Assembly: GCF_026013905.1 (NCBI RefSeq)
Contig: NZ_CP110257.1
Coordinates: forward strand, 1,550,001-1,614,000
Length of the DNA: 64,000 bases
From: Schlegelella aquatica
Lineage (GTDB): Bacteria > Pseudomonadota > Gammaproteobacteria > Burkholderiales > Burkholderiaceae_C
Direction: 5' to 3'
Shown here: positions 1-64,000 of the stretch, piece after piece
Layout: each line of letters starts with the position of its first letter
Position numbering within the stretch: position 1 is the first letter of the stretch
The notes under the pieces: generated by a model
What the model saw: the letters and a program-made list of their open reading frames with translations, nothing else
The model's database searches: none
What the model was told of the DNA's origin: nothing
Made by a program: the position numbers and the translations under genes

Positions 1-5
1 TCAAG

Positions 6-96
6 TGGCGGAGGGAGCGGGATTCGAACCCGCGGTGGGCTATTAACCCACACACGCTTTCCAGGCGTGCGACTTAAACCACTCATCCATCCCTCC
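6..96 (-). tRNA. tRNA-Ser(GGA)
   Basis: Read on the minus strand this is a 91-nt class II tRNA with encoded CCA. The acceptor arm GGAGGGA pairs with TCCCTCC. The anticodon loop CTGGAAA sits on a CACGC/GCGTG stem and gives anticodon GGA, which reads UCC and UCU serine codons. A long variable arm folds as GTGGG/CCCAC, and a normal GGTTCGAATCC T arm follows. It lies downstream of qmcA on the same strand but has its own promoter-like sequence. Confidence 0.97.
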
Positions 97-167
97 GGAA
101 TCCGGCTGGCGGCGGCCCGGTCATGCGAACAAAGCCGTGATCCGACGCCGATTCGGGAAAGCTTGCG

Positions 168-195
168 ATTGTAGCAAGAAGCCGCGGCGCGACAA
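168..195 (-). promoter_or_regulatory. Probable sigma70 promoter of tRNA-Ser
   Basis: On the minus strand a -35-like TTGTCG (190-195) and a -10 TACAAT (168-173) are separated by 16 bp. Initiation would fall about 65 nt before the mature tRNA 5' end. The match is good, but there is no independent evidence of use. Confidence 0.5.
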
Positions 196-200
196 CGGGA

Positions 201-1127
201 TCAGCGGCGCGCCTCGGGCCCGGCGCTTCCCTTGTAAAGCGACATCGCCGTGGCGATGAGGCCGGAGACTTCGCTCATGTTGCCGGGCACGATCATCGTG
301 TTGTTCTTCTGCGCGAGCTGGCCGAAGGCCTCGACGGCTTTCTCTGCGACCTTGAGGTTGACCGCGTCCATGCCGCCCGGTTCACGGATGGCGGAGGCAA
401 TGCGCCGGATGGCCTCGGCGGTGGCCTCGGCCACGGCGAGGATGGCCGAGGCTTCGCCCTGGGCGCGGTTGATTTCGGCCTGCTTCTCGCCCTCGGACTT
501 GGCGATGAACGCCTCGCGTTCGCCGGTGGCGATGTTGATCTGCTCCTGCTTGCGGCCTTCGGAGGCAGCGATCAGGGCCCGCTTCTCGCGCTCGGCGGTG
601 ATCTGCTGCTGCATCGCACGCAGGATCTCGTTGGGGGGCGTGAGGTCCTTGATTTCGTATCGCAGCACCTTGACGCCCCAGTTCAGTGCCGCTTCGTCGA
701 GGGCGTTGACCACCGCCGCGTTGATCGACTCCCGCTCCTCGAAGGTCTTGTCCAGCTCCATCTTGCCGATCACCGAGCGCAACGTGGTCTGCGCGAGCTG
801 CGTGATCGCGATGATGTAGTTGGAGGAGCCGTAGCTCGCCCGCATCGGATCGGTCACCTGGAAGTACAAGATGCCGTCCACCGTGAGCTGGGTGTTGTCC
901 TTGGTGATGCACACCTGGCTCGGCACGTCGAGCGGGATCTCCTTGAGCGAGTGCTTGTAGGCGACGCGGTCGATGAAGGGCACGAGGATGTTGAGGCCCG
1001 GGGTCAGCGTCGAGTGGTAGCGCCCCAGCCGCTCCACGACCCAGGCATGCTGCTGCGGCACCACCTTCAGCGAACGCACGATGAAGATGACGGCGATGAC
1101 CACCAGCACGATGGCGAAGATTTCCAT
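201..1127 (-). CDS. qmcA: SPFH/stomatin-like membrane protein QmcA (paraslipin)
   Basis: A 308-residue SPFH (band 7) protein. One N-terminal transmembrane segment (about residues 3-20) is followed by the SPFH domain starting at VPQQHAWVVERLGRY, then a long charged coiled coil (about 165-240, with repeats such as AEREKRA, SEGRKQ and AEAIRRIA) used for ring oligomerisation. Family members form large membrane-bound rings and influence FtsH-dependent membrane protein quality control. The gene lies 30 nt after nfeD on the same strand, the standard operon partner. Start ATG with a weak purine-rich leader. The family is certain; the exact cellular role is inferred from homologues. Confidence 0.93.
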   Translation of the reverse strand: MEIFAIVLVVIAVIFIVRSLKVVPQQHAWVVERLGRYHSTLTPGLNILVPFIDRVAYKHSLKEIPLDVPSQVCITKDNTQLTVDGILYFQVTDPMRASYGSSNYIIAITQLAQTTLRSVIGKMELDKTFEERESINAAVVNALDEAALNWGVKVLRYEIKDLTPPNEILRAMQQQITAEREKRALIAASEGRKQEQINIATGEREAFIAKSEGEKQAEINRAQGEASAILAVAEATAEAIRRIASAIREPGGMDAVNLKVAEKAVEAFGQLAQKNNTMIVPGNMSEVSGLIATAMSLYKGSAGPEARR

Positions 1128-1157
1128 GACTCGCTCTCTGTTGCGTTGTTGTTCGGC

Positions 1158-1592
1158 TCACGCGCGCTCGACGACGAGCACGTTGCCCTCGACCGCGCGC
1201 ACGACGTGCAAGCCGGCGCTCGGGTTGCCGGGGCCGGCGTAGCGGGCGGTCCACGCCGTGCCGCGGTACTGCACGCGCGCGGTGCCGTCCGAACCCCAGG
1301 TGTCCACCTGCAGCCGTTGCCCGATGTCGAGGTTCACGTCCGGGTTGGACTGCGCAGGGGCGCTTTGGGGGTGCTTGGTCCGCCTGACGTGCCACCCAGC
1401 CACCGCGCCACCGCCGACGGCCGAGGCCACGACGAGCTGCAGCGTGAAGGAGGCCCCGGCGTGCGCGGCGAGCGCGGCGCAGGCCAGGCCGAGGGCGAAC
1501 ATCAACAGGTAGAAGGTGCCGGTGGCCAGCTCCAGCGCCACGGCGAGGCCCGCGGCAATCCACCACACCATGGGGGCGCTCAGTTCGGTCAC
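1158..1592 (-). CDS. NfeD family membrane protein
   Basis: 144 residues: two or three hydrophobic segments in the first 70 residues, then a soluble beta-barrel OB-fold domain (about 85-144, LDIGQRLQVDTWGSDGTARV...), the short NfeD/YbbK architecture. NfeD proteins pair with stomatin/SPFH proteins, and the downstream gene is the SPFH protein QmcA, so the two probably form one membrane complex. The start is GTG, supported by a strong GGAGGG ribosome site 6 nt upstream on the minus strand. First gene of a two-gene operon. Confidence 0.88.
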   Translation of the reverse strand: MTELSAPMVWWIAAGLAVALELATGTFYLLMFALGLACAALAAHAGASFTLQLVVASAVGGGAVAGWHVRRTKHPQSAPAQSNPDVNLDIGQRLQVDTWGSDGTARVQYRGTAWTARYAGPGNPSAGLHVVRAVEGNVLVVERA

Positions 1593-1859
1593 GATTTCCC
1601 TCCATCTTGTTGGTTGCCGTGGTCGGCCCTGCCGGACACCCCAGCGGCGTCGGCACGGCGGGATCCGGCTCGCGGCTGCCGCTCACCCAGCAGCAGTCCT
1701 GTGCGCCGCTGCCTGCACGGCGGAATGCCGGCAAGTGTAAGCCGGGGTGGCGCCCGGGCGCATGTTGTTTGCTGAGGACAGCCCCGGCCAGGGCTTTCCC
1801 GAAGCTCTACACTTCGCGCTTTCCTTTCAGCCCCCGCTCACGCGCCGGAGACCGCTTTC

Positions 1860-4127
1860 ATGATGCGCTTTCGCTTTCCCATCGTGATCATCGACGAGGA
1901 CTTCCGTTCCGAGAACGCCTCCGGCCTGGGCATACGCGCGCTGGCCGAGGCGATCCAGAAAGAAGGCTTCGAAGTGCTGGGGGTGACCAGCTACGGGGAT
2001 CTTTCGCAGTTCGCGCAGCAGCAAAGCCGCGCCAGCGCGTTCATCTTGTCCATCGACGACGAGGAGTTCGGCTCGGGCTCGAAGGAGGAGGTGGACGCCG
2101 CGCTCAAGAACGTGCGTGCCTTCGTGAGCGAGATCCGCTTCAAGAACGCCGAGATCCCGATTTACCTGTATGGCGAGACGCGCACCTCCCAGCACATTCC
2201 CAACGATGTGCTCAAGGAGCTGCACGGCTTCATCCACATGTTCGAGGACACGCCGGAGTTCGTGGCGCGCCACATCATCCGCGAGGCCCGCAGCTACCTG
2301 GATTCGCTGGCGCCGCCGTTCTTCCGTGCGCTGGTGGGGTACGCGCAGGACGGTTCCTACTCCTGGCACTGCCCGGGCCACTCGGGCGGTGTGGCCTTCC
2401 TCAAGAGCCCGATCGGGCAGATGTTCCATCAGTTCTTCGGCGAGAACATGCTGCGCGCCGATGTGTGCAACGCCGTCGAAGAGCTGGGGCAGCTGCTGGA
2501 CCACACCGGGCCGGTGGCCGCGTCGGAACGCAATGCGGCGCGCATCTTCAACGCGGACCATTGCTTCTTCGTCACCAACGGCACCTCCACCTCCAACAAG
2601 ATGGTGTGGCACCACACCGTGGCGCCTGGCGACGTGGTGGTGGTGGACCGCAACTGCCACAAGTCCATCCTGCACGCCATCATCATGACGGGGTCGGTGC
2701 CGGTGTTCCTCACGCCGACGCGCAACCACTACGGCATCATCGGTCCGATCCCGCAAAGCGAGTTCACGCGTGAAGCGATCGAGAAGAAGATCGCCGCCAA
2801 CCCGCTGCTGCAGGGCGTGGATGCCAAGAAGATCAAGCCGCGCATCCTGACGATCACACAGAGCACCTACGACGGCATCCTCTACAACACCGAGACGATC
2901 AAGTCGATGCTCGACGGCTACATCGACACCTTGCACTTCGACGAGGCCTGGCTGCCGCACGCGGCGTTCCACGGCTTCTATCGCGGCATGCATGCGATGG
3001 GCAAGGACCGTCAGAAGACCAAGGACTCGCTGGTCTTCGCCACCCAGTCCACGCACAAGCTGCTGGCGGGCTTGAGCCAGGCCTCCCAGATCCTGGTGCA
3101 GGAGTCGCAAGAGCGCAAGCTCGATCGGCACCTGTTCAACGAGGCGTATCTGATGCACACCTCGACCTCGCCGCAGTACGCGATCATCGCGTCGTGCGAC
3201 GTGGCCGCGGCGATGATGGAGCCCCCGGGCGGCACCGCGCTGGTGGAAGAAAGCATCATGGAGGCGCTGGACTTCCGTCGCGCGATGCGCAAGGTGGAGA
3301 AGGAGTTCGGCCGCGACTGGTGGTTCAAGGTCTGGGGGCCGGAGAAGCTCGCGCCGGCCGGCATCGGCGAACGCGACGACTGGATCATCAAGGGCGACGC
3401 CCGCTGGCACGGCTTCGGCAAGCTGGCCGACGGCTTCAACATGCTGGACCCGATCAAGTCCACCATCGTGACGCCGGGCCTGGACCTGAACGGCAAGTTC
3501 TCCAAGACGGGCATTCCCGCCTCGATCGTCACCAAGTATCTGGCCGAGCATGGCGTGGTGGTCGAGAAGACCGGGCTCTACTCGTTCTTCATCATGTTCA
3601 CCATCGGCATCACCAAGGGCCGTTGGAACACGCTGCTGACGGCGTTGCAGCAGTTCAAGGACGACTACGACAAGAACCAGCCGATGTGGCGCATCCTGCC
3701 CGAGTTCTGCGCGCAGCACCCGCGCTACGAGCGCATGGGCCTGCGCGACCTGTGCCAGAGCATCCACGAGACGTACGCCAAGGGCGACATCGCGCGCCTG
3801 ACGACCGAGATGTACCTGTCGGATCTGCAGCCTGCGATGAAGCCGAGCGACGCCTACGCGCGCATCGCGCACCGCGAGACCGAGCGCGTGGAGATCGACG
3901 AGCTCGAGGGCCGCATCACGACCTCGCTGCTGACCCCGTACCCGCCGGGCATCCCGCTGCTCATCCCGGGCGAGCGATTCAACAAGAAGATCGTGGATTA
4001 CCTGCGGTTCGCGCGCGAGTTCAACCGCAAGTTCCCGGGCTTCGACACCGACGTGCACGGGTTGGTCGAAGAGCTGGACGAGGCGGGCAACGCCAAGTAC
4101 TACGTGGACTGCGTGCGGCAGGACTGA
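1860..4127 (+). CDS. Orn/Lys/Arg decarboxylase (PLP fold type I)
   Basis: 755 residues, the length of the inducible AdiA/LdcI/SpeF class. It has the N-terminal receiver-like wing domain (FPIVIIDEDFRSENASGLG), the PLP core (YSWHCPGHSGGVAF; TNGTSTSNKMV; the PLP Asp region LHFDEAWLPHAAF; the Schiff-base Lys in ATQSTHKLLAGL), and a C-terminal decarboxylase domain. It releases CO2 from a basic amino acid to give agmatine, putrescine or cadaverine, for polyamine supply or acid resistance. The substrate cannot be fixed from sequence alone; arginine or ornithine is most likely given the length and the FDEAW motif. It stands alone between nfeD (divergent) and the glk-hexR fusion (convergent). A second ATG lies one codon downstream of the chosen start. 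Confidence 0.87.
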   Translation: MMRFRFPIVIIDEDFRSENASGLGIRALAEAIQKEGFEVLGVTSYGDLSQFAQQQSRASAFILSIDDEEFGSGSKEEVDAALKNVRAFVSEIRFKNAEIPIYLYGETRTSQHIPNDVLKELHGFIHMFEDTPEFVARHIIREARSYLDSLAPPFFRALVGYAQDGSYSWHCPGHSGGVAFLKSPIGQMFHQFFGENMLRADVCNAVEELGQLLDHTGPVAASERNAARIFNADHCFFVTNGTSTSNKMVWHHTVAPGDVVVVDRNCHKSILHAIIMTGSVPVFLTPTRNHYGIIGPIPQSEFTREAIEKKIAANPLLQGVDAKKIKPRILTITQSTYDGILYNTETIKSMLDGYIDTLHFDEAWLPHAAFHGFYRGMHAMGKDRQKTKDSLVFATQSTHKLLAGLSQASQILVQESQERKLDRHLFNEAYLMHTSTSPQYAIIASCDVAAAMMEPPGGTALVEESIMEALDFRRAMRKVEKEFGRDWWFKVWGPEKLAPAGIGERDDWIIKGDARWHGFGKLADGFNMLDPIKSTIVTPGLDLNGKFSKTGIPASIVTKYLAEHGVVVEKTGLYSFFIMFTIGITKGRWNTLLTALQQFKDDYDKNQPMWRILPEFCAQHPRYERMGLRDLCQSIHETYAKGDIARLTTEMYLSDLQPAMKPSDAYARIAHRETERVEIDELEGRITTSLLTPYPPGIPLLIPGERFNKKIVDYLRFAREFNRKFPGFDTDVHGLVEELDEAGNAKYYVDCVRQD

Positions 4128-4148
4128 CGCAGGCAGCGCCCCGCACCG

Positions 4149-5996
4149 TCACACCACGTGCGAGATGAGCACCCCTGGCCCTGCACCGGCTGAGCCGGCT
4201 TGCAGCTGAGGCAGGGCGGCGGCCGGGTCGCGTCGCATCGCGACGCCGACCGCGACCATGTCCACCACCAGCAGGTGCAGGATGCGCGAGATCATCGCGA
4301 TGAAGGTGGTGCTGTCTTCGCCGTGGTCCACCGGAATGCACACGGTCGCTTTGCGAGCCAGCGGCGACTTGCTCGCGGTGATCGCGATGACCGCCGCGCC
4401 GTGCTCTTGAGCGAGCGCGGCGGCCCGCACGAGTTCGGTCGATTGCCCGGAGCTGGAGATGAAGACGGCCACGTCCTGCGGGCCGAGCAGGTCGGCGGCC
4501 AGGGCCTGGAGGGCCGCGTCCGTGTGCGCGGCCGCAGGGATGCGGAAGCGGAACAGCTTGTGCTGGGCGTCCAGCGCCACGACGGCGGAGTTGCCGCTGG
4601 CATAGAACTCCACCCGCTGGGCCGCGCGCAGGATCTCGATCGCCCGGTCCACCGCCTCGACGTTGAGCGATTCACGGAACTGCACGATGGCCGAGATGGT
4701 GTTGTCGAGCACCTTCGCGCAAAGGTCGGGCGTGGCGTCCTGCCGGCGGACCTGGGTGCGCTGCACGGGGATGTTGCCGGTGAGGCCGGAGGCGAGCTTG
4801 AGCTTGAAGTCCGCCAGGCCCTGGAACCCCAGCGAGCGGCAGAAGCGGATGACGGTGGGCTGGCTCACCTCGGCCATCTGGGCGATCACGGCGACCGAGT
4901 CGTTGAGCACCGTGCGCGGGTTTTCGAGGACGAAGTCGGCCACGCGCCGCTCGGCGGGCGACAGCTGAGCCCGGGCTGCGCGGACTCGCTCCATCAGGGG
5001 GTTGCCGCCTTCGTGTGCCGGCACGTGCTCGGCGAGCAACGACGACACGCCGTGGAAGGCCGGGTTCTCGGCGGTGAGCACGTAGGTCGGGATGCGCGCG
5101 ACGTACCCCGAGAACCGCCCCTTGCTTTCGAAGCGTGCACGGAAGCCCGATTCCACGAACGTGCGGCCGAGGCGGGGCACGATGCCGCCGCCGATGTAGA
5201 TGCCGCCGGTGGCGCCGAGGGTGAGCGCCAGGTTCGACGCGACGGTGCCCAGCATGTTGCAGAAGCACTCGACCGCCTCGGCGGACCAGCGGCAGCTCTT
5301 CTCGATGGCGCGCTGCACGATCCGGGCCGCGGGCAGCGGACGCTCGGCCTCGGGGTCTCCCTCGGTCAGCGCTTCATAGATGAGTTCGAGGCCCGGCCCC
5401 GAAACGAGCCGCTCGGCCGACACGTGCGGCAGCGTCTTCCACGCATAGGCGAGGATGCGCATTTCGCGCTCGTCGCCGGGCGAGAAACTGACGTGGCCGC
5501 CCTCCGTGGCGAGCGTCGTCCAGCGATCGCCCGTGGGGACGAGGCCCGACACCCCCAAGCCCGTGCCGGGGCCGAGCAAGCCGATCACGCCGTTGGGTTC
5601 GGGCTCGCCGCCCCCGACCTGCTCGCGGCCCTCGGCACCGATGCGGGGCAGCGACATGGCCAGGGCGGTGAAGTTGTTCACCACCAGGAGCGTGGCCAGC
5701 CCCAACTGGCGCTGAACCTCCTGGATCGAGAACGCCCAATCCCGGTTGGTCATGCGCACCCAGTCGCCTTCGATCGGATTGGCGATCGCGACCGCCGCGT
5801 GCCGGGGTTTCACGCCCTCGGGCAGGGTCTGCAGGTAAGCCTGCATGACGTCGAGGAACCCCGGGTAGTCGGCGCACGGCAGCACGCGCACCTGCTCGAA
5901 GCGGCCGGGCACCTGCTCGAGGCAGAAGCGGGCGTAGGTCGCGCCGATGTCGGCCAGCAACCGGGGGTCGGGATAGGGCGTGAGGGACGCGCTCAT
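4149..5996 (-). CDS. glk-hexR: Glucokinase-like/HexR (RpiR family) fusion; kinase site degenerate
   Basis: 615-residue fusion of a ROK-like bacterial glucokinase domain (about 1-325) and a HexR-type regulator (about 331-615, an RpiR HTH with SQPTVIRFCRSLGFQG followed by a SIS phosphosugar-binding domain with YASGNSA and SSSGQSTE). This is the Burkholderia bifunctional glk architecture. The ATG at 5996 is chosen over an upstream start because AGGAGG lies 5 nt before it. The glucokinase half is eroded: the phosphate loop GGTNAR reads GATYAR (residues 18-23), and the catalytic Asp of the NDF motif is Asn (N107-N108-F109). EGGH and SGPGL are kept, so sugar binding may survive without catalysis. 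HexR proteins repress sugar catabolic genes and are released by 2-keto-3-deoxy-6-phosphogluconate. Last gene of the maltodextrin block; HexR-like palindromes lie in the lamB/glk intergenic region. Confidence 0.9.
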   Translation of the reverse strand: MSASLTPYPDPRLLADIGATYARFCLEQVPGRFEQVRVLPCADYPGFLDVMQAYLQTLPEGVKPRHAAVAIANPIEGDWVRMTNRDWAFSIQEVQRQLGLATLLVVNNFTALAMSLPRIGAEGREQVGGGEPEPNGVIGLLGPGTGLGVSGLVPTGDRWTTLATEGGHVSFSPGDEREMRILAYAWKTLPHVSAERLVSGPGLELIYEALTEGDPEAERPLPAARIVQRAIEKSCRWSAEAVECFCNMLGTVASNLALTLGATGGIYIGGGIVPRLGRTFVESGFRARFESKGRFSGYVARIPTYVLTAENPAFHGVSSLLAEHVPAHEGGNPLMERVRAARAQLSPAERRVADFVLENPRTVLNDSVAVIAQMAEVSQPTVIRFCRSLGFQGLADFKLKLASGLTGNIPVQRTQVRRQDATPDLCAKVLDNTISAIVQFRESLNVEAVDRAIEILRAAQRVEFYASGNSAVVALDAQHKLFRFRIPAAAHTDAALQALAADLLGPQDVAVFISSSGQSTELVRAAALAQEHGAAVIAITASKSPLARKATVCIPVDHGEDSTTFIAMISRILHLLVVDMVAVGVAMRRDPAAALPQLQAGSAGAGPGVLISHVV

Positions 5997-6143
5997 CGGC
6001 GCCTCCTGGGCGACGCTGGGCAGCGCGTCGGACGACACCGAAACGGCATAGCCGGATAGCTGCAGGACAGGCATGGGTGGACGGCCTCCACCTGCACTGT
6101 AACCAAGAATGTGTCCGCGGCGGCCATCGGGCGGTCTCGCATG

Positions 6144-7853
6144 TCAGCGCGCGCCGGGCGCACGCTCCAGCAACACCACGGGCTGTGCCGGAAGATGAAC
6201 GGCTCCGTCGCGCACGACGTGACGCTGGCCGGTGTAGGCGTCGTGCAGGTGTTCGCCCTCTGCGAACACACCGCCCACCGGGACGGAGGCCGGTTTCGTC
6301 AGGCGCAGTGCGACGAGCACGCGGTCGCCGGAGGCGGCGTCCACCCGGGCGAAAGCGTAAGGCTCGTCCTGGAGCATCCGGTGTTCACCGCGGGCGAGCG
6401 CGACATGTCGCGAGCGGAACTGCCCGAGCTTGCGCCAGTGCTGCAACAGGGCCGTGTCCATGGAGCACCAGTTCATCGGCGAGCGGGTGGCCTGCTGGGG
6501 GTCGCCCCGTGGTGACGGCCCGGCCGGACGGGCCGTCTCGTCGCCATAGTAGATCTGCACGCCACCGGGCGCGAGCATCAGCGCGGTGGCCGCGTCCCAC
6601 AGCCGCCCGCGATCGAAGAGTTCGGTGTCGTGTGAGGAGATATAGGCCAGGTTCGTGAATCCGGGTCGGCCGGCATACACCCGCGCGTAAGCCTGGTACA
6701 ACGCCTCGGGCCGCGCATACTGGGCGCCGCGCTTCTGGAAGTCGAAGTCGAGCATCGCGTCGAACCCGGCGTCGTGAAGGTGCGAGCGTTGCGGCCCGTG
6801 GCCCCAGTACTCGCCCACCATCCAGAACGGCGCATCGTCGATCTTCTTGGTCGGGTGGCGCGCTTTCCAGTCGGCCAGGGCCTTGACCGCTTCGCGCTTG
6901 AGTTCAGCCCAGGCCTCGGGCTCTACGTGCTTGACCGTGTCGGCCCGGAAACCGTCGATGCCGTACTCGCGCACCCAGTGCGTCAGCCACTTGACGAGAT
7001 ACCCCCGCACCGGGGTGTCGGGGAGGTCCGTGGCCTGCGTGTCCGTCTTGCGCCGCAGGAACTCGGGCAGCCGCACGGGCGCTTTGCTTTCGGTGCGGAA
7101 GTCGGGCAGATGGGCGAGCTGCATCGTGCGGTCGTCTCGCCCACCGTCGATGTAGCCGGGCAGCCCGGCCCGCACCCAGTCGCGCCCCCACCACTGGCCG
7201 AAGGCGAAGTTGTTGTAGTCGATGTAGCTGTGATAGTCGCGCAGCGTCGCTTTCTCGCTGCCAGGCCACAACACCTGGGGCAGCAACTCGCGGGCGGTCT
7301 GCAAGTCCAAGTAGCCGGGGTGATTCATCACCACGTCGAACAGCACGCGGATGCCCTGCGCATGGGCGGTGTCGACCATCTCGCGCAGTTCCTCGGGCGT
7401 GCCCATGTTCTTGTCGAGCAGGGTGTAGTCCAGCGCGTAGTAGCCGTGGTAGGCGTAGTGCTTGAACTCCTTGTCGCCGCCCACCACCCAGCCGCGAATC
7501 TGCTCGTACGGAGCGGTGATCCAGAGGGCGTTGACGCCCAGCTCCTTGAACCACCCCTCCTTGAGCTTGGCGGTCAGGCCCGCAAGGTCGCCGCCATGGA
7601 AGGTGCCGATCTCCTGCTGCCCGTCCTTCTGCCGTCCATAGGAGTGATCGTTGCTCGGGTTGCCGTTGTAGAAGCGGTCGGTCACCACGAAGTAGACGAT
7701 CGGGTTGTCGGCGAAGCTGCCGGGCACCGCGGCGGGCGCCGATGCCGCCGCTGCAGCCCAGGGGGCGCGCGAGTCCGCGGGCGCGGCCGGAGGCGGCGCA
7801 GTGCAGCCGCTGCACAGAGCGGAGGCCAGGGCGATCAAGGCGTGCAATCTCAT
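6144..7853 (-). CDS. Lipoprotein alpha-amylase, GH13
   Basis: 569 residues. A short signal ends in the lipobox LCSGC, so it should be lipid-anchored on the periplasmic or outer-membrane side. The GH13 barrel shows all four conserved regions: RVLFDVVMNH (I), GIDGFRADTVKH with the nucleophile Asp (II), MVGEYWGH with the acid/base Glu (III) and YISSHDTE (IV). It would cut starch or long maltodextrins to malto-oligosaccharides for the adjacent LamB/MalEFGK uptake system. An in-frame GTG start 13 codons upstream is possible; neither start has a clear ribosome site, and the ATG gives the tidier lipoprotein signal. 115 nt downstream of malG in the same direction. Confidence 0.9.
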   Translation of the reverse strand: MRLHALIALASALCSGCTAPPPAAPADSRAPWAAAAASAPAAVPGSFADNPIVYFVVTDRFYNGNPSNDHSYGRQKDGQQEIGTFHGGDLAGLTAKLKEGWFKELGVNALWITAPYEQIRGWVVGGDKEFKHYAYHGYYALDYTLLDKNMGTPEELREMVDTAHAQGIRVLFDVVMNHPGYLDLQTARELLPQVLWPGSEKATLRDYHSYIDYNNFAFGQWWGRDWVRAGLPGYIDGGRDDRTMQLAHLPDFRTESKAPVRLPEFLRRKTDTQATDLPDTPVRGYLVKWLTHWVREYGIDGFRADTVKHVEPEAWAELKREAVKALADWKARHPTKKIDDAPFWMVGEYWGHGPQRSHLHDAGFDAMLDFDFQKRGAQYARPEALYQAYARVYAGRPGFTNLAYISSHDTELFDRGRLWDAATALMLAPGGVQIYYGDETARPAGPSPRGDPQQATRSPMNWCSMDTALLQHWRKLGQFRSRHVALARGEHRMLQDEPYAFARVDAASGDRVLVALRLTKPASVPVGGVFAEGEHLHDAYTGQRHVVRDGAVHLPAQPVVLLERAPGAR

Positions 7854-7943
7854 GAGGGGCAAGGCGAGAAGTGGTCGTGGCGACCCGGGCACGGGCCGTG
7901 TCTCACGAGGGAAAGAAGTCGGGGGGCGGCGGGCTCTTCGGCC

Positions 7944-7970
7944 GAAGGGGTCTGTGGCGCGCGCCCCTTC
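7944..7970 (-). other. Hairpin at the malG stop codon
   Basis: GAAGGGG (7944-7950) and CCCCTTC (7964-7970) form a perfect 7-bp stem overlapping the end of malG; a second small palindrome, CTTCGGCCGAAG, lies at 7936-7947. There is no T-tract, so a pausing or mRNA 3'-end protecting role is more likely than full termination. It may lower expression of the downstream amylase and glk-hexR genes. Confidence 0.35.
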
Positions 7971-8859
7971 AACCCTTCAGGCCTCCCGCGGTCAGGCCCG
8001 ACACCATCCATTTCTGGGCCAGGATGAACACCACCGTGATGGGAAGACCCGAGAGGATGGCTGCCGCGGCGAAGTCGCCCCAGAGGTAGCGCTGTTCATA
8101 GAGGAACAGGCGCGAGCCGACCGCCAGGGTGAGCTTGCCTTCCTCGTTGAGGAGCACCGACGCGACGGGGTACTCGATGATGGCGCCGATGAAGGCGAGC
8201 AAGAACACGACCAAGAGGATCGGCACCGCCATGGGCAAGAGCACCAGCCGGAACGCCTGCCACGGCGAGGCTCCGTCGACCTTGGCCGCTTCCTCGATCT
8301 CGGCCGGGATGGTGTCGAAGTAGCCCTTGATCGTCCACACGTGCAGGCCGATGCCGCCGGCGTAGGCGAGCAGCAACGAGGCGTGGCTGTCGATGCCGAA
8401 GAGGGGAAAGACGTTGCCGATGCGGTCGAAGATGGCGTAGATGGCCACCAGCGCGAGCACGGCCGGGAACATCTGGATCATCATGAGTGCGGAAAGCGCC
8501 TGCGACTTGCCGCGGAACTTCATGCGCGCAAAGGCGTAGGCCGCGGTGGTGGACAGCAGCAGGATCAGCACTGCGGAAAGCGTGGCTACCTTGACCGAGT
8601 TCCACAGCCACTTGAGGACGGGAAAGGGCGGCTGCACGAGCCGGCCGTCGGCGTCCTGATAGGAGATGCCCAGCGCCAGCTTCCAGTGCTCCAGGCTGAT
8701 CTGGTCCGGGATGAGGCTGCCGCTGGCGAAGTTGCCCGGCCGCAGCGAGATCGACAGGATCATCAGGAAGGGGAAGGTGATGAGGCACACCAGCGCGACG
8801 AGGAAGGCGTGCGCCGCGAACACGCGCCAGCGGTGCGACTTGTCGAGAACGATGGCCAT
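7969..8859 (-). CDS. malG: Maltodextrin ABC transporter permease MalG
   Basis: 296-residue inner-membrane permease with six predicted transmembrane segments. The cytoplasmic EAA loop ([17 protein letters not shown], around residue 190) docks the ATPase MalK. It follows malF after a 4-nt gap, so the two are probably translationally coupled. Together with MalF it forms the translocation channel for malto-oligosaccharides delivered by MalE. Length and C-terminal sequence are typical of MalG. Confidence 0.93.
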
Positions 8860-8863
8860 GGTT

Positions 8864-10399
8864 TCAGCGTCCTTCTTCCTTCGTGATGCGGGTGGCGCGC
8901 AGGTTGATCCAGGACAGGAGCGCGACCATCGCGAAGATGACCGTCGAGATGGCGGCCGCGAGCCCGAAGTTCTGCCCCGAGTCCTCGAAGGCGATGCGGT
9001 AGGTGTAGGAGACCAGGATGTCGGTCGTGCCCGCGGGGATCTTGGTGTCCAGGAAGTCCGGCCGCCCGTTGGTCAGCAGGTTGATGAGCACGAAGTTGTT
9101 GAAGTTGAACGCGAAGGCCGCGATCAGGAGGGGCGTCAACGGCTTGAGCACCAAGGGCATCGTGATGCGGAAGAAGTTGGTCAACGGCCCCGCTCCGGCC
9201 ACTGCGGAGGCTTCGTACAGGTCGGCCGGGATCGCCTTGATGAGCCCCATGCACACGACCATCATGTAGGGGTAGCCCAGCCAGGTGTTGACGATCAGGA
9301 TCATCACCTTGGCGAGGAACGGGTCCGAGAACCACGCGGGCTTGATGCCGAAGAGGGCATCGAGGATCAGATTGATCTCGCCGAAGTTGTTGTTGAACAA
9401 GCCCTTGAACACCAGGATCGAGATGAACCCCGGCACGGCATAGGGCAGGAACAGCAGCGTCTGGTACAAGCCCCGGAAGCGCAGCGCCTCCCAGCTGAGC
9501 AGCACCGCGAGCAGCATGCCCAGGGAGGCTGCGAAGAAGACCGTGAGCGCCGCGAAAGTCACCGTCCAGCCGAAGATGCGCAAGAAGGGCTGGCGGAAGG
9601 CTTCGTCGGTGAACACGCGCAGGTAGTGGTCCCATCCGATGCGCACCTGGAAGCCGGGCGGCACCGCCTCTGCGCTGGGGCGCTCGAAGAAGCCGGTCTC
9701 GAAGTTGGGCCGCAGCACCTCGCCCGTTTGCTGGTTGACGAGCGTGTGGCCCTCACCCTCGCGGTACAGGTGAGCCACTGGGCCGAAACGCCTCAAGCCC
9801 GTCATTCGCAACTCGGTACCGTCCGGCAAGGCGATCGTCAGCGCGCGCAGTTGCGGCTGCAGACGGATCACCTCCTTGAGCTCGACCGGGTTGACGATGC
9901 CGAGCCCCCCGGCCGGCTCGGGCTGCGCCTCCACGCGCAGCGGCTCGGACCGCGAGAGGGCCAGTGCCGGGGTCACGAAGGCCTTCTGGCCGTCTTCATC
10001 CTCCAGGCGCGCGCGATACTCACGGCCGTCGCCGTACAGCGTGAACTGGTAACTCTCGCCTTCACTCTGGTACGTCTCGTCGAGGAAGTACTGGCGGGCC
10101 CGCTCGTAGGTCAGCAGATGGCGCGAGCTGTAGTTGGAAAAGCTGAGCGCCACGGTGTAGAGGATGGGAAACACCACGAAGATGACCACCGCCGCGATGC
10201 CCGGAAAGAGGTAGCGGTAGGCGTACAGGCGCTGTGAGGTGTACACCCACGCGGCCAAGCCGACGATCACGAGGATCGTGCCGGCAAGCAGGAACTCTCC
10301 CGCCGCGTAGACGGCAGTCACGAGGTACAGCGCGAGGAGCGCGAGCGCGGCGCCGGCAGCAGGGCCGATCCAGCGTCGCAGGCCGGGTGTTGCATTCAT
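8864..10399 (-). CDS. malF: Maltodextrin ABC transporter permease MalF
   Basis: 511 residues, the large MalF type. Three N-terminal transmembrane segments (to about residue 85) are followed by a periplasmic P2-like domain of roughly 180 residues, which contacts the binding protein, then a second membrane domain with an EAA loop ([19 protein letters not shown], near residue 400). It pairs with MalG. It is separated from malE by 91 nt that hold a strong hairpin. The start ATG lacks an obvious ribosome site, consistent with lower translation than malE. Confidence 0.93.
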
Positions 10400-10445
10400 G
10401 TCGTGGCGGGCCGCGCAAGCGGCAGGTGCGGCGGGAAGCTCCAGT

Positions 10446-10484
10446 GGGCGCCGGACGCGGCGGCGCGTCTCGCGTCCGGCGCCC
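10446..10484 (-). repeat. 13-bp perfect hairpin between malE and malF
   Basis: The arm GGGCGCCGGACGC (10446-10458) is exactly complementary to GCGTCCGGCGCCC (10472-10484), with a 13-nt loop, starting 6 nt after the malE stop. No T-tract follows, so it is not a standard terminator. Its position matches that of the REP stabiliser between malE and malF in Escherichia coli, which keeps binding-protein mRNA abundant relative to permease mRNA. Confidence 0.7.
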
Positions 10485-10490
10485 CGTGCA

Positions 10491-11690
<1,200 letters not shown>

Positions 11691-11773
11691 TTCAGTGCTC
11701 CTTTGGGTGTTGCCTCTCGGGCGTTCGTGTGAGCCGTTGGTCTCGACTCGTCTCAGAACTCTGGTGTCGCCGC

Positions 11774-12874
11774 TCACGAGGGCGCGCGGGCGAGCGCGAC
11801 ACCCTGGGCGTCGAACAGGTAGGCGCGTGCGGGCGCGACGGCCAGGTGGGCCGCATCGCCCGGCGTCAGCGGGTTGTCGGGGTCGGCGCGCACCACCACC
11901 GGGCCTTGTGCGCCGGCCACCTCCAGATAGAGGTAGGTCGTATCCCCCAGATGCTCGGCCACCTGAACCACGCCGCGCAGCGAGTTGCCCGCCGTCGCGC
12001 CGGTGGCCACGAGGTGCTCGGGCCGCACACCCAGCGTGAGCGAAGTGCCCGGGGCCAAGCCGGGGGCGCTGGCGGCTGCGTCCACCGCGCTGCCATCGGC
12101 GAGCCGCACGCGCACCCGCTCGGCCGAGGCCGACTCGACGGTCACGGGCACGAAGTTCATCTTCGGTGAGCCGATGAAGCCTGCGACGAAGAGATTCGCC
12201 GGCCGGTGATAGAGCTCGAGCGGCGCTCCGACCTGCTCGATACGGCCCGCGTTGAACACGACGATGCGATCGGCCAGCGTCATGGCCTCGACCTGATCGT
12301 GCGTCACGTACACCATCGTCGTCTTGAGTTCGCGGTGCAGCCTCGACAACTCGACGCGCATCTGCACACGCAGCGCCGCATCCAGGTTGGAGAGGGGTTC
12401 GTCGAAAAGGAACACACCCGGCTTGCGCACGATCGCGCGGCCGATGGCCACCCGCTGGCGTTGTCCACCGGACAGGGCCTTCGGCTTGCGGTCCAGCAGG
12501 TGCTCGATCTGCAGGATCTGGGCCGCACGCTGCACCGCCGCGCGCTGCTCGTCCTTGCTGTAGCCCGCCAGACGCAGTCCGAAGGCCATGTTCTCGGCCA
12601 CCGTCATGTGGGGGTAGAGCGCGTAGCTCTGGAACACCATCGCGATGCCTCGCTTGGCCGGGGGCACCTCGTTCATCCGCTGCCCCCCGATGTAGAGATC
12701 GCCCGCGGTGATCTCCTCCAGGCCGGCAATGCAGCGCAGCATCGTGGACTTGCCGCAGCCCGAGGGGCCGACGAACACGATGAACTCGCCGTCCTCGATG
12801 TCGAGGTCGATCCCGTGCAGGGTCTCGATCTCGCCGTACGACTTGCGCAGTCCTTTGAGTTGCAGATGGGCCAT
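11774..12874 (-). CDS. malK: Maltodextrin transport ATPase MalK
   Basis: 366 residues. The ABC ATPase domain (about 1-235) has Walker [10 protein letters not shown], signature [14 protein letters not shown] and Walker [15 protein letters not shown]-terminal regulatory TOBE/OB domain (about 240-366) is typical of MalK/UgpC/MsmK. It powers MalFG. The gene lies 13 nt after the alpha-glucosidase gene, so transport and intracellular hydrolysis are co-transcribed. In enteric bacteria the C-terminal domain binds the regulator MalT, but no MalT-like gene is visible here. Confidence 0.94.
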
Positions 12875-12887
12875 GTCGATCGGAAGG

Positions 12888-14552
12888 TCAGTCGGCCAGG
12901 GCAGCGAAGTACGCGCCGTACGGCGGCAGTTCCAGGTCGCGGCCGTCCAGGCGGCCGAACTGTCGGGGTGCGAAGCCGTGTCCCCTCAAGGGCGTTGCAC
13001 CGGGCAGTCGCGGCAGGCGCACCTTGACGGGGTGAGCCGCGGTGTTGAAGGCCGCCAGCATCCGGGTGGCCTCGCCGGCTCGCTCGGGCAGGCGCTCGAG
13101 GGCCAGCACGGGCTGCGGCACGTCGATGAAGCGGATCGACCCGCACACGAGGGCGCGATGCTGCTTGCGCCAGGCCAGGAAGGTGCGCGTGAAGTGCAGC
13201 ACGGAGTCAGGGTCGGCCTCGTTGATGTCCACCGCCAGCTGGCGATGCGTCTCGGGGACCGGCAACCAAGGCTCGACGGCGCGCGCACCGCTGAAGCCGG
13301 CGTGGGGCAGGGTGCTGTCCCAGGGCATCGGCGTGCGGCAGCCGTCGCGCCCCTTGAACTCGGGCCAGAAGTTGATGCCGTACGGGTCCTGCAGGCGCTC
13401 GTAAGGCACCTCGGCCTCGGGTAAGCCCAGTTCGTCGCCCTGATACCAGCACGCGCTGCCACGCAGCGACAAGAGCATGGCCAGCGCCAGTTTGTTGTAG
13501 GCCGCGGGTGCGTCGGGGCCGCCCCAGCGCGTGCGCACGCGCGCCACGTCGTGGTTGCCGAGAGACCAGCAGGGCCAGCCGCCGTCCATCGCCGCTTCCA
13601 GCTCTTCGACCTGGCTGCGGATGTAGGTGGCCGTGTTCTCGTGCGTGAGCAGGTTGAAGCTGTAGGCCATGTGCAGCTTGTTGCCGCTCGCGGTGTAGGC
13701 GGCCATCGTCGCCAACGCGTTGTCGTCGCCGATCTCGCCCAGGCTCGCCGCACCGTACTCGTCCAGCAGATCGCGCACCTTCTCCAGAAAGGCCAGGTTC
13801 TCGAACTGCGTCTTGTCGTACAGGTGCTGCTGCATGCCGTACGGGTTGGTGTCCTGCACCGACTGGGTGTCGCGCTTCTTGGCTGGCGGGTTGTCGCGCA
13901 GTTTGCGGTCGTGGAAGTGGAAGTTGCAGGCATCGAACCTGAAGCCGTCCACTCCTCGCTCCAGCCAGAACCGGATGTCGGACAGCACCTGGCGCTGCAC
14001 TTCCTCGCAGTGGAAGTTCAGGTCCGGCTGGCTGGTGAGGAAGTTGTGCAGGTAGTACTGGCGCCGTCGCGCGTCCCACTGCCACGCCGACCCCCCGAAC
14101 ACACTCAGCCAGTTCGTAGGCGGCGTGCCGTCGGGCTTCGGGTCCGCCCACACGTACCAGTCGGCCTTGGCGTTGCTGCGGCTGGAGCGGCTTTCCTGGA
14201 ACCACGGGTGCTGGTCGGAAGTGTGCGAGAGCACCTGGTCGATCACCACCTTGAGGCCCAGTTCGTGGGCTCGGGCGACCAACCGGTCGAAGTCCTGCAA
14301 GGTGCCGAACATCGGATCGACGTCCCGGTAGTCCGAGATGTCGTAGCCGAAATCCTTCATCGGCGAGCGGAAGAACGGCGAGATCCAGATCGCATCGACG
14401 CCGAGGCCGGCGACATAGGGCAGCTTGTCGATGATGCCCGGCAGGTCGCCGATCCCGTCGCCGTTGCTGTCGGCGAAGCTGCGCGGGTAAATCTGGTAGA
14501 TGACTCCGCCGCGCCACCAGGCGTCGAGCGGACGAACGTCGGTCTTGGACAT
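12888..14552 (-). CDS. Cytoplasmic alpha-glucosidase, GH13
   Basis: 554 residues without a signal peptide. It begins in the manner of the oligo-1,6-glucosidase/alpha-glucosidase family ([20 protein letters not shown]). Catalytic regions: [13 protein letters not shown] (I), [12 protein letters not shown] with the nucleophile (II), SLGEIGD with the acid/base Glu (III) and SLGNHDVAR (IV). It should release glucose from imported malto-oligosaccharides, feeding the divergent glucokinase. The alpha-1,4 versus alpha-1,6 preference cannot be settled by eye. It lies between lamB and malK and shares their transcript. Confidence 0.92.
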
Positions 14553-14612
14553 GGAAGAGGCTTTCCGGGATCGGACGCAATGGCCTGGCCGGCGTGCCGG
14601 TCAGGACGTTGC

Positions 14613-14651
14613 GCCCTCCTCGTGGAGGGCGAAGGAAAGGGCCGCACGGCC
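14613..14651 (-). other. Two tandem hairpins between lamB and the alpha-glucosidase gene
   Basis: GCCCTCC-TCGT-GGAGGGC (14613-14630) and GGGCC-GCAC-GGCCC (near 14638-14651) are adjacent perfect stems directly downstream of lamB. Neither is followed by a T-run on the minus strand. They probably attenuate or process the transcript so that the porin message exceeds that of the downstream genes. Confidence 0.45.
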
Positions 14652-14666
14652 CTCAACCACGGGCGA

Positions 14667-15923
14667 TCACCACCAGGCTTCTACTTGGATGCCGTAGGTC
14701 ATGCCGTCTCGGTCGTTGCCGAACACTCCGCCCGTGCCGGCGTTGCCGGCCGCGTCGTTCCATTTGGCGTACGTGGCGAAGGCGCGAAACACCGGGCGCG
14801 ACCAGAAGCCCCGCGACAGCGACAGCTGAGGCGCGACGGTGAACTTCGTCAGGTGAGCGGTGGCCTTGCCTTCTTCCTTCGTGCGATCGTGTCCGAGCTC
14901 GAAAGCCAGGCTCATGTGATCGCTGAAGTTGTACTGAGGACGCACGCCGATGCTGTACCAGGTGGTCTTGTTGCCGTTGTCCGGCTTGACCTGCTCGGCC
15001 ACGAAGGCGGCCATCCCCGACCAGTTCGACCCCTGCGGCGCGATGTAGAGCTGGTCGATGAAGCGCCAGCTCGAACCTTTGGCAGAGCGGTTCGCATCGC
15101 GGAAGGTCGGCACCGACGCGCCGCCGAAGCCGGCGTCGTTGCCGATCACCAAGGCCGCCTTGTTGAAGCCGCCCAGGATGCCGGTTTGCATGTGCTCGGC
15201 GAACAGCGCGAAGCCATTGCCCTCGCCACCGGCAGGACTCCCCGCGCTGTCGCCCTTCAGGAGCACGAGCTCGAACTCGAGCTTGCCATTCGGGTTCACC
15301 GGGATGTCGTAGACGCGGGCCGACAGGCGCCGAGTGTTGAGCCCATTGACCGCGTCGTTGACCAGGGTGTCGTCGCCTTTGCTGTGGTAGGCCAGCGCCA
15401 GCTTGGCCGCGCCGCCCAGCGCGATGTCCTCGATACCGCCGCCCAGACCGCTGTTGTTCCAGTAGTAGTAGTCGTTGATGTGGATGTCGTGGCGGTTGTA
15501 GTAGCGCTTGCCGATCCAGACCTTCGCGTTCTGGAGGGCGCCGGGGCCGAAGAAGCCGCCGGCCTCGAAGTAGTTCTGCCGGCTGGCGATGTCGAACTTG
15601 TCCCCCTTGACGCTCTCGAAGTCCGACGCGGCGTTGTTCTCGATGGTGGCCAGCATGAGGTTGTATTTCGCGTAGGGACCGTCGGACTTGCCGAAGGGCA
15701 GGGCGAACGCCACCTCGCCGTACGTCTCGCACTCGTTGCCCAGGCGGTACTTGGCGCCGGCGCCGGGTGCGCTGAAGCAGACCTGCTTGCCTCCCTCGCT
15801 GCTCGAGCCGGTGCCCGTGCGCAGGTAGCCGTGGAACTCCAGACCCTGCGCGCTCGCCGGCATCGCGCCGAAAGCGCCCGCAACGGCTGCGGCTGCTGCG
15901 AGCAGCTTGAACTTGCCTCTCAT
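14667..15923 (-). CDS. lamB: Maltoporin LamB
   Basis: 418-residue outer-membrane porin. A signal peptide (about residues 1-25, ending ASA-QG) is followed by LEFHGYLRTG, the LamB opening. Further family hallmarks are VWIGKRYYNRHDIHINDYYYW and a C-terminus ending in aromatic residues (EAWW), needed for outer-membrane assembly. It forms an 18-strand trimeric channel for malto-oligosaccharides. The start has GAGGAG 7 nt upstream. It is the first gene of the minus-strand maltodextrin block, and its promoter lies in the 402-bp divergent region that carries HexR-like palindromes. Confidence 0.94.
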   Translation of the reverse strand: MRGKFKLLAAAAAVAGAFGAMPASAQGLEFHGYLRTGTGSSSEGGKQVCFSAPGAGAKYRLGNECETYGEVAFALPFGKSDGPYAKYNLMLATIENNAASDFESVKGDKFDIASRQNYFEAGGFFGPGALQNAKVWIGKRYYNRHDIHINDYYYWNNSGLGGGIEDIALGGAAKLALAYHSKGDDTLVNDAVNGLNTRRLSARVYDIPVNPNGKLEFELVLLKGDSAGSPAGGEGNGFALFAEHMQTGILGGFNKAALVIGNDAGFGGASVPTFRDANRSAKGSSWRFIDQLYIAPQGSNWSGMAAFVAEQVKPDNGNKTTWYSIGVRPQYNFSDHMSLAFELGHDRTKEEGKATAHLTKFTVAPQLSLSRGFWSRPVFRAFATYAKWNDAAGNAGTGGVFGNDRDGMTYGIQVEAWW

Positions 15924-16133
15924 CGGTGAACTCCTCGTGGTTCTTGGGTGGGAAATGACCGGCGCACGACATGTCGTCGAGGGCCGGAGGGTGGGAAATC
16001 GCAGAGCCGGGTGCAATCGTTCGGCCGCGCTCAGGCTGCCCGAGCCACACGGCCTCGCCCCTGCTGCGCAGGCGAGGGCGGGGGTACCGAATGAGGTGCG
16101 GGAAGGGCGAGCCATGGGAGGGTTGGTAACAGG

Positions 16134-16153
16134 ACTACAAGAAGGGATGTAGT
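16134..16153. promoter_or_regulatory. HexR-like half-site pair, lamB-proximal
   Basis: ACTACA (16134-16139) and TGTAGT (16148-16153) form an inverted pair with an 8-nt spacer. The half-sites match the other two palindromes in this divergent region but in everted order. They could be two half-sites on the lamB promoter side. Weaker than the sites at 16174 and 16295. Confidence 0.35.
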
Positions 16154-16173
16154 TGGACAACGGCGCGAACTCT

Positions 16174-16188
16174 AGTAGTGGAACTACT
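16174..16188. promoter_or_regulatory. HexR-like operator 2
   Basis: AGTAGT-GGA-ACTACT is a perfect 6-bp inverted repeat with a 3-nt centre, the same spacing and core (TAGT-N3-ACTA) as the site beside glk. It lies midway between lamB and glk, placed to act on lamB transcription. Confidence 0.5.
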
Positions 16189-16259
16189 CCACGCATAGGA
16201 GGGTTATCCCCTACTGTTTCAAGTTGACGGTCCCGCCATGGGCAGCAGATGCGGCGACA

Positions 16260-16290
16260 TTGGACAAGTCGCCGAGGGACGCGGTAGGAT
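16260..16290 (+). promoter_or_regulatory. Candidate glk promoter
   Basis: TTGGAC (16260-16265) and TAGGAT (16285-16290) are separated by 19 bp, slightly long for sigma70. Initiation near 16297 would fall inside the palindrome at 16295-16311, giving a leader of about 29 nt before glk. The rest of 15924-16325 shows only the palindromes listed. Confidence 0.4.
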
Positions 16291-16294
16291 GAGC

Positions 16295-16311
16295 GTGTAG
16301 TGCAACTACAC
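16295..16311. promoter_or_regulatory. HexR-like operator 1, at the glk start
   Basis: GTGTAGT-GCA-ACTACAC is a perfect 7-bp inverted repeat with a 3-nt centre, ending 14 nt before the glk ATG. It resembles the TGTARTnnnAYTACA class of palindrome reported for HexR-family regulators. A HexR domain is encoded at the far end of the same locus. Confidence 0.65.
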
Positions 16312-16325
16312 CCATTCTTGACTGC

Positions 16326-17303
16326 ATGACCCCCACCCTCACGCATCCACGCCTCGTCGGAGACGTGGGTGGAACCAACGCGCGATTCGCCTGGGTAGAG
16401 GCGCCGGGCGCGGCCTTGAGCGACGTCGCCTCGTATCGCTGCGCCGACCATCCCTCGCTGGAGGCGGTCCTCTGCCGCTACCTGGAGGAGCGCCGCAAGC
16501 CCTTGCCCGCCTCGATCGCCATCGGGATCGCGAACCCGGTCGTCGGCGACCAGGTGCAGATGACCAATCACCACTGGTCGTTCTCCATCGACGCCATGCG
16601 TCGCAGCCTGGGGGTGGAGCGCTTGTTGGTGCTCAACGACTTCGCCGCCCTCGCGTTGTCCCTGCCTGTCCTCGGCCCCGAAGGCGTGCGGCAGGTGGGG
16701 GCGGGCGCGCCCGCAGCCGACGCTCCTCTTGCTCTCGTGGGGCCCGGCACGGGCCTCGGGGTCTCGGGCCTGTTGCCCTGTGGGGGGCGGCGCCACGTCC
16801 CGCTGCAAGGCGAGGGCGGACATGCCACGCTGGCGCCCTTCGACGAACGCGAGGAGGGGGTCTTGCGCGTGCTGCGCCGGCGTTTCGGACACGTCTCGGC
16901 CGAGCGCGCGGTTTCGGGCCCGGGGCTCGTTCACCTCTACACCGCGCTGTGCGAGCTCGACGGCGTGCGTGCCCAACCACTGGAAGCCGCACACGTCACC
17001 GAGCGGGCGCTCCAGTCACGCGACGCCCGCTGTGTGGAGGCGTTGGAACTGTTCTGCGCCTTCCTTGGCAACGTGGCCGGCAACGTCGCTCTCACGCTCG
17101 GTGCCCGCGGGGGGGTCTACATCGCAGGAGGGATCGTGCCGAGGCTGGGCGAGTGGTTCGCGCGCTCGCGGTTTCGGGAGCGCTTCGAGTCCAAGGGGCG
17201 CTTCAGGGCCTACCTGGAGCAGATCCCCACCTACGTGGTGTGCGCTCCCACGCCCGCCTTGCTCGGGGCCGCCCGCGCGCTCGAGGAGCTGGACCCGGTG
17301 TGA
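16326..17303 (+). CDS. glk: Glucokinase, catalytic residues intact
   Basis: 325-residue glucokinase of the E. coli Glk family. It has the ATP phosphate loop GDVGGTNARFAW (about 11-22), the catalytic NDF motif with Asp (LLVLNDFAALALSLP, about 105), LVGPGTGLGVSG, EGGH and SGPGLVHLY. It converts glucose released by the alpha-glucosidase into glucose-6-phosphate. It is divergent from lamB and shares the regulatory region with it. It resembles the glucokinase half of the glk-hexR fusion but keeps all catalytic positions that the fusion lacks. No clear ribosome site; the start is chosen from the position of the domain. Confidence 0.93.
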   Translation: MTPTLTHPRLVGDVGGTNARFAWVEAPGAALSDVASYRCADHPSLEAVLCRYLEERRKPLPASIAIGIANPVVGDQVQMTNHHWSFSIDAMRRSLGVERLLVLNDFAALALSLPVLGPEGVRQVGAGAPAADAPLALVGPGTGLGVSGLLPCGGRRHVPLQGEGGHATLAPFDEREEGVLRVLRRRFGHVSAERAVSGPGLVHLYTALCELDGVRAQPLEAAHVTERALQSRDARCVEALELFCAFLGNVAGNVALTLGARGGVYIAGGIVPRLGEWFARSRFRERFESKGRFRAYLEQIPTYVVCAPTPALLGAARALEELDPV

Positions 17304-17389
17304 CCGTGCCCGCCTGCGCGCGGCATCGCGAGGGCGAGCCCCCGTCCCGTGGCGCACGCCCATCAAAGAGAGGAAGAGAGGAGACCACG

Positions 17390-18316
17390 ATGAAGCAACC
17401 CAAGCGCGCGATGCTCGCGTTGGCCCTGGCGGTGGGCGCCACTGCCGCTTTGCCGCCGGCACATGCCGGTATCCGTGAGGTCTTGTTCGGCCGGGGCGAG
17501 GCGGGCGGGGCCGGCGCGGGGCCTGGCGAAGCGACCCCTCGGCGGGTCTGGTCGGTGCGTGAGTTCACACAGGTACGGCTCGTCCCCCGCGAGCCGCAGG
17601 CGCAGGCCAATCAGCACCCGGCGGCGTACACCCCGGAGCAGCTGCGCCGCTGGATGGAGACGATCACCTTCCTGCGCAATGGCCGGCAAGAGCCGCTCTT
17701 CGGGGCGGACGAACTCGCCGAGCTGCCCGTGGCGTTGGCCCAGGCACTCGCTTTCGCCGCCCCGGGCGATGACGTGGTCCTGCTCAGCACGTCGCGTCGC
17801 GATGCCGGGCTGCTGGCGACGCCACTCGGCATCACGGCCCGCCTGTTCGTGCAGCCCGCGGGCGCGCTGAACCTCGTCGTCCACGACGCCCGGCTCGACT
17901 TCGTCAACGCCTATCGGGGCTCGCGCCTGTTGCCCGAGTTCGACTTCGGCAGCCGGGAGCGTCCGGGCTCCGTGACGCTGGCGAGCAGTGCGGCCGAGCT
18001 GCGGCGGCAGGACTGGTTGGTGTTTCGCGGCGCGGAGGGCGCGGCCACAGCGGCTGCGGGCGGCGTCGCTCGGGCCGGTGCCTCGGTCCCCGCTGCGCCT
18101 GCAGCACCTGCCGGGGTGAATGCCGGTGCACCGGGCGGCGGGCCGACTGCAGCCGGCCGGGCGGCTGCCTCGGGCCGGGCCGTGGCACCGCGCGATGCTC
18201 ACTTCTACGAGGAGCAGGAGCAGCGGTTGCAAGCGCTCAAGCGGTTGCGCGAGCGCGATCTGATCTCCGAGGAGGAGTACCGGGCCAAGCGCAAGGAAAT
18301 CCTGGACGCGCTATGA
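17390..18316 (+). CDS. Secreted protein with C-terminal SHOCT-like domain
   Basis: 308 residues. A Sec signal peptide (about 1-26, ending AHA-G) is followed by an uncharacterised globular part (about 45-225), an Ala/Pro/Gly-rich linker (about 230-270) and a C-terminal helical SHOCT-type segment (LKRLRERDLISEEEYRAKRK). SHOCT tails are short oligomerisation modules on many unrelated proteins. The start is an ATG behind GAGAGGAG. It lies 86 nt after glk in the same direction. No function is assigned; the globular part includes a stretch, VVLLSTSRRDAG, that suggests a periplasmic domain of unknown type. Confidence 0.75.
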   Translation: MKQPKRAMLALALAVGATAALPPAHAGIREVLFGRGEAGGAGAGPGEATPRRVWSVREFTQVRLVPREPQAQANQHPAAYTPEQLRRWMETITFLRNGRQEPLFGADELAELPVALAQALAFAAPGDDVVLLSTSRRDAGLLATPLGITARLFVQPAGALNLVVHDARLDFVNAYRGSRLLPEFDFGSRERPGSVTLASSAAELRRQDWLVFRGAEGAATAAAGGVARAGASVPAAPAAPAGVNAGAPGGGPTAAGRAAASGRAVAPRDAHFYEEQEQRLQALKRLRERDLISEEEYRAKRKEILDAL

Positions 18317-18402
18317 AGCGCAGGGGGGGGCGGCTGCTCGCCGCCTGCCACCGGTTCGCGCGCAGGTACGGGAGCGCGGGTGCGGGAGCGCGGGCGCGCC
18401 CG

Positions 18403-19203
18403 TCACTCCCCGGTGCCGGGGGCTTCGAGGACGCCGCCCATCACCTGGCTGAAACCCGCGTCCACATAAGTGATTTCGGCCGTCACGCCGGCGGCCAGGT
18501 CGGACAGCAGGAAGGCGGCCACATTGCCGACGTCCTCGATGGTGATGTTGCGGCGCAGGGGCGCATTCTGTTCGACCACGTCCAGGATCTTGCCGAAGCC
18601 CTTGATGCCCGAGGCGGCCAGCGTCTTGATCGGCCCGGCGGAGATGCCGTTGACACGCACCCCTTTGGGGCCCAGGCTGGCGGCCAGGTAGCGCACGCTC
18701 GCCTCCAGCGAGGCCTTGGCAAGGCCCATCGTGTTGTAGCTGGGCACGTAGCGGACGGCGCCCAGGTAGGTCAGGGTGAGCAGGGCCGCGTTGGGGTTGA
18801 GCATCGGCGCCGCGGCCTTGGCCATGGCGGGGAAGCTGTAGGCCGAGATGTCGTGCGCGATGCGGAAAGCCTCGCGCGACAGGCCGTCCAGGAAGTCACC
18901 GGCGATCGCTTCGCGGGGGGCGAAACCGATGGAATGAACGAAGCCGTCGAACGTCGGCCAGGCCTGCTTCAGCTCGGCGAACAGCCGCTCGATCTGGCCG
19001 TCGTCCGAGACATCGCACTCGAACACCAGCTCCGAGCCGAACTCGCGCGCGAACTCGGTGATGCGGTCCTTGAAGCGCTCGCCCACGTAGCTGAAGGCCA
19101 GTTCGGCCCCTTCGCGGTGGCAGGCTCTGGCAATGCCGTAGGCAATCGAGCGGTTGGACAGCAAACCGGTGATCAGCAGACGCTTGCCGGCGAGAAATCC
19201 CAT
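18403..19203 (-). CDS. fabI: Enoyl-[acyl-carrier-protein] reductase FabI
   Basis: 266-residue short-chain dehydrogenase/reductase. The NAD-binding stretch [22 protein letters not shown] is followed by [25 protein letters not shown] with the catalytic Tyr and Lys of the Y-x6-K arrangement. It catalyses the last, NADH-dependent reduction of each fatty acid elongation cycle and is the triclosan-target type. The ATG at 19203 is chosen because it follows CGGAGA and matches the family start; upstream in-frame codons add 13 unlikely residues. Monocistronic on the minus strand. Confidence 0.95.
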
Positions 19204-19348
19204 GGTGTCTCCGTTGAATGCACGAGCGGCGGATTGTCGCATGCGGCTTCGCCGCCCCGGTCCTGAGGCTCGGTACCCGGCGGTACTCGACGAGGGTGCC
19301 CAGTCTGGCGGCAGCCCGGCCCGGCCGGGGCGTACACAGGCCCAGGTC

Positions 19349-19378
19349 TTGCTTCGGCGGCCGGATGCGGAGTAGAAT
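19349..19378 (+). promoter_or_regulatory. Promoter of the rimP-nusA-infB operon
   Basis: TTGCTT (19349-19354) and TAGAAT (19373-19378) with an 18-bp spacer form a good sigma70-type promoter. Initiation would fall near 19385, only about 20 nt before the terminator-like hairpin at 19404. The region 19204-19348 shows no other feature. Confidence 0.6.
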
Positions 19379-19403
19379 GCAACTTTCGCTAAGTCTTAGT
19401 CAG

Positions 19404-19432
19404 TGGGCGGAGAAATCCAGCCCATTTTTTTT
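19404..19432 (+). terminator. Intrinsic terminator/attenuator in the rimP leader
   Basis: TGGGC-GGA pairs with TCC-A-GCCCA around a GAAA loop, with a single bulged A, and is followed by eight T. It lies just after the probable start of transcription and about 115 nt before rimP, so it would abort most transcripts unless antitermination occurs. NusA, encoded downstream, is a plausible player in that choice. Confidence 0.75.
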
Positions 19433-19548
19433 GCTTGCCGGTCATTTTCCGGCTCCTTGGCAGGCGTGTACACGTGGGCTTGGGGGTGGGTGTGGCGGCA
19501 AGGCGGTCGAGCCGCACCCAAGCGTGGGCGAGAAGGAGTTGGCAGGCG

Positions 19549-20070
19549 GTGAGTTGGCAAGGTTTGGTCGAACGGACGGTGGCTGGTCTGGGGTATGAGC
19601 TCGTCGAATGCGAGCGGTCCTCGCGGGGCCTTTTGCGCGTCTTCATCGACCGGTTGCCCGGTGACCCCCAAGGGGAGTTCATCACCGTCGACGATTGCGA
19701 GCGCGTCACCCGCCAGCTGCAGTATGCGCTGGAGGTGGAAGGCGTCGATTACGAGCGCCTCGAGGTTTCCTCGCCAGGGCTCGACCGTCCGCTGCGCAAG
19801 GCAGCCGACTATCAGCGTTTCGCCGGTCACGAGGTGGACATCACCCTGAAGCTGCCGTTCCAGGGCCGCAAGAAGTACCGCGGTGTCCTGGAGGCGGAGG
19901 GCGAAGGGTGGCGGCTCGTCCTGAGCGACGGCAAGCAGGATCAAGCATTGAGTTTCTCGCTCGACGAGGTGCGCGAGGCGCGCCTGGTGCCGGTGATCGA
20001 CTTCAAGGGCCGCCGCAAGGCGGACCCGGCGCGCGCGCGGGCGGACGAACAAGAAGACGGAGGTCAGTAA
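19549..20070 (+). CDS. rimP: Ribosome maturation factor RimP
   Basis: 173 residues. RimP assists 30S subunit maturation. The N-terminal alpha/beta domain ([21 protein letters not shown]) has the central [12 protein letters not shown] motif, and a C-terminal SH3-like domain has [14 protein letters not shown]. The start is taken as GTG at 19549, preceded by AGAAGGAG; upstream in-frame sequence does not resemble RimP. It heads the rimP-nusA-infB-rbfA-truB cluster, 2 nt from nusA. The C-terminal tail is Lys/Arg/Ala rich. Confidence 0.92.
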
Positions 20071-20072
20071 TC

Positions 20073-21551
20073 ATGAACCGCGAATTGTTGATGCTGGTGG
20101 ACGCCATCTCGCGCGAGAAGAACGTCGACCGCGACGTGGTGTTCGCGGCGGTGGAGGCCGCGCTCGCCTCGGCGACCAAGAAGCTGTACGAGGGCGAGGT
20201 CGACATCCGCGTGTCCATCGACCGCAACACCGGCGAGTACGAGACCTTCCGTCGCTGGCACGTCGTGCCGGACGAAGCCGGTTTGCAGCAGCCCGATTCC
20301 GAGATCCTGCTGTTCGAGGCGCGTGAGCAGATCCCCGACATCGAGGTCGACGACTACATCGAGGAGCCGGTCGAATCGGTGCCCATCGGCCGCATCGGCG
20401 CGCAGGCCGCCAAGCAGGTCATCCTGCAGAAGATCCGTGATGCCGAGCGCGAGCAGCTGCTCAACGACTTCCTGGCCCGCGGCGACCGCATCTTCGTGGG
20501 CACCGTCAAGCGCATGGACAAGGGCGACATCATCGTCGAGTCCGGGCGTGTGGAAGGGCGTCTCAAGCGCTCCGAGATGATCCCCAAGGAGAACCTGCGC
20601 ACGGGCGACCGGGTGCGGGCCGTCATTCTCGAGGTCGACCGCACCGCCCGCGGCCCGCAGATCATGCTCTCTCGGAGCTCGCCGCAGTTCATGATCGAGC
20701 TGTTCCACCAGGAGGTTCCCGAGATCGAGCAGGGCCTGCTGGAGATCAAGAGCTGCGCACGCGATCCCGGCTCGCGCGCCAAGATCGCCGTCGTCTCCCA
20801 CGACAAGCGGGTCGATCCGATCGGCACCTGTGTGGGCGTGCGCGGCTCGCGCGTGAACGCGGTCACCAACGAGCTGGCCGGCGAGCGCGTCGACATCGTG
20901 TTGTGGTCCGAGGACCCGGCGCAGTTCGTGATCGGTGCGCTGGCCCCGGCCAACGTGCAGTCCATCGTCGTCGACGAAGAGCGGCACGCGATGGACGTGG
21001 TGGTCGACGAGGAGAACCTCGCCATCGCGATCGGTCGTGGCGGCCAGAACGTGCGCCTGGCTTCCGAGCTCACCGGCTGGCGCATCAACATCATGACGGC
21101 CGAAGAATCCGAGGCCAAGCAGGCCGAGGAGACCAACGCGGTTCGCAAGCTGTTCATGGAAAAGCTGGATGTCGACGAGGAAGTCGCCAACATCCTGATC
21201 GAGGAAGGCTTCACCAGCCTGGAGGAAGTGGCCTACGTGCCCATTCAGGAGATGCTGGAAATCGAAGCCTTCGACGAGGACACCGTCAACGAGCTGCGTA
21301 CCCGGGCCAAGGATGTGCTGCTCACGATGGAAATCGCCAAGGAAGAGAAGGTCGAGGAAGTGTCGCAGGACCTGCGCGATCTCGAGGGGTTGAATGCCGA
21401 GCTCATCGCCAAGCTGGCGGATGCCGGTATCCATACCCGCGACGATCTCGCCGACCTGGCCGTCGACGAGCTGGTGGAAATCACCGGGGTCGACGAAGCC
21501 CAGGCCAAGACCTTGATCATGAAGGCGCGGGAGCATTGGTTTGCCGCTTGA
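20073..21551 (+). CDS. nusA: Transcription termination/antitermination factor NusA
   Basis: 492 residues. The N-terminal RNA polymerase-binding domain is followed by S1 (around [18 protein letters not shown]), two KH domains ([38 protein letters not shown]) and two C-terminal acidic repeats (after about residue 360), as in proteobacterial NusA. It modulates pausing, intrinsic termination and antitermination. ATG start with GGAGG 8 nt upstream, 2 nt after the rimP stop. It may act on the terminator in its own operon leader. Confidence 0.96.
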
Positions 21552-21615
21552 GTCGTTCGCACACCCCGCCTCATCAACTGCCACACGGAACTCGCTTCGC
21601 CCAAGGACTGACACA

Positions 21616-24549
21616 ATGGCCGTAACCACAGTCGCACAGTTCGCCGCCGAACTGAACCGCCCCGCGACGACGCTGCTGGAGCAGCTGAAAGCCGCCGGGG
21701 TGGCGAAGGCTTCGCCGGAGGACGCGCTGACCGAGGCGGACAAGGAACGTCTGCTCGATTACCTTCGCTCCGCCCACGGCACCGCCGGCACCGAGCGCAA
21801 GAAGATCACGCTCACCCGCAAGTCCACCACCGAGATCAAGCAGGCCGACGCCTCCGGCAAGGCCCGCACGATCCAGGTGGAGGTGCGCAAGAAGCGCGTG
21901 TTCGTCAAGCGTGACGAGCCCCTCGCCGTGCCTGCCGCCGAGCCTGCGCGCGGCCCGGTGGTGGATCAGGCCGAACTCCAACGCCGTGAGGAAGAGGCTC
22001 GCCGTCAGGCCGAGCTGCTGCGCCGGCAAGAGGAGGAATTGGCCGAGAAGCGGCGTCAGCGCGAGGAGCAGGAGCGCCGCGAGCGCGAGGAAGCCGAGGC
22101 CCGTGCCCGCGAGGAAGAGGCGCGCCGCGAAGCCGAGCGTGCTGCCGCCGAGGCTGCAGCACGCGCCGCCGCGCAAGCCGTCGCACCGGCCCCGGCCGCT
22201 GCCGAGCCCGCCGAGGTGACCGCGTCGGCCGAGGCCGCGCCTGCCGCCGCACCGTCGCCGGCTTCCGCCCCGACGCCCGCACCGGCACCTGCACCTGCAC
22301 CTGCACCGGCCGAGGGGCCCAAGCCCGGGCTGCGGGTGGTCAAGGCGGCCGACATCGAGGCCGAGGAGAAGCAGCGTCTGGCCGACCTCGAGCGCCGCCG
22401 GCGCGCGGCCGAGGCCGAGGCGGCGGCGATCCGCGCGATGATGGCTGCGCCCAAGAAGGTGCTGACCGCCAAGAAGCCGGAAGAAGAAAAACCCAAGCCC
22501 GAAGCGGCCAAGGAAGGCATCAAGGGCACGATTCACAAGCCCAAGACGGCCGCCGGCGCAGGCGCGCCCGCAGCGGCCCCGGCTGCCGCGAAGCCGGGCG
22601 ACAAGAAGTCCGTCAAGTCCGAGAAGCTGTCGTCCAGCTGGGCGGATGATGCCGCCAAGCGCCGGGCCCTCAAGACGCGGGGTGACACCCTGGGCGCCGC
22701 GAGCCGCTCCGGCTGGCGCGCGCCGGCCAAGGGCGGAGGCAAGCGCGGCGAGCGCGAGGGCGGCTCGACCTTCGTGCCGCCGAGCGAGCCGCAAACCATC
22801 GAAGTGCACGTGCCCGAGACGATCACCGTCGCCGAGTTGGCGCACAAGATGTCGGTCAAGGCCTCGGAGGTCATCAAGCAGCTGATGAAGCTCGGCCAGA
22901 TGGTCACCATCAACCAGGCCCTGGACCAGGAAACCGCCATGATCGTGGTCGAGGAGATGGGGCACAAGGCGCTGGCCGCCAAGCTCGACGATCCGGAGGC
23001 CTTCCTGGAGGAGCATGCGGCGGCCCAAGGTGCCGAGGCCCTGCCTCGCCCGCCCGTGGTGACCGTCATGGGCCACGTCGACCATGGCAAGACGTCGCTG
23101 CTCGACTACATCCGGCGCACGCGCGTGGCCGCGGGCGAGGCGGGTGGCATCACGCAGCACATCGGGGCCTACCACGTGGACACGCCCCGCGGGACGGTGA
23201 CTTTCCTCGACACGCCGGGTCACGAGGCCTTCACGGCCATGCGGGCACGTGGCGCCAAGGCGACGGACATCGTGATCCTGGTGGTCGCCGCCGATGACGG
23301 CGTGATGCCCCAGACGCGTGAGGCCATCCATCACGCCAAGGCGGCCGGCGTGCCGATCGTCGTCGCCCTGAACAAGATCGACAAGCCCGAGGCAAACCCC
23401 GACCGCGTCAAACAGGAACTGGTGGCCGAGGAGGTGGTGCCGGAAGAGTACGGTGGCGATTCGCCGTTCGTGCCCGTCTCCGCCAAGACCGGCCAGGGCA
23501 TCGACGAGCTGCTCGAGAACGTGCTGCTCCAGGCCGAGGTCCTGGAACTGAAGGCGGCCAAGGACGCTCCTGCCAAGGGGTTGGTGATCGAAGCACGCCT
23601 GGACAAAGGCCGGGGCCCCGTGGCCACGGTGCTGGTGCAGTCGGGCACGCTCAAGCGCGGCGACGTGGTGCTGGCCGGTGCCAGCTACGGGCGGGTGCGG
23701 GCGATGCTCGACGAGAACGGCCGGCAGACGCAGGAGGCCGGTCCGTCCATTCCGGTGGAGATCCAAGGCTTGACCGAGGTGCCGCAGGCGGGTGACGAGT
23801 TCATCGTGCTGTCCGACGAGCGTCGGGCCCGCGAGATCGCGACCTTCCGTCAGGGCAAGTACCGCGACGTCAAGCTGGCCAAGCAGCAGGCCGCCAAGCT
23901 CGAGAACATGTTCGAGCAGATGGGGCAGGGCGAGGTCAAGACGCTTCCGCTCATCATCAAGGCCGACGTGCAGGGCTCCCAGGAGGCGCTGTCCGCCTCG
24001 CTGCTCAAGCTCTCGACCGACGAGGTCAAGGTGCAGATCGTGCACGCGGCGGTCGGTGGTATCAGCGAGAGCGACGTCAACCTGGCACTGGCGTCGAAGG
24101 CCGTCATCATCGGCTTCAACGTGCGGGCCGATGCGGGCGCCCGCAAGCTGGCCGAGCACAACGGGGTGGACATCCGCTACTACAACATCATCTACGACGC
24201 GGTGGATGAGATCAAAGCGGCGATGTCCGGCCTGCTGGCTCCCGAGCAGAAGGAAGAGGTCATCGGCACGGCGGAGATCCGCCAGGTGTTCCGCATCTCC
24301 AAGGTGGGCTCGATCGCAGGTTGCATGGTCACCTCCGGCGTCGTGCGTCGCAACGCGCGCCTGCGCCTGCTGCGCGACCACGTGGTGATCTACACCGGCG
24401 AGCTCGATTCGCTCAAGCGCTTCAAGGACGATGTCCGCGAAGTGAAGGAGGGCTTCGAGTGCGGTCTGAGCATCAAGAACTACAACGACATCGCCGAAGG
24501 CGACCAGCTGGAGTTCTTCGAGATCAAGGAAGTGGCACGCACGCTGTGA
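21616..24549 (+). CDS. infB: Translation initiation factor IF-2
   Basis: 977 residues. An IF2_N helical domain (1-50) precedes a long Glu/Arg coiled region and an Ala/Pro linker (about 115-240, including a GCACCT tandem repeat), a second IF2_N domain (about 395-445) and the G domain from about residue 480 ([25 protein letters not shown]), then domains II-IV that bind fMet-tRNA. It places initiator tRNA on the 30S subunit in a GTP-dependent manner. The ATG at 21616 has AAGGA upstream and matches the family start [10 protein letters not shown]. 64 nt after nusA. Confidence 0.97.
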
Positions 24550-24651
24550 TGAGGCCCTCTGGCACCACGGAGCCCCGGCCCTGACGGCCGTCACCGGTCG
24601 CCAGGGCCGCATCCGCGCCAGTCCCGAGCCGAGGGAGTGGGCGCCGCCTCG

Positions 24652-24673
24652 AAGCCCCGCCCCCGCGGGGCTT
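24652..24673 (+). other. GC hairpin between infB and rbfA
   Basis: AAGCCCCGC and GCGGGGCTT form a perfect 9-bp stem with a CCCC loop, 18 nt before the rbfA ATG. The T content after it is weak (CCCGTTT), so it is more likely an RNA processing or partial termination point than a full terminator. Confidence 0.45.
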
Positions 24674-24691
24674 CCCGTTTGGAGGTTCACG

Positions 24692-25054
24692 ATGAGACAC
24701 AAGAGATCGATTCCGAATCGCAGCTTCCGGGTGGCGGACCAGATCCAACGCGACGTGTCGGAGCTGATCCGCGAACTGAAGGACCCACGCATCGGCATGG
24801 TGACGATCAACGCCGTGGAGGTCTCGCCCGACTACGCCCATGCGAAGGTGTACTTCTCGGTGCTGGTCGGGGACCCGCAGCAGTGCGAGGAAGGGCTGAA
24901 CGAGGCCGCGGGGTTTCTGCGCAACGGGCTGTTCAAGCGCTTGCAGATCCACACCGTGCCGACACTGCATTTCGTTTTCGACCGCACGACCGAACGCGCC
25001 GCCGACCTCAACGCGCTGATCGCACGGGCGAACGCCGAGCGCGCGAAGGACTGA
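24692..25054 (+). CDS. rbfA: Ribosome-binding factor A
   Basis: 120-residue single KH-type domain protein with the family signature [21 protein letters not shown] and [15 protein letters not shown]. It binds the 30S subunit and helps mature the 16S rRNA 5' end. GGAGG lies upstream of the ATG. Conserved neighbour of infB and truB; truB begins 6 nt after its stop. Confidence 0.95.
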
Positions 25055-25060
25055 CCGACC

Positions 25061-26026
25061 GTGCACGTTCGCGCTCCTTCCGTCGCGCCCGCTCCCGGCC
25101 GCCGCCCCAAGCGGGTGGTTCATGGCGTCCTGCTCCTCGACAAGCCCCTGGGCCTGTCGAGCAACGACGCGTTGCAGCGCGTGCGTCGCCTCCTGCGCGC
25201 CGAGAAGGCGGGCCATGCCGGAACCTTGGATCCGTTGGCCACGGGCTTGCTGCCGTTGTGCTTCGGTGCAGCGACCAAGTTCGCGCAGCTCGGGCTGGAG
25301 GCCGACAAGGGGTACCGGGCGGTCATGCAGCTGGGCGTGACGACGACCACGGGGGACGCCGAAGGCGAAGTGCTGCGCACCCGGCCGGTGCAACTCACCC
25401 TCGAGAAGATCGAGGCGGCGATCAGGCAGTTCCTCGGTCCGATCGAGCAAGTGCCCCCGATGCATTCGGCCCTCAAACGCGATGGCAAAGCGCTCTACGA
25501 GTACGCGCGCGCCGGGCTGGAGGTCGAACGGGAGGCCCGCCGTGTCACGATCCACGCGCTGCGGCTGGTGGACTGGAACGGCGAGCGGCTCGAGATCGAG
25601 GTGCGCTGCAGCAAAGGCACCTACGTGCGCACGCTCGCGCAAGACATCGGCGAGGCGCTGGGCTGCGGCGCGCACCTCGTGGCGCTCAGGCGCATTTCCA
25701 GTGGGGCGTTGGGCCTCGAGGGGGCCGTGGCGCTCGTCACTCTCGAGGACGCCGGCGCCGACGCCATCGAAGCGCGGATGCTGCCCGTGGACGCGCTGGT
25801 GGCCGATCGGCCCGTCGTGCGCCTGAGCGCCGAGGAGACGGGGCGCTTTCTCAGCGGCATGCGCCGCAAGATCGACCATCCGGACGACGAGCTCGTCCGG
25901 GTGTACGGACCGCAGCCGGCGGCGTTCCTCGGCACCGCTCGCGTGAAGGCGGGCGATCTGATCCCGCTGCGCCTTTTGAGTCCCGTGGAGGTGGAAGCCA
26001 TCCTCCACACCCGAACGAGCCGGTGA
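25061..26026 (+). CDS. truB: tRNA pseudouridine(55) synthase TruB
   Basis: 321 residues with the TruB catalytic motif GHAGTLDPLATG (the Asp is the nucleophile), the opening HGVLLLDKPLGLSSNDALQ and the KGTYVRTLAQDIGEALG segment. It makes pseudouridine 55 in the T arm of tRNAs. The start is GTG at 25061, 6 nt after rbfA. A C-terminal PUA-like region follows about residue 250. Expected position in the cluster. Confidence 0.95.
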   Translation: MHVRAPSVAPAPGRRPKRVVHGVLLLDKPLGLSSNDALQRVRRLLRAEKAGHAGTLDPLATGLLPLCFGAATKFAQLGLEADKGYRAVMQLGVTTTTGDAEGEVLRTRPVQLTLEKIEAAIRQFLGPIEQVPPMHSALKRDGKALYEYARAGLEVEREARRVTIHALRLVDWNGERLEIEVRCSKGTYVRTLAQDIGEALGCGAHLVALRRISSGALGLEGAVALVTLEDAGADAIEARMLPVDALVADRPVVRLSAEETGRFLSGMRRKIDHPDDELVRVYGPQPAAFLGTARVKAGDLIPLRLLSPVEVEAILHTRTSR

Positions 26027-26043
26027 CCGCCGGCCCCCCCATC

Positions 26044-27861
<1,818 letters not shown>

Positions 27862-28815
27862 CGGTGCGCCCGTCGAGCCCTGGCGCTTGAGCCACGGCCA
27901 GGCGGCCGCGGTGATGATCGTGGTCACGCTGCTGTGGAGCATCGCGGGGGTGGTCACGCGGCAGCTCGAGGCCGCGCGCTCGTTCGAGGTCACCTTCTGG
28001 CGCAGCTTCTTCAACGCCTGCTGCATGGCGGTGGTGATGCTCGTCTGGCGGGGGCGAGGCCTGTTCTTGTCGCTGCGCCAGGGCGGCTGGGGCCTGTGGC
28101 TGTCGGGCGTCATGTGGGCCGTCATGTACACCTGCTTCATGGTGGCGCTGACGCTGACCACTGTGGCGAACGTGCTCGTCACGATGGCCCTCGGTCCGCT
28201 CATGACCGCTCTGCTGGCGCGGCTGACCCTGGGGGCCCGGCTGTCTGTGCGCACCTGGTGGGCGATCGCGGTCGCCGGCGCCGGCATTGCCTGGATGTAC
28301 GGTCAGGAGTTCAGCAGCGCCGATGCGCGTCACCTGCTCGGCACCGTGGTGGCGCTCGGCGTGCCCCTCGCGGCGGCGGTCAACTGGACGGTGATCCAGC
28401 GAGCCTCGCACCGGACGAGTGGCGCCGGGCAGGACATGCTGCCCGCGGTGTTCATCGGCGCCGTGCTCTCCGCCGCGGCGACCTTGCCGCTGGCCCTGCC
28501 GTTCCAGGCGTCGGGCCGCGATCTGGGGTGGCTCGCCACGCTGGGTGTGTTCCAGCTCGCGGTGCCGTGCTTGCTCGCGGTGCAGGTCGCTCGCATCCTG
28601 CCCGCCGCCGAGGTGGCGCTGCTCGGGTTGCTGGAAGTGGTGTTCGGCGTCGCCTGGGCTTGGCTGGGGGCCCACGAAGCGCCCTCGGTGCACGTGGTCG
28701 GCGGCGGCGCGCTCGTGCTGGGGGCCCTGGCCTTCAACGAGTGGCTGGGACTGCGACGCCGGGCCTTGCGCCCCGACCTTTCCTGACGACACCTTGGGAC
28801 CATGAAGGAGACTCC

Positions 28816-29925
28816 ATGACTCTTGCTCTGGTGCATTCCGGCGGCCATGTGGAGGCCGACGTTCGCGAACGGGTCGGCGTGCTCACGCTTCGGCGACCGC
28901 AGGCTCTGAACGCATTGTCGCTGGGCATGATCCGCGACCTCACCACGGCACTGCTCGCGTGGCGGGACGATCCCTCCATCGCCGGGGTGTTCGTTCAGGG
29001 TGCATTGGAAGAGGGCAAGAGCGTGGCGTTCTGCGCAGGCGGCGACATCCGCTTCTTTCACCAGGCCGCGCTCGCCGGCGACCCCCGCCTGGAGGACTTC
29101 TTCACCGAGGAGTACTGGCTGAACCACCTCATCCACCGTTACCCCAAGCCCTACATCGCGTGGATGGATGGCGTGGTGATGGGCGGGGGCATGGGGATCA
29201 GCCAGGGCGCGCGCCTTCGCGTCGTCACCGAGCGCACGAAGATGGCGATGCCAGAGACCAACATCGGCCTGTTCCCCGACGTGGGCGGGGGTTGGTTCCT
29301 CGCCCGGTGCCCGGGACGGGTGGGCGAGTTCCTCGCCTTGACCGGGCAAGTGCTCGGTGCTGGCGATGCGGTGGAGTGGGGGCTGGCCGACGGCCATCTG
29401 CCCAGCACCGAGCGTGAGAGCTTCCTGGCCGCCCTCGTCGAGGCCTCTCGTGAAGGCGCCGACGCGCTGCTTCGGCAAGGCCGGGCTCTCCTGCACACAG
29501 ACGCGCAGCGGGCGGTCGCCCTGCACCGCGAAGCGATCGACCGGTGCTTCGCCGAGGCGGACGTGCCATCGATCTACCGGGCGCTCGAGGCCGAAGGTTC
29601 CGAGTGGGCCCTGTCGGTGCTGGCGGCACTGCAGAAGCGTTCACCCCTGATGCAGGCGGTGACGCTCGAACAAGTCCGCCGCGCCCGCGGTATGTCGCTC
29701 GCCGAAGACCTGCGCATGGAACGCGACCTCGTCCGTCATTGTTTCCACCTGCGGCCGGGCGCGGCCAGCGAGACGGTGGAAGGCATTCGCGCACTCGCCG
29801 TGGACAAGGATCATGCCCCGCGCTGGAACCCCGCCACCATCGAGGGGGTGACGACGCAGACCGTGCAGGAGTTCTTCCGCAGCCCCTGGCCCGTCCACGC
29901 GCATCCTCTGAAGGACTTGGCGTAG
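28816..29925 (+). CDS. Enoyl-CoA hydratase/isomerase family, 3-hydroxyisobutyryl-CoA hydrolase-like
   Basis: 369 residues of the crotonase fold in the longer ECH_2 form. Oxyanion-hole segments CAGGDIRFFHQ and GVVMGGGMGIS and the MPETNIGLFPDVGGG motif match 3-hydroxyisobutyryl-CoA hydrolase, which releases 3-hydroxyisobutyrate in valine breakdown. The ATG follows AAGGAG. No other valine pathway gene is adjacent, so the substrate rests on family resemblance; a general acyl-CoA hydrolase is the alternative. Confidence 0.85.
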   Translation: MTLALVHSGGHVEADVRERVGVLTLRRPQALNALSLGMIRDLTTALLAWRDDPSIAGVFVQGALEEGKSVAFCAGGDIRFFHQAALAGDPRLEDFFTEEYWLNHLIHRYPKPYIAWMDGVVMGGGMGISQGARLRVVTERTKMAMPETNIGLFPDVGGGWFLARCPGRVGEFLALTGQVLGAGDAVEWGLADGHLPSTERESFLAALVEASREGADALLRQGRALLHTDAQRAVALHREAIDRCFAEADVPSIYRALEAEGSEWALSVLAALQKRSPLMQAVTLEQVRRARGMSLAEDLRMERDLVRHCFHLRPGAASETVEGIRALAVDKDHAPRWNPATIEGVTTQTVQEFFRSPWPVHAHPLKDLA

Positions 29926-30091
29926 GCCGCCCTCCGCGAAGACGGCCGTTCGACCGACTCGATCGCTGCAACATCCTGAAACTCCGGGCGCTTGCTCGGT
30001 GCTTTACGTTGCCGTCATGGACACATCCGTGAAGGGATGAGGGAGGGGGACTGGGCGCGAGCCGGGGAGGGTCGACGGACCGAGGATCGCT

Positions 30092-30925
30092 GTGCGCCAG
30101 TTGAAGGACGACCTGACCGCCTCTCTCATCGTGATGGCCGTACTCGGTGCGGTGACGGCCGTCATGCTCCTGCTGCAGGCTCATCAGGTCGTCCACAGTT
30201 TCGACTTGGTCCGCGACACCAATGCCATTGCCGGGCAGCCTCCCTGGTTCGGCGCGATCTCGAATCTTGGCATCCTTTCCTGGGCGGTGGCCGCGGCCTG
30301 GTACTGGTTCGCCTACGCCTTGGCACGGCCCCTGGCGCCGCCTGCCTTGCTCAGATGCTTGTGGCTCGGTGGCAGCTACTCGGCCTTCGCCTGCCTCGAC
30401 GATCTTTTCATGATCCACGAGCATGCCGGCCAACTCGGCTTGCAGTCAGGCGAGAAGGTCGTCTTCGGCCTGCACGCGCTGTGGCTCGTCGTGTTCGTCG
30501 CGAGCACCTTGCCTCGCATCCGGAACTACCGGTGGCTCTTCCTCGGCCTCAGCCTGGCCTTCTTCGGCGGGAGCACCCTGGTCGATCTTGCGGGCATGAA
30601 GCTGGCCCCCGGGATGGACCACCGGGATGTCGTGCTCGTCGAAGAAGTGCAAAAGCTGGCCGGCATCGTGTTCTGGACCTTGTTCGCCATGACGACCAGC
30701 CGTGACGCGGTGCTGATCCTTCTGCGCCGCGCGACGCTGCACGGCGATCCGGCACGGGAGGGCAGGGGTATCCAGGCGACATCGCCCGCCCTGCCGGGCT
30801 CCAGGCGACAATCTGGGGTTTCCCTCATGGAAAGCCTCACGGATACGCCTCGTGTCGCCCCCACCTACTCATCGTCCGATCAACCCCTGGCGCCTGAGCG
30901 TGGCGCCCATGCTCGATTGGACTGA
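30092..30925 (+). CDS. Unknown integral membrane protein
   Basis: 277 residues from a GTG start, with about six hydrophobic segments (near 10-31, 53-80, 85-105, 120-140, 148-168 and 187-210) and a hydrophilic C-terminal tail. A conspicuous acidic/His motif, LDDLFMIHEHAG, lies at the end of the third segment. No family is recognised. The last 74 nt overlap dusA in another frame, so the extreme C-terminus may not be conserved. The 166-nt gap upstream holds nothing recognisable. Confidence 0.6.
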   Translation: MRQLKDDLTASLIVMAVLGAVTAVMLLLQAHQVVHSFDLVRDTNAIAGQPPWFGAISNLGILSWAVAAAWYWFAYALARPLAPPALLRCLWLGGSYSAFACLDDLFMIHEHAGQLGLQSGEKVVFGLHALWLVVFVASTLPRIRNYRWLFLGLSLAFFGGSTLVDLAGMKLAPGMDHRDVVLVEEVQKLAGIVFWTLFAMTTSRDAVLILLRRATLHGDPAREGRGIQATSPALPGSRRQSGVSLMESLTDTPRVAPTYSSSDQPLAPERGAHARLD

Positions 30926-31862
30926 CAGGCATTGCCGCTACTTCCACCGCCTGCTGACTCAGCGCACGCGCCTGTACACCGAGATGGTCACCACGGGTGC
31001 GCTGCTGCATGGCGACGTGCCGCGACACCTCGGGTTCGATGCGAGTGAGCACCCCGTGGCGCTGCAGCTCGGCGGCAGTGAGCCGGCCGACCTCGCCGTC
31101 TGTGCGCGGCTCGCGCAGCGGTGGGGCTACGACGAGATCAACCTCAACTGCGGTTGCCCCAGTGAGCGGGTGCAGCGCGGAGCCTTCGGGGCCTGCCTGA
31201 TGAGAGAGCCGCAGCTCGTGGCCGATTGCGTGAAGGCCATGCGCGATGCGGTCAGCCTGCCCGTGACCGTCAAGCACCGCATCGGCATCGACCGTGTGGA
31301 GAGCTATGAGTTCGTGCGAGATTTCGTCGGCACCGTCGCCGATGCAGGGTGCGAGGTTTTCATCGTCCACGCGCGCAACGCCTGGTTGCAGGGCTTGAGC
31401 CCGAAGGAGAACCGCGAGATACCGCCCTTGCGTTACGAGATCGTGCGGCGGCTCAAGGAGGACTTCCCGCAGCTGACGATCGTTCTCAACGGCGGGTTGG
31501 TGAGCGGCGACCAGATCGAGGCCGAACTCGCCCGCGTGGACGGCGCCATGGTTGGCCGCCACGCCTACCACGAGCCCTATGCGCTCGCGGTATGGGATCA
31601 GCGCTTCTTCGGCGAGTCGCGGCCTCCCGTCGACAAAGACGAGGTCGAGGAGGCCATGGTGCGCTACTGCGAGCGGCAGCAGAGCCTGGGCGTGCCCTGG
31701 CCCCACGTGATGCGCCATGTGCTGGGGTTGCGCAACGGACAGCCGGGCGCCAGGCGTTGGCGCCAGGTGTGGTCGGACCACTCCCTCAAGCACCACAAGC
31801 CCGCCGAGGTCTGGCAGCGGGCGCAGGAGGCCCTCCGCGGGGCCCGTGCCCTCGTGGAGTGA
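30852..31862 (+). CDS. dusA: tRNA-dihydrouridine synthase DusA
   Basis: 336-residue FMN-dependent TIM-barrel enzyme. VAPMLDWTDRHCRYFHRLL, the FMN region NLNCGCPSERVQRGAFGACLM with the catalytic Cys, KHRIGID, and FIVHARNAWLQGLSPKENREIPPL are DusA hallmarks. It reduces U20/U20a in the D loop of tRNAs. The start is GTG within the 3' end of the preceding membrane-protein gene. The later in-frame ATG would remove conserved residues. Confidence 0.94.
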   Translation: MSPPPTHRPINPWRLSVAPMLDWTDRHCRYFHRLLTQRTRLYTEMVTTGALLHGDVPRHLGFDASEHPVALQLGGSEPADLAVCARLAQRWGYDEINLNCGCPSERVQRGAFGACLMREPQLVADCVKAMRDAVSLPVTVKHRIGIDRVESYEFVRDFVGTVADAGCEVFIVHARNAWLQGLSPKENREIPPLRYEIVRRLKEDFPQLTIVLNGGLVSGDQIEAELARVDGAMVGRHAYHEPYALAVWDQRFFGESRPPVDKDEVEEAMVRYCERQQSLGVPWPHVMRHVLGLRNGQPGARRWRQVWSDHSLKHHKPAEVWQRAQEALRGARALVE

Positions 31863-31891
31863 CCGGGCACGGTGAGGCGGCCGGGCAGGGC

Positions 31892-31908
31892 GGCCTCTTC
31901 AAGAGGCC
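31892..31908. terminator. Bidirectional hairpin between convergent dusA and eamA genes
   Basis: GGCCTC-TTCAA-GAGGCC is a perfect stem at the junction of two convergent genes and overlaps the stop of the minus-strand gene. Flanking GGCCGGGC/GCCCGGCGGCC can extend the fold. There is no T-run, so termination strength is uncertain. Confidence 0.35.
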
Positions 31909-32834
31909 CGGCGGCCGGACCACGTGGCGAGGATGACGCCGGCGAGTGCCAGGCCGAAGGCCACGGCGTGCAGCCCGGTGAATCGCTCGCCGAGGAGCCC
32001 GACACCGACGAGCGCGGTGCTCACCGGCAGCAGCACGGTGAACACACCCGCGGAGGCCGCGGGCACATGCTTCAGGCCCGTCATCCACAGCCACACGGTG
32101 ATCATGCTGGCCGCCAACGAGTAGAAGACGAGCAGGCCCCAGGAGCCGGCACTCACCGCCGAGAAATCGAACTGCCAAGCCAGCGCCGCACCGAACGGCG
32201 TCACCAAGGCGAACCCCCACAGGTTCACGAGTGCGCTGATGCGCTTGGCAGACACATTGCCCGTCAATTGCTTGCCGATCACCACGTACAGCGCCTCGCA
32301 GCAGACAGCGGCGAACAGGAGCAGATTGCCTAGCAGGGACACCTGAGCTGCTCCGGCCTGCGCGTCGGACTTGCCCAGTGACAACAGGGCGATCCCCGCC
32401 ACCGCACACGCGATGCCGAGCTTCACCGGCCCGGAGATCCGCTCCTTGAGCAGCGCCCACGAGAACACCGCCACGACAGCGGGAATGGCGGCCATGATTA
32501 CCCCGGCCGCCAGCGCCGAGGTCATCGAGACGCCTAACAGCATGCACACCGAGAACAGGAAGTTCCCGAAGAACGACTCCCAGAACAGCAGCCACCGGTC
32601 GCGCCGGCTCAAGCGGCTTTCGCCGGGCTGTCGGCGCACCCAGCCCGCCATCGCGACGGCGGCGATGCCGAAGCGCAGCCAGGCCAGCAGCATCACAGGG
32701 AACACCGCCACCAGCAACTTGGACAGGCCGACATAACTGCCCACGAGCGCCATGCTCGAGGCCAGGCACGCATAGGACACCCAGGGAACCGTGGAGTGGG
32801 CGGAAGATGCGAGTGAACGAGACAGGAAAGGCAT
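31899..32834 (-). CDS. EamA/DMT-family transporter
   Basis: 311 residues with about ten transmembrane segments in two EamA repeats; conserved features include SALAAGVIMAAIPAVVAVFSW and LLKERISG. Probable metabolite exporter of unknown substrate. The ATG at 32834 is preferred to a TTG two codons upstream. Convergent with dusA; about 106 bp separate it from the aminotransferase gene, which is on the same strand. Confidence 0.85.
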   Translation of the reverse strand: MPFLSRSLASSAHSTVPWVSYACLASSMALVGSYVGLSKLLVAVFPVMLLAWLRFGIAAVAMAGWVRRQPGESRLSRRDRWLLFWESFFGNFLFSVCMLLGVSMTSALAAGVIMAAIPAVVAVFSWALLKERISGPVKLGIACAVAGIALLSLGKSDAQAGAAQVSLLGNLLLFAAVCCEALYVVIGKQLTGNVSAKRISALVNLWGFALVTPFGAALAWQFDFSAVSAGSWGLLVFYSLAASMITVWLWMTGLKHVPAASAGVFTVLLPVSTALVGVGLLGERFTGLHAVAFGLALAGVILATWSGRRAS

Positions 32835-32940
32835 GGGCAAGGATGGTAGCGGCGCCGCAGCGCTCGTTCTTGGCGTGGAGGAGCTTCGCCGACCGCGCCT
32901 GCAGGGCCGGCGAAGCGGTGCGCGGCGCTATGGCCGCCGC

Positions 32941-34251
32941 TCAGGCCGCACGCTGAAGCGCACCTCGCAGCGTGTCGACGATCTGGTCGATCTGCGACTT
33001 CTCGATGATCAGGGGCGGCGACAGGGCAATCGTGTCTCCGGTCGTGCGGATCAGCACGCCGCGTTCCCAGCAATCGAGGAACACCTGGAACGCGCGCTTG
33101 GCCGGCTCCCCCGGGATGGGCTCGAGCTCGATCGCGCCGACGAGGCCGATGTTGCGGATGTCGATCACGCGCGGCAGCCCCTTGAGCGAGTGGACGGCAT
33201 TCTCGAAGTAGGACTCGAGCTCCCCGCTGCCTCGCTCGAGCAGGCCCTCCTCGGCATAGGTATCCAACGTCCCGAGCCCGGCGGCGCAAGCGAGCGGGTG
33301 GGCGGAGTAGGTGTAGCCGTGGAAGAACTCGATGAGGTGCTCCGGACCCTGCATGAAGGTGTCGTGGATCTCCTGCTTCACGAACACCGCGCCCATCGGG
33401 ACGCAGCCGTTGGTGATGCCCTTGGCCACGGTCATGATGTCCGGCGTGACGCCGAAGCGCTGCGCGGCGAAGGGGGTACCCAGCCGGCCGAAGCCGGTGA
33501 TGACCTCGTCGAAGATGAGCAGGATGCCGTGCTTGTCGCAGATCTCGCGCAGCCGCTGAAGGTAGCCCTGGGGTGGGATCAGCACGCCGGTGGAGCCGGC
33601 CACCGGCTCCACGATGACAGCGGCGATCGTCGAGGCGTCATGCAAGGCGATCAGCCGTTCGAGGTCGTCGGCGAACTCCGCGCCGTGCGCCGGCTGACCG
33701 CGTGAGAACGCGTTGCGTTGGGGATCGTGCGTGTGCCGGATGTGATCCACGCCGGCCAGCAGCGTGCCGAACATCCGTCGGTTGGCCACGATCCCGCCCA
33801 CCGAGATCCCGCCGAAGTTGACGCCGTGGTAGCCGCGCTCGCGCCCGATCAACCGCGTGCGCTGGCCCTCGCCGCGCACGCGGTGGTAGGCGATCGCCAT
33901 CTTGAGTGCCGTCTCGACCGACTCGGAGCCCGAGTTGGTGTAGAAGACGCGGTTCAGTCCCGGCGGGGTGAGCTGCACCAGTCGTTCGGCCAACTCGAAT
34001 GCTTTCGGATGGCCCATCTGGAAGGGCGGCGCATAGTCCATCTCGCCCGCCTGGGCGCGGATGGCCTCCACGATCCGCGGCCGCGCGTGGCCCGCATTGA
34101 CGCACCACAGACCTGCGACGCCGTCGAGTACCTTGCGCCCATCCGGGGTGTAGTAGTGCATCCCCTCGGCGCGCGCCAGCAGACGGGGGGCTTTCTTGAA
34201 CTGACGGTTGGCCGTGAAGGGCATCCAGTAAGCGTCGAACTCAGTGCGCAT
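32941..34251 (-). CDS. Class III omega-aminotransferase (beta-alanine:pyruvate type)
   Basis: 436-residue PLP aminotransferase. Its opening DAYWMPFTANRQFK is typical of omega-amino acid:pyruvate transaminases. It also has the substrate/PLP region NSGSESVETALKMA, the PLP Asp motif LLIFDEVITGFGRLG and the Schiff-base Lys in TVAKGITNG. It moves the amino group of beta-alanine or another omega-amine to pyruvate. Divergent from an Lrp-type regulator 158 bp away, which probably controls it. Confidence 0.9.
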   Translation of the reverse strand: MRTEFDAYWMPFTANRQFKKAPRLLARAEGMHYYTPDGRKVLDGVAGLWCVNAGHARPRIVEAIRAQAGEMDYAPPFQMGHPKAFELAERLVQLTPPGLNRVFYTNSGSESVETALKMAIAYHRVRGEGQRTRLIGRERGYHGVNFGGISVGGIVANRRMFGTLLAGVDHIRHTHDPQRNAFSRGQPAHGAEFADDLERLIALHDASTIAAVIVEPVAGSTGVLIPPQGYLQRLREICDKHGILLIFDEVITGFGRLGTPFAAQRFGVTPDIMTVAKGITNGCVPMGAVFVKQEIHDTFMQGPEHLIEFFHGYTYSAHPLACAAGLGTLDTYAEEGLLERGSGELESYFENAVHSLKGLPRVIDIRNIGLVGAIELEPIPGEPAKRAFQVFLDCWERGVLIRTTGDTIALSPPLIIEKSQIDQIVDTLRGALQRAA

Positions 34252-34409
34252 GCGCGTCTCCTGTCATCTCGGGCGGGGTCGTGGGGCACGCAAAGAGCGC
34301 CCCTCGAGGGAGTCTAGTGAGGCCGCCACGCAATGTGTGTGCGCGTTCGTACCGAGACGGCTCGCCCTACGCAATATCATTCGCAAAGGACCGTTCCCCA
34401 CGACAGCCC

Positions 34410-34892
34410 ATGCCGCCTGCTCGTCCCTCCACGCAACTCGATGCCATCGACCGGCAGATCCTGCAGATCCTGCAGCACGACGCCCGCCTGTCGAACCAGG
34501 AGCTCGCGCAACGGGTCCACCTTTCGCCTTCGGCGTGCCTGCGGCGGGTCAAGCGGCTGGAGGAGGAAGGGGGGATCGCACGCTATGTGGCCTTGCTCGA
34601 CCCTCGCGCGGTCGGGCAGCCGGGCACGTCCTTCACCATCGTGAACCTGGAGCGCATCACCCCTGAGGCTATGAGCGCCTTCGAGGCGGCCGTGAAAGCC
34701 GAGCCGTCCATCCTCGACTGCTACTACGTGGCCGGCAGCAACGACTATCTCCTGCGGTTCACGTACCGGGATGCCGCCGACCTGGAGTCGTTCCATACCG
34801 AGGTCCTGGCTCGGCTGCCCGGGATCGTCCGGTCCAACTCGATGCTGGTGTTGCGCACGGTGAAGCGCACGACCGCCCTGGAGGTTCGATGA
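34410..34892 (+). CDS. Lrp/AsnC family transcriptional regulator
   Basis: 160 residues. The N-terminal HTH (LDAIDRQILQILQHDARLSNQELAQRVHLSPSACLRRVKRLEE, split here from a longer run) is followed by a RAM/AsnC ligand-binding domain (about 75-155, DCYYVAGSNDYLLRF). Such regulators respond to amino acids and commonly control a divergent aminotransferase, as the layout here suggests. A near-palindrome, GCGAATGATATTGCG read on the minus strand, lies about 25 bp upstream in the shared region. Its stop overlaps the next start by 4 nt. Confidence 0.9.
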   Translation: MPPARPSTQLDAIDRQILQILQHDARLSNQELAQRVHLSPSACLRRVKRLEEEGGIARYVALLDPRAVGQPGTSFTIVNLERITPEAMSAFEAAVKAEPSILDCYYVAGSNDYLLRFTYRDAADLESFHTEVLARLPGIVRSNSMLVLRTVKRTTALEVR

Positions 34893-35314
34893 CGGGTCCC
34901 CTTGCCCTTCACGTGCCCAGCGGCGTGGAGCACGTCTTCGTCTATGGAACCCTCCGCCGCGGCGGAGCGAACGACATCACTCGCTTGCAGCCTCCCCCTG
35001 TGTTCATCGGCATGGCGCGCCTGAGGGGCCGCATGTACGGCTTCGGCGGCTACCCCGGTGTCGTCCTCGACGACACGGCGGACTGGGTGGAAGGAGAGGT
35101 GTACCGGTTCGCCCCCGACCTCGAACCTGTGCTGGACGGCATCGAAGAGCTCTACCCCGAGCAGCGGGACGAATACCTGAAGCGGGTGGTGGACGTGGAG
35201 GTGGGGCGCCAGCGGCTGCGCTGCCTGGTCTACGAGCTCAATCCCCGCTACGCCGAAGGACGCGAGCCGCTTTCCCCCGGAGACTGGCTGCTGCATGCCT
35301 CGCATTGCGCATAG
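34889..35314 (+). CDS. Gamma-glutamylcyclotransferase-like protein
   Basis: 141 residues of the GGCT/AIG2-like fold with the diagnostic VFVYGTLRRGG motif at the N-terminus and the downstream GRMYGFGGYPGVV and EGEVYRF segments. Family members cyclise gamma-glutamyl amines or act in related metabolite repair. It overlaps the Lrp-type regulator gene by ATGA, so it is translationally coupled to it. The substrate is not determinable. Confidence 0.82.
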   Translation: MTGPLALHVPSGVEHVFVYGTLRRGGANDITRLQPPPVFIGMARLRGRMYGFGGYPGVVLDDTADWVEGEVYRFAPDLEPVLDGIEELYPEQRDEYLKRVVDVEVGRQRLRCLVYELNPRYAEGREPLSPGDWLLHASHCA

Positions 35315-35539
35315 CGAGAAAAACGTTTCGTCATATGAGATGGGCCTCTGTTGCAGGGCAGCAAAATTTTCCAAGGTGGAAAAACCGCTTCCTCATTGCG
35401 AAATGCAAACGCTAAGTCCTTGAATTTCAAGAAAAATGAACTGACTCTTCTATAAGACATAAGTGTTCTCAGCGCGCGGGGAGCGCCTCTAAGCTATCGC
35501 CATCGAAATTGCTTTTCTTCTTAGGCACTGGAGGCGTTC
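35315..35539 (+). promoter_or_regulatory. aceA control region with three palindromes
   Basis: This 225-bp AT-rich stretch stands out from the GC-rich surroundings. It holds three perfect inverted repeats in series: TTTTCC-AAGGT-GGAAAA (35367-35383), TTGC-GAAAT-GCAA (35396-35408) and CTTGAA-T-TTCAAG (35419-35431), followed by a -10-like TATAAG at 35451-35456. There is no good -35; the last palindrome occupies that position, which suggests activator-dependent transcription. TTGC/GCAA repeats resemble sites reported for acyl-CoA-responsive regulators of glyoxylate genes, but the regulator is not in the window. Confidence 0.6.
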
Positions 35540-36838
<1,299 letters not shown>

Positions 36839-36919
36839 TCCTCGACCTCCGTCTCCTGCTTCGGCGGCTTCGCGCCGCCCCAGCTGTGAGAAGCTCCAAC
36901 CGCATCTCGTGGATGCTTT

Positions 36920-36953
36920 GCCCGGCCGGCCTTGCGCCCGCCGGGCTTTTTTT
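36920..36953 (+). terminator. Rho-independent terminator of aceA
   Basis: GCCCGGC (36920-36926) pairs with GCCGGGC (36940-36946) and is followed directly by seven T. Its T-tract runs into the -35 element of the thrS promoter. Confidence 0.88.
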
Positions 36954-36980
36954 GCGGTGCGCAAGACGCCCCGCTACAAT
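36952..36980 (+). promoter_or_regulatory. Promoter of the thrS operon
   Basis: TTGCGG (36952-36957) and TACAAT (36975-36980) with an ideal 17-bp spacer. Initiation near 36987 gives a leader of about 200 nt before thrS that contains a short peptide gene and a terminator. Confidence 0.7.
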
Positions 36981-37029
36981 AGGCACCGTACATCCACCTG
37001 CAGCAAGAGCGAGAAAGGCACCACGGGTT

Positions 37030-37068
37030 ATGACACCGCGAACTACCACCTTCTTCATCAAGGAGTAG
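37030..37068 (+). CDS. Putative threonine-rich leader peptide of thrS
   Basis: A 12-codon reading frame, MTPRTTTFFIKE, with four threonine codons (ACA, ACT, ACC, ACC) including three in a row, preceded by AAAGG 11 nt upstream. It lies between the thrS promoter and a terminator hairpin, the place and composition expected for a ribosome-stalling attenuation peptide that senses charged tRNA-Thr. The stop TAG lies just before the antiterminator strand at 37073. Confidence 0.6.
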   Translation: MTPRTTTFFIKE

Positions 37069-37072
37069 TGGT

Positions 37073-37142
37073 CACCGCGGCGTGCCTGGCTGGTTCTTGC
37101 CTGCCCCCTACAAGAAGCGCGGTGCACCCACCGCGCTTTTTT
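37073..37142 (+). terminator. thrS attenuator: alternative antiterminator/terminator
   Basis: Terminator: GCGCGGTG (37117-37124), loop CACC, CACCGCGC (37129-37136), then six T. Antiterminator: CACCGCG (37073-37079) can instead pair with CGCGGTG (37118-37124), dismantling the terminator. A further CACCGCG lies inside the leader peptide at 37034-37040. ACCAC in the Thr codons (37045-37049) can pair with GTGGT (37068-37072) beside the antiterminator strand. The arrangement fits peptide-mediated attenuation of thrS. Confidence 0.65.
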
Positions 37143-37185
37143 GTTGTCCGCTCGTCGCGGCGAGCGACGGATCGAGAGGTCATCG

Positions 37186-39105
37186 ATGGTTTCTGTGCAG
37201 CTTCCCGACGGTTCCAAACGTGAATATCCCGGCCCGGTGACGGTGGCCGAGGTGGCCGCTTCCATCGGGCCGGGCCTGGCGAAGGCGGCGCTCGCCGGGC
37301 GCATCGGCCACGGGCAGGAGGCCCGGCTGGTGGACACCAGCTACCGCATCGAGCAGGACACGGCGCTGGCCATCGTGACCGACAAGGACCCCGACGGCCT
37401 GGAGATCATTCGTCACTCGACGGCGCACCTGTTGGCGTACGCGGTCAAGGAGCTGTTCCCCGACGCGCAGGTGACCATCGGCCCGGTCATCGAGAACGGC
37501 TTCTACTACGACTTCGCGTACAAGCGGCCGTTCACGCCCGAGGACTTGTCGGCCATCGAGAAGAAGATGGCCGAGCTCGCCAAGAAGGACGAGAAGGTCG
37601 AGCGCCGCGTGCTCCCGCGCGACGAGGCGGTACGCTACTTCAAGGAGCTGGGCGAGCACTACAAGGCCGAGATCATCGAAAGCATCCCGTCCGGTGAGGA
37701 GGTCTCTCTCTATCGAGAGGGGAAGTTCGAGGACCTGTGCCGGGGCCCCCACGTGCCGAGCACGGGTAAGCTGAAGCACTTCAAGCTGATGAAGGTGGCC
37801 GGCGCCTACTGGCGCGGCGACCATCGCAACGAGCAGCTGCAGCGCATCTACGGCACCGCCTGGGCCACCAAGGAGGAGCTGCAGCAGTACCTGCACATGC
37901 TGGAAGAGGCTGAGAAGCGGGATCATCGCCGGCTCGGCAGGGAGCTCGACCTGTTCCACATCGACGATCACGCTCCGGGCGTCGTGTTCTGGCACCCCCG
38001 AGGCTGGGCGGTCTGGCAGGAGGTCGAGCAGTACATGCGGCGTGTCTACCGTGACAACGGCTACCAGGAGGTCAAGGGGCCGCAGCTGCTGGACAAGACG
38101 CTGTGGGAGAAGACCGGCCACTGGGATAAGTACCGCGAGAACATGTTCGTCACGGAGTCGGAAAAGCGCGACTACGCGCTCAAGCCGATGAACTGCCCGG
38201 GCCATGTGCTGATCTACAAGCAGGGCGTCAAGAGCTACCGCGACCTGCCGCTGCGCTACGGCGAATTCGGGCAGTGCCACCGCAACGAGCCGACGGGCGG
38301 CCTGCATGGCATCATGCGCGTGCGCGGCTTCACGCAGGACGACGGGCACATCTTCTGCACCGAGGACCACATCCTGCCCGAGTGCGAGGCCTTCACGACG
38401 CTGCTGCAGAGGGTCTACCGGGACTTCGGTTTCACCGAGATCATCTACAAGGTCGCGACGCGCCCGGCGGCCCGCATCGGGTCGGACGAGCTCTGGGACA
38501 AGGCGGAGCACGCCTTGATGGAGTCGCTGCGACGCAGCGGTTGCGAATTCACGGTCGCGCCTGGCGACGGAGCGTTCTACGGTCCGAAGATCGAGTACAC
38601 CCTCAAGGACGCCATCGGCCGCCAGTGGCAGTGCGGCACCATGCAGGTGGACTTCAACCTCGCCGAGCGTCTGGACGCCGAGTACGTGGGCGAAGACGGT
38701 GCCCGCCACCGGCCCGTGGTGCTCCACCGGGCCATCGTCGGGAGCCTGGAGCGCTTCATCGGCATCCTGATCGAGCAGCACGCCGGCGCCTTGCCCGTGT
38801 GGCTGGCCCCGGTGCAGGCGACGGTGCTCAACATCACCGATGCCCAAGCCGAATATGCTGCCCAGGTGACCAAAACGCTGCGGAATCAAGGACTTAGGGT
38901 CGAATGCGATTTGCGCAACGAAAAGATCACGTATAAAATCCGGGAGCATTCCCTGCAAAAGGTGCCGTTCATCCTTGTCGTCGGTGACAAGGAAAAGGAA
39001 GCCGGCACCGTTGCCGTGCGTGCCCGGGGCAACCAAGATCTGGGCACCATGTCGGTGGATGCGTTTTCCCAGAGGATTGCGAGCGACATTGCCCAGAGGA
39101 TCTGA
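37186..39105 (+). CDS. thrS: Threonyl-tRNA synthetase
   Basis: 639 residues. TGS domain (1-61), N2 editing domain ([19 protein letters not shown] with the HxxxH zinc-like motif), class II catalytic core ([13 protein letters not shown]; motif 2 [28 protein letters not shown]; motif 3 [21 protein letters not shown], split here) and a C-terminal anticodon-binding domain. It charges tRNA-Thr and edits Ser. First structural gene of the thrS-infC-rpmI-rplT-pheST-ihfA operon, downstream of an apparent Thr-codon attenuator. Confidence 0.97.
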
Positions 39106-39182
39106 GCCGGCCGGTGCTCGGGTGGGCAAGGTCGCTTGAGTTGTTTTTGTTTTTTGGGGCGGTACCCCAGAGGAACTGAGCC

Positions 39183-39731
39183 ATCGCTACTTTCGTCGAC
39201 CGTAGAGTGCCCAACGTCGAGCGCAAGCACCGTCTGAACCGGGAGATCACCGCGCCTGAGGTGCGGTTGAACGGGCCGGACAACGAGCCGCTCGGCATCG
39301 TGAGCTTGCAGGAAGCCCTGCGCCTGGCGGGCGAGTACGACGTGGATCTGGTCGAGATTGCGCCCACGGCCAGTCCGCCGGTGTGCCGGCTGATGGACTA
39401 CGGCAAGTTCAAGTACCAGGAGCAGAAGAAGGCGGCGGAGGCCAAGGCCAAGCAGCACGTCATCGACATCAAGGAGGTGAAGTTCCGCCCGGGTACCGAC
39501 GAAGCCGACTACCAGATCAAGCTGCGCAATCTGCGCCGCTTCCTGGAAGAGGGCGACAAGGGCAAAGTGACTCTGCGCTTCCGTGGCCGTGAGATCACTC
39601 ACCAGGAGCTCGGGATGCGGCTGCTGGAGCGGGTGCGCGACGACCTGGCCGATGTGAGCGTCGTCGAGCACATGCCCAAGCTGGAGGGCCGGCAGATGGT
39701 GATGGTGCTGGCGCCGAAGAAGCGCAAGTGA
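39183..39731 (+). CDS. infC: Translation initiation factor IF-3, AUC start
   Basis: 182 residues from a non-canonical ATC codon at 39183. The reading frame upstream of the internal GTG (39207) continues as [10 protein letters not shown], and an AGAGGAA ribosome site lies about 8 nt before the ATC but none before the GTG. The N-domain ([14 protein letters not shown]) and C-domain ([18 protein letters not shown]) match IF-3 throughout. IF-3 rejects non-AUG starts, so AUU/AUC initiation gives negative autoregulation, as for E. coli infC. 77 nt after thrS. Confidence 0.93.
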
Positions 39732-39751
39732 GCCAGTAAGCGCAAGTAAGA

Positions 39752-39812
39752 ATCGGCCCCGCGAGGGGCGATCCGCAGTCGGTCTGGTCGCCGGCTGCGG
39801 CCACAAGTGGCC
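39752..39812 (+). ncRNA. Structured leader upstream of rpmI-rplT
   Basis: The 144-nt infC-rpmI gap folds into three consecutive stems: GCCCC-GCGA-GGGGC (39756-39769, extendable by ATC/GAT), CCGCAG/CTGCGG (39773-39778 with 39795-39800) and GGCCAC-AA-GTGGCC (39799-39812). Ribosomal protein L20 represses its own operon by binding leader structures in several bacteria; this is a candidate for such a site, without direct evidence. Confidence 0.4.
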
Positions 39813-39875
39813 CGGGGCCGGCAAGACCGCGAGAGGTTCGCGGCGCCTCACGGGCACAAAGTAGCAGGAGCAGTC

Positions 39876-40079
39876 ATGCCCAAGATGAAGACCAAGAAGA
39901 GCGCGGCCAAGCGGTTTCGCGTTCGTCCGGGTGGGACCGTCAAGCGCGGTCAGGCGTACAAGCGTCACATCCTCACGAAGAAGTCCACGACCCGCAAGCG
40001 CCATCTGCGCGGTGCGGCCAACGTGCACGAGACCAATCTGGGCCACGTCGCTCAGATGATGCCTTTCGCCGGTCTCTGA
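39876..40079 (+). CDS. rpmI: 50S ribosomal protein L35
   Basis: 67 residues, the usual L35 length, with the conserved opening [20 protein letters not shown] and the basic [12 protein letters not shown] segment. Component of the large ribosomal subunit. AGGAG precedes the ATG. Always paired with rplT, which follows 31 nt later. Confidence 0.97.
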
Positions 40080-40110
40080 GCCCCGGCTTCTACGCTTGAA
40101 GGAGTAAGAC

Positions 40111-40470
40111 ATGCCTCGCGTCAAACGTGGTGTCACCGCCCGCGCCCGGCACAAGAAGGTGCTGGCCCTGGCCAAGGGTTTCCGTGGCCGTCGCAAGAAC
40201 GTATTCCGCGTCGCCAAACAGGCGGTGATGAAGGCGGGCCAGTACGCCTATCGTGACCGCCGTGCGAAGAAGCGTGAGTTCCGCCGCCTGTGGATCGCCC
40301 GTATCAATGCGGCGTCCCGCGAGCTGGGCCTGAGCTACAGCAAGTTCATGAATGGCCTGAAGAAGGCGTCGATCGAGATCGATCGCAAGGTCCTGGCGGA
40401 CCTGGCGGTCAACGATCCGGCCGCTTTTGGCAGCCTCGTGGCGAAGGTGAAGGCTCAACTGGCTGCGTGA
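40111..40470 (+). CDS. rplT: 50S ribosomal protein L20
   Basis: 119 residues; the start [18 protein letters not shown] and the [14 protein letters not shown] segment are diagnostic. It is an early assembly protein of the 50S subunit and the usual autoregulator of the infC-rpmI-rplT unit. AAGGAG precedes the ATG. A terminator-like hairpin follows before pheS. Confidence 0.98.
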
Positions 40471-40533
40471 TCGCCCCGCGCCGGGTGTGAGGCCCGGTGC
40501 GTCGTGCCGCCGAAGACTGCGGCAAGCAGAAAA

Positions 40534-40560
40534 AGGCCGACACCTGTTCGGCCTTTTTTT
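40534..40560 (+). terminator. Terminator/attenuator between rplT and pheS
   Basis: AGGCCGA (40534-40540) pairs with TCGGCCT (40548-40554) around a 7-nt loop, with seven T at 40554-40560, 45 nt before pheS. It could end the ribosomal-protein transcript or attenuate pheST. Upstream I see no Phe-rich leader peptide of the E. coli pheM type. Confidence 0.8.
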
Positions 40561-40604
40561 ATGTCGGAACTCCCCGGGCCCTGCGCCTCGGGCAAGACGT
40601 GCGA

Positions 40605-41645
40605 ATGATGAACGAGCTCGATCAACTGGTCGCTGCAGCGCAGGCGGACTTTGCGGCAGCGGCAACGCCCGCCCAACTCGAGAATGCGAAGGCGCGATAT
40701 CTCGGAAAGGCCGGCCGCATCACCGAGCACCTGAAAGCTTTGGCCGCCTTGTCGCCGGAGGACAAGAAGGCCCAAGGTGCAGCGGTCAATGCCGCCAAAC
40801 AGCGCATCGAGGCAGCCTTGACGGCACGCCGGCAGCAGTTGGCCGAGGCCGAACTGCAGGCCCAACTCGAGGCCGAGGCGCTCGACGTGACCTTGCCCGG
40901 CCGGCGCCGCGGCATGGGCGGCTTGCACCCGGTGACCCGAACGATGGAGCGCATCGAGCAGATCTTCGGCTCGATGGGCTTCGACGTGGCCGATGGTCCG
41001 GAGATCGAGGCCGACTGGTTCAACTTCACGGCCCTCAACACGCCCGAGGACCATCCCGCGCGCTCGATGCACGACACCTTCTATGTGGAAGGGGGGCATC
41101 TGCTGCGCACGCACACGAGCCCCATGCAGATCCGCTATGCGGTCCAGCACGTGAAGAAGCACCGTGCGGTGCTCGATGCGGGCGGTTCGATGCCGGACAT
41201 CCGCGTGATCGCCCCCGGCCGCACCTACCGGGTGGACAGCGACGCGACGCACTCGCCGATGTTCCACCAGGTCGAGGGGCTGTGGGTCGGCGAGAACGTG
41301 AGCTTCAAGGATCTCAAGTCCGTCTATGTGAGCTTCCTGCGCGAGTTCTTCGAGACGGACGACATGCGTATTCGCTTTCGCCCGAGCTACTTCCCGTTCA
41401 CGGAGCCGAGTGCCGAGATCGACATGATGTTCAACACCGGGCCGCTCAAGGGCCGGTGGCTCGAGGTGTCGGGCTCGGGGCAGGTCCATCCGCAGGTGAT
41501 TCGCAACATGGGCCTCGACCCGGAGCGCTATATCGGCTTTGCCTTCGGCTCCGGCATCGACCGGCTGGCGATGCTGCGCTACGGCGTGAACGACCTGCGC
41601 CTGTTCTTCGACGGCGATCTGCGCTTCCTGTCGCAGTTCAAGTGA
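40605..41645 (+). CDS. pheS: Phenylalanyl-tRNA synthetase alpha subunit
   Basis: 346 residues. An N-terminal coiled coil (about 1-85) precedes the class II core with [19 protein letters not shown], motif 2 ([13 protein letters not shown]), [17 protein letters not shown] and motif 3 [18 protein letters not shown]. With PheT it forms the alpha2-beta2 enzyme that charges tRNA-Phe. Two adjacent ATGs (40605, 40608) are possible; neither has a strong ribosome site. 25 nt before pheT. Confidence 0.96.
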
Positions 41646-41670
41646 TCCACGAGAGGGAAGGAACGGATCG

Positions 41671-44088
41671 ATGCAATTCCCAGAATCCTGGTTGCGCGAG
41701 TTCTGCAACCCGCCGATCGGCACGCAGGAGCTGGCCGATCTGCTCACGATGGCCGGGCTGGAGGTGGAGGAACTGCGGCCGGTGGCGCCGCCGTTCTCGC
41801 AGGTCGTCATCGCGCGCGTGCTGGAGGTGGCCAAGCACCCGAACGCCGACCGCCTGAACGTCTGCCAAGTCGATGCGGGCACGGGCCAGACGTTGCAGAT
41901 CGTCTGTGGCGCACCGAACGTGCGTGCGGGCATCAAGGTGCCGTGCGCGCTGGTGGGCGCCGAGTTGCCTCCGGGCGAGGACGGCAAGCCCTTCCAGATC
42001 CAGCTGGGCAAGCTGCGCGGCGTCGAAAGCCAGGGGATGCTGTGCTCGGCCCGCGAGCTCAAGCTCTCCGAGGACCACGGCGGTCTGCTGATCCTGCCGG
42101 AGGAGGCTCCGGTCGGACAGAACCTGCGCGAGTACCTGAGGCTCGACGACACGCTCTTCACGCTCAAGCTCACGCCGAACCTGGCGCATGCGCTGAGCGT
42201 CCACGGCATCGCTCGTGAAGTCTCGGCGCTGACGGGTGCGCCGCTGAAGTCGCCGTCGTTCACGCCGGCCGAGGTCACGCATGACCAGGTGCTGCCTGTG
42301 CGCATCGAGGCGCCGGACCTGTGCGGGCGGTTTTCCGGCCGCGTGATCCGCAACGTGAACACGCGGGTGCGCACGCCGGCCTGGATGATCGAGCGCCTGG
42401 AGCGCTGCGGCCAGCGCTCGGTCTCGCCGCTGGTGGACATCTCGAACTACGTGATGTTCGAGCTGGGACGGCCGTCGCATATCTTCGACCTGGGCAAGAT
42501 CCAGGGGGGTCTGGCGGTGCGCTGGGCCCGTAAGGGCGAGACGCTCGAATTGCTCAACGGCAACACCGTGGAGCTGGACGAGCAGGTCGGCGTGATCGCG
42601 GACGACAAGGCGGTCGAGTCGCTCGCGGGCATCATGGGCGGCGAGGCGACCGCGGTGTCGGACAGCACCCGCGACATCTACCTCGAGGCGGCCTTCTGGT
42701 GGCCGGAGGCGGTGGCGGGGCGTTCGCGTCGGTTCAACTTCTCGACCGACGCCGGTCACCGCTTCGAGCGCGGCGTGGATCCGGCCACCACGGTGGAGCA
42801 CATCGAGCGCATCACCCAGCTCATCTTGCAGATCTGCGGCGGCGAGGCCGGCCCGATCGACGACCACGTGGTCAACCTGCCGCAGCGTACGCCCGTGACG
42901 CTGCGGGTCGATCGTGCCTCGAAGGTGATCGGCATGCCGGTGACCCAGGAGCAGTGCGCGGGCGTGTTCCGCCGGCTGGGCCTGGAGTTCGTCGAGGAGC
43001 CGGGGCGCCTCACGGTGACTCCTCCGAGCTGGCGCTTCGACCTGCGCATCGAGGAGGACTTGATCGAGGAGGTGATCCGTGTGCTGGGCTACCAGCACCT
43101 GCCGGACACCCCGCCGATCGCACCGGTGGTGCCGCGCACCCGTCCGGAGCGGCAGCGCGGCCTGCACGCCGTGCGGCACGCGCTCGCCGCGCTGGACTAC
43201 CAGGAGACGGTCAACTTCAGCTTCGTGGAGGATCGCTGGGAACGCGACTTCGCGGGCAACGACCGGCCGATCCAGCTGCTCAACCCGATCGCCAGCAACC
43301 TGAGCGTGATGCGTTCGTCGCTGATCGGCAGCCTCGTGCAGGTGCTGCGGTTCAACCTCGCGCGCAAGGCCAGCCGTGTGCGGGTGTTCGAGATCGGCCG
43401 GGTGTTCCTGCGCGACGCTGCCGTGCCGGAGAGCGACACCACGGTGGCCGGCGTGGCGCAGCCGCTGCGCGTGTGCGCTCTGGCCTATGGACCGGCGCTG
43501 CCCTTGCAGTGGGGGTGCGACGATCGCCTGGTCGACTTCTACGACGTCAAGGGCGATCTGGAGCAACTCTTCGCACCGCGTGCCGTCACGCTGCAGAAGG
43601 CCGAGCATCCGGCGCTCCATCCTGGCCGTTCGGCCGCGGTGTGGGTGGAAGGGCGGTGCGTGGGGCATGTGGGCGAGCTGCACCCGCGATGGAAGCAGGC
43701 CTATGAGCTCCCGCACGCCCCGCTGGTGTTCGAGCTGGATGCGCAGGCGGTGAGCGAGCGGTCCGTCCCACAGTACCGTCCGATCCCGAGGCAGCAGTCG
43801 GTCTGGCGCGACATCGCCGTCATCGTCAGGGAGTCGGTCACCCACGATGCCCTGATGGCCGCGGTGGAGGCGGCCGACGCCCAGGGCTTGGTGCGGGGTG
43901 CGACACTGTTCGACATCTACAAGCCGAAAGACACCACACCCGAGATCGGGGCCGGCGAGCGCAGCCTCGCGCTGCGCCTGGAACTGCTCGACGAGGAGGC
44001 GACGCTGACCGACGAGCGGATCGAGGCGGCCGTCCAGGCGGTGGTGGGGTCGTTGGCGACCCGGGTGGGCGCGCGTCTACGAGGGTGA
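41671..44088 (+). CDS. pheT: Phenylalanyl-tRNA synthetase beta subunit
   Basis: 805 residues with the usual order: EMAP/B2-type tRNA-binding domain (about 40-150), B3/B4 editing domain, B5 domain ([18 protein letters not shown]), synthetase core-like domain and C-terminal ferredoxin-fold anticodon-binding domain (about 710-805, [16 protein letters not shown]). Editing removes Tyr mischarged to tRNA-Phe. GAGAGGGAAGGA precedes the ATG. Same operon as pheS. Confidence 0.97.
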
Positions 44089-44173
44089 GGGCAGGGCAGC
44101 GGTCGGCCGCCATGGACCGGCCCGACCCGCCGCCCGAGGTCGCCGCGAGGGCGATGAGACAAGGAGCGAAGCG

Positions 44174-44515
44174 ATGGACCGAGTCATCCTGCCGTCGATC
44201 GAGACCCCGACCTTGACCAAGGCGGAGTTGGCGGACTTGCTGTTCGAGCGGCTGGGCCTCAACAAGCGGGAATCGAAGGACATGGTGGAGGCGTTCTTCG
44301 AGATCATCCACGAGAGCCTCGTGCGCGGCGAGGAGGTGAAGCTGTCCGGCTTCGGCAACTTCCAGATCCGGCGCAAGGCGCCGCGCCCGGGCCGCAACCC
44401 GCGCACAGGGGAGACCATCCCGATCAAGGCGCGCAACGTCGTGACCTTCCACGCCAGCCACAAGCTCAAGGGGGTTGTCCAAGGCGAGATACCGCCCGGG
44501 GGAGACTTCGAGTAA
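44174..44515 (+). CDS. ihfA: Integration host factor alpha subunit
   Basis: 113 residues: [31 protein letters not shown] and the DNA-binding arm region [24 protein letters not shown] mark IHF-alpha. It forms a DNA-bending heterodimer with IhfB used in transcription, recombination and chromosome structure. 85 nt after pheT in the conserved pheT-ihfA order. Confidence 0.96.
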
Positions 44516-44549
44516 AGTCTAGGAATCTTGCCCAACCTCGTTGATTTCA

Positions 44550-45032
44550 ATGGAGAAAGCGCTTCCAGCGATCCCGGCCAAGCGCTACTTCACCATCGGT
44601 GAAGTCAGCGAGCTGTGCGGCGTGAAACCGTACGTCCTGCGCTACTGGGAGCAGGAGTTCACGCAGCTCAAGCCGATGAAGCGGCGGGGCAATCGCCGTT
44701 ACTACCAGCACCACGAGGTGCTGCTGATCCGTCGCATCCGAGAACTTCTGTACGAACAGGGGTTCACGATCAGCGGTGCCCGCAATCAGTTGGCCGAGAC
44801 GGGCCACAGCGCGCGCGGGATGGCCGCTGCGAGTGCCGAGCTGCCGCGGGTGGCTGCAGACACGGCGCCCGAGGCTGCGATCGAAGGAGCGGGGGTGACA
44901 GCGGACGCGGCGCGCCCGGCGGCCGCCCTTGCGGTGAGCGCGGCGGCCGCCGTGCCGGTGGCAGCGACACGGGTGAGCGTGCCCGATCTGCGCGAGGAAC
45001 TGATGGCGATCCGGGAGCTCTTGGCGGTTTGA
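44550..45032 (+). CDS. MerR-family regulator
   Basis: 160 residues. The N-terminal winged HTH of the MerR type (FTIGEVSELCGVKPYVLRYWE) and KPMKRRGNRRYYQHHEVLLIRR are followed by an Ala-rich variable C-terminus without metal-binding Cys pairs. It is the MerR-like protein habitually found after ihfA in proteobacteria; its target is unknown. The ATG at 44550 is used; a TTG three codons earlier is possible. Its 3' end contains the -35 of the tRNA-Pro promoter. Confidence 0.88.
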   Translation: MEKALPAIPAKRYFTIGEVSELCGVKPYVLRYWEQEFTQLKPMKRRGNRRYYQHHEVLLIRRIRELLYEQGFTISGARNQLAETGHSARGMAAASAELPRVAADTAPEAAIEGAGVTADAARPAAALAVSAAAAVPVAATRVSVPDLREELMAIRELLAV

Positions 45033-45050
45033 AGAAGTTGCCCCTATAAT
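45021..45050 (+). promoter_or_regulatory. Promoter of tRNA-Pro
   Basis: TTGGCG (45021-45026), an 18-bp spacer and a perfect TATAAT (45045-45050), 12 nt before the tRNA. The -35 lies within the end of the MerR-family gene. Confidence 0.75.
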
Positions 45051-45062
45051 CAAAGGCTTCGT

Positions 45063-45139
45063 CGGGGTGTAGCGCAGCCTGGTAGCGCACTTGCATGGGG
45101 TGCAAGGGGTCGCGAGTTCGAATCCCGCCACCCCGACCA
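45063..45139 (+). tRNA. tRNA-Pro(GGG)
   Basis: 77 nt with encoded CCA. CGGGGTG pairs with CACCCCG, the anticodon stem is TTGCA/TGCAA with loop TGGGGTG giving anticodon GGG, and the T arm is GTTCGAATC. It reads CCC and CCU codons. Directly followed by a strong terminator and then the sox genes. Confidence 0.97.
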
Positions 45140-45150
45140 TTTGATCTGAG

Positions 45151-45193
45151 ACGGCCGGCCGTTGTGCATGCAACGGCCGGCCGTTTGTTTTTT
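45151..45193 (+). terminator. Terminator of tRNA-Pro
   Basis: Two 14-nt arms, ACGGCCGGCCGTTG (45151-45164) and CAACGGCCGGCCGT (45171-45184), are exactly complementary around a 6-nt loop and are followed by TTGTTTTTT. One of the strongest terminators in the window. Confidence 0.92.
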
Positions 45194-45276
45194 GCTCGTC
45201 GCGTTCTCCGCCGGTTCTTGCGGGTTCGCTCCTTGACCCCGGGTAAGCCCGGACGGGCCGCCCTCGGATCGGGCTA

Positions 45277-45298
45277 TATATTCGCGGTTGCGAATATA
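45277..45298. promoter_or_regulatory. Palindromic operator/promoter of soxCDB
   Basis: The arms TATATTCGC (45277-45285) and GCGAATATA (45290-45298) are perfectly inverted around GGTT. The left arm looks like a -10 (TATATT) and TATAAG overlaps the right end, so a bound repressor would block RNA polymerase. Palindromes with ATATTC/GAATAT ends are typical of ArsR-family sulfide/sox regulators, and an ArsR-type gene ends this cluster. TATATTC recurs at 49718-49724 before that gene. Confidence 0.65.
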
Positions 45299-45338
45299 AG
45301 TCTGGGCGCAGATTGCGCCCGTCCATCGAGGAGTACTT

Positions 45339-46709
45339 GTGGATCCGAAGCCAGCTTCCGGGCGCATTCTCAAAGCGCCGGAGAACTTCATCGACCCAAG
45401 CGGAGTGAAGCAGGTGTTTGCCGAGGCGCGGCAGGGCCGTCGGGACTTCATCCGCCGGGCGTTCGCGGCCGCCTCGGCTGCGGTGGGGGGCGCCGCCGTC
45501 GCGTCCAGCAACCCGGTGCCGGCCACCGGCGGGGATCCGAACATCCTGGAATTGCCGGAGCACAGCAAGGCCTTGGGGCAGCCCGTCGTCACGCGCGGCT
45601 ACGGCTTGCCCTCCAAGTACGAGGCCAATGTGCAGCGCCGCCAGAGCCCGGGTTTGACGCAAACGACCCAGGCCTCGGTCTCGTTCGCTCCCTTGCAGTC
45701 GCTGTTCGGCATCGTGACGCCCAGCGGGCTGCACTTCGAGCGCCATCACCAGGGCTGGTGGGACATCGACCCGTCGAAGCACCGGCTGATGATCAACGGC
45801 TCGGACCCCAAGCTGCTGAAGACGCCGATGGTGTTCACCATGGACGAGCTGATGCGTCTGCCGAGCGTCTCGCGCTTCCACTTCATCGAGTGCGGGGCGA
45901 ACACCGGGATGGAGTGGGGCAACGTCGCTGTGCCGACGGTGCAGTACACGCACGGCATGCTCAGTTGCAGCGAGTTCACGGGCGTGCCCCTGCGTGTGCT
46001 GCTGGACATGGCGGGGGTCGATTACAAGCGCGCCCGCTTCGTACTGGCAGAGGGCGCCGACGGCTCCTCGATGACGCGCACGATTCCGATGTCGCTCGTG
46101 GAGTCCGGTGAGGTGCTGGTGGCCTATGGGCAGAACGGCGAGATGCTGCGCCCCGAGAACGGCTACCCGTTGCGGTTGGTGGTGCCTGGCGTGCAAGGCG
46201 TGAGCTGGGTCAAGTATCTGCGCCGCCTGGAGGTGGGGGACCAGCCCTACGGCAGCAAGGACGAAGTGCTGCATTACGTGGACCTGATGCCGGACGGCAC
46301 GCACCGGCAGTACACGAGCATCCAGGAGGTCAAGAGCGTGGTCACGACGCCTTCGGGCGGGCAGGTGCTGCTGGACAAGGGGTACTACTGCATCACGGGC
46401 CTGGCGTGGTCGGGCCGGGGCAAGATCGTTCGAGTGGATGTGTCGGTCGATGGCGGGCGCAACTGGCGGCAGGCGCGCCTGGAGCAGCCGGTGATGAGCA
46501 AGTGCCTCACTCGCTTCAACCTCGACTGGGTGTGGGATGGCAAGCCGGCACTCATCCAGAGTCGCGCGGTCGACGAGACCGGCCATGTGCAGCCGACCTA
46601 CCGCCAACTGCGGGGCGTGCGCGGCTCCCGCTCTATCTACCACAACAACGCCATCCAGACGTGGCTCGTGCAGGAAGGCGGGGAGGTGAAGAATGTCCAG
46701 CTTTCGTAA
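45339..46709 (+). CDS. soxC: Sulfane dehydrogenase subunit SoxC
   Basis: 456 residues. A Tat signal (GRRDFIRRAFAAASAAVGG) is followed by a molybdopterin-binding sulfite-oxidase fold (about 150-340, with the Moco Cys in FHFIECGANTGMEWG and GMLSCSEFTGV) and a Mo-cofactor dimerisation domain. With cytochrome SoxD it oxidises the sulfane sulfur bound to SoxYZ in the periplasm during thiosulfate oxidation. The GTG start follows GAGGAG. First gene after a palindromic operator; overlaps soxD by 17 nt. Confidence 0.93.
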   Translation: MDPKPASGRILKAPENFIDPSGVKQVFAEARQGRRDFIRRAFAAASAAVGGAAVASSNPVPATGGDPNILELPEHSKALGQPVVTRGYGLPSKYEANVQRRQSPGLTQTTQASVSFAPLQSLFGIVTPSGLHFERHHQGWWDIDPSKHRLMINGSDPKLLKTPMVFTMDELMRLPSVSRFHFIECGANTGMEWGNVAVPTVQYTHGMLSCSEFTGVPLRVLLDMAGVDYKRARFVLAEGADGSSMTRTIPMSLVESGEVLVAYGQNGEMLRPENGYPLRLVVPGVQGVSWVKYLRRLEVGDQPYGSKDEVLHYVDLMPDGTHRQYTSIQEVKSVVTTPSGGQVLLDKGYYCITGLAWSGRGKIVRVDVSVDGGRNWRQARLEQPVMSKCLTRFNLDWVWDGKPALIQSRAVDETGHVQPTYRQLRGVRGSRSIYHNNAIQTWLVQEGGEVKNVQLS

Positions 46710-47736
46710 GGCGCTGTTGCTGGCCCTCGCGGTCGGGGCCACTGCGGCGGTGGCGGCCGAGCCGGCGCGCTTCGTCGGGATCGGCCGTGCCGCGACCCCG
46801 CAAGAGGTCGCTGCCTGGGACATCGACGTGCGCCCCGATTTCAAGGGGCTGCCGCGGGGCAGCGGCTCGGTGAACCGAGGCATGGAGGTGTGGGAAGCGA
46901 AGTGCGCGGGCTGCCACGGCGTCTTCGGCGAGAGCAACGAGGTCTTCACGCCCATCGTCGGTGGCACCAGCGCCGAGGACGTGCGTACGGGACGGGTGGC
47001 CCGCCTGAAGGACAACAGCTACCCCGGGCGCACGACAATGATGAAACTCGCCACCGTCTCGACGCTGTGGGACTACATCCACCGCGCGATGCCGTGGACG
47101 GCGCCGAAGTCGCTGAGCGTGGAGGAGGTGTATGCGGTGACGGCGTACATCCTTCATCTCGGCGGGGTGGTGCCCGAAGACTTCGTCCTCTCGGACCGCA
47201 ATATCGCCGAGGTGCAGGCGCGGCTGCCCAACCGCAACGGGATGCAGACTCAGCACGGCATGTGGCCGGGCAAGGAGATCGGCCACGGCAAGCCCGACGT
47301 GCAGGGCACCAACTGCATGCGCAACTGCCCCGTCGAGCCCAAGGTGGCTTCCTTCCTGCCCGATCATGCGCGCAACGCCCACGGCAACCTCGCCGACCAG
47401 AACCGTCTGGTCGGGGCGCAGCGCGGCGCGCAGACCGCCCCCGTCGCGCAGCCGAGCCCGGCAGCCGCCGCGGCCGCGCGGGCGCAGGACGTCGGGGCGC
47501 TGCTGCGCAAGCACGCCTGCGTCGCTTGCCATGGGGTGGATCAGAAGATCGTGGGCCCGGCGCTGCGAGAGGTGGCGGCGCGGTATGCCGATCGCTCGGA
47601 CGCGGCCACCTACCTGGCCGCCCGCATACGCTCCGGCGGGTCTGGCGTGTGGGGCGCGGTGCCGATGCCTCCGCAGGCCCTGCCGGAGGCCGATGCGCTG
47701 GCCATTGGACAGTGGCTGGCCCAGGGCGCCAAGTAG
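46693..47736 (+). CDS. soxD: Diheme cytochrome c SoxD
   Basis: 347 residues with a signal peptide (about 1-22) and two c-type heme sites, CAGCH (near residue 73) and CVACH (near residue 276), with an Ala/Pro linker between the two cytochrome domains. It accepts electrons from SoxC and passes them to the respiratory chain. GGGAGGTGAAG lies just before the ATG, within the 3' end of soxC. The presence of SoxCD implies complete oxidation to sulfate rather than sulfur globule storage. Confidence 0.92.
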   Translation: MSSFRKALLLALAVGATAAVAAEPARFVGIGRAATPQEVAAWDIDVRPDFKGLPRGSGSVNRGMEVWEAKCAGCHGVFGESNEVFTPIVGGTSAEDVRTGRVARLKDNSYPGRTTMMKLATVSTLWDYIHRAMPWTAPKSLSVEEVYAVTAYILHLGGVVPEDFVLSDRNIAEVQARLPNRNGMQTQHGMWPGKEIGHGKPDVQGTNCMRNCPVEPKVASFLPDHARNAHGNLADQNRLVGAQRGAQTAPVAQPSPAAAAAARAQDVGALLRKHACVACHGVDQKIVGPALREVAARYADRSDAATYLAARIRSGGSGVWGAVPMPPQALPEADALAIGQWLAQGAK

Positions 47737-47744
47737 CAGCCCGT

Positions 47745-47776
47745 GCGGCCGCCCTGCGTCTCGCAGGTGCGGCCGC
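47745..47776 (+). repeat. Repeat-flanked hairpin between soxD and soxB
   Basis: GCGGCCGC occurs at 47745-47752 and again at 47769-47776; between them CTGCG-TCT-CGCAG forms an inner stem. As RNA the whole unit can close into a 13-bp interrupted hairpin, and GTGCGGCCGC is also a 10-bp direct repeat. No T-tract. It occupies the place where soxYZAX lie in many sox operons. Confidence 0.6.
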
Positions 47777-47850
47777 TCGACGATACTCGTGACGGCGCAA
47801 CGCGCCGCGATGATGGCGCCACGGCTCGGCCGTGGTGCGAAGGTGGCAGC

Positions 47851-49590
47851 ATGAATCTTTCCAAACGCGAGTTCCTCCACGTGCTCGGCGCGGCCTCGGT
47901 GGCCGGCATGAGCCTGTCCCGGTACGCCGAGGCCGACGCCGCGACGGCGCAGCGCGGCCTCTACGACATTCCGCGTTTCGGCAACGTGTCGTTCCTGCAC
48001 ATGACCGATTGCCACGCGCAGCTCAAGCCCATCTACTTCCGCGAGCCCAGCGTCAACTTGGGCGTCGGCGGCATGAAGGGGCAGTGGCCCCACCGGGTGG
48101 GAGAGGAGTTCTTGCGCTCGGCCGGCCTGCGCCCCGGCACGCCGCAGGCGCATGCCTTCACGTACCTGGATTTCGAGCGGGCCGCGCGCCGCTACGGCCG
48201 CGTCGGCGGTTTCGCGCACCTCGCCACGCTGGTCAAGCAGCTCAAGGCGAGTCGACCGGGAGCTCTCTTGCTGGACGGCGGCGACACCTGGCAGGGCTCG
48301 GCGACCTCTTTGTGGACGCGCGCGCAGGACATGGTGGATGCCTGCAAGCTGCTCGGCGTGGACATCATGACCGGGCACTGGGAGTTCACCTATGGCCAGG
48401 ATCGCGTCAAGGAACTGGTGGAAAAGGACCTGGCCGGGCGCATCGAGTTCGTCGCGCAGAACGTGAAGACGGCCGACTTCGGCGACCCGGTCTTCAAGCC
48501 CTACGTGCTGCGCGAGATCAATGGCGTTCCCTGCGCGGTGATCGGGCAGGCCTTCCCCTACACGCCGATCGCCAACCCGCGGTACTTCGTGTCCGAATGG
48601 AGCTTCGGTATCCAGGACGACAACCTCCAACAGATGGTGGACGAGGTGCGGGCCAAGGGCGCCCAAGTGGTGGTCGTCTTGTCGCACAACGGCATGGACG
48701 TGGACCTCAAGATGGCTTCGCGCGTGCGCGGCGTGGATGCGATCCTCGGCGGACACACTCACGACGGCATTCCGGTGGCCATTCCGGTGCGCAACGCCGG
48801 CGGGACGACGCTCGTCACGAACGCGGGCAGCAACGGCAAGTTCCTCGGCGTGATGGACTTCGACGTCAAGGGCGGCAAGGTGGTGGACTTCCGCTATCGG
48901 CTCCTGCCGGTGTTCTCGAACCAGCTGGTGCCCGATCCCGAGATGGAGGCGCTGATTCAGCGTGTGCGCGCACCGTACGAGGCCCAGCTCTCGGAGAAGC
49001 TGGCGGTGACCGATACGCTGCTTTATCGGCGCGGCAACTTCAACGGCACCTGGGACCAGCTCATCTGCGATGCGCTGATGGAGGTGCAAGGCGCGCAGAT
49101 CGCGTTCTCGCCCGGCTTCCGCTGGGGCACGACGCTGCTGCCGGGCGACGTCATCACGCGAGAGCTGATGATGGACCAGCTGGCCATCACCTACCCGTAT
49201 GCCACGCTGACCGAGATGCGCGGGGAGATGATCAAGACCGTGCTGGAAGACGTGGCGGACAACCTCTTCAACCCCGATCCGTACTACCAGCAAGGCGGCG
49301 ACATGGTGCGCGTGGGCGGCCTCACCTACACCTGCGATCCGGCCCAGAAGATGGGCCAGCGCATCAGCGACATGCGCCTGAACGGCAAGCCCATCGAGGC
49401 CGACAAGACCTACAAGGTGGCTGGCTGGGCGCCGGTGTCCGAGGAGGTCCGCAACCAGCCTGGCATCAAGCCCGTGTGGGAGCACGTGGAGGCGTGGCTC
49501 AAGGCGCAGGGCGGGCGGGTCGGGCCGCGGCGGCTCAACACGCCGAAGCTGGTCGGCGTACAAGGCAACCCGGGCATCGCCGCGGCCTGA
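47851..49590 (+). CDS. soxB: Thiosulfohydrolase SoxB
   Basis: 579 residues. An N-terminal export signal of Tat type (SKREFLHVLGAASVAGMSLS, with Lys-Arg in place of Arg-Arg) precedes a calcineurin-like metallophosphoesterase domain (FLHMTDCHAQLKP, LLDGGDTWQGSATS, GHWEFTYG, LGGHTHDG) and a C-terminal 5'-nucleotidase domain. It uses a dinuclear Mn centre to hydrolyse sulfate from SoxY-bound thiosulfate. GAAGGTGG precedes the ATG. 114 nt after soxD. Confidence 0.94.
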   Translation: MNLSKREFLHVLGAASVAGMSLSRYAEADAATAQRGLYDIPRFGNVSFLHMTDCHAQLKPIYFREPSVNLGVGGMKGQWPHRVGEEFLRSAGLRPGTPQAHAFTYLDFERAARRYGRVGGFAHLATLVKQLKASRPGALLLDGGDTWQGSATSLWTRAQDMVDACKLLGVDIMTGHWEFTYGQDRVKELVEKDLAGRIEFVAQNVKTADFGDPVFKPYVLREINGVPCAVIGQAFPYTPIANPRYFVSEWSFGIQDDNLQQMVDEVRAKGAQVVVVLSHNGMDVDLKMASRVRGVDAILGGHTHDGIPVAIPVRNAGGTTLVTNAGSNGKFLGVMDFDVKGGKVVDFRYRLLPVFSNQLVPDPEMEALIQRVRAPYEAQLSEKLAVTDTLLYRRGNFNGTWDQLICDALMEVQGAQIAFSPGFRWGTTLLPGDVITRELMMDQLAITYPYATLTEMRGEMIKTVLEDVADNLFNPDPYYQQGGDMVRVGGLTYTCDPAQKMGQRISDMRLNGKPIEADKTYKVAGWAPVSEEVRNQPGIKPVWEHVEAWLKAQGGRVGPRRLNTPKLVGVQGNPGIAAA

Positions 49591-49749
49591 CGCTCTTGGG
49601 CTTCGACTGCCGGCGGCCGCCCCTCGGCGGGAGGACGCCGGTTCGGGCCGGGATTGCCTGTCACGCGAGGGCGGGCAGGGCGGGGGATTCCCGGCTGCGC
49701 GTCCTGCCGTGAATCGCTATATTCAAGAGCACGCATACCGGCAACCAGC

Positions 49750-50106
49750 ATGGATCTCAAGCGCAGCGAGGATCGGGTCTTCGAGTCGGCTGCCGAGCTT
49801 TTCTCGGTGCTGGCCACGCCCATCCGTCTGAAGATCATCAGCGCCCTGTGCAACGGGGAAAAGAACGTCTCGGAACTGCTCCAGCAGATCGATACGACGC
49901 AGCCCAACATGTCGCAGCACCTCGCGATGCTGTACCGCTGCGGTGTGCTGGGCAAGCGTCGCGAGGGCACCCAGATCTACTACCGGCTCGAAAGCGCTCG
50001 GGTTGCCGAGTTGTGCCGGGTCGTGTGCACGCAGATCGCAATGGAACTGGACCCGGAGGCTGAGATCGACTCCCGCGAGCGCCTGCGCACCGCTGTGCGG
50101 GGATGA
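49750..50106 (+). CDS. ArsR-family repressor, SoxR/BigR/SqrR-like
   Basis: 118-residue winged-helix protein. TTQPNMSQHLAMLYRCGVLGKRREGTQ, which contains the recognition helix and wing (given here in part), is typical of ArsR. Cysteines lie at positions 34, 64, 89 and 93; Cys34 in helix 2 (ALCNGEKNVSEL) and a Cys in the last helix match the redox pair of persulfide-sensing BigR/SqrR repressors. Directly downstream of soxB, it probably represses the sox promoter through the palindrome at 45277 and itself through a half-site, TATATTC, at 49718. Weak ribosome site. Confidence 0.85.
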   Translation: MDLKRSEDRVFESAAELFSVLATPIRLKIISALCNGEKNVSELLQQIDTTQPNMSQHLAMLYRCGVLGKRREGTQIYYRLESARVAELCRVVCTQIAMELDPEAEIDSRERLRTAVRG

Positions 50107-50152
50107 CCCAGGGGCTCACCAGCCGGATGGCCCCCGCGGGAGGGGCTGCGCG

Positions 50153-50698
50153 TCAGCCGATGTCTCCCGTATGCAGCTCGAACCGGCCGCGGGCGCGGTC
50201 CTCGAAGTAATGCCTCAGCGTTTCGCGCACCGTGCGGAAGGCAATCTCGTCCCAGGGCACCTCCGACTCCCGGAACAGGCGGGCCTCGATCGTCTCGGGG
50301 CCCGGCTCGAAGCGCGTGTCGAGCAGTCGGGCCCGATAGAACAGGTGCACCTGCCCGACGCGCACGACATTGAGCAGGGTGTAGAGCCCCTGCAACTCCA
50401 CGCGCGCACCGGCTTCCTCCTCGGTCTCGCGCACGGCGCCCTGTTCCGTCGTCTCGCCGAGCTCCATGAAGCCGGCGGGCAGCGTCCACAGCCCGTACCG
50501 GGGCTCGATGTTGCGTCGGCACAGCAGCACCTGATCCTCCCAGACCGGGAGGGTGCCGACCACGTTCAACGGGTTTTCGTAGTGGATCGTGCCGCAGGCC
50601 GGACACACGGCCCGCTCCCGGTTGTCGTCGACGGGGATGACGTACTGCACCGCGGTGCCGCAAGCCCGGCAAAACTTGATTTGTCGCGCAAGAAGCAT
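50153..50698 (-). CDS. Nudix hydrolase with N-terminal zinc ribbon
   Basis: 181 residues. An N-terminal four-Cys zinc ribbon (FCRACG and VCPACG) is followed by a Nudix domain with the box GFMELGETTEQGAVRETEEEAG. Family members cleave nucleoside diphosphate-linked compounds, the zinc-ribbon class including NADH pyrophosphatases and ADP-ribose enzymes. The ATG at 50698 is preferred to a GTG seven codons upstream. Convergent with the ArsR-family gene. Confidence 0.88.
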   Translation of the reverse strand: MLLARQIKFCRACGTAVQYVIPVDDNRERAVCPACGTIHYENPLNVVGTLPVWEDQVLLCRRNIEPRYGLWTLPAGFMELGETTEQGAVRETEEEAGARVELQGLYTLLNVVRVGQVHLFYRARLLDTRFEPGPETIEARLFRESEVPWDEIAFRTVRETLRHYFEDRARGRFELHTGDIG

Positions 50699-50787
50699 GG
50701 GGGCAGTGTAGCGGGTCACCCGAGGCGGCTGCCGCCTGCGTGCGAACGCGCTAGCATGGGCTGTTCCAACCTCGAGAGGAGTTCAAC

Positions 50788-51483
50788 TTGACGGACGTGA
50801 TTCAAGCGCCACCCGTGCCTCGGGTGCCGGTGCGCGGCGGCGGGCTCTTTCCGGTGCGCAGGATCTATTGTGTGGGCCGCAACTACGTGGAACACGCCAT
50901 CGAGATGGGGCACACCGGGCGGGAGGCGCCGTTCTTCTTCCTGAAACCGGCCGACGCCGTGGTGCCGGTGGACGAGGGCGCCCTGGGCAGCATGCACTAC
51001 CCGAGTCTCACGAAGAATCTGCACCACGAGTTGGAGCTGGTCGTGGCCATCGGCCAGGGCGGCAGGGACATTCCCGCGGGCCAGGCCTTGGAGCATGTGT
51101 GGGGCTACGCGGTGGGCCTGGACATGACCCGGCGGGACCTGCAGAACGAGATGAAAAAGCAGGGGCGCCCCTGGTGCATCGGCAAGGGCTTCGAGGAGGC
51201 GGCGCCGATCGGCCCGATCGTGCGCGCGAGCGAAGCGCCCGGCGTGCTCGACGCGGAGATCCGGCTCGAGGTCAACGGTGAGGTGCGGCAGCGCAGTCGC
51301 ACCAGCAAGCTGATCTGGAGCGTGCCCGAGATCATCGAGCACCTGTCGTCCGCGTGGACGCTCGCCCCGGGGGATCTGATCTTCACCGGCACACCGGAAG
51401 GGGTGGGGGCCGTGGTGAGTGGCGATCTTCTCGAGGGCCACATCGAGGGCCTGCCCCCCTTGCGTGTGCGCATCGTCGACTGA
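50788..51483 (+). CDS. Fumarylacetoacetate hydrolase family protein (probable fumarylpyruvate hydrolase)
   Basis: 231 residues, the short single-domain FAH fold. IYCVGRNYVEHAIEMG, the metal-binding HHELELVVAIG and LDMTRRDLQ, and LIFTGTPEGVG are conserved. It is close in size to fumarylpyruvate hydrolases of the gentisate pathway (C-C bond hydrolysis to fumarate and pyruvate). A zeta-class isomerase gene 0.6 kb downstream fits that pathway. The start is TTG, supported by GAGAGGAG 7 nt upstream. Confidence 0.86.
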   Translation: MTDVIQAPPVPRVPVRGGGLFPVRRIYCVGRNYVEHAIEMGHTGREAPFFFLKPADAVVPVDEGALGSMHYPSLTKNLHHELELVVAIGQGGRDIPAGQALEHVWGYAVGLDMTRRDLQNEMKKQGRPWCIGKGFEEAAPIGPIVRASEAPGVLDAEIRLEVNGEVRQRSRTSKLIWSVPEIIEHLSSAWTLAPGDLIFTGTPEGVGAVVSGDLLEGHIEGLPPLRVRIVD

Positions 51484-51493
51484 GGCGAGCGGC

Positions 51494-52039
51494 TCAACGC
51501 CTTCGAGCCGGGGGAGGCAAAGGCCGCCGCTCGGCGACGCTCGGGCTGAAGACTTCGATCAGCGCCAGACGGCTCGCTCGCTGGCGAAAGACCGATCGCC
51601 GCGCCCACCGCGGGCCGCGGCCGCGGACCCCCGCCCGGTCGGCTCGCCGGCCGAGCGGGTGGGCAGCGGGGAGCTTGCACCACTGCATCGAGGCGCGGCG
51701 GATGCGCCCGTCGCCGAAGAGCAGTTCGGCCAGAGGCCGGGTGCCCAGCCCCCGCAGCGCCCGCCAAGGGCCCCGCCGGGCGCTCGATTCGACCCCACTG
51801 CACGCGTAAACCAAGGGGAGCCCGTCGGCGTGCAGGGCCACTTCGCGCAGGTGCCGCAAGGGGCGTCCCTGCCTCAGGGCGAGCAGGGGGCTGCGTGCCC
51901 CGACGGGGCCCGACTGGCGCCGCACTTCCACCGCGAACCGGTGGCTCGTGCGCTTCAGATGGGCGGTGAGCGAGCCGGCCGCCGCGAGCCAGCGGCGCAG
52001 CGTTCGGGTGGCAGGCGGGCAGGCAGACCAACGAAGCAT
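51494..52039 (-). CDS. ubiC: Chorismate--pyruvate lyase UbiC
   Basis: 181 residues. Family features are LREVALHADGLPLVYACS near the middle, ELLFGDGRIRRASMQW and the C-terminal RWARRSVFRQRASRLALIEVF. It splits chorismate to 4-hydroxybenzoate and pyruvate, the first committed ubiquinone step. The ATG at 52039 is chosen by comparison with the family; the longer frame upstream is not UbiC-like. Divergent from the maiA-type gene, with a 70-bp gap. Confidence 0.85.
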   Translation of the reverse strand: MLRWSACPPATRTLRRWLAAAGSLTAHLKRTSHRFAVEVRRQSGPVGARSPLLALRQGRPLRHLREVALHADGLPLVYACSGVESSARRGPWRALRGLGTRPLAELLFGDGRIRRASMQWCKLPAAHPLGRRADRAGVRGRGPRWARRSVFRQRASRLALIEVFSPSVAERRPLPPPARRR

Positions 52040-52109
52040 CGGACGGTGCGAAAGGCAAGGCCGCGATGATAGCCACCCGGGCGAGCGCGGCCTCGCTACA
52101 CTGCGGCGC

Positions 52110-52751
52110 ATGAAGCTCTACAACTACTTCCGATCCTCGGCCTCGTTTCGGGTGCGCATCGCGCTGGCGCTCAAGGGGCTGGCGTACGAGTACGTGCCGG
52201 TGCATCTGGTCAAGGGAGAGCAGCTCACGGCCGACTACGCCGGTCTCGCGCCGGCGCGGCTGGTGCCACTGCTCGTCGATGGCGAGCAGCGCCTCAGCCA
52301 GTCGCTGGCCATCATCGAGTACCTGGACGAAGTCCAGCCGGAACCGCCGCTGCTACCCCGGGATGCGGCCGGCCGGGCGCGCGTGCGCTCCCTGGCGCTG
52401 GACATCGCCTGCGAGATCCACCCCCTCAACAACCTGCGGGTGCTCAAGTACCTGAAGGATCAGCTCGGCGTCAGCGAAGAGGCCAAGAATGCCTGGTACC
52501 GGCACTGGGTGGAATCCGGGCTGGAGGTGGTGGAAGCCCGGCTGCGCGACGAGGCCGGCACGGGCCGCTACTGTCACGGGGATCGACCCACGCTGGCCGA
52601 CTGCGTGCTGGTGCCGCAAATCTTCAATGCCCAACGCTTCGACTGCCGCCTCGATCACCTGCCCACTGTCATGCGCGTGTTCGAGCAGTGCATGCAGCAT
52701 CCCGCCTTCGTGGCGGCCCAGCCTTCCCGCTGTCCTGACGCTCAGGGCTGA
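52110..52751 (+). CDS. maiA: Maleylacetoacetate/maleylpyruvate isomerase (zeta GST)
   Basis: 213 residues. The zeta-class signature SSASFRVRIALALKG lies at the N-terminal thioredoxin domain, followed by QSLAIIEYLDE and an all-helical C-domain (PTLADCVLVPQIFNAQRF). It isomerises maleyl to fumaryl intermediates with glutathione in homogentisate or gentisate breakdown. With the FAH-family gene at 50788 it forms the last two steps of such a pathway; the ring-cleaving dioxygenase is not in the window. Confidence 0.9.
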   Translation: MKLYNYFRSSASFRVRIALALKGLAYEYVPVHLVKGEQLTADYAGLAPARLVPLLVDGEQRLSQSLAIIEYLDEVQPEPPLLPRDAAGRARVRSLALDIACEIHPLNNLRVLKYLKDQLGVSEEAKNAWYRHWVESGLEVVEARLRDEAGTGRYCHGDRPTLADCVLVPQIFNAQRFDCRLDHLPTVMRVFEQCMQHPAFVAAQPSRCPDAQG

Positions 52752-52766
52752 ATCGGCCTCGCGACG

Positions 52767-53546
52767 ATGACAGCCGCACCGCTCGCCGACCTGCGCTCTG
52801 GCTGGATCACCCCAGAGTGGGATGCCCCGGCTGGCGTTCGGGCGGTGATGACGACGCGCTGTGCCGGCCTCGGTGCCGCGCCCTACCGGGGCTTCAACCT
52901 CGCCTTGCATGTCGGTGACGATCCGCACACCGTCGAGCGTCATCGGCAATGGCTCGCGCAGGCGATCGGAGCGCGACCCGTGTTCCTGGACCAGGTGCAC
53001 GGGTGCACCGTCGTGCGCCTTTCCATGCCCGCAAGCGACGCCTTGCCGAGGGCCGACGGCGCCTGGACGAGCGAGCCCGGCCTGGCGTGCGTCGTGATGG
53101 TCGCCGACTGTCTGCCCGTGCTTTTCGCTGCGCCGCAAGGCCGCGGGGTGGCCGCGGCCCATGCGGGTTGGCGCGGGCTGGCCGGTGGCGTCCTGGAGGC
53201 CACCTTGCACGCGCTGTGCGAGGGCACCGGATCGCGCCCGGATGAGATCGTGACCTGGCTCGGACCTTGCATCGGCCCACGCCGGTTCGAGGTGGGAGAG
53301 GATGTGCTTATGGCCTTCGAGGAGTCGATAGGCCCCGAGGCGCGGGGGCATTTCCACCCGGCTTCTTCCGGGAAGTGGCGGGCCGACCTCGCCGGGCTGG
53401 CCCGCACGCGCCTGGCGCGGGCGGGCGTTCGGCAGGTGACGGGCGGCCGCTGGTGCACCGTCGAGGACGACTCAAGGTTCTATTCGTTCCGGCGAGACCG
53501 TGTCACCGGGCGCATGGCGGCGCTCGTCTGGATCGAGCGTGGGTGA
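52767..53546 (+). CDS. pgeF: Peptidoglycan editing factor PgeF (YfiH, laccase-domain)
   Basis: 259 residues of the Cu/Zn oxidoreductase-like DUF152 fold with its three metal ligands: His in FLDQVHG, Cys in VADCLPV and His in AAHAGWRG. Homologues hydrolyse misincorporated L-Ser in peptidoglycan precursors or act as purine nucleosidases/polyphenol oxidases. 15 nt after the isomerase gene and upstream of phaC. The last 75 nt overlap a convergent small membrane-protein gene. Confidence 0.9.
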   Translation: MTAAPLADLRSGWITPEWDAPAGVRAVMTTRCAGLGAAPYRGFNLALHVGDDPHTVERHRQWLAQAIGARPVFLDQVHGCTVVRLSMPASDALPRADGAWTSEPGLACVVMVADCLPVLFAAPQGRGVAAAHAGWRGLAGGVLEATLHALCEGTGSRPDEIVTWLGPCIGPRRFEVGEDVLMAFEESIGPEARGHFHPASSGKWRADLAGLARTRLARAGVRQVTGGRWCTVEDDSRFYSFRRDRVTGRMAALVWIERG

Positions 53547-53774
53547 CGCCAGGGGCAAGGGGCCGACAGCGCGGGCGGCGTGTGCAGCCTGTGCCGCCCG
53601 GCGCGCACGCCGCCGACCGGGCGTGCCGAGGAGGTACGTCACCAGCGCCACCGGCGCAGCGCCGTACAGGATGAACGTGAAGACCGCGCCCAGGACGGTG
53701 CCTTGCGTGTGCGTGGCTTCGGCCACGGCCATCATAAGCGCAATGTAGAGCCAGACGATTGCGACCAGGTACAT
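53472..53774 (-). CDS. Small membrane protein of unknown function
   Basis: 100 residues. Two hydrophobic segments (about 1-20, MYLVAIVWLYIALMMAVAE, and 28-48, GAVFTFILYGAAPVALVTYLL) are followed by GTPGRRRARRAA and a variable Pro/Arg tail. This composition resembles short conserved Burkholderiales membrane proteins. The hydrophobic part lies in the gap between pgeF and phaC, and the tail overlaps pgeF. No function known and no clear ribosome site. Confidence 0.6.
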   Translation of the reverse strand: MYLVAIVWLYIALMMAVAEATHTQGTVLGAVFTFILYGAAPVALVTYLLGTPGRRRARRAAQAAHAARAVGPLPLASPTLDPDERRHAPGDTVSPERIEP

Positions 53775-53936
53775 CGAGGAGAGCCAGTGAAAAGGCAAAC
53801 GAGCCCGATTGATAAACGTCAACGCACGACGACGACGAAGACCGGCAAAGCGAGCCAGGCAGTGTACAAACGGGCCGCAGGACATGCGGGCGGCCCGGCG
53901 CGAAACCCCGATGGCCCCCTCGATGGCGAGGACAAG

Positions 53937-55643
53937 ATGAAACAGCAGCAAGCGGGCGAGCACGAGACCGGGGCTCGGGAAGCCAGTGCCGCGCCCTTTT
54001 TCGGCGCCATGCCTTCGCTGGAAGCCGTGTGGACCCAGCTGAAAGGGGTGCAGGCGGCACCGGTGCCGATGCAGCGCTGGGCCATGCTGCAGGCCGAGTA
54101 CCTGCGCGAGGCGGCCGAGATCTGGAACAAGACCATCTTGCACGCCGGGCAGGGGCTGTCCTTGCCGGACCGGCGCTTTTCCGACGAGGCCTGGACCCAG
54201 AATCCGGCCGCGGCCTACATGGCTGCGATGTACCTGCTGAACGCCCGCACGATGATGCAGCTGGCCGAGAGCGTGCAGGCCGACCACAAGACGAAGGCCC
54301 GCATCCGGTTCGCCGTGCAGCAGTGGATCGATGCCACCGCGCCGAGCAACTTCTTCGCACTCAACCCGGAGGCGCAGCGCAAGGCCCTCGAGAGCAGGGG
54401 CCAGAGCATCGCGCAGGGAGTGCAGCACTTGCTGGAGGACGTCCGGCGCGGGCATCTGTCGCAGACGGACGAGTCGATGTTCGAGGTGGGGCGCAACGTC
54501 GCCACGACCGAAGGCAGCGTGATCTACGAGAACGAGCTGTTCCAGCTGATCGAGTACGCGCCGCGCACCGCCGACGTGTACGAGCGCCCCTTGCTGATCG
54601 TGCCGCCGTGCATCAACAAGTACTACATCCTGGATCTGCAGCCCGAGAACTCGTTCGTGCGCTATGCGGCGGACCAGGGCTTGCGGGTCTTCCTCATCAG
54701 CTGGCGCAATGCCGACGAGTCCATCGCCAAGCGCACGTGGGACGATTACATCGCAGACGCGGTGATTCGCGCCATCGGGATCGTCCAGGACGTGGCCAAG
54801 CAGGAGCAGATCAACACGCTGGGCTTTTGCGTCGGCGGCACGATGCTGGGCACGGCACTGGCGGTGCTTGCCGGTCGCGGTGAGCAGCCGGCGGGGAGCT
54901 TGACGCTGCTGACGTCGTTCCTCGATTTCAGCAACACCGGCGTGCTCGACATCTTCGTCGATGAGGCGTCCGTGCGCGTGCGCGAGATGACCATCGGAGA
55001 GCAGAGCCCCACCGGCGGGGGGCTCCTGCAGGGGCGCGATCTGGCGGCGACCTTCTCGTTCCTGCGCCCCAACGACCTCGTCTGGAACTACGTGGTGGGC
55101 AACTACCTCAAGGGGGAGACGCCTCCTCCCTTCGACTTGCTGTACTGGAACTCGGACAGCACGAACCTGCCCGGCCCGATGTATTGCTGGTACCTGCGCA
55201 ACACCTACCTCGAGAACAACCTGGCGCAGCCCGGCAAGGTCAAGGTGTGCGGCGTGCCGGTGGACTTCGGGCGTATCGAGGCACCGGCTTTCATCTACGG
55301 CTCGCGAGAAGATCACATCGTGCCGTGGGAAGGAGCCTACGCCTCGACGCGCCTGCTCAAAGGCGACAAGCGCTTCGTGCTGGGGGCCTCCGGGCACATC
55401 GCCGGAGTCATCAACCCGCCGGCCAAGAACAAGCGCAGCCACTGGCTGAACCCGGAACTGCCTGCGGATGCGCACGCCTGGCTGGCCGGGGCCACCGAAC
55501 ACCCGGGAAGCTGGTGGCCCCGGTGGTCGGAATGGATCACCTCGCATTCCGGCAAGCAGGTGGCGGCACCCAAGAGCCCCGGCAACCGGACGTACCGGCC
55601 GATCGAGCCGGCGCCGGGCCGGTATGTCAAGCAACGGGCCTGA
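53937..55643 (+). CDS. phaC: Class I poly(3-hydroxyalkanoate) synthase PhaC
   Basis: 568 residues, near the 589 of Cupriavidus necator PhaC. An N-terminal helical domain (to about 190) is followed by an alpha/beta-hydrolase core with the lipase-like box [10 protein letters not shown] (catalytic Cys), EDHIVPW (Asp) and [12 protein letters not shown] (His). It polymerises 3-hydroxybutyryl-CoA into granules. An upstream GTG at 53787 has an excellent GAGGAG site and would add 50 basic, low-complexity residues unlike PhaC; the ATG is preferred but the question is open. First gene of phaCAB. Confidence 0.95.
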
Positions 55644-55692
55644 GGGCATTCCGTTGCCGCACCCGAATTCGGACACACATCAGGAGCGACTC

Positions 55693-56871
55693 ATGAGCGA
55701 CATCGTCATCGTTTCGGCCGTGCGCACGGCCATCGGCAAGTTCGGCGGCAGCCTGTCCAAGACGCCGGCCACCGAACTGGGGGCGGTGGCCATCGCCGAG
55801 GCGCTGCGGCGCGCCGGCCTCCAGGGCGAGCAGGTCAGCGAGGTGATCTTCGGCCAGGTGCTCCAGGCCGGCTGCGGGCAGAACCCGGCGCGGCAAGCGG
55901 CGATCAAAGCCGGCCTGCCCCATGCGGTTCCCGCCATGACGATCAACAAGGTGTGCGGCTCCGGCCTCAAGGCCGTGATGCTCGCCGCCCAGGCGATTCG
56001 CGACGGGGATGCCGAGATCGTCGTGGCCGGCGGGCAGGAGAACATGAGCCTCGCGCCGCACGTGCTCCTCGGCTCGCGCGAGGGGCAGCGCATGGGTGAC
56101 TGGAAGATGATCGACTCGATGATCACCGACGGCCTGTGGGACGTCTACAACCAGTACCACATGGGCATCACGGCCGAGAACGTCGCGAAGAAGTACGGCA
56201 TCTCGCGCGAGATGCAGGACGAGCTGGCATTGGAGTCGCAGCGTAAGGCGACCGCGGCGCAGGATGCGGGGAAGTTCAAGGACGAGATCGTGCCGGTGAT
56301 GCTGCCGCAGAAGAAGGGCGAGCCGGTGCCTTTCGATACGGACGAGTTCGTCAACCGCAAGACGAATGCCGAGGCGCTGGCCGGACTGAGGCCCGCCTTC
56401 GACAAGAGCGGAAGCGTCACGGCCGGCAATGCCTCGGGCATCAACGACGGTGCGGCGGCGGTGGTGGTGATGAGCGCGCGCAAGGCCGAGCAGCTGGGCC
56501 TGAAGCCGCTGGCGCGCGTTGCCTCGTATGCCAGTGCCGGCCTCGATCCCGCCTACATGGGCATGGGACCGGTGCCCGCCGCACGCAAGGCGCTGGAGCG
56601 CGCGGGCTGGAAGCCGGCGGACCTGGACCTGCTCGAGATCAACGAGGCGTTCGCGGCCCAGGCGTGTGCGGTGCACAAGGAAATGGGCTGGGACACGAGC
56701 AAGGTCAACGTCAACGGCGGGGCCATCGCGCTCGGTCACCCGATCGGCGCCTCGGGCTGCCGCATCCTGGTCACGCTGTTGCACGAGATGGCAAGGCGCG
56801 ATGCGCACAAGGGGATCGCGTCGCTGTGCATCGGGGGTGGCATGGGTGTGGCGCTCACGGTGGAACGCTGA
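55693..56871 (+). CDS. phaA: Acetyl-CoA acetyltransferase PhaA
   Basis: 392-residue biosynthetic thiolase. Active-site Cys in [11 protein letters not shown] (near residue 89), His in NEAFAAQ and [16 protein letters not shown], and the C-terminal Cys in SLCIGGGMG are all present. It condenses two acetyl-CoA into acetoacetyl-CoA for PHB synthesis. AGGAG precedes the ATG. Between phaC (49 nt) and phaB. Confidence 0.97.
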
Positions 56872-56976
56872 GCGGCACGCGCGGCGACGGGGGGCAGGGG
56901 GAACACGGGTTGACCGCAGCGGCGAACGGCGCAACCCTCGTCACGACGAGACTGGTTTTTCGAAGGAGCAACGACA

Positions 56977-57714
56977 ATGACACAAAGAGTCGCTTACGTC
57001 ACAGGCGGCATGGGAGGCATCGGTACCGCGATCTGCCAGCGGCTGGCCAAGATGGGCTACAAGGTGATCGCGGGCTGCGGCCCCAGCCGAGACTACGAGA
57101 AGTGGCTTGCGCAGCAGCGCGAGCTGGGCTTCACGTTCTATGCTTCGGTGGGCAACGTCGCCGACTGGGAATCCACGGTCGAGGCGTTCTCGAAGGCCAA
57201 GGCCGAGCACGGGCCGATCGACGTGCTGGTGAACAACGCCGGCATCACGCGGGACCGCATGTTCCTCAAGATGACGCCGGAAGACTGGCACGCGGTGATC
57301 GACACCAACCTCAACTCGATGTTCAACGTCACCAAGCAGGTCGTGCCGGACATGGTCGAGCGCGGGTGGGGCCGGATCATCCAGATCAGCTCGGTCAACG
57401 GCGAGAAGGGGCAAGCCGGGCAGACCAACTACTCGGCCGCCAAGGCCGGCATGCATGGCTTCACCATGGCGCTCGCCCAGGAGCTCGCGGCCAAGGGCGT
57501 GACGGTCAACACGGTGAGCCCCGGCTACATCGGTACCGACATGGTCCGTTCGATCAAGCCCGAGATCCTCGAGAAGATCATCGCGACCATCCCCGTGCGG
57601 CGGCTCGGCACGCCGGAAGAGATCGCCTCCATCGTGGGCTGGTTGGCCTCGGACGAGTCCGGTTTTGCCACGGGGGCGGACTTCTCGATCAACGGCGGCT
57701 TGCACATGCACTGA
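56977..57714 (+). CDS. phaB: Acetoacetyl-CoA reductase PhaB
   Basis: 245-residue short-chain reductase: N-terminal TGGMGGIG nucleotide site, NNAGITRD, the catalytic Ser/Tyr/Lys (ISSVNGEKGQAGQTNYSAAKAG) and the PhaB-typical GCGPSRDYEKW. It makes (R)-3-hydroxybutyryl-CoA with NADPH for PhaC. AAGGAG precedes the ATG. Last gene of phaCAB; the 105-nt gap before it contains the small hairpin CTCGT-CACG-ACGAG followed by ACTGGTTTTT. Confidence 0.97.
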   Translation: MTQRVAYVTGGMGGIGTAICQRLAKMGYKVIAGCGPSRDYEKWLAQQRELGFTFYASVGNVADWESTVEAFSKAKAEHGPIDVLVNNAGITRDRMFLKMTPEDWHAVIDTNLNSMFNVTKQVVPDMVERGWGRIIQISSVNGEKGQAGQTNYSAAKAGMHGFTMALAQELAAKGVTVNTVSPGYIGTDMVRSIKPEILEKIIATIPVRRLGTPEEIASIVGWLASDESGFATGADFSINGGLHMH

Positions 57715-57738
57715 AGCGCACACCGAGGGCCGCGTGCG

Positions 57739-57765
57739 CGGCCCGGCTTCGGGCGGCCGGGCGCC
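57739..57765. repeat. Direct repeat copy 1 (27 bp) after phaB
   Basis: First of two identical 27-bp GC-rich units; it starts CGGCCCGGCTTCGGGC and ends GGCCGGGCGCC. Each unit can fold as CCCG/CGGG around CTT(C). It lies between the convergent phaB and mnmH genes, 25 nt after the phaB stop. Confidence 0.85.
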
Positions 57766-57818
57766 GGGCCTTATGTCTTTGCCCCCGGGGCTTGCGCCCC
57801 ACCCCCCGAGGGTGGTGA

Positions 57819-57845
57819 CGGCCCGGCTTCGGGCGGCCGGGCGCC
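57819..57845. repeat. Direct repeat copy 2 (27 bp) after phaB
   Basis: Identical to 57739-57765 and exactly 80 bp downstream; both copies are preceded by a CCGAGGG. The spacer is rich in C/G runs. A local duplication or a dispersed intergenic repeat element is likely, possibly acting as a bidirectional terminator. Confidence 0.85.
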
Positions 57846-57850
57846 AAGCC

Positions 57851-58930
57851 TCACGCCGGCAAGGCGGTGTTTTCGCCGGCGAGGAGTTCGGCCGCGACCC
57901 GGGTCAGTTCGTCCGGATCTCCGGAGCGTGGCTGCACGACGCGGGCCTGCTCGAAGTGGGCGAAGTTGCGCTGCATGGACTTGAGATAGACCGGGTCGTA
58001 GTGGGTGTGCATCAGCTCGAGGCAGACCTGGGCCATCTCGCCGCCGCGGGCCAGGGCTTTCCAGCGGTCCACCACGGCGCGGCCGCGCAGCTCGACGAGG
58101 CACTCGAGCTGTCGCTCGAAAAGGTCCACGTCGCGCAGGAAGAAGTCGTAGTCCTCCATCAGCAACCGCACGCGCGACTCGTCGGGCAGTTCCACGCGGA
58201 TGCACTCCGAATCGCGGCGCATACGCTCCATGAGCACCTCCGGCACGCGCAGGTTGCCGACCTTTCGGCTTTCGCTTTCCACGTAGACGGGGCGAGCAGG
58301 GTCGAAGCCACGCAGCTCATGCCAGATCCGCGTCTCGAAGTGCTTCTGCGACGGCTGCGGCTGCCCGGGCAGCACACCGAGCACCGAGCCGCGGTGGCAG
58401 GCCAGGCCCTCCAGATCGAGGACCTGCGCCCCGGCTGCGCGCAGCGCCTGCAACAGCCGCGTCTTGCCGCTACCGGTGCGTCCGCACACCACCCGCAAGT
58501 CCAGCTTGGCGGGTAGGCGGTCGAGGTCCTCGCGGACCTGTGCGCGGAAGGCTTTGTAGCCGCCTTCGAGCACGCAGGTGCGAAAGCCGATCTGGTCCAG
58601 GACCAGCGCGAGCGAGCCGGACCGCTTGCCGCCGCGCCAGCAATAGACGAGCGGCTTCCAGTGCTTGGGTCGCCCGGGCATTTCACGCTCGAGGTGCGCC
58701 GCGATGTTGCGCGAGACGAGGGCGGCCCCCACCTTGCGGGCCTCGAAGGCCGAGACCTGCTTGTAGATCGTGCCGACTCGCGCGCGCTCCTCGTCGTCGA
58801 GCACGGGCCAATTGACCGCTGCGGGCAGGCGGTCCTCGGCGTACTCGGCGGGAGACCGAGCGTCGATGACGGTGTCGAACTCTGCCAGCCGAGCCAGGGC
58901 CTCGGCGGCGGTGACGAACTGTACGGCCAT
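57851..58930 (-). CDS. mnmH: tRNA 2-selenouridine synthase MnmH (SelU)
   Basis: 359 residues. An N-terminal rhodanese domain with the catalytic Cys in LVYCWRGGKRSGS is followed by a P-loop domain (VCGRTGSGKTRLL) and the conserved VESESRKVGN and FERQLECLVELRG segments. It replaces sulfur by selenium in 2-thiouridine of the tRNA wobble position, via a geranylated intermediate, using selenophosphate. selD is not in the window. Convergent with phaB. The ATG at 58930 starts directly at the rhodanese domain. Confidence 0.93.
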   Translation of the reverse strand: MAVQFVTAAEALARLAEFDTVIDARSPAEYAEDRLPAAVNWPVLDDEERARVGTIYKQVSAFEARKVGAALVSRNIAAHLEREMPGRPKHWKPLVYCWRGGKRSGSLALVLDQIGFRTCVLEGGYKAFRAQVREDLDRLPAKLDLRVVCGRTGSGKTRLLQALRAAGAQVLDLEGLACHRGSVLGVLPGQPQPSQKHFETRIWHELRGFDPARPVYVESESRKVGNLRVPEVLMERMRRDSECIRVELPDESRVRLLMEDYDFFLRDVDLFERQLECLVELRGRAVVDRWKALARGGEMAQVCLELMHTHYDPVYLKSMQRNFAHFEQARVVQPRSGDPDELTRVAAELLAGENTALPA

Positions 58931-58969
58931 GCGGTATTGTCGCCCGCCCGCGGGTGGCGGCGCTCGGGC

Positions 58970-59629
58970 TCAGCGTCGCTTGAGCATGCGTTCCAGCACC
59001 GGCCACACGTTTTCGAGCAGGCGTTCCTGGGCCGACTCGTTGGGGTGGATGCGATCCGGCTGGAACCAGTGCTCGGCGCCGGGCACGTCGGCGATGCCCT
59101 GAAGAAAGAAGGGCACGAGTTCGGTTTTCCGCTCGCGTGCCACCTCGCGGAAGAGGCCGCTGAACTCCTCGCCGTACTTCCTGCCGTAGTTGGGGGGCAT
59201 GCGCATGCCGACCAGCAGCACCTGCGCCCCGGCCTCCTGGGCCGCGAGCACCATGGCCTCGAGGTTCGAGCGGGTCATCTCCAGCGGCAGGCCCCGGAGG
59301 GCGTCGTTGCCTCCGAGTTCGATCACGACGTGGGTGGGGCGATGCTGCTGGAGCAGCGCCGGCAGGCGGGAGCGGCCGCCGGAGGTGGTCTCGCCACTGA
59401 TGCTCGCGTTGACCACCTCGGCCTTGACACCCTCGCGCTCGAGCCGCTGCTTGAGCAACGCCACCCAGCCGCTGCCGCGTCGCAACCCGTACTCGGCCGA
59501 CAAGCTGTCGCCCAGCACGAGAATCTTCGCGCGGGCGGCGCCTCGGGCATGTGGGGCCATCGCCCCCAGGGCGAGAACGGCCCCGAGTTGCAGGATAAAG
59601 TCGCGGCGTCGATTCTCAAGGCACGTCAT
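58970..59629 (-). CDS. tesA: SGNH-type esterase/lysophospholipase TesA
   Basis: 219 residues. A signal peptide (about 1-33, with RRRDF and a hydrophobic stretch ending in ARG-AA) precedes the SGNH hydrolase domain: ILVLGDSLSAEYG (catalytic Ser), GETTSGG, GGNDALRG (Asn) and DRIHPN with the Asp/His. Periplasmic thioesterase/arylesterase. Its ATG overlaps the ATG of the divergent ABC ATPase gene within CATG, the same divergent order as tesA/ybbA in E. coli. Confidence 0.92.
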   Translation of the reverse strand: MTCLENRRRDFILQLGAVLALGAMAPHARGAARAKILVLGDSLSAEYGLRRGSGWVALLKQRLEREGVKAEVVNASISGETTSGGRSRLPALLQQHRPTHVVIELGGNDALRGLPLEMTRSNLEAMVLAAQEAGAQVLLVGMRMPPNYGRKYGEEFSGLFREVARERKTELVPFFLQGIADVPGAEHWFQPDRIHPNESAQERLLENVWPVLERMLKRR

Positions 59630-60326
59630 GTCCCAACCCATCATCGTCGTGGAGCGTTTGACCAAGCGCGTGAAGGACTCCACCGGGGAACTCACGATTC
59701 TGCAGGATATCGATTTCGCCCTCATGCCGAGGGAATCGGTGGCGATCGTGGGTGCCTCGGGCTCCGGCAAGTCGACGTTGTTGGGGATCATCGCCGGGCT
59801 GGACACGCCGAGCGAGGGCACCGTGCGGCTGGCCGGGCAGGACCTGTTTGCGCTGGACGAGGACGCGCGAGCCGCCGTGCGCGCCGAGAAGGTCGGTTTC
59901 GTGTTCCAGAGCTTTCAGCTGATGGGCAATCTGACGGCCCTGGAGAACGTGATGCTGCCGCTCGAGTTGCAGGGGCGCCGCGACGCCCGCAAGGCCGCCG
60001 GCGAGATGCTGCACCGGGTGGGGCTGGGCGAGCGCCTGCATCACTACCCCAAGGTGCTGTCGGGCGGCGAACAGCAGCGCGTCGCCCTGGCACGCGCCTT
60101 CGTGGTGCAACCGGCGCTGCTCCTGGCCGACGAGCCGACGGGCAGCCTCGACTTCGCCACCGGAGAGAAGGTGATGGACCTGATGTTCGAGCTCAACCGG
60201 GAGCGCGGGACCACGCTCGTACTGGTGACTCACGACCGGCAGATCGCCGCCCGCTGCGACCGCCAGATCCGGCTTGAAGCCGGACGTGTGGTGCCCATGG
60301 AGCCTTCCGAGGTGGCGCTGCCCTAA
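59628..60326 (+). CDS. ybbA: ABC transporter ATP-binding protein, YbbA/LolD-type
   Basis: 232 residues: Walker [11 protein letters not shown] loop FVFQSFQL, signature [15 protein letters not shown], Walker [13 protein letters not shown] and the His switch VTHDR. It belongs to the MacB/LolD-like group acting with FtsX-type permeases. The usual partner permease YbbP is not adjacent; rlmB follows after 9 nt. The start codon is shared with the divergent tesA start. Confidence 0.92.
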
Positions 60327-60335
60327 GATGGGCGG

Positions 60336-61103
60336 ATGAGTGCAAAGATCCTCTTCGGCTTCCACGCCGTCACCGTTCGGCTGAAGACCGCGCCCGAGTC
60401 CGTCCAGGAGATCTACTACGACGCGTCCCGACGCGACCAGCGGATGCGGCAGTTCCTTGCCCGCGCGCAGGAAGCAGGGGCCCGGTTGATCGAGAGCGAT
60501 GACGACAGGCTGCACAAGCTGTGCGGCACCCACCGTCACCAGGGGGTGGTCGCTCGCGTGTCGCCGCTGTCCGCGGTCCGTTCGCTCGACGACTTGCTGG
60601 ACGCTTTGAGCGAGCCGCCCTTGCTCCTGGTGCTCGACGGCGTGACCGATCCTCACAATCTCGGCGCTTGCCTGCGGGTGGCGGACGGCGCCGGTGCGCA
60701 CGCCGTCATCGCACCGAAGGACCATGCAGTCGGCGTGAATGCGACGGTAGCGAAGGTGGCGAGCGGTGCGGCAGAGACGATGCCGTACTTCATGGTGACC
60801 AACCTCGCGCGCACGCTCGCGGAACTCAAGGAGCGCAACATCTGGGTCATCGGAACGGCCGAAGACGCCCCGAAGACGCTCTACGAGGCGGATCTGCGCG
60901 CCGGCGTGGCGCTGGTCCTCGGGGCGGAAGGGCCGGGCATGAGGCAGCTCACGCGCAAGAGCTGCGACGAGCTGGTGCGCATCCCCATGCGTGGGGCGGT
61001 CGAGAGCCTGAACGTCTCGGTGGCCAGCGGTGTGTGCCTGTACGAGGCCTTGCGTCAGCGGGCAGCGGCTTCGCCGGCCAGCCTCTCGCCCGGCGGGGCC
61101 TGA
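60336..61103 (+). CDS. rlmB: 23S rRNA (guanosine-2'-O)-methyltransferase RlmB
   Basis: 255-residue SPOUT (TrmH-type) methyltransferase. An N-terminal substrate-binding domain opening with [12 protein letters not shown] is followed by the knotted domain with [29 protein letters not shown] and [16 protein letters not shown]. It methylates the 2'-OH of G2251 of 23S rRNA. Same direction as the ABC ATPase gene with a 9-nt gap. Confidence 0.95.
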
Positions 61104-61237
61104 CGTCCGCCTCGGGGGGCGGCCGCCGAGGCCGTGCCCCGGCTGTTCGTGACCACCTGAACCCGCAGGCCGGCGCTCGCTACACTTGCCGCATTGCATC
61201 CACCTGCGGCGCGCCGGCAGCGGCCGCCTTTGTCGTC

Positions 61238-61870
61238 ATGCCCGTCATCGAAGTCAAGCACCCCCTCGTCAAGCACAAGGTGGGCCTCATGCGCGAGGCC
61301 GACATCTCCACCAAGAAGTTCCGCGAGCTGACGGCGGAAGTGGCGCGCCTCCTCGCCTACGAGGCCACCGCCGACTTCCCGCTCGAGAAGACGACGATCC
61401 AGTGCTGGAGCGGCCCGACCGAGGTGGACCAGATCCGCGGCAAGAAGGTCACCGTCGTGCCCATCCTGCGCGCGGGGCTGGGGATGCTGGACGGGGTGCT
61501 GGACATGGTTCCCAACGCGAAGATCAGCGTCGTCGGTCTTTCGCGCAACCACGACACGCTGGAGCCCGAGCACTACTTCGAGAAGTTCGTCGGGGACTTG
61601 GCCGCGCGCACGGCGCTCATCATCGATCCGATGCTGGCGACCGCGGGATCGATGATCGCCACTGTCGACTTGCTCAAACGCAAGGGCTGCCGCGACATCC
61701 GGGCGCTCGTGCTCGTGGCGGCGCCCGAGGGAGTGCGTGCGCTCGACGCCGCGCACCCGGACGTGCGCTGCTGGACGGCGGCCATCGACAGCCACCTCGA
61801 CGCGCAGGGCTACATCATCCCGGGGCTCGGGGACGCGGGCGACAAGATCTTCGGCACCAAGCACGAGTAG
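61238..61870 (+). CDS. upp: Uracil phosphoribosyltransferase
   Basis: 210 residues: [21 protein letters not shown] at the start, the PRPP loop [18 protein letters not shown] and the C-terminal uracil-binding [18 protein letters not shown] are diagnostic. It salvages uracil to UMP. The 134-bp gap upstream has a TACACT -10-like element but no clear -35. The ATG at 61238 is the family start. Confidence 0.96.
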
Positions 61871-62114
61871 CGGTCGGCTTCTGCCGGACATCCGGGCGCT
61901 TCATCGGCTCGCGCGGCAGCGCTTTCATGCGTCTGTCACGCGCCATTGGCACATTTGCCAGTCGTAGGCGGCGGGAAGCTGGCCTACGCTTGAGCGGCGT
62001 GGCGCTTGCCGCCGCGTGGGGTGGGGGAGCCTCGCTGCAACACTCCCTTACCTCGTGCCGGGAAACCTTCCGAGGGCAACGGAAACCCAGTGGCCGTTGG
62101 CGCAGGAGATCGAG

Positions 62115-62555
62115 ATGAGCCATGGAGTGCGGATCTGGCTGACCGGGTGCCTGGCGGTCGTGATGGCGGCCGTCAGTGCGGAGTTCGCGCGCGCCCATGT
62201 GGAGCGGCCATCCTCGGCACGTCACAGCCCTTACGGACCGGGCGAGACCTTGCGCAAGCTCGAAGCCGCCGCTCGGGGCTGCGGCTACTCGGTGCTCGCC
62301 AAGGTGTCCGCTCCGGCCGGTGTCGCGTCGGAAGGCGCTGCGCTCGTGCTCGGGCTGCCGGAAGGCGTGACTCCCGTCCTCGTGGACGAGCAGGCCCGGC
62401 GCATCGACGCGCCGCTGGCGCTCGTGGTCGTCGCACTGCCCGATGGCAGGGCGGAGGTCCGCTTCCGGGAGCCCCCTGCGGCCGAGGCTGCCGAGGCGCT
62501 GGGGCCCGAGGCCGCCGACAGGTTGGCCGCCGTCATCGACACCGCCTTGGCCTGA
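62115..62555 (+). CDS. Secreted protein of unknown function (possible DUF302-like)
   Basis: 146 residues. A signal peptide (about 1-27, ending FARA) is followed by a small alpha/beta domain in which LRKLEAAARGCGYSVLAKVSA and DAPLALVVVALPDGRAEVRFREP (given in part) resemble DUF302 proteins. AGGAG lies 6 nt before the ATG at 62115, which decides the start. No function assigned. 244 nt after upp; that gap holds only the short inverted repeat TGGCA/TGCCA at 61947-61960. Confidence 0.65.
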   Translation: MSHGVRIWLTGCLAVVMAAVSAEFARAHVERPSSARHSPYGPGETLRKLEAAARGCGYSVLAKVSAPAGVASEGAALVLGLPEGVTPVLVDEQARRIDAPLALVVVALPDGRAEVRFREPPAAEAAEALGPEAADRLAAVIDTALA

Positions 62556-62577
62556 GCGCCCCTGCTCGGAGGCGACG

Positions 62578-63114
62578 TCACACCCAGCCCAGTGCTCCGC
62601 TGACCGCACCCGCGGCGATGAGCCACATCGGGCTCACGGGGGTGCGTAACAGGAGGGCGGCCGAGCCGACCACCAGCACGAGGGCCACCGCAGAGGTGCG
62701 CGTGGGCTCGGTCAGCACCCAACCGGTCGAGAACAGCAGCCCCACCGTGAGGGGCGCCATGCCCGCCGTGAAGGCCCGCACCGCCAGCGTGTCGCGCCGG
62801 GCACGGCCCCAGCGCGCGGCCGCCAATGCGAGTGTGGTCGAGGGCAGCATGATGCCGAGCATGGTGACGAGCGCCCCCCAGGGCCCGGCCGCCGTCCACC
62901 CCAAGACCGCGACGAACAGGATGTTGGGCCCCGGTGCAGCCTGGGCGAGCGCGATCGAGCCGGTGAACTGCGCATCCGACATCCAGCCGCGTTCGAGCAC
63001 CAGGTAGCGGTGCATCTCGGGTGCGGTGGTGATCGCCCCGCCGATGGCGATGATCGAAAGGACCATGAAGTGGCCGATCAGCTCGACGTACTCGCCGAGG
63101 GAGAGGACGTTCAT
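62578..63114 (-). CDS. chrA: Chromate transporter ChrA half-protein, second subunit
   Basis: 178 residues with about five to six transmembrane segments and the CHR motif APGPNILFVAVLGW. Half-size (short-chain CHR) proteins work as pairs encoded in tandem with opposite topology. It overlaps the preceding half by ATGA. Efflux of chromate is the family role; some members serve sulfate or other oxyanions. Confidence 0.88.
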   Translation of the reverse strand: MNVLSLGEYVELIGHFMVLSIIAIGGAITTAPEMHRYLVLERGWMSDAQFTGSIALAQAAPGPNILFVAVLGWTAAGPWGALVTMLGIMLPSTTLALAAARWGRARRDTLAVRAFTAGMAPLTVGLLFSTGWVLTEPTRTSAVALVLVVGSAALLLRTPVSPMWLIAAGAVSGALGWV

Positions 63115-63698
63115 CGCCGAAGCCTCCGAGCCGCCAGCGTCAGCGCGAGAGGCCCGAGCGCTGCCAGCACCCACACGAGCGGCCAGCGCCATACCGCCAC
63201 CAGGGCGGTGGTGGCGACGGCCAGCGCCGAGGCGAGGCCGACGCCCAGGGGCGAGCGCCGCAAGGTGGCGGCGAGCTTGATCGCCGTGGCCAGGACGAGC
63301 CCCGCCGCGACGGCTCCCATGCCGCGCAGCGCGCCGGCGACCGCCGGTTGCTCGGCGAAGTGGCCGTACAAGGCTGCAAGGGTCAACACGATGACGGTGG
63401 GTGCGGCGAGCATTCCCGCCAGCGCGACGAAGGCCCCGCGCAGACCGAAGAAGCGGTCGCCGATCATCAGCGCGACGTTGACCACGTTGGGGCCGGGCAG
63501 CATTTGCCCGATCGAGAGCAGTTCGAGGAAGTCCTCGCGCGTCAGCCAGCGCACGCGCTCCACGAGTTCGCGCTGCGCCACCGGCAGAACGCCGCCGAAG
63601 CCCTGGAGCGCCAGGCGGTTGAAGACCCAGAAGAGTTCACCGAGCCCCTGCGGCCGCCCCAGGGGCGCAGCGAGCGAATCATCCGATGAAATGGCCAT
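63111..63698 (-). CDS. chrA: Chromate transporter ChrA half-protein, first subunit
   Basis: 195 residues with the CHR domain features FNRLALQGFGGVLPVAQRELV and the MLPGPNVVNVALMIGDR motif, and about five transmembrane segments. It forms the other half of the chromate/oxyanion transporter with the downstream gene, whose start it overlaps by 4 nt. No chrB-type regulator is visible. 22 nt after the 2-hydroxyacid dehydrogenase gene in the same direction. Confidence 0.88.
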   Translation of the reverse strand: MAISSDDSLAAPLGRPQGLGELFWVFNRLALQGFGGVLPVAQRELVERVRWLTREDFLELLSIGQMLPGPNVVNVALMIGDRFFGLRGAFVALAGMLAAPTVIVLTLAALYGHFAEQPAVAGALRGMGAVAAGLVLATAIKLAATLRRSPLGVGLASALAVATTALVAVWRWPLVWVLAALGPLALTLAARRLRR

Positions 63699-63720
63699 CC
63701 GCGCAGTGTAGCGGGGCGCT

Positions 63721-64000
63721 TCAGCGTCGCAGGACCTTCAGGGCGTCCGGGTTGACGATGTTGGTGGGGTTGCCCTGGATGAAGTTGACGACGTTGTCGA
63801 ACGCGGCGCTGAAGTAGAGTTCGTAGCTGTCCAGCTCGACGTAGCCGATGTGCGGGGTGCACACGGCGTTCTCGAGCCGCAGCAGCGGGTGACCTTGCAG
63901 GATCGGTTCGCTTTCGAAGACGTCGACCGCCGCCATGCCGGGCCGGCCGCGGTTGAGGGCGGTGACCAGGGCGTTTTCCTCGAGCAGTTCGGCGCGCGAG
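63721..64000 (-). CDS. D-isomer-specific 2-hydroxyacid dehydrogenase, C-terminal part
   Basis: Partial: the gene enters from beyond the window end and only its last 92 codons are present, reading from SRAELLEENALVTALNRGRPG through AAVDVFESEP and CTPHIGYVELDSYE (the catalytic His region) to the stop. These motifs are typical of phosphoglycerate dehydrogenase/2-hydroxyacid dehydrogenases. The exact substrate cannot be decided from this part. The internal ATG at 63936 is not the true start. Confidence 0.85.
   Translation of the reverse strand, partial: SRAELLEENALVTALNRGRPGMAAVDVFESEPILQGHPLLRLENAVCTPHIGYVELDSYELYFSAAFDNVVNFIQGNPTNIVNPDALKVLRR

Follow-up and report, generated by a model that had tools for sequence, protein, structure and literature searches.

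The stretch of DNA analysed here (the window) comprises 64,000 nucleotides of Schlegelella aquatica, positions 1,550,001 to 1,614,000 of contig NZ_CP110257.1. On its minus strand, the reading frame at 4149..6074 encodes a predicted pseudoglucokinase fused to an RpiR-type (HTH_6) and SIS regulator, with profile matches to PF02685 (354 bits, cut-off 22.1), PF01418 (70 bits) and PF01380 (59 bits). The helix-turn-helix region VSQPTVIRFCRSLG at 4827..4868 and the SIS loop SSSGQS at 4440..4457, both on the minus strand, were located by profile match and sequence. The frame ends with a stop at 4149 and can start at ATG 5996, which has AGGAGG 5 nt ahead of it and gives 615 aa, or at ATG 6074, which has GGAGG 10 nt ahead of it and gives 641 aa. 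The 26 N-terminal residues added from ATG 6074 show the pattern MPxLxLSS...LPSV, which is common to close relatives, so the 641-aa form may be the real product; ATG 5996, the start used in an earlier note on this DNA, is possible too. Residue numbers below refer to the 615-aa form. The protein ends in a tail, PGxLISH (4152-4178), that has no counterpart in stand-alone HexR. Past the 3' end of the fusion gene lies an Orn/Lys/Arg decarboxylase-like gene on the plus strand (1860-4127, named from sequence); a Pfam match to the same decarboxylase family is found at 12800-15067 of locus L052, near another fusion of the type described here.

The fusion gene is the last of a series of genes on the minus strand that resembles a maltodextrin operon. 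In order of transcription, these are a LamB-like maltoporin (14667..15923, start ATG 15923; named from sequence and place), a GH13 alpha-glucosidase-like enzyme (12888..14552, named from the sequence of its ORF), a malK-like ATPase (11774..12874; NF008653 above cut-off, NF008233 529.5 of 568 bits), malE (10491..11777, NF007011 above cut-off), malF (8864..10399, NF008232 above cut-off), malG (7969..8859, NF008231 above cut-off) and a GH13 alpha-amylase (6144..7892; PF00128 106.7 bits, best NCBIfam NF007060 at 634.7 of 790 bits and hence below cut-off). Past lamB, on the plus strand, a separate glucokinase gene (glk, 16326..17303) encodes 325 aa with intact GGTNAR, NDF and EGGH, as seen from the ORF and its motifs.

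This order recurs, with variations, in many loci from named genomes in which the fusion carries the same catalytic change (Asn-type, see below), and in most relatives, as in the window, the fusion gene stands at the end of the operon. The LamB-like gene holds the same place in relatives, a close relative of the GH13 alpha-glucosidase-like gene lies ahead of malK in seven loci (L034-L038, L049, L050), and in six (L039, L040, L042, L048, L063, L065) malG and the fusion are separated by a gene that is only distantly related to the GH13 enzyme found there in the window. Besides the window, 15 loci have the divergent glk past lamB; L227 and L228 have another gene in its place. The family sample contains 20 Asn-type genomes: in 14 of them the distance between malF and the fusion is 4-6 kb, in three it is 11-16 kb, and in the remaining three malF was not found on the contig of the fusion. 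Across 399 genomes, any fusion and MalF occurred together in 75, the fusion alone in 11, MalF alone in 7 and neither in 306; these are raw counts that ignore relatedness, and 3 of the 86 fusions are partial matches. In L052, the Asn-type fusion adjoins a TonB receptor and a tryptophan-halogenase-like gene; the Asp-type fusion of L101 has both beside it as well.

By profile scores, the protein resembles a glucokinase, and its regulator half has the order expected of the RpiR family, HTH_6 and then SIS. It passes the cut-offs of TIGR00749 for glk (305.7 against 225.45 bits) and of NF001416 (396.6 against 383), and it misses those of the bifunctional model NF010701 (810.1 of 920 bits) and of the HexR model NF008451 (240 of 296 bits). 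ROK (PF00480) was absent among the four families that matched in a profile search with E up to 0.001.

Next we compared the residues of the glucokinase half with E. coli Glk (structures 1q18 and 1sz2), which aligns with it along the glucokinase domain. The codon AAC at 5673..5675 (minus strand) encodes Asn108, the second Asn of VVNNF, which aligns with the catalytic Asp100. The phosphate-1 loop, DxGGTNAR in the family, reads DIGATYAR at 5928..5951 (minus strand) against DVGGTNAR. Two hallmarks of an active glucokinase, the Asp of NDF and the GGTN of the phosphate-1 loop, are thus absent and replaced by Asn and GATY. On the sugar side, EGGH (5493..5504, minus strand; Glu157 and His160 of E. coli Glk) and SAERLVSGPG with the Glu187 equivalent (5391..5420, minus strand) are kept. 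The earlier note had claimed the Asn codon, the change from GGTNAR to GATYAR and the intact EGGH and SGPGL motifs, and all of these agree with the codon and the alignment.

The five glucose ligands of E. coli Glk, which we take to be Asn99, Asp100, Glu157, His160 and Glu187, also agree with this alignment. In the available passages of a paper on GNE, that protein is said to conserve five residues that bind the sugar in the E. coli Glk-glucose structure (N, D, E, H and E; PMC2742894); by that list, four of the five glucose ligands are unchanged in the fusion and the fifth is changed from Asp to Asn. In E. coli Glk, His160 and Glu187 hydrogen-bond glucose and His183 binds phosphate, as the accessible text of PMC12312565 describes. 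For human HK2, the excerpted results report that the D209A/D657A double mutant has diminished activity and that D209A (Asp to Ala) in the N-terminal half also loses glucose stabilisation (PMC5803496). Glucose binding by the fusion may be weakened, because the Asp is itself a ligand and because HK2 D209A loses glucose stabilisation; replacement by Asn is milder than Asp to Ala.

It turned out that the Asn form is widespread among relatives. We assembled 461 Glk sequences. Of these, 223 are unique ORFs taken from fetched loci; the other 238 are database proteins with a length of 560 residues or more, which came from the best 120 scored candidates per search and were counted as fused by length. 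Two short database proteins were dropped, and some genomes are possibly in both sets. The catalytic position is Asn in 129, Asp in 214 and unreadable in 1 of the 344 fused sequences, a ratio that is no census since most of the sequences were gathered for their resemblance to the window protein or to a single Asp-type relative. The 117 Glks counted as stand-alone have Asp in 116 cases and Gly in one (L066). This exception is from a metagenome-assembled genome, its frame runs off the contig end and its loop is GATH, as fused relatives have it; it may therefore be a fusion that is cut off there. The equivalents of Glu157, His160 and Glu187 are conserved in all 461 sequences. Among the carriers of the Asn are named genomes of Caldimonas, Piscinibacter, Rhizobacter, Albitalea and Methylibium.

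In a tree of 225 representatives, from which the trait columns had been taken out beforehand, all 57 Asn sequences lie within one clade of 60 (SH-aLRT 99); deep branches are weakly supported (7 to 82). The exceptions inside the clade are three single Asp tips (P0079, P0096, P0098), and the minimum number of changes is four. Apparently, the Asn form goes back mostly to one evolutionary event in one clade of Burkholderiales. At loop position 14, two of the three Asp tips have also lost the aromatic residue, a hint that this position and the catalytic one are coupled, two cases being too few to say more. Within the clade, the equivalents of Asn99, Glu157, His160 and Glu187 are invariant in the 57 representatives. 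The phosphate-2 and GG loops are conserved as well, and since they are kept, nucleotide binding by the fusion is possible; for ATP sensing, which the earlier note had considered, the comparison speaks neither for nor against.

We also took the positions that are conserved to 93% or more among 87 stand-alone representatives and compared them with those of the 57 Asn-clade representatives. The clade departs at G12A, D100N, H183 (58% Arg) and L306F, with relaxed conservation at 111 and 290; three further flagged columns (150, 207, 229) are dominated by gaps and were rejected as alignment noise. N14 is below the 93% cut-off in stand-alone Glks. Several groups that keep the Asp are altered at positions 12-14 too, and loop types among the fused sequences include GGTY or GGTF (166), GATN (16) and GATH (12). 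As for the C-terminal tail, its G, I, S and H are each present in all 57 Asn-clade representatives; PGxL[TI]SH is found in most altered-loop Asp-type fusions and is mostly missing from two intact-loop fusions.

The earlier note had proposed to ask whether loss of the Asp tracks with a separate intact glk. A second full-length PF02685 gene is present in 23 of 23 Asn-type genomes searched; it has NDF in all 23, and its loop is GGTN in 20, GGTH in one and unread in two. These counts cover glucokinase genes of the PF02685 family. However, a separate glk was also found in all 22 tallied genomes whose fusion keeps the Asp with an altered phosphate loop (in one of them, G606, the fusion frame is only 461 aa), the tally leaving out G302, G139 and G641, where the fusion loop was unread. 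Another Glk is present as well in three genomes with GATN or GASN fusions (G066, G225, G130). We therefore rejected the loss of the Asp as the step tied to a separate glk. Of seven genomes whose fusion has both GGTN and Asp intact, four have no other full-length PF02685 gene (G078, G519, G680 and, with one partial extra match, G587; not G651, G617 or G675). The second glk thus seems to accompany the loop change and not the loss of the Asp alone, which suggests, in a sample that is small and phylogenetically uneven, that the loop change had already ended the enzyme role and that the Asp was lost later. In L133 (G264 C196:8390-11230), L020 and L205, a stand-alone glk lies directly ahead of the fusion in tandem; it is possible that these loci picture how a second glk came to lie beside the fusion. 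In other families of the order (L252-L255, L258, L260), glk and hexR adjoin with a stop between them and are unfused.

To estimate selection, we used Nei-Gojobori dN/dS and give medians of 40 pairs per group, in which pairs overlap in sequences. For the Glk half, dN/dS was 0.206 in the Asn group and 0.223 in the group of Asp-type fusions that have Tyr or Phe at position 14, and stand-alone Glk gave 0.070; for the regulator half, the values of the two fused groups were 0.156 and 0.216. The Asn-type glucokinase half is under purifying selection, which is weaker than on true glucokinases: its dN/dS is about threefold that of stand-alone Glk.

The interval between lamB and glk contains candidate sites for a regulator. 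Motif matches in it are the predicted operator sites GTAGTGGAACTAC (16175..16187) and GTAGTGCAACTAC (16297..16309), the latter approximately where glk transcription would start, and two operator-like sites with one mismatch, GTAACAGGACTAC (16126..16138) and GTAGTTGGACAAC (16149..16161). With one mismatch allowed, the window has 13 matches against 5.6 expected, so the two mismatched sites count only by their place. The sequence GTAGTNNNACTAC has two exact matches in the genome, both in the lamB-glk interval (26 for the reversed control), and GTAGNNNNNCTAC has three, two of them in the interval (303 for the reversed control); neither control is equal in composition. In the whole genome (3.35 Mb), exact GTAG-N5-CTAC is found at three places, two of them between lamB and glk and the third at 936422, where it overlaps glycosyltransferase-like ORFs (named from sequence) and looks like chance. 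A sigma-70-like promoter facing glk, TGGACA-18-TAGGAT (16261..16290, plus strand, consensus match), is the single one in 15850-16400 (0.0 expected) and also the only one in 4000-16400 (1.0 expected). Its predicted -10 box ends at 16290, and the site at 16297-16309 lies just downstream; a site in this place points to repression, the -10 box being known by its match to the consensus only.

We then looked for the palindrome in relatives. All 16 glk-upstream regions of the Asn clade, the window included, hold GTAGN5CTAC, with 35 sites against 0.05 expected from first-order shuffles. Because the motif was derived from the window, a fair test has to rest on the remaining 15 regions; all 15 have a site (33 sites). 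Twenty loci had been given for this test; L053, L227 and L228 yielded no glk region, and the duplicate L226 was dropped. In 14 whole loci (280 kb) there are 32 sites, equal to the count in their upstream regions, and no further GTAGN5CTAC was found in these loci outside the glk-upstream regions. In L227 and L228, three sites lie close to the lamB start. The exact palindrome was not found at the Asn-type loci L051, L052 and L064, which belong to one genus; in genomes matching these three, malF is 11-16 kb from the fusion. Regions by other fusions hold GTAGN5CTAC in 45 of 55 cases. The palindrome would thus be a feature of the fusion family rather than of the Asn form, and it supports the regulator role, not that of a dead kinase. 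Taken together, the sites strongly suggest that the fusion binds the GTAG-N5-CTAC palindromes of the lamB-glk divergent promoter and represses the operon and glk.

The earlier note had labelled the regulator half HexR, and this label probably does not hold. The genome has two HTH_6 genes, the fusion and a HexR-like gene directly after zwf. Upstream of zwf lies the only GGTAANNNNNTTACC of the genome, a palindrome that was read from this very region, so that its uniqueness is no independent proof; we infer that it is the HexR site. In P. putida, HexR represses zwf and leaves the DNA upon binding KDPG, as stated in the available parts of PMC5902321 and PMC5489143. The fusion, with its likely sites at the maltodextrin operon and glk and its NF008451 score below cut-off, is probably not HexR. 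A single base pair in each half-site may thus be what separates the sites of the two regulators. The note had also proposed a phosphosugar input, for which the SIS domain is the candidate. In the Asn clade, SIS Ser514 is kept in 57 of 57 representatives and Ser516 in 53 of 57, in favour of such an input; the loop at positions 565-567 differs from that of HexR and speaks against it. The fusion is probably a local repressor of the maltodextrin operon and the divergent glk, and neither HexR nor a glucokinase.

We favour the reading that the fusion is a repressor in which a dead glucokinase serves as the sensor, and put its probability at about 0.6. From the sequence, we infer glucose sensing, the loss of activity and any SIS input. 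The earlier pseudokinase-sensor idea survives in so far as a likely pseudokinase with a kept sugar pocket is fused to DNA-binding and SIS domains and maintained by purifying selection; its HexR identity probably falls away. In such a mechanism, maltodextrin would be taken up and hydrolysed to free glucose, glucose would close the cleft of the dead kinase domain and release the helix-turn-helix domain, and uptake, hydrolysis and glk would then be induced together. A phosphosugar on the SIS domain is a possible second input. A fuller version is tentative: a two-input repressor, responding to glucose and to a phosphosugar on SIS and acting on glk and the maltodextrin operon, might have arisen stepwise from a bifunctional glucokinase-repressor by gain of a second glk, decay of the loop and change of Asp to Asn.

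It is rather unlikely that the Glk half is a vestigial scaffold that neither catalyses nor senses and serves folding or oligomerisation only, while SIS alone senses a phosphosugar, for example one that the neighbouring glk makes. The threefold higher dN/dS and the kept SIS serines would fit this, as would the related HexR, which, in the available text of PMC5489143 and PMC5902321, acts via its SIS domain. However, the invariance of the four sugar ligands in 57 representatives goes beyond the needs of a scaffold, and the 565-567 loop has drifted from HexR. We regard it as unlikely that glucose acts as a co-repressor in catabolite control or that the dead pocket binds a different sugar, for example maltose or trehalose. 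Sequence fixes neither the sign nor the exact ligand, but glk under the same sites better fits induction by glucose, and the residues retained in the pocket are the ones that bind glucose.

That the Asn form is still an enzyme of weak or altered kinase activity, bifunctional as the NCBI models name the family, seems quite improbable. The TIGR00749 and NF001416 scores, the kept phosphate-2 and GG loops and the three clade members with Asp argue for it; against it stand the combination of D100N with G12A and N14Y, the separate glk in 23 of 23 genomes, the missed NF010701 cut-off and the diminished activity of HK2 without the equivalent Asp, as given in the excerpts of PMC5803496. The earlier note had named a strain-specific change or a sequencing error as a reason to give up the finding. 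An error of sequencing or assembly, or a decaying strain-specific pseudogene, has a negligible chance and was rejected: nothing in the window supports it, 129 of the 344 fused sequences, some of them from named genera, share the Asn, and the domain is under purifying selection. A frameshifted copy exists in one draft genome (L053), where several mal genes, glk and the fusion are split across frames, probably owing to assembly quality.

A sensor-repressor of this kind can be compared with several known systems. The bifunctional regulator/glucokinase of NF010701/PRK14101 has the same domain order, and the fusion scores 810 bits over most of its length; unlike that family, the fusion stays below 920 bits, has a changed catalytic Asp and phosphate loop, and is tied to maltodextrin genes. 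The one intact-motif fusion with annotated neighbours (L106) lies beside zwf, whereas the window fusion lies beside maltodextrin genes. ROK repressors (Mlc, NagC) likewise repress sugar genes and have a sugar-kinase fold, and Mlc acts on the maltose system through malT, according to the accessible text of PMC2742894. The fusion belongs to another kinase family (PF02685) and carries C-terminal RpiR and SIS domains for DNA binding, so it is an analogue of ROK proteins and not a member. HexR shares the HTH and SIS domains and, in this genome, likely 13-bp palindromes, GTAA/TTAC at the presumed HexR site against GTAG/CTAC for the fusion, one base pair apart in each half-site; the fusion differs from it in the NF008451 score (240 of 296 bits), in the 565-567 loop and in the added tail. 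In plants, HXK1 S177A is catalytically inactive and still binds and senses glucose, as the available part of PMC8256278 reports, so the principle of sensing by a dead kinase is known. HXK1 is a moonlighting plant enzyme, whereas the fusion is, by its sequence, probably a naturally dead bacterial DNA-binding protein. In the open-licence PubMed Central literature, as far as its available text goes, we found no account of a dead Glk-RpiR fusion, and a search on the catalytic Asp likewise gave nothing.

If this reading is true, the principle of the sugar-kinase repressor, which is known from ROK proteins, would have originated a second time, the transition from sugar kinase to repressor having arisen independently of that family. 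The intermediates of this transition would still be living, as fusions with intact loop and Asp, with altered loop and Asp, and with altered loop and Asn. In these bacteria, proteins that now bear the name glucokinase may have a regulatory role instead, and metabolic models would then be misled. With the predicted operator, the maltodextrin regulon of Caldimonas and its relatives can be tested directly.
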